The notes beneath the pieces are model-generated. The model worked only from the letters and a program-made list of their open reading frames with translations, was not told the DNA's origin and made no database searches. A stretch of 64,000 nt of DNA from NCBI GenBank assembly GCA_009699245.1, contig WLOQ01000004.1, positions 1 through 64,000 on the forward strand, given 5' to 3'. Made by a program: the position numbers and the translations under genes. The stretch comes from Actinomycetota bacterium (GTDB taxonomy: Bacteria > Actinomycetota > Thermoleophilia > Solirubrobacterales > Solirubrobacteraceae). This document shows, piece by piece, positions 1 through 64,000 of the stretch; position 1 is the stretch's first letter; each line of letters opens with the position of its first letter.

Positions 1-164
1 ACGATCCAGCGCGCCTGCTTGATCTCCTCGGGGATCGTGGCGCGCATCTGATCGAGGATGTCGTAGATCTCCTCTTTGTCCACGCGTACCTGGTCGGTGA
101 GCGGCACCGGCTTGGCGTTGTGGATGAGATCGTCGAGCTTGTCGATCAGGACCAGGACGTCCAT
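1..164 (-). CDS. SepIVA-like coiled-coil protein, N-terminal part only
   Basis: The gene runs off the left edge, leaving 54 codons that begin MDVLVLIDKLDDLIHNAKPV and continue through EEIYDILDQMRATIPEEIKQ. This is the typical N-terminus of the small family often labelled ATP synthase subunit b-like, whose mycobacterial member is SepIVA, a DivIVA-related septation factor. The visible part is helical and charged, as expected for the start of a coiled coil. It begins 17 bases after coaD in the same direction, which fits a cotranscribed last gene of the rpmB-coaD run. No Shine-Dalgarno is visible. The family assignment rests on recognising the N-terminus; the role in division is inferred from the mycobacterial relative. 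Confidence 0.7.
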   Translation of the reverse strand, partial: MDVLVLIDKLDDLIHNAKPVPLTDQVRVDKEEIYDILDQMRATIPEEIKQARWI

Positions 165-181
165 AACAGAGGGTGCTTTCG

Positions 182-679
182 CTAGCGGGCGAGTTCTTCC
201 TTCAAGCGGCGGGCAACAAGTGATGTCACATGATCATCGATGTTCCCACCGAAGATCGCGAGTTCCTTGATGCCGCTGCTGCTCAGGAAACTGTACTGCG
301 GGCTTGCCATGAGGTAGAGGGACTCGATGTCCGGAGCCTCCAGGCGGTTGAGCTGATTCATCTCAAACTCGTACTCGAAGTCGGAGATCGCACGCAGCCC
401 CTTGACGATCGCCTTGGCGCCGATGCTCCGCGCGAACTCGACGACGAGCGTCCCGAACGCCTGCGCGCGAACGTTGCCGATCGAGGCGGTCGCGTCCTCG
501 ATGAAGGCGATCCGCTCCTCCACGCTGAAGAGCGTGCGGCCCTTGCGCACCGGGTGGTTGACGACACCGACGATGACCTCGTCGAACATCTCGGCGCTGC
601 GCGAGATGACGTCGAGATGCCCGCGCGTGATCGGGTCGTACGAGCCGGGACAGACGGCGATGCGATTGGAGGGGGTCAT
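182..679 (-). CDS. coaD: Phosphopantetheine adenylyltransferase
   Basis: Transfers AMP from ATP to 4'-phosphopantetheine, the fourth step of coenzyme A synthesis in the cytosol. The 165-residue length is normal for CoaD. The N-terminal nucleotidyltransferase signature is visible as CPGSYDPITRGHLDVI (about residues 11-26), with the TxGH-type motif (here TRGH) that binds ATP; the ISS-type C-terminal loop appears as YSFLSSSGIKELA (about residues 129-141). The ATG overlaps the stop of rsmD in an ATGA, so the two are probably translationally coupled. Neighbours rsmD and recG are the usual actinobacterial company. Confidence 0.97.
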   Translation of the reverse strand: MTPSNRIAVCPGSYDPITRGHLDVISRSAEMFDEVIVGVVNHPVRKGRTLFSVEERIAFIEDATASIGNVRAQAFGTLVVEFARSIGAKAIVKGLRAISDFEYEFEMNQLNRLEAPDIESLYLMASPQYSFLSSSGIKELAIFGGNIDDHVTSLVARRLKEELAR

Positions 680-1215
680 ACGCAGTGGATCCTGATGAGG
701 GTGTCACCGTACCGGCGCTCGCGGTCGAGCGGGAGCGCGAGGTCGAGGACGGCACGGCGGTCGCACTCGACGACGACGCGCCCACCGGGAGCGAGGACCT
801 CGGCCAGGACCGGCCCGAGCTGCTCCCCGAGCGCCGCCGCCTGCCGATAGGGCGGGTCAAGGAAGACGAGATGGTATGTGTCGCCGCTCGTGCGTGCGGC
901 CCGCAGCGCGGTCGCTGCCGGCATCGTGAGCAGCCGAGCCTCGTCCGCTCCGATCCCGAGATCACTCAGGTTGCGTTCGATCACCGCGGCCGTGCGCGCG
1001 TCCTGCTCGACGAGTGTGGCCGTGGCAGCACCACGGGAAAGGGCTTCGATCGCCAGCGCCCCAGATCCGGCATAGAGGTCGAGGACGCGTTCGCCATCGA
1101 GCGGCCCGAGCATGGCGAAGAGCGACTCGCGCACACGATCGCTCGTCGGCCGCGTCCCCGAGCCGGGCGGTGCTGCGAGGCGGCGACCGCCCAGACGCCC
1201 GCCGACGATCCGCAT
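676..1215 (-). CDS. rsmD: 16S rRNA (guanine966-N2)-methyltransferase
   Basis: SAM-dependent enzyme that methylates G966 of 16S rRNA. The protein is 179 residues when started at the ATG at 1215, giving MRIVGGRLGGRRL, the standard RsmD N-terminus; the longer open frame upstream lies inside recG and is not used. The motif I region reads VLDLYAGSGALAIEALSRGA (about 45-64) and the catalytic motif IV reads FLDPPY (about 124). Its ATG shares one base with the recG stop (TGATG), and its stop overlaps the coaD start, so recG-rsmD-coaD look like one coupled unit. Confidence 0.96.
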   Translation of the reverse strand: MRIVGGRLGGRRLAAPPGSGTRPTSDRVRESLFAMLGPLDGERVLDLYAGSGALAIEALSRGAATATLVEQDARTAAVIERNLSDLGIGADEARLLTMPAATALRAARTSGDTYHLVFLDPPYRQAAALGEQLGPVLAEVLAPGGRVVVECDRRAVLDLALPLDRERRYGDTLIRIHCV

Positions 1216-3389
1216 CAGGCGGGGATCGCGATGGGGCCGAGTTCGCCGTGCGCCGCGAGCAGCGCGTGCGCGAGCAGGGCGTGCTCCGGCGCGCGGAGCT
1301 CCGGGTCGTGCTCGAGGAGCTCGCCCGCGGCGATGCGCGCGCGCTCGAGGAGCTCGGCGTCGTCGGGCATGCGCGCCACCCGGAACCCGGGCAACCCGGA
1401 CTGCCGCACACCCGTCAGCTCCCCCTCCCCACGCAGCTGCAGGTCGATCTCGGCCAGGCGGAAGCCATCGGCATGCTCCGCCAGCGCGCGCAGCCGATCC
1501 GCGTCCTTGGCTCCGAACAGCAGGCACAGCGAGGGATGTTCGCCACGGCCGACGCGCCCACGCAGCTGGTGGAGCTGGGAGATCCCGTAGCGCTCTGCGT
1601 CCTCGACGAGCATGACGGTCGCGTTCGGAACATCGACGCCGACCTCGATCACCGTCGTCGCGACGAGGACGTCGACGTCGCCCGCCGCGAACGCCCGCAT
1701 CGCCGCCGCCTTCTGCGCCGAGCGCATCTGCCCATGAATCAACTCGACCCGGAAGTCCGCGAACTCCGTGGCGGCGAGGCGCTCATGCTCGGCCGTCGCA
1801 GCGCGCGCCTGCAGCGCCTCTGACTCGCTCACGAGCGGGCACACGACATACGCCTGTCGGCCCGCGCGCAGCTCCTCGCGGATGCGCTCGTAGGAGCGCT
1901 CGCGCTCGCGCTCGCCCGAGACCACGTGGGTGGCGATCGGCTGCCGCCCGCGGGGCAGCTCACGCAGCTCGGTGACGTCGAGATCGCCGTAGCCGAGCAG
2001 GGCGAGCGTGCGCGGGATCGGCGTCGCCGTCATGTGCAGGACATGTGGGGCGAGGGCCTCACCGTCCGGGCCCGATCCGGCCTTGGCGTCGAGCGCCATG
2101 CGCTGACGCACGCCGAAGCGGTGCTGCTCGTCGACGACGGCGACGGACAGGGCGGCGAAGCGCACGTCGTCCTCGATCAGCGCGTGTGTGCCGACGATGA
2201 GTCCGAGCTCGCCGCTCGCGAGCTTGCCGAGGATGTCCGCACGGCGGGCCGCAGGCGTCGACCCGGTCAGGAGCGCTGCCGGGACCGCCTCGCCGGGCAT
2301 GAGCGCCTGGAGCGTTGCGAAGTGCTGCTCGGCGAGGGTCTCCGTCGGCGCCATCAGCGCCGCCTGGCGTCCGTGATCGACGGCGCGCAGCATCGCGGCG
2401 AGCGCGACGACGGTCTTGCCGGACCCCACTTCGCCCATCAGCAGCCGCTGCATGGGGTACGAGGCGGCGAGGTCTGCCTGGACGATCTCGATGGCCCGGG
2501 CCTGGTCGCCCGTCGGCTCGAAGGGCAGGAGCTCGGCGAGCCAGCGCTGCGTGAGCGTGCTGGCAGTCCCTGCGGCCCCATCGAGCGCGATGGCGCGCAC
2601 GGTGTCACGGCGATGCGCGCGGCGGCGCAGGAGGTCGAGCTGGACGTAGAACAGCTCGTCGAACGCGAGACGGCGTCGCCCGCCCTCCAGGTCGCCTTCG
2701 TGGGCGGCCACGAGCGCCGCGCGGCGCTCCGGGAGCAGGTGGCGCGCCCGCAGGCGCCCCGGCAGCGGCTCAGGTGCACGGCGGGCCGCCGGGAGGTGTC
2801 GCTGCACGAGCGCGAGGATCTCCGTCGACGAGAGTCCATCGCTCGCTGGGTAGTGCGCGACCTCACCGGCGCCCGCGATCGCCGCCTCGGTCGGCGCGTG
2901 CGAGGTCACGCGGAAGCGGTTGCGCGCCTCGTAGGTGCCATGGAGGACGAGCCGCGTCCCCACCGGATAGCGCTTGACGAGCCACGGCTGGTTGAAGAAC
3001 GTCGCGTTGACCGGGCCCGTCTCGTCGGCGACCACGGCCTCCACGAGCGGACGCATCCCGCGTCGGCGCACGGGGCGGGAGCTGATCGAGCGCACCTCGA
3101 CGGTGACCGTCGCCTGCTCCCCGGGCCGCAGATCGGCGACGGTGCGCGACTCGCGCCGGTCGCGCGGAAGATGCTCGAGCAGGTCGCCGACGGTCACCAG
3201 CCCGAGCTGGGCGGCCGCGTCGCGAGCCTTCTCATGCGTGAAGACGAGCGGCGCCCGGAGCGGCGCCTCAGCGGCGGCGCTCCACGGCGCGGCGAGAAGC
3301 TCCGCGCGTGAGGGATGGTCCCCGGCGCCGAACCGGCGAGGCAGCGGATCCACGGAACAATCGTCGGTCACTCGGCGGACAGCAGCCAC
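1215..3389 (-). CDS. recG: ATP-dependent DNA helicase RecG
   Basis: Branch-migration helicase that regresses stalled replication forks and processes Holliday junctions. An N-terminal wedge/OB domain (about 60-180) precedes the helicase core: Walker A GEVGSGKT (about 318), a DEQH-type motif II in VVDEQHRFGV (about 418), the motif HMTATPIPRTLAL, and the RecG C-terminal QLRGRVGRGEHPSLC (about 638). At 724 residues it is close to family length. The start is uncertain: the GTG at 3389 overlaps the preceding DAK2 gene by 22 bases, while in-frame GTG codons at 3371 and 3353 would remove or reduce the overlap; no Shine-Dalgarno decides it. The stop is coupled to rsmD. Confidence 0.95.
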   Translation of the reverse strand: MAAVRRVTDDCSVDPLPRRFGAGDHPSRAELLAAPWSAAAEAPLRAPLVFTHEKARDAAAQLGLVTVGDLLEHLPRDRRESRTVADLRPGEQATVTVEVRSISSRPVRRRGMRPLVEAVVADETGPVNATFFNQPWLVKRYPVGTRLVLHGTYEARNRFRVTSHAPTEAAIAGAGEVAHYPASDGLSSTEILALVQRHLPAARRAPEPLPGRLRARHLLPERRAALVAAHEGDLEGGRRRLAFDELFYVQLDLLRRRAHRRDTVRAIALDGAAGTASTLTQRWLAELLPFEPTGDQARAIEIVQADLAASYPMQRLLMGEVGSGKTVVALAAMLRAVDHGRQAALMAPTETLAEQHFATLQALMPGEAVPAALLTGSTPAARRADILGKLASGELGLIVGTHALIEDDVRFAALSVAVVDEQHRFGVRQRMALDAKAGSGPDGEALAPHVLHMTATPIPRTLALLGYGDLDVTELRELPRGRQPIATHVVSGERERERSYERIREELRAGRQAYVVCPLVSESEALQARAATAEHERLAATEFADFRVELIHGQMRSAQKAAAMRAFAAGDVDVLVATTVIEVGVDVPNATVMLVEDAERYGISQLHQLRGRVGRGEHPSLCLLFGAKDADRLRALAEHADGFRLAEIDLQLRGEGELTGVRQSGLPGFRVARMPDDAELLERARIAAGELLEHDPELRAPEHALLAHALLAAHGELGPIAIPA

Positions 3390-5041
3390 CAGCGGCCGGG
3401 CTGGCCGCCCGCGAGCTGCTCGATGTCGATCCCGGCGGGAGCGAGCGCCGCCACATCGTCCTCGCCCAGCGGCGCACCTTCGCCGCGGAAGAGCGTGACC
3501 TGCTCGGCACCCTGCGCGAGCTGCGCGAGGACGCTGGTGAGGGTCGCAGTGGGGTCGCCCCAGGCGACGAGCTCCTCCCCGACGTAGCCGACGGCGTCGC
3601 CGAGCGCGAAGCGGCCCTGGGCATCGGCGCGCGCGGCGGGCGCGATCTGCCCAGTGCGCACCTCGGCGAGCGCCGCGCTCAGGGCGTCGGCGTTCTCCTG
3701 CGCGCTCGCGTCGGGCGAAAAGGCGAGCAGGGCGCTGACCGCCGTCTGCTGCTCGTGGCAGGGAACGACGACGACCGTCTTGCTCGCAAGGTCCGCCGCC
3801 GCCTGCGCTGCCATGACGACGTTGCGGCTGTTCGGCAGCACCACCACCTCCCCGGCCGGCAGGCGCTCGATCGCTGCGAGCAGCTCCTCGGTCGACGGGT
3901 TGAGCGTCGGCCCGCCGTCAAGCGTGGCCGCGCCGCAAGCGGCGCAGTGGGCCGCCAAGCCGGAGCCCGAGACGACCGCGAGCGCAGCACAGCGCGCGTC
4001 CGGCACGTCCACCGCCTGCTCGATGCGCCGCCGACGCTCGGTGACCTGCTGGTGCATGTCGGCGACGTCACGCTGGACGATGTCCCCCAGCTGGGCGAAG
4101 AGCGCGACGACCGCATCGGGATCGTCGGTGTGGACGTGCACACGCAAGGTGGCGTGGTCGCCGACGACGAGGACCGAGTCGCCGAGCTCCTCGATGCGAC
4201 GCTCGTGGGCAGCGGGGGGATCGAGCTCGACACCGGGCCGCGCGGTGACCGCGAAGTTCGTGCAGTAGCGGAAGGTCGACGACTCGTGGTCCGACACCTC
4301 GACGAGCGTGGGGACATGGCGATGGTGAGCGACCGTCGGTGCCCCGTCCCCCCGCAGCGCCGCGACGCAGCCCGCAAGGAGGACGACGACGCCGTAGGCG
4401 CCCGCGTCCACGACCCCCGCATCGCGCAGTGCGGGGAGCAGGTCAGGGCTGCGGCGCACCGACTCCTCGCCGGCCTCCACGGCGCGCTCGAGGATGTCCG
4501 CGATCCGCCGGTCCTGCTCCTGCGGGTCGGCGCCGGGTGGCAGGCGCCACTCGCCGTGCGCCACCTCGCTCGCGACGGCGACCGCCATGTCGCGCATCAC
4601 GGTGAGCATCGTGCCCTCAGCAGGGCGCCGAACGGACGCGTAGGCGCGCTGGGCCGCGCGCGCCATGGCCGACCCGACGAGCATCGGATCGACGAGCTCG
4701 CCCGGCCGCGAGATGAGCTCCTCTGCCGCTCCGCGGATGAGCTGCGACAGGATCACGCCGCTGTTGCCGCGTGCACCGAGCAGCGCCGCCCGGGCGACCG
4801 AATCCACGATCTCTTCGCGGCCGATCTCCTCGAGCGGCCGCGAGCCGGCCTCGCGTGCGAGGCGGTCGACCTCCGCAAGGCAGGCGCTCAGCGTGAGCGC
4901 CATGTTGTCGCCCGTGTCGCCGTCGGCGACCGGGAAGACGTTCAGGTCGTTGATCTCCGAGCGCCGCGCCTCCAGATGCTCGAGCGCACCCTCAAGGGCT
5001 GCGCGGAAACGAACGAGGCTCGGGGGAAAGACGTCGGCCAC
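3368..5041 (-). CDS. DAK2/DegV-type fatty-acid kinase-like protein (FakA/YloV family)
   Basis: A 557-residue protein with an N-terminal DAK2 kinase domain, recognised by the nucleotide/metal-binding motif NVFPVADGDTGDNM (about 34-47), GARGNSGVILSQ (about 92) and a C-terminal DegV-like half (about 330-557). The family member FakA of Firmicutes phosphorylates fatty acids held by the carrier FakB for phospholipid synthesis; no fakB is in this window, so the substrate here is inferred. It starts at a GTG 44 bases after rpmB and runs into recG. The order rpmB-DAK2-recG-rsmD-coaD is widely conserved in Actinobacteria, which supports the call. It is not a glycerone kinase: the DhaK half is missing. 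Confidence 0.9.
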   Translation of the reverse strand: MADVFPPSLVRFRAALEGALEHLEARRSEINDLNVFPVADGDTGDNMALTLSACLAEVDRLAREAGSRPLEEIGREEIVDSVARAALLGARGNSGVILSQLIRGAAEELISRPGELVDPMLVGSAMARAAQRAYASVRRPAEGTMLTVMRDMAVAVASEVAHGEWRLPPGADPQEQDRRIADILERAVEAGEESVRRSPDLLPALRDAGVVDAGAYGVVVLLAGCVAALRGDGAPTVAHHRHVPTLVEVSDHESSTFRYCTNFAVTARPGVELDPPAAHERRIEELGDSVLVVGDHATLRVHVHTDDPDAVVALFAQLGDIVQRDVADMHQQVTERRRRIEQAVDVPDARCAALAVVSGSGLAAHCAACGAATLDGGPTLNPSTEELLAAIERLPAGEVVVLPNSRNVVMAAQAAADLASKTVVVVPCHEQQTAVSALLAFSPDASAQENADALSAALAEVRTGQIAPAARADAQGRFALGDAVGYVGEELVAWGDPTATLTSVLAQLAQGAEQVTLFRGEGAPLGEDDVAALAPAGIDIEQLAGGQPGRWWLLSAE

Positions 5042-5085
5042 AGCGCCGAGAGCATCGCGCGCGGCGCGGACGCCGCGCAGTCCGC

Positions 5086-5277
5086 TCAGGCGGCCTTGGT
5101 GACCTTGCCGGCCTTCAGGCAGCGCGTGCAGACGTACTCGCGGCGGGGCGTTGCCCCAACGAGAATCCGGACCTTCTGGAGGTTCGGGTTGAAGCGACGC
5201 TTCGTCGCCACCATCGAGTGGCTGCGGCTGTTCCCGAACGCCGGACCCTTACCGCAGCAGATGCACACCTTCGCCAT
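5086..5277 (-). CDS. rpmB: 50S ribosomal protein L28, zinc-binding form
   Basis: Small basic ribosomal protein of 63 residues (MAKVCICCGKGPAFGNSRSH at the start), typical L28 length. It carries two CxxC-type pairs, CICC near residue 5 and CTRC near residue 51, so it is the C+ form that can bind zinc. It is first in the rpmB-DAK2-recG-rsmD-coaD run. A TAGACT hexamer lies 10 bases before the ATG and there is no Shine-Dalgarno, so the transcript probably has an extremely short leader. Confidence 0.97.
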   Translation of the reverse strand: MAKVCICCGKGPAFGNSRSHSMVATKRRFNPNLQKVRILVGATPRREYVCTRCLKAGKVTKAA

Positions 5278-5287
5278 AGGACGCGGG

Positions 5288-5293
5288 AGTCTA
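5288..5293 (-). promoter_or_regulatory. Candidate -10 box before rpmB (very short leader)
   Basis: TAGACT on the minus strand, followed by 10 bases and the rpmB ATG. A TANNNT -10 box would place the transcript start about 3 bases before the start codon. No -35 match is visible. The same hexamer recurs before def and before the secreted repeat protein at 37254. Confidence 0.5.
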
Positions 5294-5307
5294 GCGCGCC
5301 GCTCGCG

Positions 5308-5634
5308 TCAGCCACGGTCCGGGGTCCGCGCGGGGCGCGGATCCGGAGCGTGATCGGGCCTGCGAGGGGGTCGCGGATGCGCGTCGGCGAGGCGTCCCGG
5401 GCCGCGCAGACGCAGCGCTGCAGGATCGGCATCGGGCAGCGGCACACTCCCGACGGGCCCAGCGGACGGTGCGGCGGGCGGCTCCGGACCACGGCCCGGA
5501 TCGTCGTCCTCGCGCCACCAGGCGAGCGGGTCGACGCGACCCTCACCGGCGTTCATGCACATGGAGATCAGCAGGATCGCCCCGAGAATGTGGACGAATC
5601 CCACGACGAGGATTGCTGCATCCCCCTTGCTCAT
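5308..5634 (-). CDS. Small single-pass membrane protein, function unknown
   Basis: A 108-residue protein not recognised as a known family. The N-terminus holds one clear transmembrane helix (AAILVVGFVHILGAILLISM, about 6-25), followed by a short segment with tryptophans and acids (DPLAWWREDDDP, about 35-46) and a proline/arginine-rich tail that looks disordered. It lies between ribH and rpmB on the same strand. A TACGAT hexamer sits 6 bases upstream of its ATG, inside the 30-base gap after ribH, which suggests its own leaderless transcript and supports this start. The long tail could be partly an artefact of GC-rich sequence, but the hydrophobic N-terminus looks real. Confidence 0.65.
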   Translation of the reverse strand: MSKGDAAILVVGFVHILGAILLISMCMNAGEGRVDPLAWWREDDDPGRGPEPPAAPSAGPVGSVPLPDADPAALRLRGPGRLADAHPRPPRRPDHAPDPRPARTPDRG

Positions 5635-5640
5635 GCGTTC

Positions 5641-5646
5641 ATCGTA
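5641..5646 (-). promoter_or_regulatory. Candidate leaderless -10 box before the small membrane protein
   Basis: TACGAT followed by 6 bases and ATG on the minus strand, the spacing expected when transcription begins at the A of the start codon. No Shine-Dalgarno is present. Confidence 0.45.
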
Positions 5647-5664
5647 CCCGCCTGCGAGCGCCCT

Positions 5665-6090
5665 CTAGCTGAGACGCTCGCGGAGTGCGATCAGGGCGAG
5701 CACGGCCTCTGCGGCGTGGCGACCGGAGTCGCGCTTGTCGCCACCCGACCGCGCAAGCGCCTGCTCCAGGGTGTCCACGGTCAGCACGCCGAAGGAACAC
5801 GGAACGCCGGTCGTGAGCTGCACGTCCTGGATTCCGCGTGCGGCCTCACCGCAGACCCAGTCGTAGTGGTCCGTCTCGCCGCGGATGACAGCGCCGAGGC
5901 AGACGACGCCCTCATAGCCGTTCTCCGCGCAGATCTTGGCGGCCATCGGCAGCTCGAAGGCGCCGGGGACATCGAACACGTCGGCCTCCCCCACGCCGGC
6001 TTCGGTGAAGACGGCCTGCGCACCGTTGATCAGGCGCTGGGCGAGGTCCTCATAGAACCGCCCGACGACGATTGCGTACCGGGCGCTCAT
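5665..6090 (-). CDS. ribH: 6,7-dimethyl-8-ribityllumazine synthase
   Basis: Condenses the pyrimidinedione product of RibD/RibA chemistry with 3,4-dihydroxybutanone 4-phosphate to give lumazine, the last intermediate before riboflavin. At 141 residues it is a slightly short but complete lumazine synthase: the FYEDL segment near the N-terminus, the [12 protein letters not shown] substrate loop (about 39-50), and [20 protein letters not shown] (about 70-89) with the catalytic histidine. Its ATG overlaps the ribBA stop (ATGA). It is last in the ribD-ribE-ribBA-ribH operon. Confidence 0.97.
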
Positions 6091-7388
6091 GCGTCCTCCG
6101 CATCGAGCCGCTTGCGGTCGAGGACACGCTCAGCCTGGAGCATCTCCTCATCGAAGTTCATTCCCTGGTGATGGAGCAGATGCCCCATGCGCTCGGCCTT
6201 GGTGCGCAGGTACGCCTCGTTGTGGACGTTCGGAGCGTGGATGATCGGCACCTGCTCGGAGACCGAGAGGCCGTAGCCCTCGAGACCGCGAATCTTCTTC
6301 GGGTTGTTCGTGAGGATGCGGATCGACGTGAGCCCGAGATCCGACAGGATCTGGGCACCGATGCCGTAGTCGCGCAGGTCGGCGGGGAGCCCGAGCCGCA
6401 GGTTGGCCTCGACGGTGTCGAGGCCCTCCTCCTGGAGCTTGTAGGCGCGCAGCTTGTTCAGCAGGCCGATGCCGCGCCCCTCTTGAGCGAGGTAGAGCAG
6501 GACACCCTGCCCCTCCGTCTCGATCTGCGCGAGCGCGGAGGCGAGCTGCTCACCGCAGTCGCAGCGCATCGAGTGGAAGACGTCTCCGGTGAGGCACTCG
6601 GAGTGGACGCGCACGAGGACGTCGTCGACGCCCGCGACCTCGCCCTTGACCATCGCGACGTGGTGCTTGTCCCCGACGAGCTCGCGGTAGCCGACCACCG
6701 TGAAGTCACCGAAACGGGTCGGCATCGCCGTGGACACGACGCGCTCGATGAGCTGATCGTGACGGCGGCGGTATTCGATCAGCGACGCGATCGTGATCAT
6801 CCGGATCCCGTGCTCCGCGGCGTAGACGCGCAGCTCCGGGACGCGGGCCATCGACCCGTCCTCGTTCTGGATCTCGCAGATCACGCCAGCGGGGATGCAG
6901 CCCGCGAGGCGCGCCAGGTCGACACTCGCCTCCGTGTGGCCGGTGCGCTCGAGCACGCCGCCGTCACGCGCCTTGAGCGGGTGGACGTGGCCCGGCTGGA
7001 CGATGTCCGAAGGACCCATGGCCGGATCGACCGCGACGCGCATGGTGTGCGCCTGGTCATGGACGCTGATGCCCGTGGTGACGCCCTCGCGTGCCTCGAT
7101 CGTCACGGTGAACGGTGTCTCGTGTGCTGACTCGTTCTTCATCGACATGAGCTCGAGACCGAGCTCCTCGCAGCGCGCGGCCGTGAGGGCGAGACAGATC
7201 CAGCCGCCCGCCTTGCGGGTCATGAAGTTGATCGCCTCGGGCGTGACTCGCTCGGCCGCCATCACGAGGTCGCCCTCGTTCTCGCGATCCTCATCGTCGA
7301 CGACGACGATCATCCGGCCCGCGGCGATGTCCTCGAGAGCCTCTTCGATCGTGGCGAAGCCAGTGCTCTGCTCTGCGTGCGTACTCAT
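6087..7388 (-). CDS. ribBA: Bifunctional 3,4-dihydroxy-2-butanone 4-phosphate synthase / GTP cyclohydrolase II
   Basis: Supplies both precursors of riboflavin. The N-terminal RibB half (about 1-220) shows [16 protein letters not shown] (about 31-46) and the [13 protein letters not shown] motif. The C-terminal RibA half (about 221-433) shows the zinc site [11 protein letters not shown], the [13 protein letters not shown] motif and the SIRILTNNP stretch. The 433-residue length matches actinobacterial RibBA fusions. The ATG at 7388 overlaps the ribE stop by 4 bases, and the stop overlaps the ribH start. Confidence 0.97.
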
Positions 7389-7975
7389 CGACTCGTTCCG
7401 GTCAGCTTCTCGACGTATTTGGCCAGGATGTCCACTTCTACGTTCACGGTGCGTCCCGGGGTCATCTCGCCCATCGTGGTGCGTGAGAGCGTCTCGGGGA
7501 TCAGGGAGACATCGAAGCCGACGTCGTCGACACGCGCGACGGTGAGCGACACCCCATCCACCGCGATCGAGCCCTTCTCGACGACGTACCGCAGGAGGCT
7601 CGGGTCGGCCCCGACGGTCACGATCCAGGCGAAGCCGTCCTCGCGCACGCCGGCGATCTCGCCGGTCCCATCGACGTGTCCCTGCATGATGTGGCCGCCG
7701 AGCCGCTGGTCGGCGCGCAGGGCGAGCTCGAGATTGACGTGCGAGCCCTCGTCCACCGCGCCGAGCGACGAGCGACGGAGCGTCTCGTGCATCGCGTCGG
7801 CTGTGAAGGCACCGTCGACGATCTCCGTCGCGGTCAGGCAGACGCCGTTGACGGCGACCGAGTCGCCGAGCGCGATCTCCGGTGTGAGCGACGTGCGCAC
7901 CCGCAGGCGTGCGCCATCGGTGGTGCTCTCTCGCTCCACGATCTCTCCGAGGTCCTGAACGAGTCCCGTGAACAT
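7385..7975 (-). CDS. ribE: Riboflavin synthase alpha chain
   Basis: Dismutates two lumazine molecules into riboflavin plus the pyrimidinedione. The start is set at the ATG at 7975, giving [12 protein letters not shown], the near-invariant family N-terminus; a TTG 12 bases upstream (7987) is less likely. The protein (196 residues) consists of two similar beta-barrel halves: the first has [14 protein letters not shown] (about 38), the second [13 protein letters not shown] (about 133). It sits 5 bases after ribD with GGTGA as a weak ribosome site before the ATG. Confidence 0.96.
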
Positions 7976-7980
7976 GGCGG

Positions 7981-9126
7981 TCACCAAGCTTTCAGTCGTG
8001 CGGTGATGAGCAGGTCGTCGCCGGACTGCTCGTGGGTCATGCAGATCGCTCGCAGTGCATCGGCGATCACCTCGGCACCCTCGCCCTCGAGGGGGTCGCG
8101 AGCGGTGCGGCCGCCGATCAGCAGCGGCGCGAGGAAGAGACGGGCCTCGTCGACCTCGCCGGCGTCGAGGAACGCACCCGCGAGCTGCGGGCCGCCCTCG
8201 AGCAGGAGCGACGTGACGGGCTCCTCGAGCGCCCCGAGCTGGTCGAGGGCATCGCCGACGCGTGCCATGTCGTGCTCGCCGGTGGCGACGATGACGTCGG
8301 CGCCCGCGAGCTCGAGCGCCTCGGTCGCGGAGCGTGATGCTGCGCGGCCGACGACGACGATCAGCGGAATCGCGGGGGCCTCGGCGACGAGCTGCGACGT
8401 GAGCGGGAGCCGGGCCTCAGAGTCGAACACGATGCGCCGCCCGTGCGGCTCGATGCCCGGCATGCGCGCGGTGAGTCGCGGATCGTCGGTCAGCGCGGTG
8501 CCGATGCCGACCGCGACGGCGTCGACCTCCGAGCGCCAGCGGTGCACGAGGCTGCGGCTCTGCTCGCAGGAGATCCACTGCGAATCACCGCTGCGCGTCG
8601 CGACCTTGCCGTCGAGACTCATCGCGGCCTTGAAGAGCACCCATGGGCGACCGGTGCGCGCGTGCTTGCGAAACGCCTGGTTCTCCAGCCGCGCACGCTC
8701 CCCGATCGGCCCCTCCGCGTCGGCGACGAGCACTTCGATGCCCTCGTCGCGCAGGATCCCGAGCCCGCGACCGCTCGCCTTGGTCGTCGGGTCGTCGCTC
8801 GCGACGACGACGCGGCGGATGCCGGTACGCAGGATCGCGTCCGTGCAGGGCGGCTGGCGCCCCTCGTGGCAGCAGGGCTCCAGCGAGACGTAGAGCGTGG
8901 CGCCGCGCAGGTCGGCGTCCTCGCCCCCGGCCGCGGCGATCGCGTTGACCTCGGCGTGCGGGCCGCCGTACCGCTCGTGCCAACCTTCACCGAGGATCCG
9001 CCCATCGCGCGCGATGATCGCGCCGACCATCGGATTCGGGCTGACCTGACCGAGACCGTGGCGACCGAGATCGATCGCGCGGTCCAGCAGTTCGAGATCA
9101 GCATCGAGGACGGGCACCGGCGTCAA
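7981..9126 (-). CDS. ribD: Bifunctional diaminohydroxyphosphoribosylaminopyrimidine deaminase / aminouracil phosphate reductase
   Basis: Catalyses the second and third steps of riboflavin synthesis. The deaminase half shows the zinc ligands in GGPHAEVNA (about 52) and [16 protein letters not shown] (about 82-97); the NADPH-dependent reductase half follows from about residue 150, with [17 protein letters not shown] (about 170). The 381-residue length is normal. The start may be the TTG at 9126 or the in-frame GTG at 9117; neither has a clear ribosome site. It follows the GT-C-like gene by 9 bases, so the rib operon has no independent leader and no room for an FMN riboswitch. Confidence 0.95.
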
Positions 9127-9135
9127 GGATACGGC

Positions 9136-10644
9136 TCAGCCCGAGGCCGAGCCCGCGCCCGCTGCGGTGGGACACCGCGCGTACGCGGCGTAGAACTCGC
9201 TGACGCCGATGCGCTTCCAGCCCGGTGGCGGGGCGGCCGCGAGCGTGTCCGCGACCGTGACGTTCGTGAGGTCGAATCCCTGTCGCAGAACACGTGCGCG
9301 CCACGCAGGGACGATCGCGAGGCCGTAGTCGATGCCAGCCGCGCTCCCCGTGTCGCTGCGGGCGATGACCTTGCCCTCGGGGAGGTCCATGATCCAGCGC
9401 ACATCACCGATCAGCCGGTGGTTCGGCGTGAGCACGGGGCCGCAGGCGAGTGCGGCCTTGACCTGGTCCTGGTCGAGCAGGTGCTTGAGGCCGACGCGGG
9501 CGTCACCACGCTGGCGCAGCTCGGTGGTGAGCTGCGAGACGTTCACGCGCAGCGCGGTCCACGTCACGGCGAAGACGACCGCCAGCCCGGCGACGACCAT
9601 CCACCCCGTGCGCAGGCGACTCGGCGCGAGCATTGTCCAGCCGCCGATCGCGACGGCGGCGAACACCATCACCATGAGCGATGGCGCGAGCAGGTAGCGG
9701 CTGATGACCGACAGGCCTGCAGCGCCGACCATGACGAACGTCAGCAGGCCCGCGAGGATCAGTGCGAGCGGCACACGCAGGCGCGACGGTGCGAGGACCG
9801 CTGCGATGCCGATCCCGGCGATGCCAGCGATCGCGACGGGGAGCTTCACGAGCGCCCGCATGAAGGTCACCATCGCGTGCGGGACCTCACCGACCCCCTT
9901 GGAGCGGCCGAGTTCCTCGGCGAGACCGCTCGTGTGGTTCTGCGAGTAGAGGGGATCGCCGGTGACGCCGTAATCGAGTCCAGCCCAGATCAGCGGCGCG
10001 CTCGCGACGATCAGCGCATCCCCGAGTCGCTCACGCCAGGTGCGACGCGGCAGGAGCCAGAGCCAGTAGATCCCACTCAGCACCCACGCCTCCGGCCGCA
10101 GCAGCCCGGCGAGCATCAGCAACCAGAGGACTGGCCGACCGCGGCGCGGGCGCTCGACCTCCAAGACGGCGGCCCAGATGACCAGCGCGAGGAACGGCAC
10201 GTCGATGTAGCCGCGCGCCGCGAGGAACGGGAAGTCGAACCGCGTGCAGACGATGACCGCGGCGATCAGTCCGACGAGCGTCGTGAACGCCGACCGTCCC
10301 AGCCGGTAGAGCCCCATGACGAGGACGACGAACGCGGCCAGCATGAGCAGGACGAAGAGTCGGTCGCCGAGGTACCCGAAGAGCGAGAAGACCGCGCCGA
10401 CGAGGACGGCGAGCGGGTGCTGGGTCGGGGCGCGATAGGCCTCGAATGACGGCGTGTCGCCTTGCAGCAGCTCGCGCCCCCAGAGGAGCGAGTACGTCGT
10501 GTCGTAGTTCGAGTAGGTCGGGTAGACGACCGTCCCCGCAATGACGACCCCGATCAGTGCGACGAGCAGGATCAGCGGCCAATTCCAGGCGAAGACTCGA
10601 GCGAGCGGCGCTGTCCGATCGGGTGCCGCTGAAAGATCCGTCAT
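9136..10644 (-). CDS. Multi-pass membrane protein, GT-C-like glycosyltransferase candidate
   Basis: A 502-residue integral membrane protein with about ten hydrophobic helices, starting with WPLILLVALIGVVIAGTVVY (about 22-41), and a soluble C-terminal domain (about 380-500). The acidic residues after the first helix (NYDTTYSLLWGRELLQGD) and the topology resemble GT-C polyprenyl-sugar glycosyltransferases (ArnT/GT39-like), but no diagnostic catalytic motif is certain. The start is set at the ATG at 10644; the longer frame opens with a GTG inside the promoter region. It is divergent from the GT2 gene at 10755 and runs directly into ribD, so membrane glycan and riboflavin genes share a transcript. 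Function is inferred. Confidence 0.75.
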   Translation of the reverse strand: MTDLSAAPDRTAPLARVFAWNWPLILLVALIGVVIAGTVVYPTYSNYDTTYSLLWGRELLQGDTPSFEAYRAPTQHPLAVLVGAVFSLFGYLGDRLFVLLMLAAFVVLVMGLYRLGRSAFTTLVGLIAAVIVCTRFDFPFLAARGYIDVPFLALVIWAAVLEVERPRRGRPVLWLLMLAGLLRPEAWVLSGIYWLWLLPRRTWRERLGDALIVASAPLIWAGLDYGVTGDPLYSQNHTSGLAEELGRSKGVGEVPHAMVTFMRALVKLPVAIAGIAGIGIAAVLAPSRLRVPLALILAGLLTFVMVGAAGLSVISRYLLAPSLMVMVFAAVAIGGWTMLAPSRLRTGWMVVAGLAVVFAVTWTALRVNVSQLTTELRQRGDARVGLKHLLDQDQVKAALACGPVLTPNHRLIGDVRWIMDLPEGKVIARSDTGSAAGIDYGLAIVPAWRARVLRQGFDLTNVTVADTLAAAPPPGWKRIGVSEFYAAYARCPTAAGAGSASG

Positions 10645-10656
10645 GGTGCGGCGGCG

Positions 10657-10662
10657 AGTGTA
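10657..10662 (-). promoter_or_regulatory. Candidate -10 box before the GT-C-like gene and rib operon
   Basis: TACACT followed by 12 bases and the ATG at 10644. If used, it gives a leader of about 5 bases and would drive the membrane protein and ribD-ribE-ribBA-ribH. No -35 match is visible. Confidence 0.4.
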
Positions 10663-10721
10663 TGGCACAGCTCAGCGGCCCGGCCTGTGCCCGTGACCGG
10701 CGACTCGTCCCCCGCGCGCCG

Positions 10722-10727
10722 TACCCT
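10722..10727 (+). promoter_or_regulatory. Candidate -10 box before the glycan cassette
   Basis: TACCCT on the plus strand, 27 bases before the GT2 start codon, in the 110-base divergent gap 10645-10754. It would give a leader of about 20 bases without a clear Shine-Dalgarno. Confidence 0.35.
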
Positions 10728-10754
10728 GGGTGCCCGCCGTCCCCTCCCAGGCCT

Positions 10755-11825
10755 ATGAAGCTCATCATTCAGATCCCCTGCCTCGACGAGGAGCTGACGC
10801 TCCCCGCCACGCTCGCCGACCTGCCGCGGGAGGTTGAGGGCTTCACCACGGTCGAGTGGCTCGTGATCGACGACGGCTCGACCGATCGCACGGTCGATGT
10901 CGCGCGCGCCGGCGGCGTCGACCACATCGTGCGGCTGACGAATAATCGCGGTCTGGCAGCCGGTTTTCAGGCCGGCCTCGACGCCGCGCTGAAGCTCGGC
11001 GCCGACGTGATCGTCAACACGGACGCCGACAATCAGTACTTCGGTGGCGACATCCCGAAGCTCGTCGCACCGATCGTGGCGGGCGACGCCGACATGGTCG
11101 TCGGCGATCGGCAGACCGATTCGATCATGCACTTCTCGCCGCTGAAGAAGCGCTTGCAGAAGCTCGGCTCGTGGGTTGTGCGTCAGGCATCCGAGACCGG
11201 CGTGTCCGACACGACCTCGGGTTTCCGCGCCTACAACCGCGAGGCCGCCATCCAGCTCGCCGTCGTCTCGAAGTTCACCTACACGCTCGAGTCGATCATC
11301 CAGGCGGGCAAGCTCCTCGTCGCCGTCCAGGATGTCCCGATCTCAACGAACCCGAAGACGCGTGAGTCCCGGCTGTTCCCGTCGATGTCGGCGTACGTCC
11401 GGCGCAACACCGTCTCGATCTTCCGGATCTACGCCCAGTACGAGCCGCTGCGCGTCTTCATGACGCTCGCGGTGGTCCTCATCGTCGCTGCGCTGATCCC
11501 CTGGGGCCGCTGGTTCATCGCGTGGGTCCAGGACGACGGGGCCGGGCACGTCCAGTCGCTGATCTTCGGTGCGGTCCTCTTCAACGCCGCCGTCGTCATG
11601 GCCGCCCTCGGCGTCATCGGCGACCTGCTGCACGGTCAGCGGATGATGACCCAGCGCGTCTTCGAGAAGGTCCGACGGATCGAGCTCCAGCTCGAGGTTC
11701 CGCCGTCGCACTATGAGCCGGGCGCCCACCCGACCGGCCACCCGGTCACCACCGGGGCCCACGCTGCTCCCACCCCCGGCGAGCAGCGCCAGTCCACCCA
11801 GGAGCAGGAGGCCATCCAACTGTGA
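10755..11825 (+). CDS. GT2 family polyprenyl-phosphate glycosyltransferase (dolichol-phosphate mannosyltransferase-like)
   Basis: A GT-A fold transferase that moves a sugar from a nucleotide donor to a lipid phosphate or glycan at the cytoplasmic membrane face. The start at ATG 10755 gives MKLIIQIPCLDEELTLPATL, the usual N-terminus. Motifs: IPCLDEE (about 7), VIDDGSTDRT (about 37-46), the donor-binding NTDADNQYFGGD (about 92), and GVSDTTSGFRAYNREAA (about 149). Two hydrophobic helices at about 240-300 anchor the C-terminus, followed by a proline/histidine-rich tail. The stop overlaps the methyltransferase start (GTGA), so the next genes are coupled. Donor and acceptor are unknown. Confidence 0.92.
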   Translation: MKLIIQIPCLDEELTLPATLADLPREVEGFTTVEWLVIDDGSTDRTVDVARAGGVDHIVRLTNNRGLAAGFQAGLDAALKLGADVIVNTDADNQYFGGDIPKLVAPIVAGDADMVVGDRQTDSIMHFSPLKKRLQKLGSWVVRQASETGVSDTTSGFRAYNREAAIQLAVVSKFTYTLESIIQAGKLLVAVQDVPISTNPKTRESRLFPSMSAYVRRNTVSIFRIYAQYEPLRVFMTLAVVLIVAALIPWGRWFIAWVQDDGAGHVQSLIFGAVLFNAAVVMAALGVIGDLLHGQRMMTQRVFEKVRRIELQLEVPPSHYEPGAHPTGHPVTTGAHAAPTPGEQRQSTQEQEAIQL

Positions 11826-12454
11826 GCGCCAAGGTCACCGTGGACGGCGAAGGCACCGTCACGGGCAACACGTATGACAAGTACGGCTCGTCGAACCCCG
11901 TCGTCCAGCGGTTGATGACCGGCTTCCACCGCGATCTCGACGAGCTGTGGGGCACCGCCTCCGCCGCGTCGGTGCTCGATGTCGGCTGCGGCGAGGGTGT
12001 CCTCACCTACGAGTGGGCCGAGCGCCTGGGCGATGGTCGCATCGTCGGCATCGACCTCGATGACCCGCTCCTGCACGAGCAGTGGGCGACGCGCAGCCGC
12101 GCGAACCTCGAGTATCTCGTGATGAAGGCGGAGAACCTGCCCTTCGCGGACGACGAGTTCGAGATGGCGACCGCCATCGAGGTCCTCGAGCACGTGCCGG
12201 ATCCCTCCGAGACGCTCGCCGAGATGGCGCGCTGCGCCAGCAGGTGGATCCTCGTCTCGGTGCCGCGCGAGCCGCTCTGGCGCGCGACCAACATGGCCCG
12301 CGGCGCCTACTGGAAGACCCTCGGCAACACCCCCGGCCACCTGAACCACTGGTCTGCGGGGGCCTTCCGCCGGCTGCTCTCGCAGTACGGCGAGGTCGTC
12401 GAGGTCCGCCGCCCCTTCCCCTGGACGATGCTGCTCGTCCGGGTCGGCTCCTGA
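11822..12454 (+). CDS. Class I SAM-dependent methyltransferase
   Basis: A 210-residue methyltransferase with motif I VLDVGCGEGVLTYEWAE (about 51-67), the acidic motif II IVGIDLDDP (about 73-81), and a motif LPFADDEFEMATAIEVLEHV (about 105-124) typical of methyltransf_11 proteins. It starts at a GTG overlapping the preceding GT2 gene by 4 bases and is followed 19 bases later by a flippase gene. The context points to methylation of a lipid-linked sugar or a surface glycan intermediate, but the substrate cannot be read from sequence. Confidence 0.9.
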   Translation: MSAKVTVDGEGTVTGNTYDKYGSSNPVVQRLMTGFHRDLDELWGTASAASVLDVGCGEGVLTYEWAERLGDGRIVGIDLDDPLLHEQWATRSRANLEYLVMKAENLPFADDEFEMATAIEVLEHVPDPSETLAEMARCASRWILVSVPREPLWRATNMARGAYWKTLGNTPGHLNHWSAGAFRRLLSQYGEVVEVRRPFPWTMLLVRVGS

Positions 12455-12473
12455 GCACCGACCCGGCGGGCAC

Positions 12474-13799
12474 GTGACCGACGCCGCCGTCGAGAGGACG
12501 GATGCCGGCGAGGAGGAGGCCCACCGCCTCGCCGCGGCGCACCCCGATGCGTCGTATGCCCGCGGCGCGCGAATCCTCTCGGCCGGCATCGCCGCGACCG
12601 GCGTCTTCACCTTTCTCTACTTCGCGGTCGGCTCGCATGTCCTCGAGCCGTCCGCCTACGGGTCGATCGCGCTCCTCTGGTCGATCCTCTTCGTCGTCAT
12701 CTCGGTGATCTACCGCCCCGTCGAGCAGCTGCTGAGCCGCTCGATCGCCGACCGTCGGGCCCGCGGCTTCCACACCGACCACCCGCTGCGCGTGCCGCTG
12801 GCCATCCAGGGCGGATTCGCCGTGATCTTCCTCGTCGCCGCGCTCGCCCTGCGCCCCGAGATCGTGCGCCTCTTCGACGGCGCCACGGCCCTCTACTGGG
12901 TCTTCACCGGTGCGGCGCTCGCCTACGCGGCGAGCTACTTCGCCCGCGGCTACTTCGCAGGCCACCAGTGGTTCGGGCTCTATGGCGGGCTCGTGCTCTT
13001 CGAGTCGATCTCGCGCGTGTGCTTCCCGATCGCGGTGGCGGTCGGCGTCGCGAGCGGCCAGACCGCTGTCGCCCTCGGCATCCTCGCGGCCCCGCTCCTC
13101 TCGCTCTCCGTCATTCCCTGGGCGATCGCGCGCCACCGGCGCCTCGACGAGCAGGCGCCTCCCCCGGAGGAGGGCATGACGATGCGCGCCGGCGCGGGCT
13201 TCGCGCTCGCCGTCGCCGCCGCGCAGCTCGGCGAGCAGGCGCTCCTGAATGCCGGCGTGATCGTGGCCGACGCCGTCGCTCAGGCGGCGGTTGCCGGCGC
13301 CGTCTTCAACGCGCTGCTCATCACGCGCGCGCCGCTCCAGCTCTTCCAGTCGGTCCAGACGTCACTGCTGCCGCATCTCGCGGGCCTCGAAGCGACCGAG
13401 GGCCACGACGCGTTCGCCCGGGCGATCCGCACGACGCTCCTGGCGATCGCGGGGTTCGCGGCGCTCGTCACGACCGTCCTGCTCGCCCTCGGACCGACGC
13501 TCATGCGGCTCGTCTTCGGCGATGACACGAGCTTCGGCCGGTTCGGCCTGGCGGTCGTCGCGATCGGCATGGGGCTGCACCTCGCCGCGGGCACGCTGAA
13601 CCAGGCGGCGCTCGCGCGCGGCAGGGCGACCGCGGCCGGGATGGTCTGGCTCGCCGCAGCCGCGATCTTCACCGGTTGGATGGTCGCCCCGATCGTCGAT
13701 GACGTCCTCCTGCGCGCCGAGATCGGGTACGCGGGTGCCGCGCTGCTGCTCTGTGGGGGGCTGGCGCAGCTCTACCGCCATGGCGCTCGGGTTGCCTGA
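12474..13799 (+). CDS. Polysaccharide flippase of the MOP (Wzx/MATE-like) superfamily
   Basis: A 441-residue integral membrane protein with about twelve hydrophobic helices and two similar halves, the pattern of lipid-linked oligosaccharide flippases. Helix 1 reads GIAATGVFTFLYFAVGSHVL (about 38-57) followed by EPSAYGSIALLWSILFVV, the usual family segment. The N-terminus is a hydrophilic tail of about 30 residues. The GTG start lies 19 bases after the methyltransferase, in the same operon as the GT2 enzyme, so the likely task is moving a lipid-linked glycan across the membrane. The cargo is unknown. Confidence 0.88.
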   Translation: MTDAAVERTDAGEEEAHRLAAAHPDASYARGARILSAGIAATGVFTFLYFAVGSHVLEPSAYGSIALLWSILFVVISVIYRPVEQLLSRSIADRRARGFHTDHPLRVPLAIQGGFAVIFLVAALALRPEIVRLFDGATALYWVFTGAALAYAASYFARGYFAGHQWFGLYGGLVLFESISRVCFPIAVAVGVASGQTAVALGILAAPLLSLSVIPWAIARHRRLDEQAPPPEEGMTMRAGAGFALAVAAAQLGEQALLNAGVIVADAVAQAAVAGAVFNALLITRAPLQLFQSVQTSLLPHLAGLEATEGHDAFARAIRTTLLAIAGFAALVTTVLLALGPTLMRLVFGDDTSFGRFGLAVVAIGMGLHLAAGTLNQAALARGRATAAGMVWLAAAAIFTGWMVAPIVDDVLLRAEIGYAGAALLLCGGLAQLYRHGARVA

Positions 13800-13831
13800 A
13801 GCGCAGAGCGGGCACTGCCGATGAAGAAGGT

Positions 13832-15205
13832 ATGGATCGTCTGCGACGAGTCGCCGCCGCCGTCACCCTCATCGCCACGCTGAGCGCCGCGCCGACGGCC
13901 CTCGCGGTGTCGCGGACCGGCGGCCCGCTCGCCGACAGGCTGGTCGGCACCGCCGGTGTGGACGTCCTGCGCGGCCGCGGCTCGGGCGACACGCTCATCG
14001 GCCTCGGCGAGGCAGACCGGCTCTACGGCGAGTACGGCGCTGACCGGCTCTTCGGCGGCGACGGCGCCGACGCGCTCCTCGGCGGCTCGGCGGCCGACCG
14101 CATCTGGGCTGGGCCGGGCAACGATCGCGCCGATGGCGGCTCGGGCGACGATCGCATCCTCGGCGGCGCCGGCGATGATCGTCTCGACGGCGGCGATGGC
14201 GGCGACTGGGTGCTCGGCGGTCCGGGAAACGACTACATCGTCGAACGACGCTTCGGCGACGACCGGCTCCTCGACGGCGGCGACGGGGACGACTACGTCG
14301 ACGGCAACCGCGGTGGCGACGCCGACATGCGCGGCGGCGCTGGGAACGACATCATGCGCGGCGGCAACGGCCCCGACGTGCTCGACGGCGGGAGCGGGGA
14401 CGACGCGATCGACGGCGGGGCGGGCCCGGACGTGATCCAGGGCGGCCCCGGCGCCGATCTGCTCTTCGGCCGCGAGGCCGGCGTCGATCGGATCTCCGGC
14501 GGCGATGGCGCCGACACGATCTACACCGGCACGGGCATCGACGTCGTCGACTGCGGCCCTGGCACGGACACCGTCTACGTGTCCTCCCACACCGAGGCCG
14601 ACCAGTCGAAGGGCTGCGAGACGATCATCCTCGGCGACCCGACGCACGAGACCTCCTACAACCCGATCACGGGCCGCGTGAACGCCGGATTCCTGCGCGG
14701 CGGCCCGCGCGCCTGGCTCGAGGGCTCGCTCGCCCAGCCCCCGCTCGAGCGCGACCGCCCGCGCGGAACCGCCGGTCCCGACCGCCTCGTCGGTGATGAA
14801 GGGCCCGACACCCTCCTCGGCTTCGCCGGGAACGACATCCTGCAGGGCGCAGGCGGCGACGACGTGATCGACGGAGGGGCCGACGCCGACACGATCTTCG
14901 GCGACGGCGGCGCTGACATGATCTTCGGCGGCTTCGGCCCGGACCTCGTCTATGGCGGCTACGGCGACGATCAGCTCGAGGGCGGGCGCGGGCGCGATCG
15001 CCTTTATGGCGGCTACGGAGACGACAGCATCGGCGGGGGCTACGACCCCGACGTCATCCACGGCGGGTATGGCGATGACCGAATCCGGGTCGTTGGCGGC
15101 GGCGTGGACGTCGTCGACTGCGGGCCGGGCATCGACCGCGTGGACAAGGACCGCGCCGACCGGGTGCGCGGTTGCGAGATTGTCAATGGGCGCCGCAGGC
15201 GCTGA
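13832..15205 (+). CDS. Secreted RTX-type calcium-binding repeat protein
   Basis: A 457-residue exported protein. A signal peptide (about 1-25, ending TALA) is followed by two blocks of glycine/aspartate nonapeptides of the GGxGxDxLx type: block 1 at about 35-235 and block 2 at about 315-420. Each block ends in the same cap, DVVDCGPGxDxV then GCE (Cys241/Cys262 and Cys430/Cys448), so the protein is an internal duplication. Such repeats fold into calcium-stabilised beta rolls after export. No enzymatic domain and no type I secretion ATPase are nearby. The ATG at 13832 is preceded by AAGAAGG, close to the start codon. A role at the cell surface is inferred. Confidence 0.88.
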   Translation: MDRLRRVAAAVTLIATLSAAPTALAVSRTGGPLADRLVGTAGVDVLRGRGSGDTLIGLGEADRLYGEYGADRLFGGDGADALLGGSAADRIWAGPGNDRADGGSGDDRILGGAGDDRLDGGDGGDWVLGGPGNDYIVERRFGDDRLLDGGDGDDYVDGNRGGDADMRGGAGNDIMRGGNGPDVLDGGSGDDAIDGGAGPDVIQGGPGADLLFGREAGVDRISGGDGADTIYTGTGIDVVDCGPGTDTVYVSSHTEADQSKGCETIILGDPTHETSYNPITGRVNAGFLRGGPRAWLEGSLAQPPLERDRPRGTAGPDRLVGDEGPDTLLGFAGNDILQGAGGDDVIDGGADADTIFGDGGADMIFGGFGPDLVYGGYGDDQLEGGRGRDRLYGGYGDDSIGGGYDPDVIHGGYGDDRIRVVGGGVDVVDCGPGIDRVDKDRADRVRGCEIVNGRRRR

Positions 15206-15217
15206 GCCTGAGCGGCG
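15191..15217. terminator. Hairpin between convergent genes, probable bidirectional terminator
   Basis: The stretch forms CGCCGCAGGC-loop-GCCT-(GA bulge)-GCGGCG, a 10-bp GC stem with a 5-base loop, overlapping the end of the RTX gene and stopping just before the stop codon of the convergent ABC permease gene. There is no T-run, so intrinsic termination is likely weak. Confidence 0.45.
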
Positions 15218-17770
15218 TCACTCGTAGGCGAGGGCCTTGAGCACGTCGAGCCTGGCGGCACGACGTGCCGGCAGGACGGCGGCGAGCACCCCCGCTGCCC
15301 CGGAGAGCAGCACGAGACCGATGATCGTCGGGACGGGAATCGCGAGCCGGAAGCCGTCGAGCGGCCGGGTGAAGACGATGGAGAGCAGAATCCCGAGCCC
15401 CGCACCGGTGATGCCGCCGATCAGCGCGGTGATCACCGCCTCCCAGCGCACGATGCGGCGCACCTGCCGCTGGGTCGTCCCGATCGCGCGCAGCATCCCG
15501 ATCTCCGCGGTGCGCTCCGTGATCGAGAGCACGAGCGTGTTGACGATCCCGAAGAGCGAGACGATCACCGCGAGCGAGAGCAGCGCGTAGATCAAGCCGA
15601 GCACCTGATCGACCTGCCCGGAGCGCTCGTCGATGAACTCCTGCTGCGTCTGGACCTCCGCTTCGGGGAAGCGGCTGTCGAGCACGCGCGTGATATCGCG
15701 CTGCACGGTGGCGACATCGGCGCCGTCGCGCACACCGACGAGGCCGAACACCGTCTTCGTCTCACCGAAATCATCGCGCACGACGGCGTTCGCGACGGTG
15801 AGGTCACCGAACACGCGGGTGCGGTCGTCGACCACGCCGACGACACGCAGCCGCAGGCCGCTGCGCAGCGGCGTGCGCAGGGTCAGCACGTCGCCGATCT
15901 GCGTCCCATGCCGCTCGCGGTAGGGCCGTGAGACGATCACGGTGGTCCCGCTCGCGAGCAGCGCGACCGCATTCGGCGGCCCGGCATCGAGGCGCACGCG
16001 ATAGAGCGACGCGAGCGAGGCTGGTTCCAAGCCGGAGACGTCCTGATCGCCGCGCACGCCGGTGACGCGCGCGCGGGACGCCGTGATCGCGCTGACCCGC
16101 TCAACGCCGCTGACTGCGTCGATGGCGGGAAGGACCGCAGCGGGATACGGCGAGAACCCATTGGCATTGACCACAACGAGCTGCGCCCGCACGTTGTCGC
16201 CGACAGCCTCACGGATCGTCGATTTGGCGCCCGCGGCGAAGACGCTCGCGAACGTCACGAGCGCGACGCCCACCATCAGCGCCGATGCGGTGACCGCGGT
16301 CCGGCCGGGCTGGCGCATCGCGTTCTCCCGGGCGAGCCGCCCGGGGAACCCGGCGACGAGCTCCACCACCCGTCCGAGCAGGGACGCGAGCGGACGCACG
16401 AGCAGCGGGCTCAGCAGCGCGGCGCCGAGGAAGCCGGCCACGACGCCGCCGCCGCTCGCCACGAGGCGGGCGCCGGTGCTGCCCGATCCGAACAGCCCGA
16501 AGGCGATGAGGACCGCCCCGAGCGCGACGAGGAGCAGCCCCGGAACGGTGACACGGCGCGAGGTGTTCGCCGTCGGGATCGCCGCGTGGCGCAGCGCGGC
16601 GATCGGCGGCACGCGGGTCCCACGGATCGCTGGGACGAGGCTCGCGGCGACCGCGACGAGCGTGCCGATCAGCAGCGCGACGATCACGGTGCGCGGGAGG
16701 AGCACGAGGCCGTTCGAGGGAAGGTCGACGCCGACCGACGCGAACAGCGCGCGCAGCCCCGGTGCCAGCGCCAGGCCGAGCCCGAGGCCGACGAGCGAGC
16801 CGCCGAGCCCGAGGACAAGACCCTCGGCGAGCACGATGCTGAGCACCTGCCGCCGGCCGGCGCCGAGCGCCCGCAGCAGACCGAGTTCGCGCAGCCGCTG
16901 CTGCACGGTGATCGAGAACGAGTTGAAAATGATGAACGCGCCGACGAAGAGCGCGATGCCGGCGAACGCGAGCAGCGCGGTCTTGAGGATGCCGAGGCTG
17001 TCGTTGATCTCCTTCGACTGACTGGCGGCCTGCTGGGCACCGGTGCGCACGACGAGCGAGCGCGGGAGCCGAGCCCGCAGGGAGCCCGCGAGCTGCTGCG
17101 GCGTGACCCCGCGGGCTGCTGCAGCCGAGATCGCGTCGAAGCCGTCCTTCCCCGTCAGCGTGAGCGCCTGCGCGAGCGTGACGGCCACGACCGTCGAGCC
17201 CCCGAACGACGAGACGCCTGCGATGCTGCCGATCCCGGTGATGCGCAGGTTCACGCGCCCCGTCTGACCCTGAACGCCGATCGTCTGCCCGACCCGGAAC
17301 CCGCGTCGGTCGGCGGTCGCCTTGTCGAGCAGCGCCTCGCCCGCCACCCGCGGGAAGCGCCCCGCGTCGAGCTCGAACGACTGGAACCTCGGGCTCTGCG
17401 CGACGGACGCGATGAAGCTCGGGGCGGCCCCGGAGAGCGGCTTACCGTCACGTCCGAGCACCGTCCCGATCTCGAAGACCGAGCCTTCGGCCACCGCGAC
17501 CTGCGGATCGGCGCGCACGCGCTCGAGCACCGAGCGCGGGACCGTGCGCGCGGTTCCGCCCTGATCCCCCGTACTGAGCCCCTGACGGGCCGTGATCGCC
17601 GCGTCGGTGCCCTTCGTCGTCTCCTGGAAGAGGCGGTCGAAACTCGTCCCGATGGTGTCGGTGAAGATGTAGGTCGCGCTGATGAGCGCGACCCCGAGCG
17701 CCACCGCGAGGAGCGTGAGGATCAGCCGCAGCGGCCGGCTCAGCAGCCCCAGCAGGACCACGCGGCCCAT
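15218..17770 (-). CDS. ABC transporter permease with two FtsX domains (MacB/LolCE-like)
   Basis: An 850-residue permease. One N-terminal helix (LILTLLAVALGVALISATYIF, about 16-36) precedes a large extracytoplasmic domain. The first FtsX core lies at about 265-400 (three helices), then a helix pair, a second extracytoplasmic domain (about 500-720) and a second FtsX core at about 725-850, ending in the RRAARLDVLKALAYE tail that contacts the ATPase. This layout is typical of actinobacterial exporters that move lipids, peptides or act on envelope enzymes. It starts 4 bases after the ATPase gene. The substrate is unknown. Confidence 0.93.
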   Translation of the reverse strand: MGRVVLLGLLSRPLRLILTLLAVALGVALISATYIFTDTIGTSFDRLFQETTKGTDAAITARQGLSTGDQGGTARTVPRSVLERVRADPQVAVAEGSVFEIGTVLGRDGKPLSGAAPSFIASVAQSPRFQSFELDAGRFPRVAGEALLDKATADRRGFRVGQTIGVQGQTGRVNLRITGIGSIAGVSSFGGSTVVAVTLAQALTLTGKDGFDAISAAAARGVTPQQLAGSLRARLPRSLVVRTGAQQAASQSKEINDSLGILKTALLAFAGIALFVGAFIIFNSFSITVQQRLRELGLLRALGAGRRQVLSIVLAEGLVLGLGGSLVGLGLGLALAPGLRALFASVGVDLPSNGLVLLPRTVIVALLIGTLVAVAASLVPAIRGTRVPPIAALRHAAIPTANTSRRVTVPGLLLVALGAVLIAFGLFGSGSTGARLVASGGGVVAGFLGAALLSPLLVRPLASLLGRVVELVAGFPGRLARENAMRQPGRTAVTASALMVGVALVTFASVFAAGAKSTIREAVGDNVRAQLVVVNANGFSPYPAAVLPAIDAVSGVERVSAITASRARVTGVRGDQDVSGLEPASLASLYRVRLDAGPPNAVALLASGTTVIVSRPYRERHGTQIGDVLTLRTPLRSGLRLRVVGVVDDRTRVFGDLTVANAVVRDDFGETKTVFGLVGVRDGADVATVQRDITRVLDSRFPEAEVQTQQEFIDERSGQVDQVLGLIYALLSLAVIVSLFGIVNTLVLSITERTAEIGMLRAIGTTQRQVRRIVRWEAVITALIGGITGAGLGILLSIVFTRPLDGFRLAIPVPTIIGLVLLSGAAGVLAAVLPARRAARLDVLKALAYE

Positions 17771-17774
17771 GGGC

Positions 17775-18518
17775 TCAGCCGCCCAGCGACTTCATGAGCT
17801 CGTAGACACCCTCGGTGTCGGGGGCATCGCCGTCGTGGACGACCCGGCCGTCACGCAGCACGAGCACCCGGTCGGCGATCGCGGCGGCGGCCGCGTCATG
17901 GGTGACCATCACGATCGTCTGGCCGAACTCGTCGACGGACCGGCGCAGGAGCGTCAGCACATCGTGACCGGACTTCGAGTCGAGATTGCCGGTGGGTTCG
18001 TCGGCGAAGACGACGGCGGGGCGGGAGGCGAGCGCGCGCGCGACAGACACGCGCTGCTGCTGGCCGCCGGAGAGCTCGGCCGGGCGATGCGTGAGGCGGT
18101 CGCGCATCCCGACCGTGTCGATCAGGCGCTCGATCCATTCCGCGTCCGGCTCGCGCCCGGCGATCGACAGCGGCAGGACGATGTTCTCCCGCGCCGTGAG
18201 CACCGGCAGCAGGTTGAATGACTGGAAGATGAAGCCGACGCGGTCCCGGCGCAGCTCGGTGAGCGCGCGGTCGCCGAGCTGCGAGATCGCCACGCCGTCG
18301 AGGACGACGCTCCCGGACGTGGGTCGGTCAAGCCCCGCGAGGATGTGCATCAGTGTCGACTTGCCCGATCCGGACGGGCCCATGATCGCGGTGAACCGCC
18401 CCTCCGGGAAGCTCACGCTGACGCCGTCGAGGGCGCGGACCTCGGCCTCACCCGCGCCATAGACGCGGGTGACGTCGTGGGCCTCCACGATCGTCCGGCC
18501 GGCGGCGCCCGCGTGCAC
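17775..18518 (-). CDS. ABC transporter ATP-binding protein (MacB/LolD type)
   Basis: A 247-residue ATPase with Walker [10 protein letters not shown] (about 47-55), Q-loop [16 protein letters not shown] (about 97), signature [15 protein letters not shown] (about 149), Walker [14 protein letters not shown] (about 169) and the H-loop MVTHD (about 204). The GNLDS stretch and D-loop are characteristic of the MacB/LolD/FtsE group that powers FtsX-type permeases, and the next gene is such a permease. The start is GTG at 18518, 3 bases after rpe, so the pair may be cotranscribed with rpe. Confidence 0.95.
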
Positions 18519-18521
18519 CGG

Positions 18522-19181
18522 TCAGTCCCCCACGATGGCGCTGATCTCCAGGAACGCGGCCTGGGGATCGGGGGCGCCGAAGACGGCGGTGCCGGCGACG
18601 AAGCGGGTGGCACCGGCTGCGGCGACGAGGCCGGCGGTCGTGACGTCGACCCCGCCGTCGACTTCGATCTCGACGTCCGGGCCGACGATCTGGCGCAGGC
18701 GCCGGAGCTTCTCCAGCGAGCCGGGCAGGAACCGTTGGCCGCCCCAGCCCGGGTTGACGGTCATCAGCAGGGCCACATCGACGTCCACCTCGCGGAAGAC
18801 CTCGACCGGCGTCGACGGGGTGACGGCGAGACCGGCGAGGCAGCCGGCGGCGCGAATCGCCTGGAGGGCGTAGTCCACATGCGGCGTGGCCTCGTGGTGG
18901 ATGATGATCGTGCCCGCCCCGGCCGCGGCGAAATCGGCGATCTGCGTGCGCTCAGGGCGCTCGACCATGAGATGGACCTCAAGGTGCGCCCCGCTGTCGC
19001 GCAGGCCGCGCACGACCTGCGGGCCGAGCGCGAGCGGCGGCACGAAGTGACCGTCCATGACGTCGATGTGGAGCATGCGCGCCCCGGCGTCGATCACGAG
19101 CGCCGCCTGGTCGGCGAGGCGCCCCGCATCGGCGGCGAGGAGCGACGGGGCGACGAGCGGCCCGCGCAGGTCGTCGGTCAC
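18522..19181 (-). CDS. rpe: Ribulose-phosphate 3-epimerase
   Basis: Interconverts ribulose 5-phosphate and xylulose 5-phosphate in the pentose phosphate pathway. The 219-residue TIM barrel shows LVAPSLLAAD (about 9), the metal ligands in MLHIDVMDGHFVPPL (about 36-50), HLMVERPE (about 69), MTVNPGWGGQRF (about 139) and EVDGGV (about 172). The GTG start is 3 bases after the zinc-ribbon gene. Its place downstream of rsmB is common in Actinobacteria. Confidence 0.96.
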   Translation of the reverse strand: MTDDLRGPLVAPSLLAADAGRLADQAALVIDAGARMLHIDVMDGHFVPPLALGPQVVRGLRDSGAHLEVHLMVERPERTQIADFAAAGAGTIIIHHEATPHVDYALQAIRAAGCLAGLAVTPSTPVEVFREVDVDVALLMTVNPGWGGQRFLPGSLEKLRRLRQIVGPDVEIEVDGGVDVTTAGLVAAAGATRFVAGTAVFGAPDPQAAFLEISAIVGD

Positions 19182-19184
19182 GGG

Positions 19185-19400
19185 CTAGACCTCCACCAGC
19201 ATCGATGAGCCACAGTGGCCGCACTCGGTCGTCGCCGTGCTCGCCATCCGCACGATGGTCTGGTGCTCGCCGCAGCCCGGGCAGACCGACCGCAGCTCGA
19301 AGCGATGGAGGCAGTAGACGCAGCGGTAGCGGCCCGCAGCGGTCGGGCGCAGCCAGGGCTCACCACAGGAGGGACAGCGAAGGCCGACATCAACCGACAT
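19185..19400 (-). CDS. Small zinc-ribbon protein, function unknown
   Basis: A 71-residue protein with four CxxC knuckles: CPSC (about 9), CVYC (about 27), CPGC (about 41) and CGHC (about 60). The eight cysteines suggest two zinc sites. The gene overlaps the end of rsmB by 11 bases and precedes rpe by 3 bases. The compact conserved-looking cysteine pattern and tight packing indicate a real gene. The family was not recognised; small zinc-ribbon proteins beside rRNA methyltransferases may bind RNA or protein partners, but this is only a guess. Confidence 0.8.
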   Translation of the reverse strand: MSVDVGLRCPSCGEPWLRPTAAGRYRCVYCLHRFELRSVCPGCGEHQTIVRMASTATTECGHCGSSMLVEV

Positions 19401-20577
19401 CGCGGGAACTATAGAACCCGTCGGTGTCGTCCTCGGACGGGAGCGTGCGCCAGAAATCGTCGCTTTGCAGGCGCTCTTCGCCGGGGTTGAGTGTGCAGAC
19501 CGCGTAGACGAGCGTGCCCCCGGGCCGCAGATTGGCCCGTGCCGCCTTGAGCAGACGATCCTGCTCAGCAGCCAGCGGGGCGAGGTCCTCCTTCTTCACG
19601 CGCCAGCGCAGATCGGGATGCCCGCGCAGCGTCCCAAGCCCGCTGCACGGCGGGTCGAGGAGCACGCGATCGAACCCGGCGCTGTCATGGAACGCGCCGG
19701 CGTCCGCCTGGACCACGCGAATGTTGCGCGCGTGCATCCGCTCGCAGGTGCGCTCGAGCGCCTCGGCACGGCCCGGGTGACGCTCGACCGCGACGACCTC
19801 GCCCTTCCCGCCCATCAGCGCAGCGAGATGCGTCGTCTTGCCGCCCGGCGCGGCGCAGAGATCGAGGACTCGCTCCCCCGGCTGCGGATCGGCGAACCGG
19901 GCGACGCGCTGCGCGGCGAGCGACTGCGCGGCGAAGGCGCCCGCTGCGAACCCCGGGTGCGCAAAGGCGTCGAAGGCCCCGTCGACGATGATCGCCTCCC
20001 CCACGCGCTCGCCGGGGATGTCCGAGAGGTCAACGTCGCCCGCGAGCGTGTTGACGCGCAGGACGGTGGGCGCGGCACGGTTGTCGGCCTCCAGGAGCGC
20101 GACCGTGCGCTCGCGGCCGAGCCACTCCCACCACAGCTCGACGATCCACTGCGGATGGGCGTGGCGGATCGCGGCGCCGTGCGGCTTGTCGTCCGGCGGC
20201 AGCTCGACCCCTTCACGCTGGACGCGGCGGAGCACCGCGTTGACGACCCGGTGGCCGGCGCTCGGCTTGGCGAGCTCGACCGACTCGGCGATAGCCGCGT
20301 GATCCGGAATGCCGTCGAGGAAGAGCAGCTGCTCGAGGCCGAGGTGGAGCGCGGCCCGCACCCGCGGCTCGAGCCGCCCCTTGACCATCCCCTTGCAGAT
20401 CCAGTCGAGCGTCCCCTGACGCTGGACGGTGCCGAACGCCAGCCGTTTGGCGAGCGCCCGCTCGCGCGGTTCGAGGCCGCGCGCCTCGGCGTGGAGCGCA
20501 CGATCGGCGTACGCGCCGTCGGCGAGCACCCGCATCACGACGGCGTGGGCCACCTGCCGCGCCGGTGAAGCGCTCAT
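19390..20577 (-). CDS. rsmB: 16S rRNA (cytosine967-C5)-methyltransferase
   Basis: Methylates C967 of 16S rRNA using SAM. An N-terminal NusB-like RNA-binding domain (about 1-130) is followed by the catalytic domain: motif I LDLCAAPGGKTTHLA (about 239-253), the motif IV cysteine in LLDPPCSGLGTLRGHPD (about 309) and the catalytic motif VI cysteine in VYAVCTLNPGE (about 359). At 395 residues it is somewhat shorter than the E. coli protein. Its ATG overlaps the fmt stop (ATGA), continuing def-fmt-rsmB. Confidence 0.95.
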   Translation of the reverse strand: MSASPARQVAHAVVMRVLADGAYADRALHAEARGLEPRERALAKRLAFGTVQRQGTLDWICKGMVKGRLEPRVRAALHLGLEQLLFLDGIPDHAAIAESVELAKPSAGHRVVNAVLRRVQREGVELPPDDKPHGAAIRHAHPQWIVELWWEWLGRERTVALLEADNRAAPTVLRVNTLAGDVDLSDIPGERVGEAIIVDGAFDAFAHPGFAAGAFAAQSLAAQRVARFADPQPGERVLDLCAAPGGKTTHLAALMGGKGEVVAVERHPGRAEALERTCERMHARNIRVVQADAGAFHDSAGFDRVLLDPPCSGLGTLRGHPDLRWRVKKEDLAPLAAEQDRLLKAARANLRPGGTLVYAVCTLNPGEERLQSDDFWRTLPSEDDTDGFYSSRDVG

Positions 20578-21422
20578 GCGCCGGCCTCAAGCGCAGCGGC
20601 GAGGGCGGGATGGCCGTGCGCGAAGTCGTCGAACGCCATCGCCCGGCCGCCCGGGGGCTTCACCTCATCGAGGACGAGCCGGTCACCGTCGGTGTGTGCC
20701 CGCAGGACGCCGAGGAACGCCCCGCCCGGGAGGGCGATCCGCGCCCCGATGTGCGGCTGCAGCGCACGCACGATGCGCTCGCGCTCCTGAGTGCCCATGC
20801 CGGGGTCGAGCAGACGGTCCTCCGCCCTGATCTTCTCCGCGTACGTCACATGCGCCTCGTCCTGGTCGATGAAGGTGCGGGGCTCGTCGAGCGCACGGAT
20901 GAGCAGGTCGCCGCCGAGGCGCTCCAGGCGGGCGGAGAGCGTGCCGAAGGTGTCGTCAGCGCGGATCGGCTCCGTGGCGCTCAAGCAGACCGGCCCGCTG
21001 TCCAGGCCCTCGGTGAGGCGCATGATCGACACGCCCGTCTGCGTGTCCCCCGCCATGATCGCGCGTTCGATCGGCGCCGCGCCACGCCAGCGCGGCAGCA
21101 GCGACGGATGCACGTTGAGCAGCTCGAAGTCCGAGAGCAGCGGCTCGCGAATCAGCACGCCGTAGGCACAGACGATGACGGCCGACGGCTCGAGCTCAAG
21201 GATCTGCGCGCGGACCTCGGGGGCGCCCAGCTCCTCCGGCTGCGCGATGGCGATCCCGAGTTCGCGCGCCGCATCCGCGACGGGCGGCGAGACGAGCTGC
21301 CTGCCGCGTCCGGCCGGCCGATCAGGCCGGGTGACGACGAGTGCGGGACGGTGCGGGGACTGCGCGAGGCGGCGCAGGATCGCCGCGGCATACGGCGACG
21401 TGCCGAGATAGACGGTCGCCAT
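20574..21422 (-). CDS. fmt: Methionyl-tRNA formyltransferase
   Basis: Formylates initiator Met-tRNA from 10-formyl-tetrahydrofolate. The N-terminal hydrolase domain shows VYLGTSPYAAAILRRL (about 4), NVHPSLLPRWRGAAPIERAI (about 104-123) with the catalytic Asn-His pair, and GDTQTGVSIMRLTEGLDSGP (about 127-146). The C-terminal OB-like tRNA-binding domain is compact, so the protein is 282 residues against about 310 usual. It follows def by 6 bases; formylation and deformylation genes are thus cotranscribed. Confidence 0.96.
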   Translation of the reverse strand: MATVYLGTSPYAAAILRRLAQSPHRPALVVTRPDRPAGRGRQLVSPPVADAARELGIAIAQPEELGAPEVRAQILELEPSAVIVCAYGVLIREPLLSDFELLNVHPSLLPRWRGAAPIERAIMAGDTQTGVSIMRLTEGLDSGPVCLSATEPIRADDTFGTLSARLERLGGDLLIRALDEPRTFIDQDEAHVTYAEKIRAEDRLLDPGMGTQERERIVRALQPHIGARIALPGGAFLGVLRAHTDGDRLVLDEVKPPGGRAMAFDDFAHGHPALAAALEAGA

Positions 21423-21428
21423 CGCTGA

Positions 21429-22025
21429 TCAGGCCAGGTCGAGGTCGCGCAGGGTGCGCATCGCCTCGCGGCGCTGGTCGCGCGGCGCGCGGTCCAGGAT
21501 GAGGATGCCGGCGAGGTGATCCATCTCGTGCTGGATGACGCGGGCCTCGAGCCCTGACGCCTCGACGACGATGATCTCGCCATCCGCGTCCTGGGCGCGC
21601 ACGCGGACATGGATGGGGCGCTCGACGTCGACGTGGACCTGAGGGAGGCTCAGGCACCCCTCTTCGAACCACTCCGACTCACGCGACGACCACTCGAGCT
21701 CCGGGTTGACAAGTGCCTGGATCGGCTCGTGATCGTCGACGCGGTAGACGAGCAGGCTGCGCAGGCGCCCGACCTGATTGGCGGCCAGGCCTATCCCGAT
21801 CGAATCGACCATGAGCTCCCCCATGCGGGCGATCTCAGCGCGCAGCTCGTCGTCGAAGCGCGTCACAGGCGGCGCCTGGGTCTTCAGCACGGGATCGCCG
21901 AACTGCACGACGTGGCGCAGGGCGGCCTCGCGGCGGGCGAGGCGCTCAGGGTCGATCGCACCCTCGTGCGGCCCGACGTCAGCCTCCAGGACATCCCCGT
22001 CGTGCGGGTGCTTGTGCTCGCTCAT
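21429..22025 (-). CDS. def: Peptide deformylase
   Basis: Metal-dependent hydrolase that removes the formyl group from nascent peptides. All three motifs are intact: GIGLAANQVG (about 77-86), EEGCLSLP (about 120, with the metal cysteine) and QHEMDHLAG (about 163-171, metal histidines and catalytic glutamate). At 198 residues it has a hydrophilic N-terminal extension of about 30 residues. A TAGACT box lies 11 bases before the ATG, suggesting its own promoter separate from priA, whose stop is 43 bases upstream. Confidence 0.97.
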   Translation of the reverse strand: MSEHKHPHDGDVLEADVGPHEGAIDPERLARREAALRHVVQFGDPVLKTQAPPVTRFDDELRAEIARMGELMVDSIGIGLAANQVGRLRSLLVYRVDDHEPIQALVNPELEWSSRESEWFEEGCLSLPQVHVDVERPIHVRVRAQDADGEIIVVEASGLEARVIQHEMDHLAGILILDRAPRDQRREAMRTLRDLDLA

Positions 22026-22036
22026 CGACGTTCCCG

Positions 22037-22042
22037 AGTCTA
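22037..22042 (-). promoter_or_regulatory. Candidate -10 box before def
   Basis: TAGACT followed by 11 bases and the def ATG, in the 43-base gap after priA. No Shine-Dalgarno and no -35 match are visible. Confidence 0.45.
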
Positions 22043-22068
22043 GTGGCGACCCGGGGCGCTCCCGCCGG

Positions 22069-24102
22069 CTACTGCGGGTCGACGTCGACGCTCAGCGCGA
22101 CACCGCGGTGGGTCCGATCGGCCGCGATCGCATCCACCGCGGCACCGACCTCGGCGACCGCCTGGGCGCGATCGGCGGCCTTCACGACGACCTGGCTGCG
22201 CTCGCGCCCGCGCAGCCGGAAGAGCGGCGCAGGGCCGAGCGACCCCGGAAGACGCGCCTGGAGCGCCGTGGCAGCCGCGTGGGGCGCGGCGGGGTCCTCG
22301 CCGGAGCAGACGATCCGAATGAGGGTCGAGAACGGCGGGTAGTTCAGGACCCGGCGACGCTGAAGCTCGCCCGCGAGAAACCCGGGCGCGTCGTGGTGCG
22401 AGGCGAAGACGATCGACGGAGCGTCGGGTGCGAGCGTCTGCACGAGGACGCGCCCCTCGGCGGCGCCGCGGCCGGCGCGCCCGGCGAGCTGGGCGACGAG
22501 CGCGAAGGTCCGCTCCTCGGCACGGAAGTCTGGGAAGCGCAGCGTCTGATCGGCATCGACGACGACGCCGAGCTCCACATCCGGGAAGTCGTGGCCCTTG
22601 GCGACGACCTGCGTGCCGAGCAGGATGCCGCGGTCCGCCGCCTGGAAGGCCGCGAGCACCCGCGCCGGGTCGCCGGCATCACCGTCGAGGCGGAAGACGG
22701 GGCCCGGGAGCTCGGTTTCCAGCCGCTCGGTCCCCGTGCCGTGCCGCGCGAGCGACACCGACGCGCAGTCCGGGCAGCGCGAGGGGATGCGCTCGCGGTG
22801 CCCGCAGTGATGGCATGCGAGGTGGCCCTGGGCCTTGTGGAGGACGAGCGTCACGTCGCACTCCGGGCACTCCCAGGCGCGGCCGCAGGAGACGCAGGTC
22901 AGGAAGTTCGACCACCCGCGGCGGTTGAGCAGCACGATCGACTTGCGCGCGTCGACGAGCGCCTCGTGCGCCGCCGGGTGCAGCGCCCCGCGCACGCCGA
23001 CGAGGTCGAGGATCGTCACAGGCGGCAGCGGCGCGCCATCCACCCGCTGTGGGAGTGAGATCCGCCGCAGGCGCTCCCAGCTCTCGGCGCGCGGCGTCGC
23101 GCTGCCGGCGATCAGGACCGCCCCATGCTCCGCAGCGCGGCGCTCGGCGATGTGGCGCGCGTCATAGCGCGGATCGCCCTCGTGTTTGTAGGAGGCGTCG
23201 TGCTCCTCGTCGACGATCACGAGCCCGAGCTGCTCCATCGGCGCGAGGACGGCCGAGCGCGGCCCGACGCAGATGCGCGCCTCACCACGGCGCAGGCGCA
23301 GCCACTCGTCGTAGCGCGCGCCCGCTGCGAGCCCCGAGTGCAGGAGCGCGACGGTGTCCCCGAAGCGCTCGCGAAAGCGCGACACGATCTGCGGCGTGAG
23401 GGCGATCTCGGGCACGAGGACGAGCACGCCCTGCCCGCCGGCGAGCGCCCGCTCCGCAGCCCGCAGGTACACCTCGGTCTTGCCGGAGCCGGTGACACCG
23501 TGCAGCAGCAGGCGCTCCCCCGGCTGCGCGGCGGCGATCTCCTCAAGGGCGCGCGCCTGGTCGGCGGTGAGCTCCGGGCGTGGGCCGGCGGCCGACCCGA
23601 CGTCGGTGTGCAGCGGCGCGCGGCGCACCGCCTGCGGCTCGAGCGCGATCAGGCCGCGCGCTTCAAGGCGCCGCAGCGCCGGGAGGTCGGAGCTCGCCGG
23701 GCGCGGAAGACTCGCCAGCAGCGCGCGTTGGCCGGGCGTCAGGCGCTCGCCCTCCTGCGGCTCGCGCAACGCCCGGGCCTGCAGGGCGGTGCGACCGCGC
23801 ACGCCCTTCGGCGGCAGCATCAGGGACAGGGCGCGAGCGGGCGTCGAGCAGTATTCGGCGGCCATCCACGGCGCGAGCGCCACGAGGTCGGCCGGCAGCG
23901 ACGCCTCGAGCACCTCCTTGGGTGCCGCCAGATCGTGCTCTGATGCGTCGATCAGGCCGGTGACCACCCCGAGGACGTCACGCCGGCCGAACGGCACGAC
24001 GACGACCGATCCGATCTCCATCCCGTCCGTGCGCACGTAGTCGAACGGCCCGCGCAGCACGCGGGCCGTGGTGATCGGCTCGACCTGTGCCACACGGGGC
24101 AT
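22069..24102 (-). CDS. priA: Primosomal protein N' (PriA replication restart helicase)
   Basis: Recognises stalled forks and reloads the replicative helicase. The start at ATG 24102 (MPRVAQVEPITTARVLRGPF) gives 677 residues; the longer open frame upstream lies on the opposite side of the divergent PH-domain gene. Motifs: Walker A GVTGSGKTEVYLRAAERAL (about 180), VIVDEEHDASYKHEG motif II (about 275), zinc-binding pairs CVSCGRAWECPEC and CHHCGHRERIPSRCPDC (about 400-440), and LAGRAGRG (about 530). Helicase and zinc residues look intact. A TACCCT box 8 bases before the ATG suggests a leaderless transcript. Confidence 0.96.
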   Translation of the reverse strand: MPRVAQVEPITTARVLRGPFDYVRTDGMEIGSVVVVPFGRRDVLGVVTGLIDASEHDLAAPKEVLEASLPADLVALAPWMAAEYCSTPARALSLMLPPKGVRGRTALQARALREPQEGERLTPGQRALLASLPRPASSDLPALRRLEARGLIALEPQAVRRAPLHTDVGSAAGPRPELTADQARALEEIAAAQPGERLLLHGVTGSGKTEVYLRAAERALAGGQGVLVLVPEIALTPQIVSRFRERFGDTVALLHSGLAAGARYDEWLRLRRGEARICVGPRSAVLAPMEQLGLVIVDEEHDASYKHEGDPRYDARHIAERRAAEHGAVLIAGSATPRAESWERLRRISLPQRVDGAPLPPVTILDLVGVRGALHPAAHEALVDARKSIVLLNRRGWSNFLTCVSCGRAWECPECDVTLVLHKAQGHLACHHCGHRERIPSRCPDCASVSLARHGTGTERLETELPGPVFRLDGDAGDPARVLAAFQAADRGILLGTQVVAKGHDFPDVELGVVVDADQTLRFPDFRAEERTFALVAQLAGRAGRGAAEGRVLVQTLAPDAPSIVFASHHDAPGFLAGELQRRRVLNYPPFSTLIRIVCSGEDPAAPHAAATALQARLPGSLGPAPLFRLRGRERSQVVVKAADRAQAVAEVGAAVDAIAADRTHRGVALSVDVDPQ

Positions 24103-24110
24103 AAGCAGCG

Positions 24111-24116
24111 AGGGTA
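24111..24116 (-). promoter_or_regulatory. Candidate leaderless -10 box before priA
   Basis: TACCCT, 8 bases, then the priA ATG on the minus strand. It lies in the 60-base divergent gap shared with the PH-domain gene. Confidence 0.45.
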
Positions 24117-24149
24117 GATCGCGCGTCGGCGGGAGGCCCCGCGGTCCTT

Positions 24150-24155
24150 TAGGGT
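24150..24155 (+). promoter_or_regulatory. Candidate leaderless -10 box before the PH-domain gene
   Basis: TAGGGT, 7 bases, then ATG at 24163 on the plus strand: the spacing that puts the transcript start on the A of the start codon. Confidence 0.5.
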
Positions 24156-24162
24156 CTGCGGC

Positions 24163-24675
24163 ATGGCCACTCTCGATCTTGCCCCCGGCGAACACGTCAT
24201 CTACGACGGACATCCGAGCTGGCGGTCCGTGATGAGCCTCTACCTCAAGGGCGCCGCCATCGGGATCGTGCTCGGCGCGATCCTCTGGTTCGCGGTCTCC
24301 CATGCTGCGGGCGTCATCGCCCTGATCGCCGTGGTCGGCGTCGCCGTGCTCGTCGGCTTCATCCGCCGCGTCTTCGTACGCTTCACGATCACCGATCAGC
24401 GGCTGCGCATCCAGCGCGGCATGATCTCCCGCCGCGTGCAGCAGACCCGCATCGACCGCGTCCAGAACGTGACGACGCGCCAGTCGATCGCCGAGCGCCT
24501 GCTGCGTGTCGGATCCGTCGACTTCGACACCGCCGGGGCCGACGACGCGAACTTCATCTTCAACGGCGTCGACGACCCGCACAAGGTCGTGACGGCGGTC
24601 GATCAGGCCCAGCGCCGCAACGCCCAGGCCGCGCAGGACGGCGGCGAGGGCGCAGCGACCGCGGACGGCCTGTAG
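24163..24675 (+). CDS. PH-domain (bPH2/YdbS-like) membrane protein
   Basis: A 170-residue protein with two adjacent transmembrane helices (about 27-45 and 48-66) followed by a bacterial pleckstrin-homology-like domain (about 70-150). The segment FVRFTITDQRLRIQRGMISRR (in pieces, about 71-90) and RIDRVQNVTTRQSIAERLLRVGSV are the hallmark of the DUF304/bPH2 family. The N-terminus LAPGEHVIYDGHPSWRS is also typical. The biochemical role of the family is unclear; members are membrane-anchored. It is divergent from priA and convergent with metK. Confidence 0.9.
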   Translation: MATLDLAPGEHVIYDGHPSWRSVMSLYLKGAAIGIVLGAILWFAVSHAAGVIALIAVVGVAVLVGFIRRVFVRFTITDQRLRIQRGMISRRVQQTRIDRVQNVTTRQSIAERLLRVGSVDFDTAGADDANFIFNGVDDPHKVVTAVDQAQRRNAQAAQDGGEGAATADGL

Positions 24676-24694
24676 GCCGCCCGCACGAAGCGTG
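24666..24694. terminator. Weak hairpins between the PH-domain gene and metK
   Basis: Two small stems lie across the convergent 21-base gap: CGGCC-TGTA-GGCCG over the PH gene stop (24666-24679) and CACG-AAG-CGTG (24684-24694). Neither has a T-run. A termination role is plausible but unproven. Confidence 0.3.
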
Positions 24695-24696
24695 TC

Positions 24697-25911
24697 TCAG
24701 AGGCCCGCGGCGGCGCGCAGCGCGTCGACGCGATCGGTGCGCTCCCACGTGAAGTCGTGGTCGCTGCGCCCGAAGTGGCCGTAGGCCGCGGTCTTCTGGT
24801 AGATCGGCCGGTGCAGGTCGAGCTCCTTGCGGAACGCGCCGGGGCGCAGGTCGAAGACGGCGCGCACGGCGTCCTCGATCGTGCCGCGGCCGACGGCCTC
24901 GGTCCCGAAGGTCTCCACCATGATCGACACGGGCTTGGCCTTGCCGATCGCGTAGGCGACCTGGACCTCGGCGCGCTTGGCGAGGCCGGCGGCGACGATG
25001 TTCTTCGCCACCCAGCGGGTCGCGTATGCCGCGGAGCGGTCGACCTTCGAGGGGTCCTTGCCCGAGAAGGCGCCGCCGCCGTGGCGCGCCATGCCACCGT
25101 ACGTGTCGACGATGATCTTGCGCCCGGTGAGGCCGCAGTCGCCGACGGGTCCACCGATGACGAAGCGCCCGGTGGGGTTGGCGAGGAAGTCGCGGCGCAG
25201 CGTCGCCTCGTCGTAGAGGTGCTTCGGCAGCACCGGGAGCACGACGTGCTCCCAGAGGTCGGCCTCGATGGCCGACTCGGCGCCCTCGGCGTGCTGGCTG
25301 GAGATCAGGAGCTGCTCGACGGCGACCGGCGCGCCGTTCTCGTAGCGCACGGAGACCTGGGTCTTGCCGTCGGGGCGCAGGTAGGGCAGCACGCCGTCCT
25401 TGCGGACCGCCGTCAGGCGACGGGCGAGCTGGTGGGCGAGCGAGATCGGCAGCGGCATGAGGTCGCCGTCGAGGCCGGCCTCATCGGTCGCGTAGCCGAA
25501 CATCATCCCCTGGTCGCCGGCACCGTCGGTGTCGAGCTCGTCGTCGTCGTTCGGGTCCGTGCGGCGCTCGATCGCCTGATCGACGCCCTGCGCGATGTCC
25601 TTCGACTGCTTGTCGAGCGTGCTGATGACGGCGCACGAGTCGGCGGAGAAGCCGAGGTCGGCGTCGACGTAGCCGATCTCGCGGATCGTCTCGCGCGCGA
25701 TCGCCTGGATGTCGATGATCGCCTCGGTCGAGATCTCACCCGCGACGACGACGAGGCCCGTGTTGACGAGCGTCTCGCACGCGACGCGCCCCTTGGGATC
25801 CTGCGCCAGGATCGCGTCGAGGACGCCGTCGGAAATCTGGTCGGCGACCTTGTCCGGGTGACCTTCGGTCACGGACTCGGAGGTGAAGAGGTAGGACGTG
25901 TCGGTGCTCAT
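24697..25911 (-). CDS. metK: S-adenosylmethionine synthetase
   Basis: Makes SAM from methionine and ATP as a homotetramer. The 404-residue protein has [20 protein letters not shown] (in the first 35 residues, catalytic His-Pro-Asp), GEISTEA (about 57), [15 protein letters not shown] (about 130-144, ATP/methionine loop), and the C-terminal [14 protein letters not shown]. The ATG at 25911 is 95 bases downstream of der. The leader holds an 8-bp stem (25930-25937 with 25978-25985). No strong Shine-Dalgarno precedes the ATG. Confidence 0.97.
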
Positions 25912-25929
25912 GGAATCCAGTCGGTGATG

Positions 25930-25985
25930 CCGCCACGCATGTGACGAGCCTGATCAGGGGCGGTGAAAGCGTAGCGACGTGGCGG
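25930..25985 (-). promoter_or_regulatory. Structured metK leader, unassigned
   Basis: On the minus strand, CCGCC/ACG-type arms at 25978-25985 and 25930-25937 are perfectly complementary over 8 bases and enclose 40 bases. The enclosed part contains the self-complementary CCTGATCAGG (25949-25958). The 3' arm ends 18 bases before the metK ATG, close to where ribosomes bind. I could not fit it to the SAM-I, SAM-II, SAM-III, SAM-IV or SAM-VI consensus from memory. A SAM-responsive or translational control element is possible; chance pairing in GC-rich DNA is the alternative. Confidence 0.4.
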
Positions 25986-26006
25986 GATGGCCCCGGCGCC
26001 GGTGGA

Positions 26007-27341
26007 TCAGCGCTCGCCGCGGCGCTGCTTGCGCTCGCGCACGTCGAGAATCACCGGGACGCCGTCGAGACCGAAGCGCGCGCGCAGACGGTTCTCGAGG
26101 TAGTACGCGTAATCGCGGGTGAGTTTGTTGCGGTTGTTGACCTGCAGGACGAAGCGCGGCGGACGCGTCTCGATCTGTGCGAGGTAGAGCAGCTTGAGTC
26201 GATGCCCTTGCTTGGCGGGCGGCTGGCGGGCGTCGACGGCCTCGGCGACGAAGCGGTTGAGCTCCGGCGTGGGCACGCGCTGACGGCGGCGGTCTCCGAG
26301 CATGATCGCCTCGGTGAGCACCCGCTCGACGTTGCGGCCGCCGAGCGCGCTGATCGTCATGACCTTGGGGCGCAGGCGCAGCTTGCGGCTGACCTTGCCG
26401 CGCTCGTGATCGAGGTCGTCCTCCGTCATGGGCGCCAGGTCCCACTTGTTGAGAGCGAGCAGCGTCGCGCAGCCCTCCTGCATCCCCATCTCAGCGATGC
26501 GCAGGTCCTGCGAGGTGACGCCGTCGCGGGCGTCACAGACGACGAGCACGACGTCGGCGCGCTCGACCGCGCGCTGCGTGCGCAGGCCGGTGTAGTACTC
26601 GACGCTGTCGTCGACCTTCGACTGGCGGCGCATGCCGGCGGTGTCGATGAGGACGAGCTTGCGGCCGTCGACCTCGAGCGGCAGGTCGATCGCGTCGCGG
26701 GTCGTGCCGGCGACGTCGCTGACGATGACGCGCTCTGCACCGATGATGCGGTTCACGAGCGTCGACTTGCCGACATTCGGACGGCCGACGATCGCCAGGC
26801 GAATCGTCGCCTCCTCGTCCTCGTCCTCCTCGTCGTCCTCGGGCGGGAGCGCCGCGACGATGCGGTCGAGCAGGTCCCCGGACCCGAGGCCCTGGGCAGC
26901 GGACACGGCGACCGGCTCGCCGAGGCCGAAGCGGTGGAACTCGGCGATGTTCGGGACGTCCTCGACGCGGTCGACCTTGTTGGCGACGAGGATGACCGGC
27001 AGGTTGCGGCGGCGACGCATGAGGTCGGCCAGTTCGTCATCGCCGGGGCGCAGGCCGGCGCGCGCATCGACGACGAAGACGGCGACATCGGCCTCGTTGA
27101 GGGCGACGATCGCCTGCTCGCGGATCGATCCGGAGATCGGGTCGAGATCGAGGTTGTCCATGCCGCCCGTGTCGATGAGCGTGAAGCGGCGTCCGTTCCA
27201 CTCGCAGGCGAGCTCCTTGCGGTCGCGCGTGATCCCGGCGCGCTCGTGGACGACGGCCTCGCGCGTCTGAGTCAGGCGGTTGACGAGCGAGCTCTTCCCG
27301 ACGTTCGGGTACCCGACGACGGCGACCTTGGGGATGCTCAT
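26007..27341 (-). CDS. der: Ribosome biogenesis GTPase Der (EngA)
   Basis: Double GTPase needed for 50S subunit assembly. G domain 1: [10 protein letters not shown] (about 10), DTGGMD (about 57), NKVD (about 117). G domain 2: [10 protein letters not shown] (about 183), DTAGMRR (about 230), NKWD (about 297). A C-terminal KH-like domain follows (about 355-444) ending in a basic tail. An acidic insert [10 protein letters not shown] links the G domains. It directly follows cmk with an ATGA overlap, the usual cmk-der pair. Confidence 0.97.
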
Positions 27342-27946
27342 GCCGCCTTGACCGCCTGGGCGCGGGCTGCGACGAGCTCGACGACCTCGTCGAGCGTCAG
27401 GCCCGTGGTGTCGACGAGCTGCGCGTCAGGGGCGGCGCGCAGCGGTGAAGCCTCGCGCTCGCGGTCGCGCGCATCACGGTCGCGCTGCTCGGCGAGCACC
27501 TCGGCCACGGGGCGCCCGGTCTGCTCGGCGCGGCGGCGGGCGCGCTCCTCGTCGGAGGCGTCCAGATACAGCTTCAGGTCGGCGTCCGGTGCGACGACGG
27601 TGCCGATGTCGCGCCCTTCTGCGACCCAGTCGCCGTGGTCCAGCAGCTCGCGCTGACGCACGACGAGCGCGGCACGCACGGCGGGGTCGCCGGCGACCCG
27701 TGAGGCCTCGGCGGTGACATCCGCCGCGCGGATCGCGTCGGTGACGTCGTGCCCGTCGAGCAGGACGCGATCGCCGACCTCGATCGACAGGCGCGCCGGG
27801 TCCGCATGCGGGTCACGCAGGCGCGCCAAAGCGACGCAGCGGTACATCGCGCCGGTGTCGAGGTACGTGAAGCCGAGCGCCCGGGCGACGGCCCGTGCGA
27901 CGGTGGACTTCCCGGCCCCGGCGGGGCCATCGATCGCAACGAGCAT
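27338..27946 (-). CDS. cmk: Cytidylate kinase
   Basis: Phosphorylates CMP and dCMP. The P-loop [18 protein letters not shown] begins at residue 4, followed by YLDTGAMYR (about 27), the substrate-binding [11 protein letters not shown] and DLKLYLDAS motifs. The start is set at ATG 27946 ([14 protein letters not shown], 202 residues) because the P-loop then lies as in other Cmk proteins and a TACTCT box sits exactly 7 bases upstream. A GTG at 27991 overlapping the aroA stop (GTGA) would add 15 residues and is the alternative. The stop overlaps der. Confidence 0.95.
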
Positions 27947-27953
27947 CGACGTC

Positions 27954-27959
27954 AGAGTA
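27954..27959 (-). promoter_or_regulatory. Candidate leaderless -10 box before cmk
   Basis: TACTCT, 7 bases, then the ATG at 27946. It would allow cmk-der(-metK) to be transcribed separately from the aromatic genes upstream, and it favours the shorter Cmk start. Confidence 0.4.
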
Positions 27960-27987
27960 GGGCGCGCGGCCGGGACGAGCCCGTCCG

Positions 27988-29292
27988 TCACCGCAGCCGG
28001 GCGAGATCGTGCAGGAAACCGGGGTACGAGACCGCTGCCGCGTCCATGCCGTCGATCTCGACGCCGTCGCGGCTCGCGAGCCCGGCGATCGCGCCGAGCA
28101 TCGCCATCCGATGATCCCCGCCGCTCGCCATCCGCCCGCCGCGCAGGCCGCCCGTTCCGCGCACGATGAAGCCGTCAGGCGTCGCCTCAGCGTCGCCGCC
28201 GAGCGCGTTCAGCGCCGTGACGACGGCCGTGACGCGGTCCGACTCCTTGACGCGCAGTTCCTGTGCGCCGCGCACGATGGTCTCCCCCTCGGCGAAGCAC
28301 CCGAGCAGCCCCACGAGCGGGAGCTCATCGATCGCCGCCGGCACCTCGTGCGCCTCGACGATCGTCCCGCGCAGCGGCGCGTGCGTCGTCACGAGGTCGC
28401 TCACGGGCTCGCCGCTCGCGATCTCGTCACCGGCGAGGGCGGGCTCGAGCTCGCCGTCGACCACGCCACCCATGCGGCGCAGGATCTCGATGAAGCCGGT
28501 GCGCGTGCGGTTGACGCCACAGTGCTCGACGACGATGCGCGAGCCGGGCACGATCGCCGCCGCCGCCTGCCAGAAGGCCGCCGAGGACGGATCGGCGGGC
28601 ACGACGAACTGCTCCGGGAAGGCGAGCTCGTCGATGCGCCCCACGGTCACGCGATCACCCGAGCGGCGGACCGGCACACCTGCGAGCGTGAGCATGCGCT
28701 CCGTGTGGTCGCGGCTCGGCTCGGGTTCGACGACGGTCGTCTCCCCCTCCGCGAGCAGGCCCGCGAGCAGGACGCACGACTTCACCTGCGCGCTGGCGAC
28801 CGGCAGCACATACGTGATGCCATGCAGCGGCACGCCGGTCACCGTGACGGGCGGGAACCGTCCATCCGTCGGGGCGATCTGCGCGCCCATCTCGGCGAGC
28901 GGGACGGCGACGCGGTCGACGGGACGGCGACGGATCGACGCATCGCCGTCGAGGACGAAGCTGCGCCCCTCCTGCGCCGCGAGCCAGCCCGGAAGCAGCC
29001 GCATGAGCGTGCCGGCATTGCCGACGTCGATCGGCCGCCCGGGGTCGCGCGTGCCGCGCAGCCCCACGCCGCGCACCACGATCGCCTCGCCGTCGCGCCG
29101 GACCTCCGCGCCGAGAGCTTCGACCGCGGCGAGCGTCGAGTTGGTGTCGGCGGCGTCGAGGTAGTTCAGGATCCGCACGGGCCGTGTGGACATGCCCGCA
29201 AGGAGTGCCGCGCGGTGCGACACCGACTTGTCCGCGGGCGGCGCGACGGCGCCGGCGAGCGGCCCCTGGGGATCGATCCGGACCGTCGTCAT
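27988..29292 (-). CDS. aroA: 3-phosphoshikimate 1-carboxyvinyltransferase (EPSP synthase)
   Basis: Sixth step of the shikimate pathway, joining shikimate 3-phosphate and PEP. The 434-residue protein shows PADKSVSHRAALLAG (about 19-33, substrate lysine and serine), DVGNAGTLMRLLPG (about 90), LPVASAQVKSCVLLAGLLAEG (about 163) and the C-terminal RVKESDRVTAV (about 348) with the catalytic Lys-Glu. The alanine in GNAGT is in the glyphosate-contact region. The ATG overlaps the tyrA stop by 4 bases. Confidence 0.96.
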   Translation of the reverse strand: MTTVRIDPQGPLAGAVAPPADKSVSHRAALLAGMSTRPVRILNYLDAADTNSTLAAVEALGAEVRRDGEAIVVRGVGLRGTRDPGRPIDVGNAGTLMRLLPGWLAAQEGRSFVLDGDASIRRRPVDRVAVPLAEMGAQIAPTDGRFPPVTVTGVPLHGITYVLPVASAQVKSCVLLAGLLAEGETTVVEPEPSRDHTERMLTLAGVPVRRSGDRVTVGRIDELAFPEQFVVPADPSSAAFWQAAAAIVPGSRIVVEHCGVNRTRTGFIEILRRMGGVVDGELEPALAGDEIASGEPVSDLVTTHAPLRGTIVEAHEVPAAIDELPLVGLLGCFAEGETIVRGAQELRVKESDRVTAVVTALNALGGDAEATPDGFIVRGTGGLRGGRMASGGDHRMAMLGAIAGLASRDGVEIDGMDAAAVSYPGFLHDLARLR

Positions 29293-30338
29293 GCCACGGC
29301 GATCCCGAGCTCGCCCAGGAGCGCCGCGGCGCGCTGCACGTGCTCGGCGGGAACGGCGAGCAGGACGCTGCCGCGAGTGTTGTCCGGCGACGGCGTGAGC
29401 GACATGTCCGTGATGTTGATCCCGGCCTCGCCGAGCGTGAGGGCGATCTGCGCGATCACGCCGGGACGGTTTGGGACCACCGCGCGCAGCTCGCGCGAGG
29501 CGCCGCCGCCCTGCGAGGCGTCGAGCAGCTCACGGTGCCGGCGACCGGCCTGGGCCTGCCAGTCTTCAAGACGGCCGGGATCACCATTGGCCAGCAGCTC
29601 GCGGGCGGCCTCGAGGTGCTGGATCGCGCCATCGAGCTGCTCGAGCAGCGCATCACGGTTGGCGCGGTAGATCCCGGTCCAGATGCCCGGGTTGGCCCCT
29701 GCGACGCGCGTGGCGTCGCGGAAGCTCGGCCCGGCCTGCGGCAGACGCTCGCCCCCGAGTGCGCCGGCGGCCTGGATCACGAGGACGTTGGCGACGACGT
29801 GCGGGAGGTGCGAGACCGCGGCCATCATCCGGTCGTGATCGGCTGGTGCGACGACGTGCGGGCGCGCGCCGAGACCGCTGACGAAACGGTGCACGCGCTC
29901 GAGGATCACGCCGCCGGTCCCCTCCTGCGGCGTGAGGTACCACGTGGCGTTGTCGAAAAGGTCCTCGCGGGCATGGTCGACACCGGCGACCTCGGCTCCG
30001 GCGAGCGGGTGCCCGCCGACGAAGCGCTCATCGCCGGCCGCTGCCGCGACGACGTCGCGCTTGGTCGAACCGACGTCGGTCACCGCACAGGTGGACGGCG
30101 CGAGCGCGAGCACCTCCTGGACGACCGTGCCGAGCACGTCGACCGGGGCGCAGACGAGCGCGATGTCGGCGCCGTGGACCGCCTGCTCGATCGTCAGGCA
30201 GGCCTCGTCGAGCGCGCCGAGCTCGACGGCGCGCAGGCCGTTGCGCCCGGTGCCGCGCACGTGTGCGCCCAGCCGCCGACGGGCCGCCATGCCAGCGGAC
30301 CCGCCGATGAGCCCGGTGCCGACGACCGCGACGATCAA
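29289..30338 (-). CDS. tyrA: Prephenate dehydrogenase with C-terminal ACT domain
   Basis: Oxidatively decarboxylates prephenate to 4-hydroxyphenylpyruvate in tyrosine synthesis. The dinucleotide fold opens with VVGTGLIGGSAG (about 5-16); the catalytic region includes DVGSTKRDVV (about 88) and GGHPLAGAEVAGVDHA (about 108-123), with SHLPHVVANVL (about 171) in the helical domain. An ACT domain at about 278-349 (RPGVIAQIALTLGEAGINITD) suggests feedback by an aromatic amino acid. The start is a TTG overlapping the aroF stop (TTGA). Confidence 0.94.
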   Translation of the reverse strand: MIVAVVGTGLIGGSAGMAARRRLGAHVRGTGRNGLRAVELGALDEACLTIEQAVHGADIALVCAPVDVLGTVVQEVLALAPSTCAVTDVGSTKRDVVAAAAGDERFVGGHPLAGAEVAGVDHAREDLFDNATWYLTPQEGTGGVILERVHRFVSGLGARPHVVAPADHDRMMAAVSHLPHVVANVLVIQAAGALGGERLPQAGPSFRDATRVAGANPGIWTGIYRANRDALLEQLDGAIQHLEAARELLANGDPGRLEDWQAQAGRRHRELLDASQGGGASRELRAVVPNRPGVIAQIALTLGEAGINITDMSLTPSPDNTRGSVLLAVPAEHVQRAAALLGELGIAVA

Positions 30339-31381
30339 GCTGCCTGGCCGGCCCTCAGGAACGGTGCCTTCCCGGCGATGCGGGCGACCTGCTCGACCTT
30401 CTGGGCGTACGCGGCGAACTCCGAGGCGCGCAGCGCCTGCGGACCGTCGCAGATCGCCTCCTCGGGGTTCGGGTGCGTCTCGACGATGATGCCGTCGGCG
30501 CCGGCTGCAGCGGCCGCAAGCGAGAGCGACTCGACGAGGTCGCGGCGCCCGGCAGCATGGCTCGGGTCGACGACGATCGGCAGGTGCGTCATCTGCTTGA
30601 GGACCGGGACGGCCATCAGGTCGAGCGTGAAGCGGTAGGCGGTCTCGAAGGTGCGGATCCCGCGCTCGCAGAGCATGACCTTCTCGTTGCCCTCCTTGAG
30701 GATGTACTCGGCGGCGAGCACGAACTCCTCGAGGGTCGCGGAGAGGCCGCGCTTGAGCAGCACGGGACGACCGGAGCGGCCGACCTCGGAGAGGAGCCCG
30801 TAGTTCTGCATGTTGCGCGCGCCGAGCTGGATGACGTCGGCGACCTCGAGGACCGCCTCGACGTCGCGGGCATCCATGAGCTCGGTGACGATCGGCAGGC
30901 CGAACTCCTCCTTGGCCTCCGCGAGGAGCTTGAGGCCCTCGACGCCGAGTCCCTGGAAGGCGTAGGGCGACGTGCGCGGCTTGTAGGCACCGCCGCGCAG
31001 CATGTTCGCGCCGGCGTCCTTGACGATCTGGGCGGTCGTCATGAGCTGCTCGCGCGACTCGACCGTGCAGGGGCCGGCCATGAGGCAGAAGTGCTCGCCA
31101 CCGATCATCGCGCCCTCGATCTCGAAGACCGACGCCTCGCGGTGCTGCTCGCGCGAGGCGAGCTTGTAGGGCTTGAGGATCGGCACGACCTTGCCGACGC
31201 CGGCCAGACCGTCGAGCTCGAGCTCGCTGACGCGCACCTCCGTGTCGGTGTCACCGATCGCACCGATGAGCGTGACCTCACGGCCGCTGCTCACGTGGGC
31301 GGTGCCTCCGACCGACTCGATCCGATCGACGACGCTGCGGATCTCATCCTCGGTCGCCTCGGGCTTCATCACGATCAACAT
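30335..31381 (-). CDS. aroF: 3-deoxy-7-phosphoheptulonate synthase (type I beta, AroF/AroG)
   Basis: First committed enzyme of the shikimate pathway, condensing PEP with erythrose 4-phosphate. An N-terminal ferredoxin-like regulatory domain (about 1-70, [20 protein letters not shown]) precedes the TIM barrel with MAGPCTVES (about 103), the substrate motif [18 protein letters not shown] (about 126-143), LLKRGLSAT and [12 protein letters not shown] (about 270). The 348-residue length fits the Thermotoga-type enzyme. The ATG is preceded by AAGGA at a spacing of about 10 bases, one of the few clear ribosome sites here. An 89-base gap with an 8-bp direct repeat separates it from the aminotransferase gene. 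Confidence 0.96.
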
Positions 31382-31397
31382 GTCTCGTCTGTCCTTG

Positions 31398-31446
31398 GAT
31401 GGTGTGCGGCTGATGGTGTTCGAGCGTGCCTGCGCTCAGGATGGTA
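31398..31446 (-). promoter_or_regulatory. aroF leader with TACCAT box and tandem 8-bp repeats
   Basis: On the minus strand a TACCAT hexamer (31441-31446) is followed by two copies of ACACCATC (31412-31419 and 31398-31405) at a 14-base pitch, then the AAGGA ribosome site of aroF. The arrangement suggests a promoter with an adjacent operator-like repeat controlling aroF-tyrA-aroA. The regulator is unknown. Confidence 0.35.
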
Positions 31447-31470
31447 CGCCGCGCGCGCGAAAAGCTCGCG

Positions 31471-32574
31471 TCATGCACCGAGAATGTCGCGCAGGGCGGC
31501 GAGGAAGCGTGCGTTCTCGGTCGGCTTGCCGAAGGAGACGCGCAGCCAGCCCGCGCGCCCGAGGGCTCCGCCGGCGCGGACGAGCACGCCGCGCTCGGCC
31601 AGGCCGCGCACGACCTCGGCCTCGACCGTGGCGGGGTCCGCGCCATCCGCAACCGGCAGGGCGAACCAGAGGAAGTTCGCCTGCGAGTCTGCCGGCTCGA
31701 TCCCGAGCTCGCGCAGGCCCTCGCCGAGTTCGACGCGGGCGATGACCGCCTGTTCGACGCGCGCTGCGACCGCGTCCTGGTGCCGCAGCGCCTCGATCGC
31801 GGCAGCCTGCGCGACGGAACTGCAGAAGAACGGCTGGCGAATCCGGTCGACCGCCTGGACCGGCTCGGCGGACCCGCACAGCGCAAAGCCGACGCGCAGC
31901 CCGGCGAGGCCGTAGATCTTGCTGAATGTGCGCAGCAGGATGAGGTTCGGGTGCGCGCGCAGGAGGTCGAGGCTCGCGTCCGGGTCGTCGAGCGTCGAGA
32001 ACTCGATGTACGCCTCGTCGAGCAGGATGCAGACGTGCGCCGGCACGCGCTCAATGAACGTCGCGATCTCGGCGAGCGGCAACGCGGTCGCGGTCGGGTT
32101 ATTCGGGTTGTTGACGATCACGAGCCGCGTGGCTGCCGTGATCTCAGCGAGCATCGCGTCGAGGTCGTGCTCGTCGCGCTCGTTGAGCGGCACACGGATG
32201 CCGCGCGCGCCGGACGCCGCCTCAAGGTGCGGGTAGACGGAGAAGGACGGCCACGCGTAGACGAGTTCCGCGCCGGGCTCGAGCAGCGCCTCACCGAGCG
32301 CGAGCAGCACGTCGCAGGAGCCGTTGCCGAGCGCGATCCGCTCGGCCGGGACGCCGTAGCGCGCGCTCAGCGCGCTGCGCAGCGCGGAGCCCTTGGGGTC
32401 CGGGTAGCGATGCAGCCCACGCAGGACGCGGTCCATCGCCTCCACGACCTCGGGCAGCGGCGGATCCGGCGACTCGTTTGAGGCGAGGTGTGCGACGTCC
32501 TCGGGGAGGTTGTAGGCCGCCGCAGCCGGATAGACGGGAATGCGGGCGACGCGTTGCGAGTACTCGATGGTCAC
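31471..32574 (-). CDS. PLP-dependent aminotransferase, HisC-like (histidinol-phosphate or aromatic)
   Basis: A fold-type I class I/II aminotransferase of 367 residues. Visible landmarks are ASNESPDPPLPEV (about 31), the NPNNPTAT substrate motif (about 156), DEAYIEF (about 185) and the PLP lysine in RTFSKIYGLAGLRVGF (about 214-229). The fold and length match HisC, but its place among aroH, aroF and tyrA suggests it transaminates phenylpyruvate or 4-hydroxyphenylpyruvate, as HisC-like enzymes do in several Actinobacteria. No other his gene is in the window. The start is GTG 32574, 25 bases after aroH. Confidence 0.9.
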   Translation of the reverse strand: MTIEYSQRVARIPVYPAAAAYNLPEDVAHLASNESPDPPLPEVVEAMDRVLRGLHRYPDPKGSALRSALSARYGVPAERIALGNGSCDVLLALGEALLEPGAELVYAWPSFSVYPHLEAASGARGIRVPLNERDEHDLDAMLAEITAATRLVIVNNPNNPTATALPLAEIATFIERVPAHVCILLDEAYIEFSTLDDPDASLDLLRAHPNLILLRTFSKIYGLAGLRVGFALCGSAEPVQAVDRIRQPFFCSSVAQAAAIEALRHQDAVAARVEQAVIARVELGEGLRELGIEPADSQANFLWFALPVADGADPATVEAEVVRGLAERGVLVRAGGALGRAGWLRVSFGKPTENARFLAALRDILGA

Positions 32575-32599
32575 GCGCAGGATTCTGGCAGGGCCGGTG

Positions 32600-32965
32600 C
32601 TACTGGGCGGAGTCGAGATCCGCGCGCAGCGTCTGGGCCTCGCGCAGGTACACGTGCCGCGCCTCGACGCCCTCCTGCCCGTAGGCGTGGAGCAGGACGC
32701 GGATGACGCGCGGCAGGGAGCCGGGGACCGGCACCTCGCGCATGCACAGCAGCGGCACGCGGTCGAGCCCGATGCGGCGCGCGGCGACGGCGGGGAACTC
32801 CGCGTTGAGGTCCTCGGTGAGGGTGAAGATGACGCTCACGAGGTCCTCGGGCGCGAGCGTGTTGCGCTCGAGCAGCGTGCGCATCAGCTCCTCGGTGGCA
32901 TCGAGGATCGCGTCGCGGTCGTTCTCGTCAACGGTGATGGCACCGCGCAGGGCGAAGAGGCGCAT
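32600..32965 (-). CDS. aroH: Chorismate mutase, AroH class
   Basis: Rearranges chorismate to prephenate, the branch point to phenylalanine and tyrosine. With the ATG at 32965 the protein is 121 residues and starts MRLFALRGAITVDENDRDAI, matching the Bacillus AroH fold; ATG codons at 32977 and 32980 would add four or five residues. The active-site pattern is visible: an arginine in the first strand (RGAITV), LLCMREVPVPGSLPRVIRVL (about 75-94) and the tyrosine in HVYLREAQTLRADL near the C-terminus. It lies between rluB and the aminotransferase, 25 bases apart, and supplies TyrA two genes downstream. Confidence 0.93.
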   Translation of the reverse strand: MRLFALRGAITVDENDRDAILDATEELMRTLLERNTLAPEDLVSVIFTLTEDLNAEFPAVAARRIGLDRVPLLCMREVPVPGSLPRVIRVLLHAYGQEGVEARHVYLREAQTLRADLDSAQ

Positions 32966-32990
32966 GGCGGCGGGCATCATGCCAGACCGC

Positions 32991-33725
32991 TCACGTCCGC
33001 CGTCCACCCACACCGGCTGCGGCGTCGCGCAGCGCCTGGACCTCGGCGGGCGTGAGCCGGCGCACCCGCCCTTCGGCGAGGGTCCCGAGCTCGAGCGGCC
33101 CGAACCGCACGCGGCGCAAATTGCGCACCGGGTGGCCGACCGCCTCGAGCATCCGCCGGACCTGGCGCTTGCGGCCCTCGCGCAGCGTCAGCTCGACGGT
33201 GACCGGGTCCTTGAGCCGCACCTCGGCGGGCAGCGTCAGGCCGTCGTCGAGCATCACGCCGCGTGCCAGGCGGCGCGCGGTCTCGGGGCGCATGCGTCCG
33301 CGGATCGTCGCGATGTAGGTCTTGGGCACCTCGAACTTCGGGTGTGTGAGCTGGTGCGCGAGGTCGCCGTCGTCGGTCAGCAGCAGCAGCCCGGTCGTGT
33401 CGACGTCGAGCCGGCCGACCGGGTAGAGGCGACGCGCCTGCGCTGCGCTCGTGCCGCGCATGAGGTCGACCACGGTCGCCCGCCCATGCGTGTCGCTCAC
33501 CGATGAGATGACGCCGGCGGGCTTGTGCACCGCGTAGACGGCGCGCACCATCGGCCCCGATCCGATCCGCTCACCGTCGACCTGAATGCGCTCGGTCCCG
33601 GTCACGTCGCGCGCCGGATCGGTGACCACGGCGCCGTCGACGAGGACGCGTCCCTCGGCGATGAGGACTTCGGCGGCGCGCCGTGAGGCGACACCTGCGT
33701 GGGCGAGATGCTTGGCGAGTCGCAT
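32991..33725 (-). CDS. rluB: 23S rRNA pseudouridine synthase (RluB type)
   Basis: Isomerises a uridine of 23S rRNA (position 2605 for RluB). An S4 RNA-binding domain (MRLAKHLAHAGVASRRAAEV, about 1-60) is followed by the catalytic domain with YPVGRLDVDTTGLLLLTDDG (about 103-122), which holds the catalytic aspartate, and EGRKRQVRRMLEAVGHPV (about 183). The start is ATG 33725 because the S4 domain begins there; the long frame upstream is antisense to rlmN. The 244-residue length is normal. A TATGGT hexamer lies 12 bases upstream of the ATG. Confidence 0.95.
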   Translation of the reverse strand: MRLAKHLAHAGVASRRAAEVLIAEGRVLVDGAVVTDPARDVTGTERIQVDGERIGSGPMVRAVYAVHKPAGVISSVSDTHGRATVVDLMRGTSAAQARRLYPVGRLDVDTTGLLLLTDDGDLAHQLTHPKFEVPKTYIATIRGRMRPETARRLARGVMLDDGLTLPAEVRLKDPVTVELTLREGRKRQVRRMLEAVGHPVRNLRRVRFGPLELGTLAEGRVRRLTPAEVQALRDAAAGVGGRRT

Positions 33726-33758
33726 GGGCTGCCTGTCACCATAGGCGGGCAGCCCATG
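33723..33758. promoter_or_regulatory. Inverted repeat containing both divergent start codons (rluB/rlmN)
   Basis: CATGGGCTGCC (33723-33733) and GGCAGCCCATG (33748-33758) are perfectly complementary over 11 bases with a 14-base spacer. The outer ends are the start codons of rluB (minus) and rlmN (plus), so both genes begin with the same GGCAGCCCATG. The 30 bases between start codons hold the whole shared upstream region, and neither gene has a Shine-Dalgarno. Confidence 0.6.
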
Positions 33759-34742
33759 GACCTCGATCTTCTCAGCACGACACTCACCGCCGCCGGCGAG
33801 CCGACCTACCGCGCCAAGCAGGCCTGGGCGTGGCAGGCCCGCGGCGTCCCGGACTGGGACGCGATGACCGACCTCCCGGGCGATCTGCGCGCGCACCTGG
33901 AGCGCGAGGTGCCCTTCTCGACGCTCACGCTCGAGCACGAGGCGACCGCACGCGACGGCACCGTCAAGGCGCTCTTCCGCACAGCCGACGGGCGCCCCGT
34001 CGAGGCGGTCCTCATGCGCTACCGCGACGGGCGCCGCTCGCTCTGTCTCTCCTCGCAGTCGGGCTGCCCGCTGACCTGCACCTTCTGCGCCACCGGCACG
34101 ATGGCCTTCGGGCGCAACCTCACGGCGTGGGAGATCCTCGATCAGGCGCTGCACTTCCGCCGCATCGAGGAGGTCGACCACTGCGTCTTCATGGGCATGG
34201 GCGAGCCGATGATGAACCTCGACAACGTGCTCGCCGCCTGCGAGCGCCTGCCGGACCTCGGCGTCACGCACCGGCGCACCGCGATCTCCACCGTCGGCTG
34301 GGTTCCCGGCATCGACCGTCTGGCCAAGAGCGACATGCCGATCCGCCTGGCGCTCTCGCTGCACGCCCCGGACGACGCGCTGCGCAGCGAGATCATGCCG
34401 GTGAACGACCGGCACGGCATCATGGATGTGCTCGCCGCGTGCGACCGCTGGTACGACCGCCGCAAGCGGATGGTCTTCATCGAGTACGTGATGCTCGGCG
34501 GCGTGAACGACCGCTACGAGCAGGCCGTCGCGCTCGGCCGCCTGCTCGACCGCAAGCGTCACAAGATCAACCTCATCCCGTACAACCCCACCGACTCGCG
34601 CTACGACGGCTCAAGCCCCGAGGCGATCGCCGTCTTCCGCTCCGTCCTTGAGCGCCAGGGCTACAACGTCACGGTGCGCCTGACGCGCGGCCGCGACATC
34701 GACGCGGCCTGCGGGCAGCTCGCCGCCCGCGCCGGCGCCTAG
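33756..34742 (+). CDS. rlmN: Dual-specificity RNA methyltransferase RlmN (23S rRNA A2503 / tRNA A37)
   Basis: Radical SAM enzyme that makes 2-methyladenosine. The 4Fe-4S motif is CPLTCTFC (CxxxCxxC, about 108-115), followed by GTMAFGRNLTAWEI, VFMGMGEPMMN (about 148), the SLHAPDD stretch and a C-terminal segment in which the partner cysteine is in the AACGQLA sequence. The start is ATG 33756 (328 residues), since the longer GTG frame would enter rluB. It is the only plus-strand gene between priA and the right end apart from the PH and sugar-dehydrogenase genes, and it separates rluB from scpB. Its stop interlocks with that of scpB. Confidence 0.95.
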   Translation: MDLDLLSTTLTAAGEPTYRAKQAWAWQARGVPDWDAMTDLPGDLRAHLEREVPFSTLTLEHEATARDGTVKALFRTADGRPVEAVLMRYRDGRRSLCLSSQSGCPLTCTFCATGTMAFGRNLTAWEILDQALHFRRIEEVDHCVFMGMGEPMMNLDNVLAACERLPDLGVTHRRTAISTVGWVPGIDRLAKSDMPIRLALSLHAPDDALRSEIMPVNDRHGIMDVLAACDRWYDRRKRMVFIEYVMLGGVNDRYEQAVALGRLLDRKRHKINLIPYNPTDSRYDGSSPEAIAVFRSVLERQGYNVTVRLTRGRDIDAACGQLAARAGA

Positions 34743-35395
34743 ACCGCGCCGGAGTCCTCGGAGTCGAACCCGGGCTCGAGCTCGGGGTCGGCATCCTCAT
34801 CGCCCGTGGGCAGCGTCGCCGTCGCGCCACCGGAGCGCAGGTCGCCTGCGGCGAGGAGCCGCTCGCGCAGCTCAGCCGTCTCCTCCGGAGATGGATCCCA
34901 CGCGGCCGGGTCGGGCAGATCGGCGATCGACGGCAGCCCGAAGAGCTTGAGGAAGAGCGACGTCGTCCGGTAGAGGACCGCGCCGAACTGCGAGCGCCCG
35001 GACTCCTCGATCAGTCCGCGCTCGAGGAGCGTGTTGGCCGCGGAGTCGGCGGCAACGCCGCGGATGCGCGTGATCTCCGGACGCGAGACGGGCTGGAGGT
35101 AGGCGACGATCGACAGCGTCTCGGCCTGCGCTGCGGTGAGCGGTGGTGTGCGCGGCTTGGCGAGCAGCTGCCGCGCGGCGTCGTCGTGTTCCGGGGCGCT
35201 GGCGAGCGTCCAACCCCCGGCGAGCTCGCGCAGGACGAGACCGCGCTCACCCGGAGCGAAGACGCCGGCGAGCTCCTCGAGCGCGGCGTTCACCTCGTCG
35301 ACCGCCGTGCCGGTGGCCTCCGCGAGCGCCTTAGGCGTCACCGGGTCGGGGATGAGGAACAGCAGGGCCTCGAGGACCCGGGAGAGCCCGCTCAC
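34739..35395 (-). CDS. scpB: Segregation and condensation protein B
   Basis: Winged-helix subunit of the SMC-ScpAB condensin. The 218-residue protein shows LSRVLEALLFLIPDPVT (about 4-20), TAAQAETLSIVAYLQPVSRPEI (about 90-110) with ITRIRGVAADS, and LYRTTSLFLKLFGLPSI, which are the family blocks, followed by an acidic disordered tail. It begins at a GTG overlapping the scpA stop (GTGA). Its stop codon TAG lies in the palindrome CTAG at 34739-34742, which also carries the rlmN stop. Confidence 0.95.
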   Translation of the reverse strand: MSGLSRVLEALLFLIPDPVTPKALAEATGTAVDEVNAALEELAGVFAPGERGLVLRELAGGWTLASAPEHDDAARQLLAKPRTPPLTAAQAETLSIVAYLQPVSRPEITRIRGVAADSAANTLLERGLIEESGRSQFGAVLYRTTSLFLKLFGLPSIADLPDPAAWDPSPEETAELRERLLAAGDLRSGGATATLPTGDEDADPELEPGFDSEDSGAV

Positions 35396-36159
35396 GCGGC
35401 CTCTCCGACGAGCCGCAGCGGGGCGACCGCCGGGAGTGCCGACGGCGTGATCGCGATCGGGCCGAAGGGCACCTCTTGCGCCCAGGTGGCCTCGCCCTGC
35501 TTGTAGAGCTCGAGGAGTGCAAAGAGCGTGACGGCGACGGTCATCCGATCGGCGCCGGCGACGGCCTCGTCGAAGGAGACGACGCCGCGCCGCAGCAGGT
35601 CGCGCAGGTGGCGCAGGCGCTCGGACACGTTCACCCGCGGCGCACCGACGTGGCGCAGGTCGAGCGGCGGTGGCGTGCGCAGGAGCCCCCCGAGGGCCTG
35701 GCCGAGCTGGGCGGGCCGGTAGGCCGCCTCGGAGAGCTCGAGCCGCACACGGCGTAGGAAGATGGGCGGCGGCGCGAGGCGGAAGTGATGCCCGCGCTCG
35801 TCGTCGAGACGCTCGGAGAGGTACTCGGCGGCCTGGCGGTAACGCCGCGCCTGGAGCATGCGCTCGACGAGCTCCTCGGCGGCCTCGCCGGGCTCGAGGT
35901 CGTCGAGCAGGTCCTCCTCGTCGCGCGGCAGCATCAGCCGCGACTTGAGCTCCAGCAGCGCCGCAATCAGCACGAGGAACTCGGTCGCGACCTCGAGGTC
36001 GAGCTCCCCGCGCGCCTCGAGCACGTCGAGATACGAGACGACCACATCGGCGAGCTCGACTTCGAGCAGGTCGACTTCCTCGCGCAGGACGAGCGTGAGA
36101 AGCAGGTCGAAAGGTCCGGTGAAGACCTCGAGGTCGAGCTCGAGCTCTGCGGCGATCAC
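35392..36159 (-). CDS. scpA: Segregation and condensation protein A
   Basis: Kleisin subunit that bridges SMC heads. The GTG at 36159 yields 255 residues beginning IAAELELDLEVFTGPFDLLL after the initiator, the diagnostic ScpA N-terminus (FxGPxDLLLxLI). The stretch ATEFLVLIAALLELKSRLML (about 62-81) is the second conserved helix, and the C-terminal winged helix includes VTLFALLELYKQGEATWAQE (about 215). A TAGCGT box lies exactly 7 bases before this GTG, which supports the start and a leaderless transcript. The 40-base gap to trpS holds it. Confidence 0.95.
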   Translation of the reverse strand: MIAAELELDLEVFTGPFDLLLTLVLREEVDLLEVELADVVVSYLDVLEARGELDLEVATEFLVLIAALLELKSRLMLPRDEEDLLDDLEPGEAAEELVERMLQARRYRQAAEYLSERLDDERGHHFRLAPPPIFLRRVRLELSEAAYRPAQLGQALGGLLRTPPPLDLRHVGAPRVNVSERLRHLRDLLRRGVVSFDEAVAGADRMTVAVTLFALLELYKQGEATWAQEVPFGPIAITPSALPAVAPLRLVGEAA

Positions 36160-36166
36160 GGGCGGG

Positions 36167-36172
36167 ACGCTA
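36167..36172 (-). promoter_or_regulatory. Candidate leaderless -10 box before scpA
   Basis: TAGCGT, 7 bases, then the scpA GTG. Spacing puts the transcript start on the G or base before the start codon. Confidence 0.5.
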
Positions 36173-36199
36173 CATCCCGCATCGGATGGGCCTGCGCGC

Positions 36200-37219
36200 C
36201 TAGGCGGCGGGCCCGACGCCCATCGCCGCGCGAACGTCCGTGAGCGTCGCGCGAGCGAGCCCCCGGGCGCGCTCTGCGCCCTCGGCGAGGATCGCCTCGA
36301 GCGCCGCCGCATCGCCGCGCAGCTCGTCGTAGCGCTCGCGCACCGGCGCGAGCTCCGCCACGACGGCCTCGGCGACCGCCGCCTTGAGGTCGCCATAGCC
36401 GCGGGCCTGCGTAAAGTCGGCGGCGACCGCCTCAGGCTCGCGCCCGGTGCAGGCGGCGAGGATGTCGATGAGGTTCGTCACGCCCGGTTTGTCGGGGCCG
36501 CGACGGATCACCGGCGGATCCTCGGAGTCGGTCACCGCGCGCTTGACCTTCTTCTCGATCGTCATGGCGTCGTCGAGGACGTAGACCGTCCCTTCGACGC
36601 TGCCCCCGGTCGTCGACATCTTGCGCGTCGGGTCCTGGAGATCCATGATCCGCGCGCCGACCGGCGGGATCCGGTGCTCGGGCACGACGAGGATCTCCTC
36701 GTCGCCGCCGAACCGGGCGTTGAAGCGCCTCGCGATCTCGCGCATGAGCTCGAGGTGCTCGCGCTGGTCCTCCCCCACCGGGACCTCGCCGGCGCGGTAG
36801 GCGAGCACGTCAGCGGCCTGGAGCACCGGATAGAAGAGCAGCCCGGCGGAGACGAGCTCGCGCTGGGCGACCGACTTGTCGCGGAACTGGTGCATGCGGT
36901 TGAGCTCTCCGAGCGCGGTGACCGACGACAGCAGCCAGCAGAGCTCGGCGTGCTCGGGCACGTCGCCCTGGCGGAAGAGGATCGAGCGCTGCGGATCAAG
37001 ACCGGCCGCCAGCAAGATCGTCAGCGTGTCGTAGAGGCGCTCACGCAGCTCGACGGGCTCATACGGCACGGTGATCGCGTGCAGGTCGACGATGCAGTAG
37101 ATGCTCTCGTGCCGGCTCGCACCCGCGCGGTCCTGGCCCTCGACGTACTGCCGGATCGCCCCGATGTAGTTACCGAGGTGCTTGCGGCCCGTCGGCTGGA
37201 TACCACTGAAGATGCGCAT
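36200..37219 (-). CDS. trpS: Tryptophanyl-tRNA synthetase
   Basis: Charges tRNA-Trp. The class I HIGH-type motif appears as QPTGRKHLGNYIGAI (about 8-22). The KMSKS loop appears as RKMSTTGGSVEGTVYVLDD (about 203), the variant common in actinobacterial TrpS. The 339-residue length is normal. A TAGCCT box precedes the ATG by 9 bases. It lies upstream of scpA-scpB on the same strand. Confidence 0.96.
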   Translation of the reverse strand: MRIFSGIQPTGRKHLGNYIGAIRQYVEGQDRAGASRHESIYCIVDLHAITVPYEPVELRERLYDTLTILLAAGLDPQRSILFRQGDVPEHAELCWLLSSVTALGELNRMHQFRDKSVAQRELVSAGLLFYPVLQAADVLAYRAGEVPVGEDQREHLELMREIARRFNARFGGDEEILVVPEHRIPPVGARIMDLQDPTRKMSTTGGSVEGTVYVLDDAMTIEKKVKRAVTDSEDPPVIRRGPDKPGVTNLIDILAACTGREPEAVAADFTQARGYGDLKAAVAEAVVAELAPVRERYDELRGDAAALEAILAEGAERARGLARATLTDVRAAMGVGPAA

Positions 37220-37228
37220 CGGTCGCCG

Positions 37229-37234
37229 AGGCTA
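37229..37234 (-). promoter_or_regulatory. Candidate -10 box before trpS
   Basis: TAGCCT, 9 bases, then the trpS ATG; predicted leader of about 2 bases. Confidence 0.45.
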
Positions 37235-37253
37235 CCGCCCGCGGCCCGCGGCC

Positions 37254-38741
37254 TCAGCCGACGCGCACGGTCTTCGTGATCGTCCGGCGGTCGCCGGTCG
37301 CATCGGTGAAGACGGCCCGCACGCGCACGGTCAACTGCGGCGCGATGGTGATGAGCTTCGCGGCAGGTCGGACCTTGACCCAGCGCCAGCCGGAGCGCTG
37401 CGGGCTCGTCGTCGTCCCGATCACGAACGGGAACGCACGCGCGAACCAGACCTTGCTGATCGGCGCGGCGAGCAGCGTCACCTCGACCTCGCAGGCCTCC
37501 GTGCAGCCGACCCGAGCCTGCAGCCCGCGCAGGAAGGCCGTGCGACCGATCCGCGACGGGAGGTTGTCCACCGACGCCCCACGGACCTTCCCGTCACGCG
37601 CGGGGCAGCCCTTCGGGCCGGTCCCGCTGATCGTCGGGCAGGCATCAACGGCGTCCCGGCGACCGTCGCGGTCGGTGTCGCGAATCCGCGGGTCGGTGCC
37701 GAGCGTGCGCTCGGCGGCGTTCGACAGGCCGTCGCCGTCGGTGTCCTCGTCACACGCGTCACCGACCCCGTCGCCGTCGAGGTCGCTCTGCTCCGGGTTG
37801 GCGACCGCGGGGCAGTTGTCGGCCAGCAGCCGCTTGCCGTCGGCATCGGGGTCGGGGACCGGCCAGTTGCGCAGTTGGGCGATCTCGGCGGCCGACAGCC
37901 CTGCGTAGGCGTCGGTCGATCCCGCCGCGAGGCGCGCCGCATCGGCCTGCGCCTGGCCGAGCCCGGTGGCGTCGCTCCAGCGGGTGAGGCCGAACGTCAT
38001 CAGCGCCGCGGTCTCGCCCGCTGCGATCCGCAGTCCGGAGAAGCGGGCGGAGACCAGTCCGGAGTCCTGATAGGGCACGACCGCGCCCGCGCCGGCGGTG
38101 ATCCCGTCGTGGCGAGCGCGCACCGCGAGCGACGCGTCCGCCTCCCAGACCTGCCCGACGGTGCGGTCGGCGCCGAGGACGATCTGCGGCGCGGCGGGCG
38201 GCGCGGCATTGGCGAAGACGGCCCAGCTGTCGGCGGCGCTGAGCGCCACGTCACCGCTGGAGCTGGCGCGGCGGTAGAGCGACGGCGGACCGGAGCTCAG
38301 CCAGAGGTCCACCGTCTGCGCGTAGCTGGCGGTGTTGCGCAGCAGGTAGAGCGTGCGCACGAACCCGCGAGTCGTCTCGGGGACGTACGTCTTGCGCGCG
38401 ATGCGGATCTTCGACGCGGCATCGCCGCCGAGGTCGGCCTCCGGGAAGACGAGCTCGCGGCCATTGAGCGTGCAGGTGTCGGGGTCCGGCACCGCATAGG
38501 CGGACGCGCCGGACGCCCAGGCGGCCCCGAAGACGGTCGTGCCGACCGCGAAGGCGCCGTCCGTGCGCGAGGTCCACGTCGTCCCACCCGGGATCTCATT
38601 CGCCTCCGTCAGCTCCTGCCCGGCACACGAATCGCCGAGGGCGGACGCAGGCGCCACCGGCGCGAGCGCGAGTGCGAGCGCGAGTGCGGCGATCACCCCC
38701 GCAAGGACCCCCCGCAGGGGCTTGATCCGGCGTCCATCCAT
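37254..38741 (-). CDS. Secreted protein with thrombospondin type 3 calcium repeats
   Basis: A 495-residue exported protein of unknown function. The N-terminus has a basic region and a long alanine/leucine helix ending APASA (about 1-35), a signal peptide. The first 290 residues form a beta-rich domain without a recognised family. Thrombospondin-3-like repeats follow at about 297-380: DNCPAVANPEQSDLDGDGVG, DACDEDTDGDGLSNAAERT and DTDRDGRRDAVDACP, which bind calcium. A C-terminal domain (about 385-495) is beta-rich. The start is ATG 38741; the longer frame reads into gcvPB antisense-free space and lacks a signal peptide. A TAGACT box lies 16 bases upstream. Surface adhesion is a guess. Confidence 0.85.
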   Translation of the reverse strand: MDGRRIKPLRGVLAGVIAALALALALAPVAPASALGDSCAGQELTEANEIPGGTTWTSRTDGAFAVGTTVFGAAWASGASAYAVPDPDTCTLNGRELVFPEADLGGDAASKIRIARKTYVPETTRGFVRTLYLLRNTASYAQTVDLWLSSGPPSLYRRASSSGDVALSAADSWAVFANAAPPAAPQIVLGADRTVGQVWEADASLAVRARHDGITAGAGAVVPYQDSGLVSARFSGLRIAAGETAALMTFGLTRWSDATGLGQAQADAARLAAGSTDAYAGLSAAEIAQLRNWPVPDPDADGKRLLADNCPAVANPEQSDLDGDGVGDACDEDTDGDGLSNAAERTLGTDPRIRDTDRDGRRDAVDACPTISGTGPKGCPARDGKVRGASVDNLPSRIGRTAFLRGLQARVGCTEACEVEVTLLAAPISKVWFARAFPFVIGTTTSPQRSGWRWVKVRPAAKLITIAPQLTVRVRAVFTDATGDRRTITKTVRVG

Positions 38742-38757
38742 GGTACCGACGCCGCCG

Positions 38758-38763
38758 AGTCTA
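38758..38763 (-). promoter_or_regulatory. Candidate -10 box before the thrombospondin-repeat gene
   Basis: TAGACT, 16 bases, then ATG; predicted leader of about 9 bases. Same hexamer as before rpmB and def. Confidence 0.4.
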
Positions 38764-38805
38764 CGGCACGCGCGCCGCGCTGGCGAGCGGTGTCCCCCGA
38801 TCGGG

Positions 38806-40320
38806 TCAGGCGGCCTGCTGGCGGATGACGGGCGTCTTGGCGGCCGCCGCCTCGTCGAGGCGCCGCACCGGCGTGGTGTAGGGCGCGTTCTGGGCGATCG
38901 TCGGATCCTCGTGCGCCTCGCGCACGATCGCGGCGAGCGCCTGCGCGAACTCGTCCAGCGTCTCCTTCGTCTCCGTCTCGGTGGGCTCGATGAGGATGGC
39001 CTCATCGACGAGCAGCGGGAAGTACACGGTCGGCGGGTGGAAGCCGTGGTCGAGGAGCCGCTTGGCGAGGTCGAGCGTGCGCACACCCGTGGCCTTCTTC
39101 AGCGGCGTCGCCGAGAGGACGAACTCGTGCATGCAGCGGTCGCCGAAGGCGAGCGGCAGGTCGTCCCCGCACAGCTCGCGCAGGCGCGCCAGCAGGTAGT
39201 TGGCGTTGAGGACGGCCGTCTCGCTGGCGTCGCGCAGGCCCTCGGCGCCGAGCGAGCAGATGTAGGCGTACGCGCGCACGAAGACGCCGTAGTTGCCCTG
39301 GAACCCGCGCAGGCGACCGATCGACTGCGGGCGGTCGTCGTCGAAGCCGAAGACGGCTCCGTCACCCGTCTCGGACCGCGTGATCACCGGGTGCGGCAGG
39401 AACGGCGCGATGCGGTCGCTGACGGCGATCGGGCCGGAGCCCGGGCCGCCGCCGCCGTGCGGCTGCGTGAACGACTTGTGGAGGTTGTAATGGACGATGT
39501 CAAAGCCCATGTCGCCCGGGCGTGAGCGGCCCATGATGGCGTTGAGGTTCGCGCCGTCGTAGTAGAGCGTCGCCCCGACGCTGTGCACGAGCGCGGCGAT
39601 CTCCTCGATATTCGGATCGAAGAGCCCCAGTGTGTTGGGGTTCGTAAGCATGAGGCAGGCGACCTGGTTGTCGACCTTGATGCGCAGGTCGTCGAGGTCG
39701 ACGCCGCCCGCGGCGTTCGTCCCGACCTTCACGACCTCGTAGCCCGCCATCGTCACGGTCGCCGGGTTCGTGCCGTGCGCCGTGTCCGGCGTGAGGACCT
39801 TCGTGCGGTGCTCCCCGCGCGCCTCGTGGTAGGCGCGGGTCAGCAGCACGCCGGCGAGCTCACCGTGCGACCCAGCCGACGGCTGGAGCGCGACGTGCGG
39901 CAGCCCGGCGACCTCGCCGAGCGCCCGCTCGAGGTTCCACATCAGCTCGAGCGCGCCCTGCGCCCGCTCCGGGTCCTGCAGCGGATGGAGGCGTGCGTGC
40001 CCGGGCAGCGCGGCGACGCGCTCGTGTAGGCGCGGGTTGTGCTTCATCGTGCACGAGCCAAGCGGATAGAAGCCGCTGTCGAGGTCGAAGTTGCGGCGAC
40101 TGACGCGGACGTAGTGCCGCACGAGCTCCGGCTCGGACACCTGCGGCAGCGCGGCCGGGGTCTGGCGACGCAGGCGCGGCTCGAGCAGCTCCTGCGGGTC
40201 GCGCTCAGGGACGCCGGAGTCCGGCGCCACGAAGGCGCGGCGCCCGGCGGCGCCCTTCTCGAAGATCGTGACGGCGGCCTCACGCTGCATCGGCGTCGCC
40301 CCGAGGACCTCGGCGGTCAT
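38806..40320 (-). CDS. gcvPB: Glycine dehydrogenase (decarboxylating) subunit 2
   Basis: C-terminal half of the P protein of the glycine cleavage system; binds PLP and decarboxylates glycine onto the lipoyl arm of GcvH. The PLP lysine is in HYNLHKSFTQPHGGGGPGSG (about 262-281). Other blocks are YPLGSCTMKHNPR (about 86) and QPSAGSHGELAG (about 142). The 504-residue length fits the two-subunit form. The ATG at 40320 overlaps the gcvPA stop (ATGA); the upstream frame is shadow. It is last in the gcvT-gcvH-gcvPA-gcvPB operon. Confidence 0.96.
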   Translation of the reverse strand: MTAEVLGATPMQREAAVTIFEKGAAGRRAFVAPDSGVPERDPQELLEPRLRRQTPAALPQVSEPELVRHYVRVSRRNFDLDSGFYPLGSCTMKHNPRLHERVAALPGHARLHPLQDPERAQGALELMWNLERALGEVAGLPHVALQPSAGSHGELAGVLLTRAYHEARGEHRTKVLTPDTAHGTNPATVTMAGYEVVKVGTNAAGGVDLDDLRIKVDNQVACLMLTNPNTLGLFDPNIEEIAALVHSVGATLYYDGANLNAIMGRSRPGDMGFDIVHYNLHKSFTQPHGGGGPGSGPIAVSDRIAPFLPHPVITRSETGDGAVFGFDDDRPQSIGRLRGFQGNYGVFVRAYAYICSLGAEGLRDASETAVLNANYLLARLRELCGDDLPLAFGDRCMHEFVLSATPLKKATGVRTLDLAKRLLDHGFHPPTVYFPLLVDEAILIEPTETETKETLDEFAQALAAIVREAHEDPTIAQNAPYTTPVRRLDEAAAAKTPVIRQQAA

Positions 40321-41714
40321 GCCCGCACCTCCTGTGCCGCTGCGCCTGCCCGTTCGGCGGCGAGCGCCTCCCGCAGCACCTCGGCGAGCCGGTCGATGTC
40401 CGCGCGCGTGCGCTGCTCGGTGAGCGCGACGAGGAGGCCCGTCGGGTGCTCCTCGTAGGCCTGGCCGAGCGCGTACCCCGGGTTGATCCCCGCGTCCTGG
40501 CAGCGGGCAATGACACGGCGCACCGCGTCGAGCCCGTCGACATCGAGGGTCAGCGCGAACTCGCGCACGACCGGCTGCTCGTGCAGCACCTCGACCCCGT
40601 CGAGCGCCGACAGGCACTCCCGGGCGTAGGCGGTGCGCTGGAGCAGCAGCTCGCCGAGCTCGACGAGCCCCTCGCGACCGAGCCAGCCGAGGTAGACGAC
40701 TCCGGCGAGCGCGTTGAGCGCCTGGGAGGTGCAGATGTTCGAGGTGGCCTTCTCGCGGCGGATGTGCTGCTCGCGCGTCTGGAGCGTGAGCACGAAGCCG
40801 CGCCGGCCGTCGACGTCGCGCGTCTCGCCGGCGATGCGGCCCGGCATGCGCCGCAGGTAGGCCTCGGTCGCGGCGAAGAACCCGAAGGACGGTCCGCCGA
40901 AGTCGAGGCGGTTGCCGAGGCTCTGGCCCTCCCCCACGGCGACGTCGACGCCGCACTCCCCGGGGGGCGCGAGGATGCCGAGCGGGATCGGGTCGTACGA
41001 GCCGACGATGACGGCGGGCGAATCCTTCGCCAGGTCGGCGAGCGCCTTGGCGTCCTCGACGGCGCCGAGGAAGTTCGGCTGCTGGAAGAAGACGGCGGCG
41101 GTGTCGCCGTCGATCGCGGCGGCCCAGGTCTCGGGGTCGGTGACGCCGTCGCGCAGAGGCACCTCGACGACCTCGATGCCGTATCCGTGGGCGTGTGTGC
41201 GCAGCGTCTCGCGGCTGTGGGGATGCAGGCCGCGCGAGACGACGAACTTGCCCTTGCCGTTGGCGAGCTTGGCGAGATAGCCGGCGGCGGCGACCGCGCT
41301 CGGACCCTCGTAGACCGAGGCGTTCGACACGGGCAGCCCGGTCAGCTCGCTGATCGCGGTCTGGTACTCGAACATCACCTGGAGCCCGCCCTGGCTGATC
41401 TCGGGCTGGTAGGGCGTGTAGGGCGTCAGGAACTCGGAGCGGCTCATGAGCATGTCGATGAGCGCCGGGACGTAGTGGTCGTACATGCCCGCCCCGAGGA
41501 AGGTGACCTCGTCCTCGGCGGAGGTGTTGCGCGCCGCGAGGTCACGCAGATGCGCGTAGACGTCCTGCTCGGGGAGCCCGGCGGGGAGGTCGAGCTCGCG
41601 TCCGAGGCGCACACCCTCGGGGACCTGCTCGAAGAGCTCATCGATCGATGCGACGCCGATCGTCGCGAGCATCTCGCGCAGATCGTCCTCGGTGACGGCG
41701 GTGTAGCGACTCAC
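40317..41714 (-). CDS. gcvPA: Glycine dehydrogenase (decarboxylating) subunit 1
   Basis: N-terminal half of the P protein, which dimerises with GcvPB. The GTG at 41714 gives 465 residues starting SRYTAVTEDDLREMLATIGV after the initiator, the standard N-terminus. Family blocks: FLGAGMYDHYVPALID (about 73), TPYQPEISQGGLQVMFEYQT (about 98-117), NASVYEGPSA (about 130) and EKATSNICTSQALNAL (about 330). It starts 4 bases after gcvH. Confidence 0.95.
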   Translation of the reverse strand: MSRYTAVTEDDLREMLATIGVASIDELFEQVPEGVRLGRELDLPAGLPEQDVYAHLRDLAARNTSAEDEVTFLGAGMYDHYVPALIDMLMSRSEFLTPYTPYQPEISQGGLQVMFEYQTAISELTGLPVSNASVYEGPSAVAAAGYLAKLANGKGKFVVSRGLHPHSRETLRTHAHGYGIEVVEVPLRDGVTDPETWAAAIDGDTAAVFFQQPNFLGAVEDAKALADLAKDSPAVIVGSYDPIPLGILAPPGECGVDVAVGEGQSLGNRLDFGGPSFGFFAATEAYLRRMPGRIAGETRDVDGRRGFVLTLQTREQHIRREKATSNICTSQALNALAGVVYLGWLGREGLVELGELLLQRTAYARECLSALDGVEVLHEQPVVREFALTLDVDGLDAVRRVIARCQDAGINPGYALGQAYEEHPTGLLVALTEQRTRADIDRLAEVLREALAAERAGAAAQEVRA

Positions 41715-41718
41715 AGGC

Positions 41719-42114
41719 TCAGCCGAGGAGGGTCTCGTAGGCCGCGACGTCGAGCAGTGCGTCTGCCTCGCTGGGATCGGCGAGACGCACCTTGACCATC
41801 CACCCTGCGCCGTACGGGTCGTCGTTGATCGCCTCCGGCGCATCACCCAGCGCGCCGTTGACCTCGATGACCTCGCCGGAGAGCGGCGCGATGACCTCGC
41901 TGACCGCCTTGACCGACTCGACCTCGGCGTACGAGGCGCCCGCCTTGAGCGTCGCGCCGACCGCCGGCGGGTCGAAGAACACGACCTCGCCGAGGGCATC
42001 CTGGGCGAACCACGTGATGCCGAAGGTGGCGACACCTGCGTCGGCAGAGTCGATCCGGGCCCAGTCGTGCTCGGGGTGGTACAGGAGGTCAGCGGGGTAG
42101 CTCGCGTCGGCCAT
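41719..42114 (-). CDS. gcvH: Glycine cleavage system H protein
   Basis: Lipoyl carrier that shuttles the aminomethyl group between P, T and L proteins. The 131-residue protein has the lipoylated lysine in YAEVESVKAVSEVIAPLSGE (about 62-81) and the preceding LGEVVFFDPPAVGATL. It lies 38 bases after gcvT in the same operon. Confidence 0.97.
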   Translation of the reverse strand: MADASYPADLLYHPEHDWARIDSADAGVATFGITWFAQDALGEVVFFDPPAVGATLKAGASYAEVESVKAVSEVIAPLSGEVIEVNGALGDAPEAINDDPYGAGWMVKVRLADPSEADALLDVAAYETLLG

Positions 42115-42152
42115 GATCGTCTTTCGGTGGGTGGTGCGGGTGCGTCCCGATC

Positions 42153-43226
42153 CTACGCGGCGGACCCGCGGTAGAAGGGCTTCTCCACGACGACCGCGGT
42201 GCGCACGGTCCCGCGGACGTCGATCTCAAGGGGTTCGCCGACATGAGCGCGCGCGGCGGGCACGTACGCCATGCCGACCGCGACGCCGAGGGTCGGTGAC
42301 AGCGTGCCGCTGGTGACCTCGCCGCCGCCGAGCACCGGGTTGCCCTGGCGGGCGATCCCCGGGCCGGTCAGCTGGAAGGCGACCAGGCGCTCGGACGGAC
42401 CCGCGTCACGCACGGCGGCGACGGCCTCGGAGCCGAGGAAGCCCGTCGCCTCGCGGCAGCACCAGCCGAGACCGGCCTCGATCGGACCACACGTCTCCAT
42501 CAGGTCGTTGCCGTAGAGGTGGTAACAGACCTCAAGGCGCAGCGTGTCGCGCGCGCCGAGCCCCGCGGGCTGTGCGCCGGCTGCGACGACGGCGTCCCAG
42601 ATCCGTCCGGCGACGTCGGGGGCACAGAGGATCTCGACCCCGTCCTCCCCGGTGTAGCCGGTACCGCACACCAGCGCGGGCTCGCAGGCCATCGTCAGGC
42701 TGGCGACGGTGAAGCGCGCGGGCAGCGGGGCGTCCGCGAGCGGGGCGAGGAGGGCGCGTGCCTGCGGTCCCTGGACCGCGACCATCGCGAAGTCGTCCGC
42801 CACGTCGAGCACCTCGGCGTCGAAGCCCTCGGCGTGGACGGCGAACCAGTCGAAGTCCTTCGCGTGATTGGACGCGTTGGTGACGGTGAGGAACCGCTCC
42901 TCGTCAAGGCGATACGTGAAGAGGTCGTCGATGATGCCGCCGTCCTCGCGGCACAGGACGCCGTACTGGGCGCCGCCGAGCGGGATCGCGGCGATGTCGT
43001 TCGAGATCAGGAGCTGCAGCAGCTCGAGCGCCTGCGGGCCGCGCGTCTCGATCTGACCCATATGCGAGACGTCGAAGATGCCCGCCGTCGCACGCACTGC
43101 CTCATGCTCCTGGCGGATGCCCGCGTACTGGACGGGCATCTCCCAACCGGCGAAGGGGACGAGCTTCGCGCCCGCCGCGACATGGCGATCGTGCAGCGAG
43201 GTGCGGCGTGCAGCGGAGTCGGTCAC
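42153..43226 (-). CDS. gcvT: Aminomethyltransferase (glycine cleavage T protein)
   Basis: Transfers the methylene group from GcvH to tetrahydrofolate, releasing ammonia. The protein shows PFAGWEMPVQYAGIRQEHEAVR (in two runs, about 24-45), FDVSHMGQIETRGP (about 51), CGTGYTGEDGVEI (about 192) and ARDTLRLEVCYHLYGND (about 226). Three in-frame GTG codons compete (43235, 43229, 43226); the last gives 357 residues and lies exactly 7 bases after a TACGGT box, the leaderless spacing seen elsewhere, so it is preferred. It is the first gcv gene, 73 bases downstream of ftsZ. Confidence 0.94.
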   Translation of the reverse strand: MTDSAARRTSLHDRHVAAGAKLVPFAGWEMPVQYAGIRQEHEAVRATAGIFDVSHMGQIETRGPQALELLQLLISNDIAAIPLGGAQYGVLCREDGGIIDDLFTYRLDEERFLTVTNASNHAKDFDWFAVHAEGFDAEVLDVADDFAMVAVQGPQARALLAPLADAPLPARFTVASLTMACEPALVCGTGYTGEDGVEILCAPDVAGRIWDAVVAAGAQPAGLGARDTLRLEVCYHLYGNDLMETCGPIEAGLGWCCREATGFLGSEAVAAVRDAGPSERLVAFQLTGPGIARQGNPVLGGGEVTSGTLSPTLGVAVGMAYVPAARAHVGEPLEIDVRGTVRTAVVVEKPFYRGSAA

Positions 43227-43233
43227 CACCGGC

Positions 43234-43239
43234 ACCGTA
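43234..43239 (-). promoter_or_regulatory. Candidate leaderless -10 box before gcvT
   Basis: TACGGT, 7 bases, then GTG at 43226. It decides between three possible GTG starts. No glycine riboswitch fits in the 73-base gap. Confidence 0.45.
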
Positions 43240-43268
43240 CCGACGCCGCAGGCGAATGGCCCCGACGT

Positions 43269-43299
43269 GGCGCGGCGACGCTGGGCCGCGCGCCGCGCC
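43269..43299 (-). terminator. GC-rich hairpin after ftsZ
   Basis: GGCGCGGCG and CGCCGCGCC form a perfect 9-bp stem with a 13-base loop, starting 9 bases after the ftsZ stop codon. There is no T-run. It may end or attenuate the division-cluster transcript before gcvT. Confidence 0.45.
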
Positions 43300-43308
43300 G
43301 GGGTGCGG

Positions 43309-44409
43309 CTACTTCAGGAAGGCGGGGATGTCGAGATCGTCGTCGCCGATCTCGAGGTCCTTCGGCCGCTCGACGCGCGGCTCACGCTCACGGGTCGAGC
43401 GCTCCGCCGAGCGGCGCGTCTCCTCGCGTGCGACACGCGGACGCGCGCCGCGCGCACCGCGATGGTCGAACCCGGTGCCGATGACCGTCACGCGGACCTC
43501 ATCGCCCATCGCATCGTCGATGACCGAGCCGAAGATGATGTTCGCATTCGGATCTGCCGCCGCGTGAATCACCTGGGCGGCGTCGTTGACCTCGAACAAC
43601 CCGAGCTCGCGGCCGCCGGTGATGTTCAGCAGGATGCCGGTCGCGCCCTCGATCGAGTCCTCGAGCAGCGGGCTCTCGATGGCGGCCTTCGCCGCGTCGA
43701 CGGCGCGCTGCTCGCCGGCGGAGCTGCCGACGCCCATGAGCGCGGAGCCGGCGTCCGACATGATCGTGCGCACGTCCGCGAAGTCGAGGTTGATGAGGCC
43801 GGGAATGGTGATGAGGTCGGTGATGCCCTGGACGCCCTGGCGCAGGATGTTGTCGGCCTCACGGAACGCCTCAAGGATCGTGGTGCGACGATCGACGGTC
43901 GAAAGCAGCCGCTCGTTCGGGATCACGATGAGCGTGTCGACGACGTCACGCAGACGCTGAATGCCCTCGTCGGCGGACCGCATCCGCTGCGTCCCCTCGA
44001 ACTCGAACGGGCGCGTGACGACACCGACGGTCAGCGCGCCGATCTCGTTCTTGGCGATCTCAGCGATCACGGGAGCCGCACCGGTGCCGGTGCCGCCGCC
44101 CTCGCCCGCCGTGACGAAGACCATGTCCGCACCCTTGAGCGCCTCCTTGATCTCGTCGCGCGACTCTGCAGCCGCACCGAACCCGACCTCCGGGTTGGCG
44201 CCGGCGCCGAGGCCCTTCGTCAGCTCGTGACCGATGTTGAGCTTGATGTCGGCGTCGCACATCTGCAACGCCTGCACGTCGGTGTTGGCGGCGATGAACT
44301 CCACGCCACGCAGACCCGCATCGATCATGCGGTTCACCGCGTTCGTGCCGCCGCCTCCCACGCCGACGACCTTGATCACGGCGAGGTATGTCCCGCTGCT
44401 GTCCATCAT
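43309..44409 (-). CDS. ftsZ: Cell division protein FtsZ
   Basis: Tubulin-like GTPase that forms the cytokinetic ring. The GTP-binding region shows [17 protein letters not shown] (about 14-30), the tubulin signature [19 protein letters not shown] (about 102-120) and the T7 loop [15 protein letters not shown] (about 203). The C-terminal peptide [11 protein letters not shown] (about 356-366), which binds partners such as SepF, is intact. Length is 366 residues. The start is ATG 44409 (or 44406). It is last in the division cluster, with 199 bases separating it from ftsQ. Confidence 0.97.
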
Positions 44410-44532
44410 GAGCTGTTCGTCCAACCTTCGATATAGGGTTGAGACTTGTGGCACGAGGCCGGTCCCAGAAGCCAATCCACCGTGACATCGGCGGAAATGG
44501 CTGTCAACGAGAGGGTAGCCACGCAACATCCA

Positions 44533-44605
44533 TTGCAACCACCAGACCCTCAGGCCCAGGTCGAGTGCTGAGGCGTTGCAAAGCCTCAGGCCCTAGTCGA
44601 GGGTC
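44533..44605 (-). repeat. Duplicated element with nested hairpin in the ftsQ-ftsZ gap
   Basis: Two near-identical 17-base copies (44549-44565 and 44585-44601) share CTCAGGCCC, two variable bases and GTCGAG, each preceded by TTGCAA (44533-44538 and 44576-44581). Between them CTGAGGC (44568-44574) and GCCTCAG (44583-44589) form a 7-bp stem, and GACCCTC (44545-44551) pairs with GAGGGTC (44599-44605) around it. The rest of the 199-base gap holds a TTGACA (minus strand, 44502-44507) without a good -10. It is probably a control region for ftsZ. Confidence 0.6.
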
Positions 44606-44608
44606 AGG

Positions 44609-45475
44609 CTAGGGCGTCGACGGTGCTGCGGCGGGTGCGGGTGCGAGCTCGGAGACCTGCGGCGCTCCGCCCTGCGCCTCGGTCAGTCCCCCGGCCGCCG
44701 GCCGCTCGGGGATGCGCAGATCGATGTAGGTCGCACGGCGCGCAAGGGGGTCGCGCAGGACCTGGCGGGCGGCGATCCACTTCGAGGCGACGCGGTCCGC
44801 GGTGCCGAACCGCAGGGCCGGGCCCCCGCGCAGCTGCGCCGTCACCCCGTCGCCGCCGGACCGCACCGCGGTGATGCGACGACGCAGGGCATCGGGTGCC
44901 GACGCCAGCACCGCGAGGCCGGCCGCCGCACGCGGGTCGGCGACCCGTACGCCCGTCGGGGGCAGCGTCACATCGATCGGCGGAAGGTCGGCGGCGGAGA
45001 CGCCGCGCAGGAGCGCCCCGTCGGCTGCGACGGCGACCCGCATGCCGCCTGCGCGGATGACACCGACGGGCTCACGCGGGACGACACGGATGCGCAGTGT
45101 GTGCGGCAGCTTGCGCTCGACGACGACGTCGCGGACGATCGGGTACTGCGCCACCGCGGCAAGGAGCTCGCCGCGGTCGTAGTTCAGCGTGGTCATCCCG
45201 CGCGCGGCATCGTCGAGCGCTGCGCGGACCTGGGCGGCCTGCTGGCCGCTGACGCCGCTCACCTCGACGGTGCTGACCTTCACGAGCCCGCTGTCGCGCA
45301 GGAGCAGCCAGCCGCCGATGAGGATCACGAGCGTCGACGCGACGATCATCGCCGTCCAGCCGGAGGGCCGGGGCAGATGGGTGAGGATGCGCGGGACGCC
45401 GGGGCGTCGCGGCGCGGCGGCAGAGCGCGCGGACACCTCTGGTGGTTCGGCGCGGCCGCTGCGTCTCCTGCTCAC
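44609..45475 (-). CDS. ftsQ: Cell division protein FtsQ (DivIB)
   Basis: Membrane-anchored divisome scaffold. With GTG 45475 the protein is 288 residues: a basic, proline-rich cytoplasmic N-terminus, one transmembrane helix (MIVASTLVILIGGWLLL, about 43-59), a POTRA domain (VKVSTVEVSGVSGQQAAQVR, about 64-83, through PREPVGVI), and the FtsQ/DivIB domain (about 140-260), ending in an alanine/proline-rich tail. The GTG overlaps the murC stop (GTGA). It follows murC with no murB between. Confidence 0.92.
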   Translation of the reverse strand: MSRRRSGRAEPPEVSARSAAAPRRPGVPRILTHLPRPSGWTAMIVASTLVILIGGWLLLRDSGLVKVSTVEVSGVSGQQAAQVRAALDDAARGMTTLNYDRGELLAAVAQYPIVRDVVVERKLPHTLRIRVVPREPVGVIRAGGMRVAVAADGALLRGVSAADLPPIDVTLPPTGVRVADPRAAAGLAVLASAPDALRRRITAVRSGGDGVTAQLRGGPALRFGTADRVASKWIAARQVLRDPLARRATYIDLRIPERPAAGGLTEAQGGAPQVSELAPAPAAAPSTP

Positions 45476-46797
45476 GCGACGAGGCGCTCGCCGAGGTCGC
45501 GCACGTCGCCGGCGCCGAGCACGAGGCAGACGTCCCCCGCGCGCAGCCGATCGACCAGGACACACTCGGCGTCGTCGAACCCCGGCAGCCAGAGCACCTC
45601 GCGTCCCGGCGCCGCATCGGCGATGGCCTCGGCGATCAGGCGGCCGCCCACCCCGGGAAAGTCCTGCGCCAGCTCGCGCGCGGGATAGACCTCAAGGACG
45701 CAGGCGAGGTCCGCCGCTGCGAGTGCGCGCCCGAACGCACCAGCAAGGTGCTGGGTGCGGGAGTAGAGATGCGGCTGGAAGACGGCCACGACCCGGCCCG
45801 CGCCCAGGGTGCGGGCCGCCGCGATCGTCGCCGCGACCTCGGTCGGGTGGTGCGCGTAGTCGTCGACGACGAGCGCCCCTGCGGGCGTGGTGCCGAGCCG
45901 CTCGAAGCGGCGCCCCGCTCCGGCGAAGGTCGCGAGCGCCGCCGCCGCGGCGGCCTCGTCGACACCGGCGAGGCGCGCCGCCTCAAGGGCTGCGACGGCA
46001 TTGCGGGCGTTGTGGAGTCCGGGCACCGCGAGGTGAACGGCGTGCCCGCGCCACGTGAGGTCGATCGCACCGTCCGTCAGCACCGCCCCGCCGTCGTCGT
46101 ACCGCACGAGATCCCCGGTGCGCAGCTCGAGCAGATCGGGTCGATCCCACAGGACCGCGTGCCGTGGACCGTCGAGGAACGCGCGGAAGACCTCCCGCAG
46201 CTCCGCGAGCGAGCCGTAGGTCGCATGGTGATCGAGCTCGATGTTCGTGACCACGGCGATGTCGACGTCGAGCGCGAGCATCGAGCGATCGGACTCGTCG
46301 GCCTCGACGACGAGCCACTCCCCCGTGCCCCAGTCGGCCCCGCGCCCGGTGGTCCGCAGGCGGCCGCCGATGAGATAGCCGGGAGCGATCCCGCACGCGA
46401 GCAGGATGTGGGCGACCATGCTCGAGGTCGTGGTCTTGCCATGCGCGCCGGCGACGGCGATCGTGCGGCGCAGGGTGCTCAGCTCACCGAGGAGGTCGGC
46501 GCGCGGGAGCACGCGCAGGCCGCGCTCGCGCGCCGCGACGACCTCCGGATTGTCATCGGGGATCGCGCTGGAGCGGACCACCTCGAGCGCGGGGTCATCC
46601 GGCAGGTTCGCGGCGTCGTGTCCGGCACGCGCATCGATGCCGGCCGCGCGCAGCTCGTCGAGCAGCGGCGACTGCGCACGGTCGGAGCCGCTCACCTGCG
46701 CGCCGAGTGCCGCCGCCGCGAGGGCGTAACCGCTCATGCCCGCGCCGCCGATGCCGATGAGGTGCAGCCGTCGCCCGGCCCACGGGGAGCCCGTCAT
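45472..46797 (-). CDS. murC: UDP-N-acetylmuramate--L-alanine ligase
   Basis: Adds L-alanine to UDP-MurNAc, first of the ATP-dependent Mur ligases. The N-terminus has HLIGIGGAGMSGYALAA (about 12-28, UDP-binding), the ATP loop is VAGAHGKTTTSSMVAHI (about 115), and the C-terminal DDYAHHPTEV (about 313) is typical of MurC. The 441-residue length is slightly short. The ATG overlaps the murG stop; its stop overlaps ftsQ. Confidence 0.96.
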   Translation of the reverse strand: MTGSPWAGRRLHLIGIGGAGMSGYALAAAALGAQVSGSDRAQSPLLDELRAAGIDARAGHDAANLPDDPALEVVRSSAIPDDNPEVVAARERGLRVLPRADLLGELSTLRRTIAVAGAHGKTTTSSMVAHILLACGIAPGYLIGGRLRTTGRGADWGTGEWLVVEADESDRSMLALDVDIAVVTNIELDHHATYGSLAELREVFRAFLDGPRHAVLWDRPDLLELRTGDLVRYDDGGAVLTDGAIDLTWRGHAVHLAVPGLHNARNAVAALEAARLAGVDEAAAAAALATFAGAGRRFERLGTTPAGALVVDDYAHHPTEVAATIAAARTLGAGRVVAVFQPHLYSRTQHLAGAFGRALAAADLACVLEVYPARELAQDFPGVGGRLIAEAIADAAPGREVLWLPGFDDAECVLVDRLRAGDVCLVLGAGDVRDLGERLVA

Positions 46798-47894
46798 GCC
46801 TGCCCTACGGCGGCGAGTAGCTCAGCGGCGATCACCTGTGCGGCGTCCGGGCGCGCGAGCCCCAGGGAGGCGCGGGCCATCGCGTCCAGACGCGCGCGGT
46901 CGCCGAGCAGCCCGCGCACCTCGGCCGTCAGCCGTGCCGCATCGAGGTCGGCGTCCGCGACGACGACCGCGGCGCCGGCGGCCTCCATCCAGCGCGCGTT
47001 GCCCGTCTGGTGGTCGCCCGCAGCGTGGGGGTACGGGACGAGGATCGCGGGACGCCCATGCGCGGCGATCTCGAACACCGATCCGCCGGAGCGCGCGACC
47101 ACGAGGTCGGCCGCGAGCAGCGCGTCACCGAAGTCCCCGATGAAACCGCGCAGGTCGTAGTGGCCAGGGGGCGGCTCCGCGAGCCGCGCGCACAGCGCGG
47201 CGACGTCGCGCTCCCCCGCGGCGTGAAGCACGCGGAACCTCGGATCGCCTGAGCCGAACGCGGCGACGGCGGCTTCATTGATTGACCGCGCGCCCAGCGA
47301 GCCGCCGAAGATGAGCACGACCGTGTCGTCGTCGCGCAGGCCGAAGCGGACGCGCGCCGCGTGGCGGTCGGTGGCGGGCGGGGGCACGGGGCGCCCGGTG
47401 ACGCGGTAGCGATCACCGTCGCGCCCCTCGAGCGGGAAGGCGAGACAGACGCGGCGCGCGCGCCGCGCCAGGAGGCGGTTGGAGAGGCCGAGGTGGCTGT
47501 CGGCCTCGGTCAGGACGAGCGGCGTCCCGCGGCGCGAGGCAGCGAGTCCCACAGGACCGGCGACGTAGCCGCCCCCGCCCATCACGGCGACCGGCCCCAG
47601 CTCATCGAGGATCCTGCGGGCCACGCCGATCGCGCGCACGGAGCGCCACACCGCACGGGCGGCGCGCAACGGGTGTGTCCGACTGAGGCCCTCGACTTCC
47701 AGGGTCCGCAGCTCGTAGCCGGCAGCGGGTACGAGCTCGCGCTCGGCGCGCTCACCGCCGATGAAGACGACGCGCGCGGCGGGCAGCTCAGCCCGCAGCG
47801 CGTCGGCCACCGCGAGCGCCGGCACCACGTGCCCGGCTGTCCCCCCGGCGGCGATCACGAAGGTCGTCGGCATCGGCTGTGGATCGTTGCGCAT
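46794..47894 (-). CDS. murG: UDP-GlcNAc:lipid I N-acetylglucosamine transferase
   Basis: Converts lipid I to lipid II at the inner membrane face. The GT-B fold shows FVIAAGGTAGHVVPALAVADAL (in two runs, about 12-33), GGGGYVAGPVGLAA (about 107-120), FGGSLGARSINEAA (about 187) and VARSGGSVFEIAAHGRPAILVPYPHAAGDHQTGNA (split, about 260-295). The start is set at ATG 47894 because AAGGA lies 4 bases upstream; ATG 47873 and GTG 47915 are alternatives. With this start the gene overlaps the end of ftsW by 107 bases. Confidence 0.95.
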   Translation of the reverse strand: MRNDPQPMPTTFVIAAGGTAGHVVPALAVADALRAELPAARVVFIGGERAERELVPAAGYELRTLEVEGLSRTHPLRAARAVWRSVRAIGVARRILDELGPVAVMGGGGYVAGPVGLAASRRGTPLVLTEADSHLGLSNRLLARRARRVCLAFPLEGRDGDRYRVTGRPVPPPATDRHAARVRFGLRDDDTVVLIFGGSLGARSINEAAVAAFGSGDPRFRVLHAAGERDVAALCARLAEPPPGHYDLRGFIGDFGDALLAADLVVARSGGSVFEIAAHGRPAILVPYPHAAGDHQTGNARWMEAAGAAVVVADADLDAARLTAEVRGLLGDRARLDAMARASLGLARPDAAQVIAAELLAAVGQA

Positions 47895-49080
47895 CGGGTC
47901 CTTGGGTGACGGCACGCAGGTGGACCGAGCCGCCGCGTGCGACGTTGATCAACAGGCCCGTGGCGGCGAGCAGCACCACGAGGTTCGTGGAGCCATAGGA
48001 GATGAAGGGCAGCGGGACGCCGGTCAGCGGCGCGAGGCCGAGGACCGCGAAGAGATTGAGCGACGCCTGGCAGAGCACGAGCGAGGTGAGACCGCCGGCG
48101 AGCAGCGCGGCATACCGCCCCTTCGCCTGCTGGGCGATGCGCAGGCCCGCCCACGCGAAGGCGCCGTAGAGCACGATCAGGCCGAAGATCCCGAGCAGTC
48201 CGAGCTCCTCGCCGATGATCGCGAGGATGAAGTCGGTGTGGGCCTCGGGGAGATAGAAGATCTTCTGCACCGACTGGCCGAGCCCGCGGCCCACGACGCC
48301 GCCGGAGCCGATCGCGATCTGGCCTTGGACCGACTGGAAGCCGGCGTCCGCGGCGTGGTCCCAGGGGTTGAGGAAGGTCGTCAGGCGCGCGCGGCGGTAC
48401 GGGGCCGACAGCGAGTAGAGCGACACGAGGAACGCGCCGCATCCGCCGAGCGTCCAGATCCACGGCCACGGCACCCCGGCCGCGACGAGCATGGCGCCCA
48501 TCGTGAAGATGATCACGAGCGCGGTGCCGAGGTCCGGCTGGAGCAGCACGAGCCCGACCGACGAGATCACGACGATCCCGAGCGGCAGGAGGTCCTTGAT
48601 CGTGCGCAATCCGCGTGGCCGCTCGGCGAGGAACCGCGCCGCGTAGAGGACGAGCGCGAGCTTCGCGATCTCGCTCGGCTGGAACTGCAGCGGCCCGGCG
48701 CCGAGCCAGCGCTGCGCGCCGTTGACCGAGACGCCAAGGCCGGGGACCTTGACGGCGAAGAGGAGCGCCATCGAGACGGCGAGCAGCGGGCCGGTCATGC
48801 GCAGGACGCGGTCGAGCGGCGTGCGCGCGATCCAGTGCATCGCGACGAAGCCCAGGGCGGCATAGACGACGTACTTCGTAAGGAAGCCCATCCCGTCGCC
48901 GCCCTGGACGACCGTCGTCCCGGAGGAGGCGCTGTAGACCATCACGGCGCCCCCGGCGAGGAGGCACATGACGACGTAGATCAGCGGGGTTCCCTCAGGG
49001 GCACGGCGGGAGCGCGCAGCGCGATCTGGCTGCACTACGGCAGGGGCAGAGGCGGAGGCGCGGGCGGCAACGCGAGCCAT
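47788..49080 (-). CDS. ftsW: Lipid II polymerase FtsW (SEDS family)
   Basis: Septal peptidoglycan glycosyltransferase with about ten transmembrane helices. Hallmarks are VNGAQRWLGAGPLQFQPSEIAKLA (split, about 120-143), LLQPDLGTALVI (about 178), the catalytic-loop region EAHTDFILAIIGEELGLLG (about 273-291) and FISYGSTNLVVLLAATGLLINVA (about 355). After the last helix a basic tail of about 55 residues runs on inside murG in another frame. The ATG at 49080 has an excellent ribosome site, AAGGAGG with 5-base spacing. It lies 46 bases after murD. Confidence 0.95.
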   Translation of the reverse strand: MARVAARASASAPAVVQPDRAARSRRAPEGTPLIYVVMCLLAGGAVMVYSASSGTTVVQGGDGMGFLTKYVVYAALGFVAMHWIARTPLDRVLRMTGPLLAVSMALLFAVKVPGLGVSVNGAQRWLGAGPLQFQPSEIAKLALVLYAARFLAERPRGLRTIKDLLPLGIVVISSVGLVLLQPDLGTALVIIFTMGAMLVAAGVPWPWIWTLGGCGAFLVSLYSLSAPYRRARLTTFLNPWDHAADAGFQSVQGQIAIGSGGVVGRGLGQSVQKIFYLPEAHTDFILAIIGEELGLLGIFGLIVLYGAFAWAGLRIAQQAKGRYAALLAGGLTSLVLCQASLNLFAVLGLAPLTGVPLPFISYGSTNLVVLLAATGLLINVARGGSVHLRAVTQGPDAQRSTADADDLRDRRRGDSRARGAGARGGRRAAG

Positions 49081-49126
49081 CGCGGCCTCCTTCGCCGCGC
49101 GGCCGGGGTTTCCTTCCCCCTCGACG

Positions 49127-50458
49127 TCAGGAATTGCGGGCTGCGACGAGGGCGCGGAAGGCGCGGCCGCGGTCCTCGTAGTCCGCGAACTGATCGAAGC
49201 TCGCGCAGGCCGGTGAGAGCAGGACGACATCCCCGGGCGCAGCGGCTGCCGCAGCCTGGGCGACGGCCGCCTCGAGATCGCCGCAGCGGTGCAGCGGCAC
49301 GGTGCCGTCGAGCGCGTCCTCGAGCGCCTCGGCGTCCTCCCCGATGAGGTAGACGGCCGCCGCACGCGCGAGGACCGCGCCGCGCAGGACCGTGAAGTCC
49401 TGGCCCTTGCCCTGTCCGCCCGCGATGAGGTGGACATGCGCATCGAATGCGGCGAGGGCGACGTTCGTGGAGCTCGCGTTCGTCGCCTTGGAGTCGTTGA
49501 CCCAGAGCACGCCGCCGAGCGTCGCCACCTCCTCGATCCGGTGCTCCACGCCGGCGAAGGTCGTGAGCGCCTCGACGACCGCCTCCCGGGGCACGCCATA
49601 CGCGAGTGCCGTGGCTGCGGCGGCCGCGGCGTTCCAGACGTTGTGCATGCCGCGCAGCCGGATCTCGCCTGCGGCGATCAGCCGGTCGCCACGCCACCAG
49701 AGCGCGTCGTCGCGCACGGCGAGGTCGGCCTCGCCGCCGCCGAAGGTCACGCGCTGCCCAGCACCGCCGGCCAGCGCGAGCAGCTCGGGGGGCCCGACGG
49801 CGATCCCGTCCTCGCGTTGGTGCTCGAAGATCGCGAGCTTCGCGCGGCGATAGTCCTCGAAGTCGCCGTGGCGGTCGAGGTGGTCGGGCGTGAGGTTGAG
49901 GATCGCGGCGACCTCCGGGGCGAAGGAGAGCGCGTCCTCGAGCTGGAACGAGCTCGCCTCGCAGACGACCGTCGCGGCCGGCGCGAGCGCGCCGACGAGC
50001 CCGGTGACGGCCGTCCCGACGTTGCCGGCGACCGTGACGTCGCGCCCGGCCGCCCGCCAGATCTCGCCGAGCAGCTCGACCGCCGTCGTCTTCCCATTGG
50101 TGCCGGTGACGGCGACGAAGGGACGCTCGACGAGCCGCCACCCCAGTTCGAGTTCACCGAGGACCGGAATGCCGCGTGCTCGCGCGGCGGCGATCACCGG
50201 CGCCTGCGCGGGCACACCGGGGCTCTTGACGACCGCGCGGGCCCGCTCGAGCTCCGCGAGCCCATCGACGCCGGTCCACACCTCCAGGCCCTCGGAGCGC
50301 AGCGCGAGCGCCTCCTCCCCCGGCTCGCCGGAGTCGACGCAGAGCACTGGCTCACCGGCGGCCCAGAGCGCGCGCGCCGCGGCCACCCCGGAGCGCCGCA
50401 GCCCCACGACGAGCCACGGGCCGGGAGGCAGCGGTGGGCGATGGTGCGCGCCGTCCAC
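49127..50458 (-). CDS. murD: UDP-N-acetylmuramoylalanine--D-glutamate ligase
   Basis: Adds D-glutamate to UDP-MurNAc-L-Ala. The UDP-binding fold opens with WLVVGLRRSGVAAARALWAAG (split, about 15-35), the ATP loop is VAVTGTNGKTTAVELLG (about 115), and NLTPDHLDRHG (about 190) and VNDSKATN (about 320) follow. The GTG at 50458 lies 5 bases after mraY; the 443-residue length is normal. Confidence 0.95.
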   Translation of the reverse strand: MDGAHHRPPLPPGPWLVVGLRRSGVAAARALWAAGEPVLCVDSGEPGEEALALRSEGLEVWTGVDGLAELERARAVVKSPGVPAQAPVIAAARARGIPVLGELELGWRLVERPFVAVTGTNGKTTAVELLGEIWRAAGRDVTVAGNVGTAVTGLVGALAPAATVVCEASSFQLEDALSFAPEVAAILNLTPDHLDRHGDFEDYRRAKLAIFEHQREDGIAVGPPELLALAGGAGQRVTFGGGEADLAVRDDALWWRGDRLIAAGEIRLRGMHNVWNAAAAAATALAYGVPREAVVEALTTFAGVEHRIEEVATLGGVLWVNDSKATNASSTNVALAAFDAHVHLIAGGQGKGQDFTVLRGAVLARAAAVYLIGEDAEALEDALDGTVPLHRCGDLEAAVAQAAAAAAPGDVVLLSPACASFDQFADYEDRGRAFRALVAARNS

Positions 50459-50463
50459 GACGG

Positions 50464-51432
50464 TCAGCTGACGGACGCCTGGTAGAGCGTGAACCCGATC
50501 GCCGCGAGAACGATCGCGACGATCCAGAAGCGCAGGATGATCTTCGTCTCCGACCATCCGCGCATCTCGAAGTGGTGGTGGATCGGCGCCATCAGGAACA
50601 CCCGCCGGCGGAACGTCTTGAACGCGAAGACCTGGATTATCACGCTCAGCGCCTCGATGACGAAGATGCCGCCGAGCAGGAGCAGGAGGATCTCGGTGTT
50701 CGTCATGATCGAGAGCGCCCCGACCGCACCACCGAGCCCGTAGGACCCGGTGTCCCCCATGAAGATCGTCGCGGGGAAGGCGTTGAACCACAGGAACCCG
50801 ACGCAGGAGCCGACCACGCAGGCGCTCAGCAGCGACAGGTCGCGGTCGCCGGTCGTGATGTACGTGATGCCGATGAACGCGAGCATCACGATCGCCGCGC
50901 ACCCCGCCGCGAGCCCATCGAGCCCGTCGGTGAGATTGACCGCATTGGCGGAGCCGGCGATCACGAAGTAGATGAGGACGGGGAAGAGCGGGCCGACGTC
51001 GACGCTCGCATCGACGATGCGCAGGCGGACCGTCGTCGTGATGCCCGCCTTCTCCTTGGCGATCCACCAGAGCGCGAGGCTGATGATGATCGTGAGGATG
51101 AGCTTCGTGCGCCCGCGCAGCCCGAGCGAGCGCCGCTTGACGATCTTCACGTAGTCGTCCGCGAAGCCGATCCCGGCGCAGGCCACGAGCGTCCCGAACA
51201 CGCCGACGGCGCGCCAGTCCCAGTCCGTGAGGATGAGGAACGGGACGGCGATCGCGATGAGGATGATCACGCCGCCCATCGTCGGCGTGCCCGCCTTGGC
51301 GTGGTGCCCGGCCGGGCCCTCCTCGCGGATCTGCTGCCCGAACTGCCGGTCATGCATGAACGCGATGAACCGCGGTGACAAGAAGATGCAGAGCAGCAGC
51401 GCGGCCGTGCCGCCGATCAGGACCTCACCCAT
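50464..51432 (-). CDS. mraY: Phospho-N-acetylmuramoyl-pentapeptide transferase
   Basis: Makes lipid I from the UDP-pentapeptide and undecaprenyl phosphate. About ten helices; motifs are AGTPTMGGVIIL (about 46), the metal-binding GFADDYVKI (about 88), ANAVNLTDGLDGLAAG (about 163), NAFPATIFMGDTGSYGLGGA (about 215, DTGS/ALG region) and the APIHHHFE HHH motif (about 283). The start is ATG 51432 (322 residues), 1 base after the murF stop; the longer frame is inside murF. Confidence 0.97.
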   Translation of the reverse strand: MGEVLIGGTAALLLCIFLSPRFIAFMHDRQFGQQIREEGPAGHHAKAGTPTMGGVIILIAIAVPFLILTDWDWRAVGVFGTLVACAGIGFADDYVKIVKRRSLGLRGRTKLILTIIISLALWWIAKEKAGITTTVRLRIVDASVDVGPLFPVLIYFVIAGSANAVNLTDGLDGLAAGCAAIVMLAFIGITYITTGDRDLSLLSACVVGSCVGFLWFNAFPATIFMGDTGSYGLGGAVGALSIMTNTEILLLLLGGIFVIEALSVIIQVFAFKTFRRRVFLMAPIHHHFEMRGWSETKIILRFWIVAIVLAAIGFTLYQASVS

Positions 51433-51433
51433 G

Positions 51434-52735
51434 TCAGGCCCCCCGCGCCTCGATGAGCGCCTGCGCGACGACCTCAAGGCCGACGCCGCGCGATGCCTTG
51501 ACGAGGACGGTGTCCCCCGGCTCGACGAGGCGCGGCAGCAGCGCCGCCGCGTCGGCGGCCGTGGCGACGGCCTGCACTGGCCCGCCGTACGACGCCCCCG
51601 CGTGGGCGGCGAGCGACCCGACGGTCACGAGCAGCTCGACGCCGGCGGCCCGCGCCTGAGCGCCGAGCTCAGCGTGGAAGCGCCGCTCGTCGGGCCCGAG
51701 CTCGAGCATGTTCCCCAGCACGGCGACGCGACGGCCGTGGGCCGTCTCGGCGAGGTCGTCGAGGGCGGCCTGCATCGACATCGGATTGGCGTTGTAGCAG
51801 TCGTCGATGACGACGATGTCGCGCCCGACGTCGATCCGCTCGCCGCGCAGACGCGACAGCGACACCTCGACGCGCCCCGTCGGCTCGACCCCGATCGCCC
51901 GCGCGGCCGCGAGCGCGGCAAGGGCGTTGGTGCGCATGTGCGCCGAGCTCAGCGGCAGGTCGAGCCCGTCGGGGAGCGCTGCGACGTCGCCGCCCGGGCC
52001 GAAGGTCACGACGCGCGCCGCGATGTCGAGATGCGGCTCGAGAAGCCGCTCGCCGGCGGGGACGACGGCGACGCCATGCGCCGGCAGCGCGGCACAGAGC
52101 TCGGCCTTCGCGGCCGCGATCGCCTCGACCGAGCCGAGCAGCTCCAGGTGCACCGGACCGACGCTGACGATGACGCCGACGTCGGCCTGCGCGATCGCCG
52201 CGAGCTCGGCGATCTGGCCCGCACCGCGCATGCCCATCTCGAGGACGAGCACGTCGGTGTCCTCAGGCGCGCCGAGGATCGTGAGCGGCAGGCCGAGCTC
52301 GTTGTTGCGGTTCTCGTCGGTGGCGACGACGCTCCGCTGCGGCGCGAGCATGCCGCGCAGGATGTCCTTCGTCGAGGTCTTGCCGGTGGAACCGGTGATC
52401 GCGATCACCGGGCAGCCGAGCTCGTGCCGCCAGGCGCTCGCGAGGCGCTGGAGCGCGGCGAGCGGGTCGGGCGCGACAAGCACGGCGCCAGGGCCGCGCA
52501 CCTCGCGGTGCTCCTCGCCCACAAGGACGCCCCAGGCGCCCGCTGCGAGCGCGTCGGCGGCGAAGCGGCCGCCGTCGTGGCGTTCACCCCGAAGGCCCGC
52601 GAAGAGGTCCCCGGCACTGGCGCTGCGCGAGTCGATGACGACCCGCGTGGGCCCGGGCGGGCGCACGGTGGGCCCGGCGTCCACGAGCTCCGCGCAGGCC
52701 TCGACGGCGATCCGCTGGGCGTCCCATGAGCGCAT
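51434..52735 (-). CDS. murF: UDP-N-acetylmuramoyl-tripeptide--D-alanyl-D-alanine ligase
   Basis: Adds D-Ala-D-Ala to the UDP-tripeptide. The N-terminal domain has VVIDSRSASAGDLFAGLRGERHDG (split, about 32-55), the ATP loop is AITGSTGKTSTKDIL (about 112), followed by NRNNELGLPL (about 143), EMGMRGAGQIAELA (about 167) and DDCYNANPMSMQAAL (about 297). The ATG shares one base with the murE stop (TGATG), so they are coupled. Confidence 0.96.
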   Translation of the reverse strand: MRSWDAQRIAVEACAELVDAGPTVRPPGPTRVVIDSRSASAGDLFAGLRGERHDGGRFAADALAAGAWGVLVGEEHREVRGPGAVLVAPDPLAALQRLASAWRHELGCPVIAITGSTGKTSTKDILRGMLAPQRSVVATDENRNNELGLPLTILGAPEDTDVLVLEMGMRGAGQIAELAAIAQADVGVIVSVGPVHLELLGSVEAIAAAKAELCAALPAHGVAVVPAGERLLEPHLDIAARVVTFGPGGDVAALPDGLDLPLSSAHMRTNALAALAAARAIGVEPTGRVEVSLSRLRGERIDVGRDIVVIDDCYNANPMSMQAALDDLAETAHGRRVAVLGNMLELGPDERRFHAELGAQARAAGVELLVTVGSLAAHAGASYGGPVQAVATAADAAALLPRLVEPGDTVLVKASRGVGLEVVAQALIEARGA

Positions 52736-54162
52736 CAGCCGCGCACCTGCTCAAGGGCCGCGCGCGCGACGGTCCGGTCGTCGAACGGCACGACCACGCC
52801 CCCGGCCAGCTCCTGCCCCTGCTCGTGGCCCTTGCCGGCGATCACGACGACGTCCCCCGCTGCGGCCTCAGCGAGCGCGTCGCCGATCGCCGCCGCGCGG
52901 TCGGCGATGAAGCGCACGCGTGCGGCATGGGAAGCGGGAACGCCGGCGAGCACCTCCTCGATGATCGCGTCCGGGTCCTCGGATCGGGGATTGTCCGACG
53001 TGACGACGACCGCGTCGGCGCCGCGCGCCGCGATCTCGCCCATGAGCGGCCGCTTGCCACGGTCGCGGTCGCCGCCACAGCCGAACACCACGATGACCTT
53101 CCCGGGAATGAGCTCGCGTGCGGCGCGCAGGACGTTGTCGAGCGAGTCCGGCGTGTGCGCGTAGTCGAGAAGGACGGTGAAGTCCTGTCCCGCATCGATC
53201 GGTTCAAAGCGCCCTGGCGCGACGACAGCATCCGCAAGGGCCGCGGCGATGGCCTCGTCCGCGAGCCCGGCGGAGCGCCCCGCAGCGATCGCGCAGAGGG
53301 CGTTGAGGACGTTGAAGCGCCCCGGCAGCGGGCTCTCCCACTCACGGCCGTCGGCCGTGAACCGCGTGCCGCCGGAAAAGGTCGCGCGCAGGTCGGCATC
53401 CTGACTGTCGATCCCGATCCGCACCGTGCCGGGGAACTCGTCCGCGAGCCGCCGCCCGTAGGGGTCATCGACGTTGGCGATGCGCACGCGCGGGTCCGCG
53501 GCGAACAGCATCCGCTTTGCTTCGAAGTACGCCTCCATCGTCGGGTGGAAGTCGAGGTGGTCCTGCGTGAGATTCGTGAAGATCGCAGTGTCCCACTGGA
53601 TCGCATCGGCGCGATGGAGCGCGAGCGCGTGGGAGGAGACCTCCATGACGCACGCCCGGTCGCCGGCATCGCGCATGTGGGCGAAGAGCCGCTGGAGGTC
53701 GAGTGCCTCCGGGGTCGTGCGCTCCGCAGCGGTGCGCTCGCCGCCGACAATCTGGTCGACCGTCCCGATCAGGCCGGTCGCCACACCGGCCGCCTCGAGC
53801 AGCGCACGCACGAGGAAGGCCGTCGTGGTCTTGCCGTTGGTGCCGGTGATGCCGACGATGCGCAGCGCGCTCGTCGGATCGCCGTGCAGGCGTGCCGCCG
53901 CGGGCGCCATCGCGGCCCGGGCATCGGGGACGAGCACCTCCGGAACACCGAGCCCCAGGGGGCGCTCGACGACGAGCGCGGCGGCGCCGCGCGCGACGGC
54001 GGCCGGGGCGAAGTCATGGCCATCCCATGTGAATCCCGGGACGCAGAAGAAGGCGCAGCCGGGGCCCGCATCGCGATCGTCGTAGGCCAGCGCCTCGATC
54101 TCGACCTCCGGAAGCGCTCCAGCGTCGAGAACGAGACCCCGGAAGAGGTCCCGCAGGTCCAT
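52735..54162 (-). CDS. murE: UDP-MurNAc-L-alanyl-D-glutamate--meso-diaminopimelate ligase
   Basis: Adds the third stem-peptide residue. The ATP loop is GITGTNGKTTTAFL (about 104-117) and the substrate-choosing motif is DNPR (390-393), the signature for meso-diaminopimelate; lysine-adding MurE enzymes have a different sequence there. HALALHRADAIQWDTAIFTN and LTQDHLDFHPT (about 178-208) carry the carbamylated-lysine region. The 475-residue length is normal. It lies 32 bases after ftsI and is fused at one base to murF. The DNPR motif predicts an A1-gamma type cell wall. Confidence 0.96.
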   Translation of the reverse strand: MDLRDLFRGLVLDAGALPEVEIEALAYDDRDAGPGCAFFCVPGFTWDGHDFAPAAVARGAAALVVERPLGLGVPEVLVPDARAAMAPAAARLHGDPTSALRIVGITGTNGKTTTAFLVRALLEAAGVATGLIGTVDQIVGGERTAAERTTPEALDLQRLFAHMRDAGDRACVMEVSSHALALHRADAIQWDTAIFTNLTQDHLDFHPTMEAYFEAKRMLFAADPRVRIANVDDPYGRRLADEFPGTVRIGIDSQDADLRATFSGGTRFTADGREWESPLPGRFNVLNALCAIAAGRSAGLADEAIAAALADAVVAPGRFEPIDAGQDFTVLLDYAHTPDSLDNVLRAARELIPGKVIVVFGCGGDRDRGKRPLMGEIAARGADAVVVTSDNPRSEDPDAIIEEVLAGVPASHAARVRFIADRAAAIGDALAEAAAGDVVVIAGKGHEQGQELAGGVVVPFDDRTVARAALEQVRG

Positions 54163-54194
54163 CTCAGCGGCAGACTACTCGGGCGTCCGGGCGG

Positions 54195-55856
54195 TCAGTT
54201 CGGGGAGATCCGCAGGTACGGGAGCGCGAATGCGGCGATCTTGCCGAAGGCCGGGGCGGCCACCTCGCCGCCGTAGATCGCGCCCTGCGGCTCGTCGACG
54301 ATGACGGCCACGAGCAACTCCGGGTGCCTGGCGGGGGCCATGCCGACGAACGAGGCGACGTAGCGCTCCTTGGAGTACTCGCCGGTCGCAGGGTCGATCT
54401 TGTTGGCCGTGCCGGTCTTGCCCGCGAGCTTGTAGCCCGGGATCGACACCTCACTCGCCGTGCCGCCCGGAGCGAGGACGCCCTCGAGCATGCGCCGGAT
54501 GTGCGCTGCCGTCTGCTCGGAGATGATCCGCGTGCCCTTGTCGCCCGCGACGCGGCGCCCGTTGACCTCCTCAACGACGCGCGGCCGGTGCAGCACGCCG
54601 CCGTTGGCGATCGCGGCGTAGGCGGCCATCATCTGCATGGGCGTGACGAGGAGTCCCTGCCCGATCGGCAGGTTGCCCATCGAGACGCCCGAGTACTTCT
54701 CGTACGGGATCACGAGGCCCTGCTCCTCGCCCGGCAGATCCACGCCGGTCTTGCGGCCGAAACCGAAGCGATGAACCCAGTGGTCAAAGCGCCTCGCGCC
54801 CAGCCGACGCCCGATGAAGATCGTGCCGACGTTGCTCGACTGCGCGAGGATCCCGGCGGTGTCGAGCGTCGCCCAGCCGCGGTCGTGCGACTCGCCGATC
54901 GTGCGGTCGTACATCGTGATCGTCGGCGGCAGGTTGAAGCTCGTCTTGGGCGTCACGGCGCCCTCCTCGAGCGCGCCGGCGACGGTGAACGGCTTGAAGG
55001 TCGAGCCCGGCTCGTAGGTCAGGCCGACGGCCTTGTCCTGCAGCGCCTCGGCGGTTGCTGACCCCGGGTCGTTCGCATTGATCCGCGGCCAGTTGGCCAG
55101 CGCGAGCACCGAGCCGTCGCGGGGGTCCATCACGATCGCGGTGGCGCCCTTCGCCTTGTAGGTCTCCCCGACCCCCTGGAGCACCTGCTCGGTCTGCGAC
55201 TGGATCTCCGCGTCGATCGTCAGGCGGACCGCGTCGCCGGCCTTCGTCGGGCGCACGTCGCGGACGTTGATCGCCTGCCGCGCGCCATCGAAGACGAGGC
55301 GCTGCTCGCCGTCGGTGCCGCGCAGCTGCTTCTCACGGCTGTATTCGAGGCCGAAGAGGCCGTTGCCGTCGGTCCCCACGGCACCGATCACCTGGGAGGC
55401 GAGCATGCCGCGCGGGTAGCTGCGCAGGTGGCCGGGCGTCAGGTCGATGCCCTCGAGCTTCAGCGCGCGAACCTTCTCGGACGTGGTCGCGGGCACCTGG
55501 CGCTTGAGGTACACGAAGCCGGTGTCACGGCGCGCGAGCTGCCGCGCGAGCGTCGCAGGCTCCGTGCCGAGGATCGGCGCGAGCTTGTCGGCGACCTTCA
55601 CCGGATCCTTGATGAGGTACGGCGTGGCGGAGATGTCGTCCGCGGGCTCGGAGGTGGCGAGCGGGGTCCCCTGGCGGTCCACGATCGAGCCGCGGCGCGC
55701 CGGAACCTTGCGCACGGTGACCTGCTGGGACGACGCGACGGCGGAGAGTCCGCCGCCCTTGATGACGGTCATGTAGCCCGCCTTGAGCGCGGCGATGGCG
55801 AGGGCGCCGACGAAGACGGCGAAGAGAAGGCCGAGACGGCGCTCGATCTGCGGCAC
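54195..55856 (-). CDS. ftsI: Septal peptidoglycan transpeptidase (FtsI / PBP3)
   Basis: Cross-links septal peptidoglycan together with FtsW. One N-terminal membrane helix (LLFAVFVGALAIAALKAGY, about 10-28) leads to a dimerisation domain (about 45-190) and the penicillin-binding domain with all three active-site motifs: STFK at 285-288, SSN in AQSSNVGTIF (about 340) and KTG in AGKTGTANK (about 482). There is no PASTA domain. The start is GTG 55856, 6 bases after ftsL. The 553-residue length is normal for class B PBPs of this type. Confidence 0.95.
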   Translation of the reverse strand: MPQIERRLGLLFAVFVGALAIAALKAGYMTVIKGGGLSAVASSQQVTVRKVPARRGSIVDRQGTPLATSEPADDISATPYLIKDPVKVADKLAPILGTEPATLARQLARRDTGFVYLKRQVPATTSEKVRALKLEGIDLTPGHLRSYPRGMLASQVIGAVGTDGNGLFGLEYSREKQLRGTDGEQRLVFDGARQAINVRDVRPTKAGDAVRLTIDAEIQSQTEQVLQGVGETYKAKGATAIVMDPRDGSVLALANWPRINANDPGSATAEALQDKAVGLTYEPGSTFKPFTVAGALEEGAVTPKTSFNLPPTITMYDRTIGESHDRGWATLDTAGILAQSSNVGTIFIGRRLGARRFDHWVHRFGFGRKTGVDLPGEEQGLVIPYEKYSGVSMGNLPIGQGLLVTPMQMMAAYAAIANGGVLHRPRVVEEVNGRRVAGDKGTRIISEQTAAHIRRMLEGVLAPGGTASEVSIPGYKLAGKTGTANKIDPATGEYSKERYVASFVGMAPARHPELLVAVIVDEPQGAIYGGEVAAPAFGKIAAFALPYLRISPN

Positions 55857-55862
55857 CCGGCC

Positions 55863-56666
55863 CTATCCCCCGTTTCCGGCGGCCATGCCGCCGATGTCAG
55901 CCGGCTGCGGTGCCGGTGCGGGCTGCTGCCGCTGCGGCGCTGCGGTGGTCTGCGGCGCGGCGTCCTGCTGCGGGGCCGCCGGTGCGGTGGCCGTGTCGGT
56001 CGAGCCCGTGTCCTGGGCGGCGGGCGCCGTCGTCGTCTGGTCCGCGGCTGCACTGCCCGGCGTCGCCGCCTGCAGCGTCGCCGGGGCCGCCGGGTCGGTC
56101 GCGGAGCCCGCTGCGGCGGGATCGCCACCGGAGCACTTGCCGCTGCCGCCGGCCTTGAGGTAACAGACCGCTCCGGCTCCGGGCATCACCATGCCGAGGC
56201 GTGCGGCGACGTCCTCGATGCGCTGCCCGGCCTCAAGCCGCGAGATGAGCGCGCGCTTGGACCCGTTGTCGCGCTCAAGGACCTGCGCGCGCACGACGTT
56301 CTGACTGATTCCGGTGTTGAGCCCCAGGAGCGTCACCTGGAGGAAGACGAGGCCGAGCAGCAGCGCGGCGAGCACGACGATCAGCGCGCGGCCGCGCAGG
56401 CGACCGATGACGAAGGCGGGGACGGCGCGCAGTCCGCGTGCCGACGGGCGCGGGAGATGGATGCGCGGGATCGCCGGCAGCGCGACCGCGGGCGCGGTCA
56501 TCGCGGCTGCGCGGGCACCGCGACCGGCGGCGGGGCCGGAGACGCGGCGCGGGGGCCGTGCGGGTCGCGGCGCGCGCGGGGGCGCCGCTGCGCGCTGGCG
56601 CGGCGGACGAGCGGGAACGCCGAGGCGCCCTGCGGCGGTGGCTGCGGGAGGGGGCGGCGGGGTCAT
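55863..56666 (-). CDS. FtsL-like septum protein with long flanking low-complexity regions
   Basis: A bitopic protein in the ftsL position between rsmH and ftsI. The middle is FtsL-like: one transmembrane helix (ALIVVLAALLLGLVFLQVTLL, about 94-114) followed by a short helical stretch LNTGISQNVVRAQVLERDNGS and RLEAGQRIEDVAARLGMVMPG (through about 160). The cytoplasmic N-terminus (about 90 residues) is proline/arginine/alanine-rich, and the outside C-terminus (about 105 residues) is rich in alanine, threonine, glutamine and proline, with a cysteine pair CYLKAGGSGKC (about 164-174). At 267 residues it is more than twice the usual FtsL size. The ATG overlaps the rsmH stop (ATGA). Confidence 0.8.
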   Translation of the reverse strand: MTPPPPPAATAAGRLGVPARPPRQRAAAPPRAPRPARPPRRVSGPAAGRGARAAAMTAPAVALPAIPRIHLPRPSARGLRAVPAFVIGRLRGRALIVVLAALLLGLVFLQVTLLGLNTGISQNVVRAQVLERDNGSKRALISRLEAGQRIEDVAARLGMVMPGAGAVCYLKAGGSGKCSGGDPAAAGSATDPAAPATLQAATPGSAAADQTTTAPAAQDTGSTDTATAPAAPQQDAAPQTTAAPQRQQPAPAPQPADIGGMAAGNGG

Positions 56667-57628
56667 GCGGCAACGTCCTTTGGACGGGTCAGGCGGCGGG
56701 CAGCACGCAGGCGTGCGGACGTCGAGCGGGGGTTGCGCGCGGCCTCCTCCTCGGAGGCGACGCGGCCGCCACGGATCAGGAGCTCGGCCTGCGGCTCGTG
56801 ACCGCAGCGACAGATCGGCAGGTCCGGCGGGCAGATGCAGCCCTGCGCGAGGTCGGCGAGGAAGTGCTTCACGCGCCGGTCTTCCAGCGAATGGAAGGAG
56901 ATCCCTGCAAATCGGCTGTTTTGGGCGAGGCACTCCCACGCCGCCGGCAGCCCGGCGTCGATCTGGCCGAGCTCGTCGTTGACTGCGATCCGCAGCGCCT
57001 GAAAGGTCCGCTTAGCGGGGTGGCCGCCGGTGAATCGCGCGGGGGTCGGCACCGCGCGGGTCACGACGTCGACGAGGCGGGCGGTCGTCGTGATCGGCTC
57101 ACGCTCACGCTCACGCACGATCGCGCGGGCAATCTGGCGTGCGTAGCGCTCTTCCCCGTACTCGCGCAGGATGCTGACGAGCTGCCGCTCGTCCCATGTC
57201 GCGACCAGCTCGGCCGCGCTGAAGGGCTCCGTGGTGTCCATCCGCATGTCGAGCGGCGCGTCGACGCTGTAGGAGAATCCGCGCTGCGGCGTGTCGATCT
57301 GCATCGAGGAGACGCCGAGGTCGAGGTAGACGATGTCGGCGCGCACGCCCTCGTCGGCGAGCTGCTCGAGGACCTGCGCGAACGCCCCGACCTCAAGGCG
57401 CGTGCGGCACGGCGCCTCGTCGGCGAAGCGCGCAAAGCGCTCGACCGCCTCCGGGTCGCGGTCGATGCCGATGAGGAGCCCCTCCGGGCCGATCCGCTCG
57501 GCGACGAGGCGCGCATGGCCGCCGGCACCGAAGGTCGCGTCGATCGCGACGTCGCCGGGCTGAGGATCAAGGACCTCGAGGAGCTCGTCGGCCAGAACGG
57601 GGACGTGACCCTCGGTCATCAGGATCAT
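56663..57628 (-). CDS. rsmH: 16S rRNA (cytosine1402-N4)-methyltransferase
   Basis: SAM-dependent enzyme (formerly MraW). The N-terminus HVPVLADELLEVLDPQPGDVAIDATFGAGGHA (split, about 8-39) includes motif I; DLGVSSMQIDTPQRGFSY (about 104-121) and HSLEDRRVKHF (about 258) are family signatures. The C-terminus contains a cysteine cluster CICPPDLPICRCGH (about 273). The ATG at 57628 is 3 bases after mraZ; ATG 57619 is an alternative. Length 321 residues. Confidence 0.96.
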   Translation of the reverse strand: MILMTEGHVPVLADELLEVLDPQPGDVAIDATFGAGGHARLVAERIGPEGLLIGIDRDPEAVERFARFADEAPCRTRLEVGAFAQVLEQLADEGVRADIVYLDLGVSSMQIDTPQRGFSYSVDAPLDMRMDTTEPFSAAELVATWDERQLVSILREYGEERYARQIARAIVREREREPITTTARLVDVVTRAVPTPARFTGGHPAKRTFQALRIAVNDELGQIDAGLPAAWECLAQNSRFAGISFHSLEDRRVKHFLADLAQGCICPPDLPICRCGHEPQAELLIRGGRVASEEEAARNPRSTSARLRAARRLTRPKDVAA

Positions 57629-57631
57629 GAC

Positions 57632-58066
57632 CTACCCGGCCCGGCCCAGGGCGTCGGTGATGCCGATGACGTCGGCGGCGAGGCGCTCGTTCTCGACCGC
57701 CCAGGCCGCACGGTCCCAGAGCTCAAGGCACGGGCCGGCGCCGGTGACGACGACGTCCTTCTGCAGCCCGCCGTGCTCGAGGAGGAAGCCGGGGACCATG
57801 ATCCGGCCTGCGGCGTCGAGCTCGGTCTCGACGGCGTTGGCGGAGAAGAAGCGCTGCAGGTTGCGCGCATCCGGGGAGAGCGGGTTGAGCGAGCCGAGGG
57901 CGGTGTCGACGAAGCGCTCGTAGTCGGCGGGGGTCCACACCGCGACGCACTGCTCGATGCCCTTGGCGATGACCACTCCGTCGCTCAGCGCGGCACGGAA
58001 GGTGCGCGGAACCGTCAGGCGGTTCTTTGCGTCGAGTGTGTGGTCGAAGGTGCCGCGAAAGGCCAT
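57632..58066 (-). CDS. mraZ: Transcriptional regulator and division-cluster protein MraZ
   Basis: DNA-binding protein with two AbrB-like SpoVT domains that controls its own operon. With ATG 58066 it is 144 residues and starts MAFRGTFDHTLDAKNRLTVP, the diagnostic first repeat; the second repeat shows ETELDAAGRIMVPGFLLEHG (about 82-101). Extra residues upstream in the open frame come from the leader hairpin and are rejected. It is first in the 13-gene division cluster. Its promoter region contains the TGGGN-N5-TGGGN pairs that MraZ binds in other bacteria, so autoregulation is likely. Confidence 0.97.
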   Translation of the reverse strand: MAFRGTFDHTLDAKNRLTVPRTFRAALSDGVVIAKGIEQCVAVWTPADYERFVDTALGSLNPLSPDARNLQRFFSANAVETELDAAGRIMVPGFLLEHGGLQKDVVVTGAGPCLELWDRAAWAVENERLAADVIGITDALGRAG

Positions 58067-58111
58067 GAGAACTCGCCGTTTCCCCGGGGCGAGAGAAGAG
58101 GTTGCGGGCCG

Positions 58112-58142
58112 GGGTGGAGGGGTGGGAGGTGCCCCTCCACCC
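58112..58142 (-). promoter_or_regulatory. Strong hairpin in the mraZ 5' leader
   Basis: GGGTGGAGGGG (58112-58122) and CCCCTCCACCC (58132-58142) form a perfect 11-bp stem with a 9-base loop. It begins about 10 bases after the predicted transcript start and ends 45 bases before the mraZ ATG. There is no T-run, so it is more likely a stabilising or regulatory leader structure than a terminator. Confidence 0.6.
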
Positions 58143-58159
58143 AGGTCCGCGTGGCGCAG

Positions 58160-58187
58160 ACAATACCCCACTTCGTCCCACTGTCAA
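58160..58187 (-). promoter_or_regulatory. mraZ promoter, sigma-70 type, with MraZ boxes
   Basis: TTGACA (58182-58187), a 16-base spacer and TATTGT (58160-58165) make the best consensus promoter in the window. The spacer contains TGGGA and TGGGG 10 bases apart (58176-58180 and 58166-58170), the MraZ operator pattern. An A-run (58201-58206) lies 13 bases upstream, like an UP element. Binding of MraZ here would block RNA polymerase. Confidence 0.7.
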
Positions 58188-58205
58188 CCCCTCCACGACA
58201 TTTTT

Positions 58206-58317
58206 TCCCACCTTCCTTCCCAACGCCCCCCCACCGACCCCTCGAATTGGCGCGCGGGCGCTTCCCCACCAGCGCCGGTCGGTGGGACCGCGGCGGGGCC
58301 TCCCCCACCTGCTCCCA
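58206..58317 (-). promoter_or_regulatory. Additional TGGG boxes upstream of the mraZ promoter
   Basis: Further TGGGN elements lie on the minus strand at 58206-58210 and 58218-58222 (12-base pitch) and at 58303-58307 and 58313-58317 (10-base pitch, TGGGN-N5-TGGGN). They could be extra MraZ sites. The region is G-rich, so some may be chance. Otherwise nothing else was seen between tadC (58324) and the promoter. Confidence 0.4.
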
Positions 58318-58323
58318 CCCCCG

Positions 58324-59142
58324 TCAGCGCAGGCCGGCGAGGATCGCGGCGGCGATGAGGCACAGCGCCGCGGGCACGAGCAGCAGCGCGACGACGAGCT
58401 GGATCTTCGGAGCCGCCCGCTGGGCCCGATCGCGGATCCGCCGCGCCCGCTCCGAGCGCGCCCCAGCTGCGAGCGCCGCGAGCGCGGGCCCGGCCGGCGT
58501 CCCATGCCGCGCCGAGCGTCCGACCAGCGCTGCAAGGGCTTCGACCTCCGGGACGGGGCACCGCTCCACCACCCTGCGCAGCGCCGCGGACTGCGGGAGG
58601 CCGACCGCCATCGCAGCCGCTGCGCGCCGCAGTTCGAGCGCGAGCGGCCCCTCTCCATGCCGTGCGGCGCGCTCGAGCGCCTGCCCAGCGGGGAGACCGG
58701 CCCCCACGGCGAGCCGTACGCGGTCGATCACCTGCGGCGCCTCGGCACGGACCCGCGCAGCACGCTCCCGCGCCCGGCGCAGCAGCAGGAGGTCGGGCGC
58801 GTGGAACGCGCCGACCGGTCCGAGGACGAGCAGCAGCACACCGAGCCTCCCGGGCAGCGCGCTCGCGCCGAGCATCAGAACGAGCAAGCACCCACCCGCC
58901 GTCAACGACTTGATGGCCATGAGCTCACGGACGGAGAGGCGACCCGCAGCGTCGGCCGCGTCGAGGAGGCGCGCGAGCCCCGCCGGCGCCGGCGGCGTCG
59001 CCATGGCCCGGAGCACGAGTCGCACGGGCCCGCGGCGCTCGCGCGGCAGCGATCGCGCGTGACGCAGGGCGCCCAGGAGCTGCGCGAGCGCGGCGAACGC
59101 GCAGCCCACGGCGCAACCAGCGGCGAGCACCGCGAGGGTCAT
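58324..59142 (-). CDS. tadC: Tad/Flp pilus platform protein TadC
   Basis: A 272-residue inner-membrane protein of the type II secretion F (GspF) superfamily. An N-terminal helix (TLAVLAAGCAVGCAFAALAQL), a helix pair around residues 82-115, the cytoplasmic GspF four-helix bundle (about 125-235, with VIDRVRLAVGAGLPAGQALER), and a C-terminal helix (LVVALLLVPAALCLIAAAIL). The ATG overlaps the tadB stop (ATGA). It is the last gene of the block before the mraZ control region. Confidence 0.82.
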   Translation of the reverse strand: MTLAVLAAGCAVGCAFAALAQLLGALRHARSLPRERRGPVRLVLRAMATPPAPAGLARLLDAADAAGRLSVRELMAIKSLTAGGCLLVLMLGASALPGRLGVLLLVLGPVGAFHAPDLLLLRRARERAARVRAEAPQVIDRVRLAVGAGLPAGQALERAARHGEGPLALELRRAAAAMAVGLPQSAALRRVVERCPVPEVEALAALVGRSARHGTPAGPALAALAAGARSERARRIRDRAQRAAPKIQLVVALLLVPAALCLIAAAILAGLR

Positions 59143-59987
59143 CGCTCCCCCACGCGGGCGAGGCGTCGCACGGCGACGAGCGCCAAGCATTGGAGGACGA
59201 CGGCCGTGATCAGCAGCCCGCGCGGTCCGGGTCTCGAGATGACGGCGCTCGCGATCGACGGCGCCGCGAGGAGGGCGATCGCTGCCCCGAGCGCCGGGAG
59301 TGCGACGACGATGCGCGCCGTGAGGCGCGCCTGCGCGCTCGCCGAGCGCGCCTCGGCCTCGACGCGCGCTCCATGTTCGAGGTCCTCGGCCAGTTCGCGC
59401 AGCAGGCGCACGAGGTCGCCGCCGGTCTCCCGCTGGAGCAGCAGCAGGGCCACGATGCCCGCCCACGCCCCAGGCCCGCTGCGCGCGACGAGCCCCGCGA
59501 GCGCGACGTCGAGCGTGGCGCCCGCCTCGCGAGCCGCGACGCTCTCACGCAGGAGCTCGCGCGTGCGCGCCGCCAGCGCCCCGTCGCTGGCAGCGACGTC
59601 CAGGGCGCCGCCCAGCGCATGCCCCGCGGCGTACGCATCCGCAAGCGCCCGGGCCGCTGCCGGCGCATCGGCCTCGACCGCTGTGCGCCAGCGCTCGTGC
59701 CGCACGCGGACCACGGCGCGTGCGAGCAGCGGGCCGACCGCGACGAGCACCATGGCCACAAGCGCCCCGGCAATGAGCCACCCCGCGACGCACGCGGCCA
59801 AGGCGGCGACGAGCGCGAGCCGGCGTTGCTCGCCGGCGGCCGTCCGGCCGCCCCGGCCGGCAGCGCGGGCCGGGGCCAGCGCCGTCGTGACCAGCGTGAG
59901 CGCCCGCGCGGGCGCGACCAGGCGCAGGAGCTCGAACACGGCCGGCACGGCGAGGGCCGCCGCAAGGCCGGCGAGCAGCGCGCTCAC
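59139..59987 (-). CDS. tadB: Tad/Flp pilus platform protein TadB
   Basis: A 282-residue GspF-superfamily membrane protein, paralogous to TadC and working with it as the assembly platform. Helices lie at about 1-20, 57-95 and near the C-terminus (about 230-275); the GspF bundle (about 105-220) includes LADAYAAGHALGGALDVAASD and LLLLQRETGGDLVRLLRELAEDLE. The GTG start overlaps the tadA stop (GTGA). Confidence 0.85.
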   Translation of the reverse strand: MSALLAGLAAALAVPAVFELLRLVAPARALTLVTTALAPARAAGRGGRTAAGEQRRLALVAALAACVAGWLIAGALVAMVLVAVGPLLARAVVRVRHERWRTAVEADAPAAARALADAYAAGHALGGALDVAASDGALAARTRELLRESVAAREAGATLDVALAGLVARSGPGAWAGIVALLLLQRETGGDLVRLLRELAEDLEHGARVEAEARSASAQARLTARIVVALPALGAAIALLAAPSIASAVISRPGPRGLLITAVVLQCLALVAVRRLARVGER

Positions 59988-61162
59988 CGGAGCCCCAGAA
60001 CGAGGCCCTGGACCACGCGCTCGCGCAGCGGCGCACGGACCACGGGGCGACCGTCGCGCAGGGCGTAGAGCGGCCGCACCGCGCCCTCCTCGCTCGCCGG
60101 CTCGGGGACTTCGCCGATCTCGATGAGCCGCCGGGCCCCATCGGGGTCGCGCCGGACGACGACGACGAGATCGATGGCGGCGCGCACCTGCCCGCGCACC
60201 GCCGCGTGCGGCAGTCCGACGCCGGCCATCAGCGCGAGCGTCTCCAGCCGCTCGATCGCCCCGGCGGCCGAGCCGGCGTGGATCGTCCCGAGCGACCCGT
60301 CATGGCCCGTGGCCATCGCCGAGAGCATGTCGAGCGCCTCCGCACCGCGGACCTCGCCGACGACGATGCGGTCCGGCCGCATCCGCAGCGCGTTGCGCAC
60401 GAGCGTGCGGATCGTGACCTCTCCGCGACCCTCGACGTTCGCCGGACGCGTCTCAAGGCGCACCGCGTGCTCGAGCTCGAGGCGCAGCTCCGCGGTGTCC
60501 TCGATCGTCACGACGCGCTCGCCGGACGGCAGCAGGCCGAGCAGCGCTGCGAGCGTCGTCGTCTTGCCGGAGCCCGTGGCCCCGCAGACGAGGATGTTCA
60601 GACGGCCGCGGACCGCAGCACGCAACAGGTCCAGCGCCGCAGGCGTCCACGCGCCGCCCGCGACAAGCTCCTGCGCACTGAAGCCGCGCGGCCTGAAGCG
60701 CCTGATCGCGATCGCCGGCCCATCGAGCGCGAGCGGGGGCAGGACGACGTTCACGCACGAACCGTCCGGGAGACGGGTGTCGCACAGTGGCTGCGCCTCG
60801 TCCACCCGGCGCCCGACGGGCTGGAGCAGCCGCTCGATCGCCTCGCGCAGCTGCGCGTCGTCGGCGAAGTGCGCGTCGGTGCGCACCAGGCGACCATGCC
60901 GCTCGACCCAGATCGGCGCGAGCCCGCTGACGAGGATCTCGTCGACCTCCGGATCGGCGAGCAGCGGTTCGAGCGGCCCGAGACCGCGCGTCAGCACCTC
61001 GACCATGGCGGTGAGGCGCCGCCGATCCCCAGGTGCGAGGCTCCCCGCCTCCCGGTCGATCAGCTCCTGCGGCGTCGTCGCGCGCCCGGCGAATGCCTCG
61101 TCGATCAGCCGATCACGCAGCGCCAGCGCGAGGCGGTCGAAGAGCTCCGTGGTCGTGGGCAC
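59984..61162 (-). CDS. tadA: Tad/Flp pilus assembly ATPase TadA (CpaF)
   Basis: Secretion ATPase of the VirB11/PilT superfamily that powers pilin or surface-protein export. An N-terminal domain (about 1-130, with PLLADPEVDEILVSG) precedes the core: Walker A GATGSGKTTTLAALLG (about 193-208), the Asp box VVTIEDTAELRLE (about 213), VRNALRMRPDRIVVGEVRGAEALDML (split, about 253) and the His box TGHDGSLGTIHAGSA (about 283). At 392 residues it is complete. The GTG start is 6 bases after cpaB. Confidence 0.94.
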   Translation of the reverse strand: MPTTTELFDRLALALRDRLIDEAFAGRATTPQELIDREAGSLAPGDRRRLTAMVEVLTRGLGPLEPLLADPEVDEILVSGLAPIWVERHGRLVRTDAHFADDAQLREAIERLLQPVGRRVDEAQPLCDTRLPDGSCVNVVLPPLALDGPAIAIRRFRPRGFSAQELVAGGAWTPAALDLLRAAVRGRLNILVCGATGSGKTTTLAALLGLLPSGERVVTIEDTAELRLELEHAVRLETRPANVEGRGEVTIRTLVRNALRMRPDRIVVGEVRGAEALDMLSAMATGHDGSLGTIHAGSAAGAIERLETLALMAGVGLPHAAVRGQVRAAIDLVVVVRRDPDGARRLIEIGEVPEPASEEGAVRPLYALRDGRPVVRAPLRERVVQGLVLGLR

Positions 61163-61168
61163 GAGGGC

Positions 61169-61819
61169 CTAGCCCGCGGGCCGCGGCAGGACCCGCAGTT
61201 CGCGGGCGGCGTTCTGGGCCTCGACGAGCGTGATCGCCTGCGCGACGGTCACACGCAGGCTGAGCGCCACCCGGGGCAGACCGGCGAGCTCGCCCTCACC
61301 CGCCGCGGACACCGGGTCGGAGCCGACGACCTCGACCGCGCTCAATGCGAGTTCGGTGCGCACGGCGCCCGCGGACCCCTCCCGCGTGATGAGGATGTCC
61401 GCGCGGGTCCCCGGCGGCAGCTCGCCCGCGTCGCCGATCGCGACGATCCGCGCGATGCGCTCGCTCGGCCCGGCATCTGCGAGGCCGTCGCCGCTCGCGC
61501 CGCGCTCGCCCCCGGCCAGGACGCCGGGCTGCAGATCAGCTCCGGCCGGGAGCGCGACCGCCGCGCGCGCCCCGACGACCTCATCGGGGGTGCGAAACGC
61601 TCCAGCGGGCGCGTAGCGCGATGGGACGCGGCGGACGGCGAGCGCCGCGCGGCCGATCTGCGCCCCGCGCTCGACGGGCCTGCGCAGCGTCACGACGTCG
61701 ACGACCGGGCCGAGCCGACGCTGAAGCGCCGACTCGCGACCCGCGACGTCGGAGGCCGCAAGGACGCCGAGCAGGACCGCGAGGCCGCCGAGGACGGCTG
61801 CCCGGCGCCTCGCGCTCAT
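61169..61819 (-). CDS. CpaB-like SAF-domain pilus assembly protein
   Basis: A 216-residue protein with one N-terminal membrane helix (AAVLGGLAVLLGVLAASDVAG, about 7-27) and a SAF domain (about 45-110: VVTLRRPVERGAQIGRAALAV), followed by an RcpC/CpaB-like domain (LPPGTRADILITREG, about 133). The family works in the periplasm or cell wall with Tad pili. The ATG at 61819 overlaps the response regulator stop (ATGA). Family assigned from domain order and position beside tadA. Confidence 0.82.
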   Translation of the reverse strand: MSARRRAAVLGGLAVLLGVLAASDVAGRESALQRRLGPVVDVVTLRRPVERGAQIGRAALAVRRVPSRYAPAGAFRTPDEVVGARAAVALPAGADLQPGVLAGGERGASGDGLADAGPSERIARIVAIGDAGELPPGTRADILITREGSAGAVRTELALSAVEVVGSDPVSAAGEGELAGLPRVALSLRVTVAQAITLVEAQNAARELRVLPRPAG

Positions 61820-62577
61820 GCCGCGAGCGGCACCGGCGCCGGGACATCGACCAGGCGGTAGCCGACACCCCAGACGTTGACGACGTAGCGCCCGCCGTCC
61901 GCGCCGAGCTTGCGACGCAGGCGGCACGCGTGAGAGTCGAGTGTGCGGGTGGCCCCCACCGTTCTCGCGCCCCAGATGCTGCGCAGGAGCTCGCTCTTGG
62001 TGTGCACCCGTGTGGGGTCGGCGGCGAGCACGCGCAGGAGCGCGAACTCCTTCGCACTCAAGTCGAGTGGGCGGCCGGAGAGGTGGACGGCCCGGGCGGC
62101 CGTGTCGATCTCGAGATCGCCCACGCGTAGGCGCCCGCCACCGGCGCGGTGTCCCGAGCGGCGCAGCAGCGCGTCGATGCGCAGCCGGAGCTCGCGGTAC
62201 GAGAAGGGCCGCGTCAGCACGTCGTCTGCGCCGCGCTCGAGCGCGCGCACGCGGTCGAGCTCGCCGTCGTGCGGGACGAGTGCCAGGAGCGGCACCTGCG
62301 GGTTGACGCGGCTCGCCACGCCGTCGGCCTCGCGCACGAGCGCGAGGAGCTCGAGACCGGACGCCTGCGGCAGGCCGGCATCGATCAGTGCGACGTCCGG
62401 GAACTTCGACTCGAGCAGCCGCAGCCCATCGCGGGCGCTGTCGGCGACCAGGACGTCGAAGCCGTCGGCGGTCAAGTTGTCGGCGAGGAAGACGCGGGTG
62501 GCGTCGTCCTCCTCGACGAGGAGGAGTGTGGAGCGGTCACGATTCGTCATGTCCCTCGTAGGGACCTGCGGCGACAT
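61816..62577 (-). CDS. OmpR-type response regulator with degenerate receiver
   Basis: A 253-residue regulator: receiver domain (about 17-140) and winged-helix DNA-binding domain (about 150-245, GDLEIDTAARAVHLSGRPLDLSAKEFALL split, then RKLGADGGRYVVNVWGVGYRL). The acidic pocket (E22, E23, D24, D25) and phospho-acceptor D66 are present, but the conserved switch threonine is V101 and the conserved lysine is R123. No histidine kinase is adjacent. The start is ATG 62577 because GGAGG lies 7 bases upstream; the inner ATG 62550 has no comparable site. It is first in the Tad block, so it probably controls it. Confidence 0.92.
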   Translation of the reverse strand: MSPQVPTRDMTNRDRSTLLLVEEDDATRVFLADNLTADGFDVLVADSARDGLRLLESKFPDVALIDAGLPQASGLELLALVREADGVASRVNPQVPLLALVPHDGELDRVRALERGADDVLTRPFSYRELRLRIDALLRRSGHRAGGGRLRVGDLEIDTAARAVHLSGRPLDLSAKEFALLRVLAADPTRVHTKSELLRSIWGARTVGATRTLDSHACRLRRKLGADGGRYVVNVWGVGYRLVDVPAPVPLAA

Positions 62578-62618
62578 TCCTCCCCCTCCCTGCGTCGACG
62601 GCGTGCCACCATGAGGTC

Positions 62619-63749
62619 ATGGCAGCGCGTCTCGTCTCGCTGATCCTCCTCTCACTGATCCTGCTCGCATGCGGGTCGGGCGATGGCGGCGCCGAGACGG
62701 CGCGGCAGGCCGGGGGCCTGCGCCTCGTGCGCGTCGGGACGTTCGACCGCCCGCTGCTCGCGACGGCCCCGCGGGGTGACCGCCGCCGGCTGATGGTCGT
62801 CCAGCAGGGCGGCGTGATCCGCACCGTGCGCGACGGGCGCACGCTCGCGGCGCCGTTCCTCGATCTGCGCACGCGCGTCGTCGCGGGCGGCGAGCAGGGC
62901 CTGCTCGGCCTCGCCTTTGCGCCCGACTACGCGCGCAGCGGCGCGCAGGCCGTGTGGGAGTTCCGCCGCCGGACGCTCGACCGCGCCGACCCGGCCTCAG
63001 GCCGGCTCGTGCTGCGGATGGCAGATTCCGAGGGCAACCACAACGGCGGCAACCTCGCGTTCGGGCCCGACCGCCTGCTCTACATTGGGACCGGGGACGG
63101 CGGCGGGGGCGGCGACCGGCACGGAGCGCGCGGCAACGCCCAGAGCCTCAGCTCACTGCTCGGCAAGATCCTGCGCATCGACCCGCGCGCGTCGGGCGGC
63201 CGGGCGTACCGCGTCCCCGCATCCAATCCCTTCACCGGGCGCCCGGGCGCGCGCGGCGAGATCTATGCGTACGGCCTGCGCAACCCGTGGCGGTTCTCGT
63301 TCGACCGGCGCACCGGCGACCTTGCGATCGCTGACGTCGGCCAGGACGCCGTCGAGGAGCTCGACTTCGCGCATCGCGGTCGCGCACGCGGCGCGAACTT
63401 CGGCTGGGGCGTCTGGGAGGGGCGCAGCCGCTACACCGCGGGCGAGACCGCGCCGGGGGCGGTCGCCCCGGTGCTCACGAAGCGCCACGCCGACGGCTGG
63501 TGCTCGATCACCGGCGGGCACGTCCTACGCGACCCCGGGCTCCCCGCATCGCTGCGCGGGCGCTACGTCTACGGCGACTTCTGCCGTGGCCACCTGCGCA
63601 CCGTCGTCCTGCGCTCCGGCCGGGCACGGGGCGATCGCCCGCTCGCGCTGCCGCGCGTCGCCTCCCTCGCCTCATTTGGGGAGGACGCGCGCGGCAGGGT
63701 CTATGTCGTCTCGGTCGACGGGCCGGTCTACCGGCTCGCCCGCGGCTGA
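62619..63749 (+). CDS. PQQ-dependent sugar dehydrogenase-like lipoprotein (GSDH family)
   Basis: A 376-residue exported beta-propeller of the glucose/sorbosone dehydrogenase family, which oxidises sugars with PQQ. The N-terminus is a lipoprotein signal (LILLSLILLACGSGDGG, lipid-attached Cys about 18). Propeller blocks include GGEQGLLGLAFAPDY (about 89), DSEGNHNGGNLAFGPDRLLYIGTGDGGGGGD (split, about 135-166), YAYGLRNPWRFSFDRRTGDL and ADVGQDAVEELD. No PQQ genes are nearby, so the cofactor and substrate are inferred. It is divergent from the response regulator and convergent with the EthD-like gene; the two stops share TGACGTCA. Confidence 0.9.
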   Translation: MAARLVSLILLSLILLACGSGDGGAETARQAGGLRLVRVGTFDRPLLATAPRGDRRRLMVVQQGGVIRTVRDGRTLAAPFLDLRTRVVAGGEQGLLGLAFAPDYARSGAQAVWEFRRRTLDRADPASGRLVLRMADSEGNHNGGNLAFGPDRLLYIGTGDGGGGGDRHGARGNAQSLSSLLGKILRIDPRASGGRAYRVPASNPFTGRPGARGEIYAYGLRNPWRFSFDRRTGDLAIADVGQDAVEELDFAHRGRARGANFGWGVWEGRSRYTAGETAPGAVAPVLTKRHADGWCSITGGHVLRDPGLPASLRGRYVYGDFCRGHLRTVVLRSGRARGDRPLALPRVASLASFGEDARGRVYVVSVDGPVYRLARG

Positions 63750-63751
63750 CG

Positions 63752-64000
63752 TCAGGCGCGCTCGTGCCCGAAGTCGAAGATCACCTTGTCATCGGCGAGG
63801 AACGCGATGCAGCGATCGACGTCGAGGAACCGCGCCTCATCTTCGACGAGGAGCTGTGCGGCCTTCGCGCCCTCCTCCCCGGAGAAGCCCGCGTACATGT
63901 CCTCGACCGAGTCCCACCAGACCTCGGCCATCCCGTCGGGCATGTCGTCGAGCGTCATGCCGCGCGCGGCGAGGAACTGGACGTTCGCGTCGCCCGGAAG
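63752..64000 (-). CDS. EthD-like small protein, truncated by the window edge
   Basis: The C-terminal 82 residues of a gene that continues beyond base 64000; the reading frame stays open to the edge, so the internal ATG at 63958 is not the true start. The sequence MAEVWWDSVEDMYAGF, EDEARFLDVDRCIAFLADDK is typical of the EthD/dimeric alpha-beta barrel family, whose members are about 100 residues long. The family is associated with oxidative ring-degradation clusters, but the function of this one is unknown. Confidence 0.7.
   Translation of the reverse strand, partial: LPGDANVQFLAARGMTLDDMPDGMAEVWWDSVEDMYAGFSGEEGAKAAQLLVEDEARFLDVDRCIAFLADDKVIFDFGHERA

What the first reader, a model, noticed from the sequence alone, without database searches (positions are those of the whole stretch)
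44410..44608. Tandemly duplicated element with nested hairpins upstream of ftsZ
TTGCAA, CTCAGGCCC and GTCGAG occur twice in the same order (44533-44565 and 44576-44601), with a 7-bp stem between the copies and an outer 7-bp pairing around them. This gap is long for the otherwise packed cluster. It looks like a two-site operator or an RNA switch that sets FtsZ levels separately from the mur genes.
Basis: partly seen in the sequence, partly recalled or inferred. Interest (0 to 1): 0.5.

Follow-up and report, generated by a model that had tools for sequence, protein, structure and literature searches.

The report
Three probable FtsR operators before ftsZ
The repeated DNA in front of the cell-division gene ftsZ is most likely a set of three docking sites for the known division regulator FtsR, placed around the ftsZ promoter, with a neighbouring site for a second regulator that is still unknown.

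Summary
The repeats are real (19 of 23 identical at 36-bp spacing; 0 of 1000 shuffles reach 18). On the ftsZ sense strand each copy is an imperfect 25-bp inverted repeat of the FtsR-box type (Corynebacterium FtsR, PMC6683498). The genome encodes FtsR (NF050798, 217 bits, cut-off 150). Of 63 ftsZ upstream regions from this and related genomes, 54 carry two or more boxes; 50 of 58 other actinobacterial loci carry one. Box B keeps stepwise distances, and box C a nearly fixed distance, to a conserved promoter. The RNA stem between the copies is not conserved. A second dyad, YGCAA-N6-TTGCR (44522-44537), abuts box B; its only other perfect copy in the genome lies between ftsEX and a divergent peptidase gene. 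Verdict: a DNA operator array for a known regulator, in an arrangement I did not find described, beside an unexplained second operator. Binding, activation and the role of box C are inferred.

The parts
44581..44605 (-). FtsR-type box A, GACCCTCGACTAGGGCCTGAGGCTT (distal operator)
   Evidence: rank 1 of 63,976 window positions with the matrix from other actinobacteria, 16.1 bits; best match of the own-genome pattern search, 1 mismatch
44545..44569 (-). FtsR-type box B, AGCACTCGACCTGGGCCTGAGGGTC (proximal upstream operator, 36 bp from A)
   Evidence: rank 3, 9.4 bits; 2 mismatches in the own-genome pattern search, as have two other places
44423..44447 (-). FtsR-type box C, AAGTCTCAACCCTATATCGAAGGTT, downstream of the predicted promoter
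   Evidence: rank 2, 12.6 bits; nearly fixed distance to the P2 -35 hexamer in relatives that have it
   Evidence: 46 of 60 ftsZ regions within 1 mismatch vs 70 of 3000 shuffles; only other perfect copy in the genome lies between an ftsEX pair and a divergent M16 peptidase gene
44479..44507 (-). predicted promoter P2: TTGACA (44507-44502), 17 nt, CACGGT (44484-44479)
   Evidence: TTGACA-N17/18-TANNGT-like element at the corresponding place in relatives; not transcript-mapped; the -10 is off consensus here, and a sigma-70 consensus scan of the gap found nothing
44512..44538 (-). possible promoter P1: TTGCAA (44538-44533), 15 nt, TACCCT (44517-44512), overlapping the second dyad
   Evidence: TAG(A/G)CT-like -10 seen in only part of the relatives; weak
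43309..44409 (-). ftsZ
   Evidence: Pfam Tubulin 165 bits and FtsZ_C 117 bits; translation
44609..45475 (-). ftsQ
   Evidence: Pfam POTRA_1, FtsQ-type, 39 bits; start codon chosen by the overlap with murC

Best explanation
The element is a DNA operator array for the MerR-type regulator FtsR at the promoter of ftsZ. Two FtsR dimers bind boxes A and B upstream of a conserved promoter (P2; B centre near -85, A near -121 from a predicted start); a third binds box C near +37. Most likely FtsR at A and B touches RNA polymerase from one face of the DNA and activates ftsZ, while FtsR at C damps transcription as a roadblock or by looping to B, giving a buffered FtsZ level. The apparent hairpins arise because each box is itself an inverted repeat. 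Shown by sequence: the boxes, their conservation and spacing, the presence of an FtsR gene. Inferred: binding, activation, looping or roadblock, start sites.
For: Matrix from 29 distinct sites of other actinobacteria ranks A, C and B 1, 2 and 3 of 63,976 positions; of 2000 dinucleotide shuffles of the gap 1 reaches the best single score and 0 the sum of the three. FtsR ortholog in the own genome: NF050798 217 bits, cut-off 150, C-terminal match to Rv1828 (5ydc, E 2e-9), gene behind an OdhI/GarA-like FHA gene as in PMC6683498. 60 of 63 regions (own genome included) have at least 1 box and 54 at least 2, vs 3 of 63 reversed controls and 60 of 1260 shuffles with any. FtsR over cut-off in 59 of 61 genomes, own included. 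Of 39 named genomes searched (40 of the 80 named loci were asked for, one not held), 34 of 36 with FtsR have a box, counting two weak ones of 8.8-8.9 bits; of 3 without FtsR, Glycomyces and Dermabacter have none and a Propionicimonas MAG has one. 17 of 17 Firmicutes regions have none. Box B to P2 -35 distances fall at 29, 38-41, 48-53, 63 or 73 in 49 of 54. Box C centre to P2: mean 73.4, sd 2.1 nt; to the ftsZ start sd 22.8 (30 of 54 regions). An FtsR-type box also precedes the ftsR operon in 18 of 20 loci.
Against: No binding or transcript data for this organism. Box B is weak here (9.4 bits). The -10 of P2 is CACGGT in this genome. 24 of 54 regions have no box C at 5 bits or more; part of the own genus has only a right half, and family f4 lacks P2 and C, so C is not needed everywhere. 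Three of 63 regions lack any box (L008, which has a run of N there, L026 and L120). Two relatives without an over-cut-off FtsR (G005, G043) carry boxes, and two named genomes with FtsR (L036, L042) show none. Distances of 34 (twice), 56, 90 and 93 do not fit the steps; the step classes were seen after looking, and the periodicity statistic is nearly as high at 11.5-12.5 bp as at 10.5-11. Two further own-genome pattern hits score in the range of box B with the clade matrix (14.4 and 11.6 against 14.6) and were not examined.
Confidence: 0.83

Rival explanations
1. RNA element (leader switch or attenuator) formed by nested hairpins of the A/B region acting in cis on ftsZ mRNA.
For: In this genome the 79-nt A/B RNA folds well: z -2.2, 6 of 200 shuffles as good; the 7-bp stem is perfect. 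In 7 of 14 relatives the region also folds with z below -1, and the outer pairing keeps 4-9 of 10 pairs.
Against: The stem between the copies keeps 2-5 of 7 pairs in 14 relatives; predicted folds differ and z runs from -3.1 to +2.0; the outer pairs join parts of two boxes, which are themselves inverted repeats, so partial pairing is expected; no Rfam match at gathering scores in the window; A and B lie upstream of the conserved promoter; box B moves in steps of about 11 bp relative to it.
Confidence: 0.04
2. The boxes are operators, but of another MerR-type protein or of several regulators, not of FtsR.
For: The own genome has 5 other MerR_1 matches; binding was not tested.
Against: Same motif as the FtsR site of C. 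glutamicum ftsZ; box and FtsR mostly occur together; the same box precedes the ftsR operon. The other own MerR frames that I read look like HspR beside dnaJ and other types (by reading, no family search).
Confidence: 0.09
3. Box C is a spurious or decayed site, and only the upstream pair regulates ftsZ.
For: Below 5 bits in 24 of 54 regions, a half-site in part of the genus, absent in f4.
Against: Second-best site of the whole window with an independent matrix; where present, its distance to P2 varies little (sd 2.1) in three families while its distance to the ftsZ start runs from -114 to -22.
Confidence: 0.2

Closest known systems
FtsR box of the Corynebacterium glutamicum ftsZ promoter (Kraxner et al. 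2019, PMC6683498; abstract and the sections on FtsR conservation, ChAP-Seq, in vitro binding and Discussion read)
   Same: 25-bp inverted repeat with ACCCT/AGGGT arms in the ftsQ-ftsZ gap; MerR-type FtsR encoded behind an FHA (OdhI/GarA) gene; site upstream of the promoter (centre -73 there)
   Different: The text read describes one site in the C. glutamicum ftsZ promoter and a motif in each other promoter analysed; here three, one of them downstream of the predicted start, and an adjoining second dyad. Here ftsR follows RsiG-like and FHA genes and precedes apt, not the nuclease and second MerR gene.
Rv1828 site at Mycobacterium tuberculosis ftsZ P1 (as reported in PMC6683498)
   Same: Similar motif, homologous regulator
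   Different: There the site lies between -35 and -10; here no box does
Classical MerR-family operators (as summarised in PMC6683498)
   Same: Dimeric regulator on an inverted repeat
   Different: Classical sites sit in a 19-20-bp -35/-10 spacer; here the boxes flank a promoter whose best-fitting spacer is mostly 17-18 bp

Membership tests
FtsR operator (FtsR box) | 25-bp imperfect inverted repeat matching the actinobacterial FtsR consensus | tested here: met
   Matrix from other classes: A 16.1, C 12.6, B 9.4 bits, ranks 1-3
FtsR operator (FtsR box) | lies in the ftsQ-ftsZ gap | tested here: met
FtsR operator (FtsR box) | genome encodes FtsR | tested here: met
   NF050798 217 bits vs cut-off 150
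FtsR operator (FtsR box) | bound by FtsR in vivo or in vitro | not testable with these tools
   no binding data
FtsR operator (FtsR box) | FtsR-dependent change of ftsZ expression | not testable with these tools
   no expression data
RNA switch / riboswitch | secondary structure conserved in relatives | tested here: not met
   2-5 of 7 pairs of the inner stem kept in 14 relatives, outer pairing 4-9 of 10; folds differ
RNA switch / riboswitch | match to a described family | tested here: not met
   0 Rfam matches at gathering scores in the window
Classical MerR spacer operator | operator between -35 and -10 with a 19-20-bp spacer | tested here: not met
   boxes A, B and C lie outside the predicted P2; spacers 16-19 were tried and 16-18 (20 was not tried); 19 was never the best

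The most novel reading that the evidence does not exclude
The ftsZ promoter of Solirubrobacterales integrates two regulators: FtsR through a three-operator array around the promoter, and a second, unidentified dimeric regulator that binds YGCAA-N6-TTGCR beside box B and also acts at ftsEX. In this genome the dyad has two perfect copies, before ftsZ and between ftsEX and a divergent M16 peptidase gene, which would make it a dedicated divisome regulator linking Z-ring supply to the FtsEX step. (Odds lowered from a first 0.5 after one search showed the divergent peptidase gene in 24 of 30 loci; in the 6 loci without a recognised one the dyad is still there.)
Probability: 0.45. Interest if true: 0.65.

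Novelty: new variant of a known kind. Interest (0 to 1): 0.5.

Why it matters
[quoted passage not shown] A distant class with a conserved array, stepwise spacing, and an ftsR operon that carries its own FtsR-type box and an RsiG-like gene (Pfam RsiG, 71 bits; RsiG is recalled as a c-di-GMP-binding anti-sigma factor) offers a natural test of how FtsR acts and what it listens to. The dyad found at ftsZ and at ftsEX makes a search for a second division regulator concrete.

Tried and rejected
RNA switch: tested by Rfam, folding and pair conservation; rejected. Sigma-70 and terminator consensus scans of 44380-44640: 0 found. A first own-genome pattern had the spacer one base too long and gave 61 matches (control 7), taken as chance; repeated correctly (14 matches, control 2; in the ftsZ gap only A and B; box C exceeds the mismatch limit). 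The own genome was searched by pattern only, not with the matrix. One chance hit, L191:1502-1526, scores 10.6 bits but lies in what reads as a tRNA gene (by eye); dropped. FtsR boxes upstream of ftsE: 0 of 30. Boxes or dyad at the second ftsZ-like gene: none convincing in the own genome or in 14 relatives looked at. Attempt to find the binder of the dyad through recurrent sites in relatives: the listing was cut before the f1 genomes, and three f3 sites some kilobases from the second ftsZ-like gene were not resolved; dropped.

Literature (open-licence library only): no paper with Thermoleophilia, ftsZ and promoter together; none with the dyad as a letter string in four spellings; the ftsEX/ftsZ query gave a listing that I did not read further. 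'Not found described' for the three-box arrangement rests on (listings; words in one paper) and the text read of PMC6683498; its figures were not held, so a second box drawn there cannot be excluded.

Rows set aside: G001 and G030, without a canonical ftsZ match; L014 (13 nt of upstream sequence); L008 also (run of N); 11 of 31 ftsR loci without an rsiG-like hit, several of which still show a box nearby; only the best 30 of 59 ftsR loci of relatives were fetched. Family f4 was not part. ftsE regions: 30 of 33 f1 and 20 of 22 f2-f4 genomes with a match were looked at. The f1-f4 labels are the tool's anonymous families.

Full report
Setting. The nearest named ftsZ relatives include Solirubrobacterales MAGs. 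The dcw genes run on the minus strand; Pfam finds ftsZ, ftsQ, a murC-like Mur ligase, a murG-like glycosyltransferase, an ftsW-type gene, mraY and a second Mur ligase. ftsQ ends at 44609 and ftsZ starts at 44409, leaving 199 nt.

Observation. The repeats are as described: 44543-44565 and 44579-44601 agree at 19 of 23 positions at a spacing of 36. In 1000 dinucleotide shuffles of the gap the best is 17. The two inverted pairings also exist.

What the repeat is. Read on the sense strand and extended to 25 bp, A is GACCCTCGACTAGGGCCTGAGGCTT and B is AGCACTCGACCTGGGCCTGAGGGTC. This is the form of the FtsR box reported for C. glutamicum ftsZ, AACCCTAAAGTAAAGGTTGAGGGTA, found by ChAP-Seq and shown to bind by EMSA (PMC6683498, sections read). 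I trained a symmetrised matrix on 29 distinct sites from ftsZ upstream regions of 48 loci of other actinobacteria; by their record titles none is Thermoleophilia. Scanning the window, the three best of 63,976 positions are 44581-44605 (A, 16.1 bits), 44423-44447 (C, 12.6) and 44545-44569 (B, 9.4); the fourth scores 5.2. A matrix from 86 sites of related genomes outside the own genus gives the same order (22.6, 19.9, 14.6; next 7.7). Of 2000 shuffles of the gap, 1 reaches the best single score and 0 the sum of the three best.

The regulator is present. One MerR-type protein of the genome, L147:1939-2694, matches NCBIfam 'transcriptional regulator FtsR' with 217 bits (cut-off 150), and its C-terminal part matches the solved Rv1828 domain. 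It aligns with FtsR of six other actinobacteria at 35-40% identity over 224-240 residues, best in the N-terminal DNA-binding part (the genomes that hold L057, L106, L058, L077, L055 and L096). Its gene follows an FHA gene related to OdhI (110 bits, below that model's cut-off of 200), which follows an RsiG-like gene; apt comes next.

Conservation. 64 regions were taken (own genome, 58 relatives, 5 named MAGs); 63 had at least 280 nt. 60 of 63 have at least one box at 5 bits or more within 300 nt and 54 have at least two; reversed sequences give 3 of 63 and dinucleotide shuffles 60 of 1260 with any. In 58 other actinobacterial ftsZ loci, scored leave-one-out, 50 have one box, 4 two, 4 none; one of those without is labelled Thermoleophilia (L036). 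17 Firmicutes have none. FtsR exceeds the cut-off in 59 of 61 genomes, own included, and in 36 of 39 named genomes (40 of the 80 named loci were asked for, L051 was not held). Combining, 34 of these 36 have a box (not L036 and L042; L037 and L040 only weak ones). Of the three without FtsR, Glycomyces and Dermabacter have none and a Propionicimonas MAG has one.

Promoter and geometry. A TTGACA-N17/18-TANNGT-like element (P2) lies at the corresponding place in most relatives outside family f4. In the window it is TTGACA-N17-CACGGT. Of 62 regions examined, 54 have P2 with at most one mismatch and a box upstream (clade matrix, 6 bits or more). Their distances from box centre to TTGACA are 29 (3), 38-41 (10), 48-53 (33), 63 (1), 73 (2), and 34 (2), 56, 90, 93. 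Reduced to 39 genera (four named MAGs each counted as one) the vector length is 0.63 at 10.5 bp and 0.65 at 11 bp, with 0 of 20,000 jittered sets as high; it is still 0.61 at 12.5 bp, so the exact period is not resolved. Box C, where it scores 5 bits or more (30 of 54), sits 73.4 nt (sd 2.1) from TTGACA, but its distance to the ftsZ start varies (sd 22.8; the start is the tblastn match start). So the boxes are tied to the promoter rather than to the coding start. With a start assumed 7 nt after the -10, B is near -85, A near -121 and C near +37; this is inference.

RNA rival. The A/B RNA folds better than shuffles here (z -2.2; -1.8); in the 14 others z runs from -3.1 to +2.0, below -1 in 7, with different structures. 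The leader with box C is unremarkable (z 0.17).

Autoregulation. In 18 of 20 ftsR loci with a recognisable rsiG-like first gene, own genome included, an FtsR-type box of 5 bits or more lies in up to 220 nt before that gene (own: 6.7 bits, or 12.6 with the clade matrix; four of the 18 are below 7), against 32 of 2000 mononucleotide shuffles and 0 of 20 reversed. The two without are of family f4. ftsR itself is not among the nine ChAP-Seq regions listed for C. glutamicum.

A second operator. Where a form of it is within one mismatch (39 of 60 regions), it starts 29-34 nt after the start of the nearest upstream box in 33. The symmetric form is within one mismatch in 46 of 60 ftsZ regions (70 of 3000 shuffles), but in 1 of 75 regions of the other named loci L036-L110. 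In the whole own genome there are two perfect copies: here and at C4:6863-6878. The reversed control pattern also has two, so the number is chance-like; the places are what is striking. The second copy lies in a gap between an ABC-type gene that reads as ftsE, followed by ftsX (Pfam FtsX_ECD, 64 bits), and a divergent M16 peptidase gene. Upstream of ftsE the dyad is within one mismatch in 30 of 30 f1 genomes looked at, own included (28 of 1500 shuffles), and in 9 of 20 genomes of f2-f4, namely 8 of 8 f2 and 1 of 12 f3/f4 (20 of 1000 shuffles); 300-nt tiles of ftsR loci give 2 of 169. The divergent M16 gene is found in 24 of these 30 f1 loci, so it, ftsEX or both may be the target; in the 6 loci without it (L219, L235, L238, L242, L244, L245) the dyad is still within one mismatch. 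This was noticed first and then tested on relatives. Its binder is unknown. The 5-6-5 geometry resembles Crp-type sites (recalled, not tested).

Mechanism. Best reading: FtsR at A and B activates P2 from one face of the helix, FtsR at C limits it, and the second regulator acts beside B. Activation by FtsR is reported for C. glutamicum, not shown here. The role of C could equally be activating or a reserve site.

Novelty. FtsR control of ftsZ and its conservation in actinobacteria are known. Not found described in the searches named in Tried and rejected are the three-box array around the promoter, its spacing, the box before the ftsR operon, and the dyad at ftsZ and ftsEX.

Noticed in passing
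L210:1501-1516 (G000:C4:6863-6878) and window 44522-44537: Perfect dyads YGCAA-N6-TTGCR occur twice in the own genome: before ftsZ, and between ftsEX and a divergent M16 peptidase gene; the latter is within one mismatch in 30 of 30 f1 genomes looked at.
   Followed up: partly
L147:3505-3529 and L147:1400-3490: FtsR-type box before an operon of an RsiG-like gene, an OdhI/GarA-like FHA gene, ftsR and apt; suggests FtsR autoregulation and a possible link to an RsiG-like factor.
   Followed up: partly
G000:C16:145031-146092 (L297:1528-3099): A second FtsZ-like gene, about 58% identical to FtsZ, with Tubulin and FtsZ_C domains; 57 of 61 genomes show two or more FtsZ-type matches. No convincing FtsR box or dyad before it here.
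   Followed up: partly
L009 to L013, L015, L134, L139 (own genus): One branch of the genus keeps mainly the right half of box C (such as ATCGAGGGTC) near ftsZ, with strong boxes A and B.
   Followed up: no
window 40320-43235: Glycine cleavage T and P-type genes follow ftsZ on the same strand, where other actinobacteria (recalled) have sepF-type genes.
   Followed up: no
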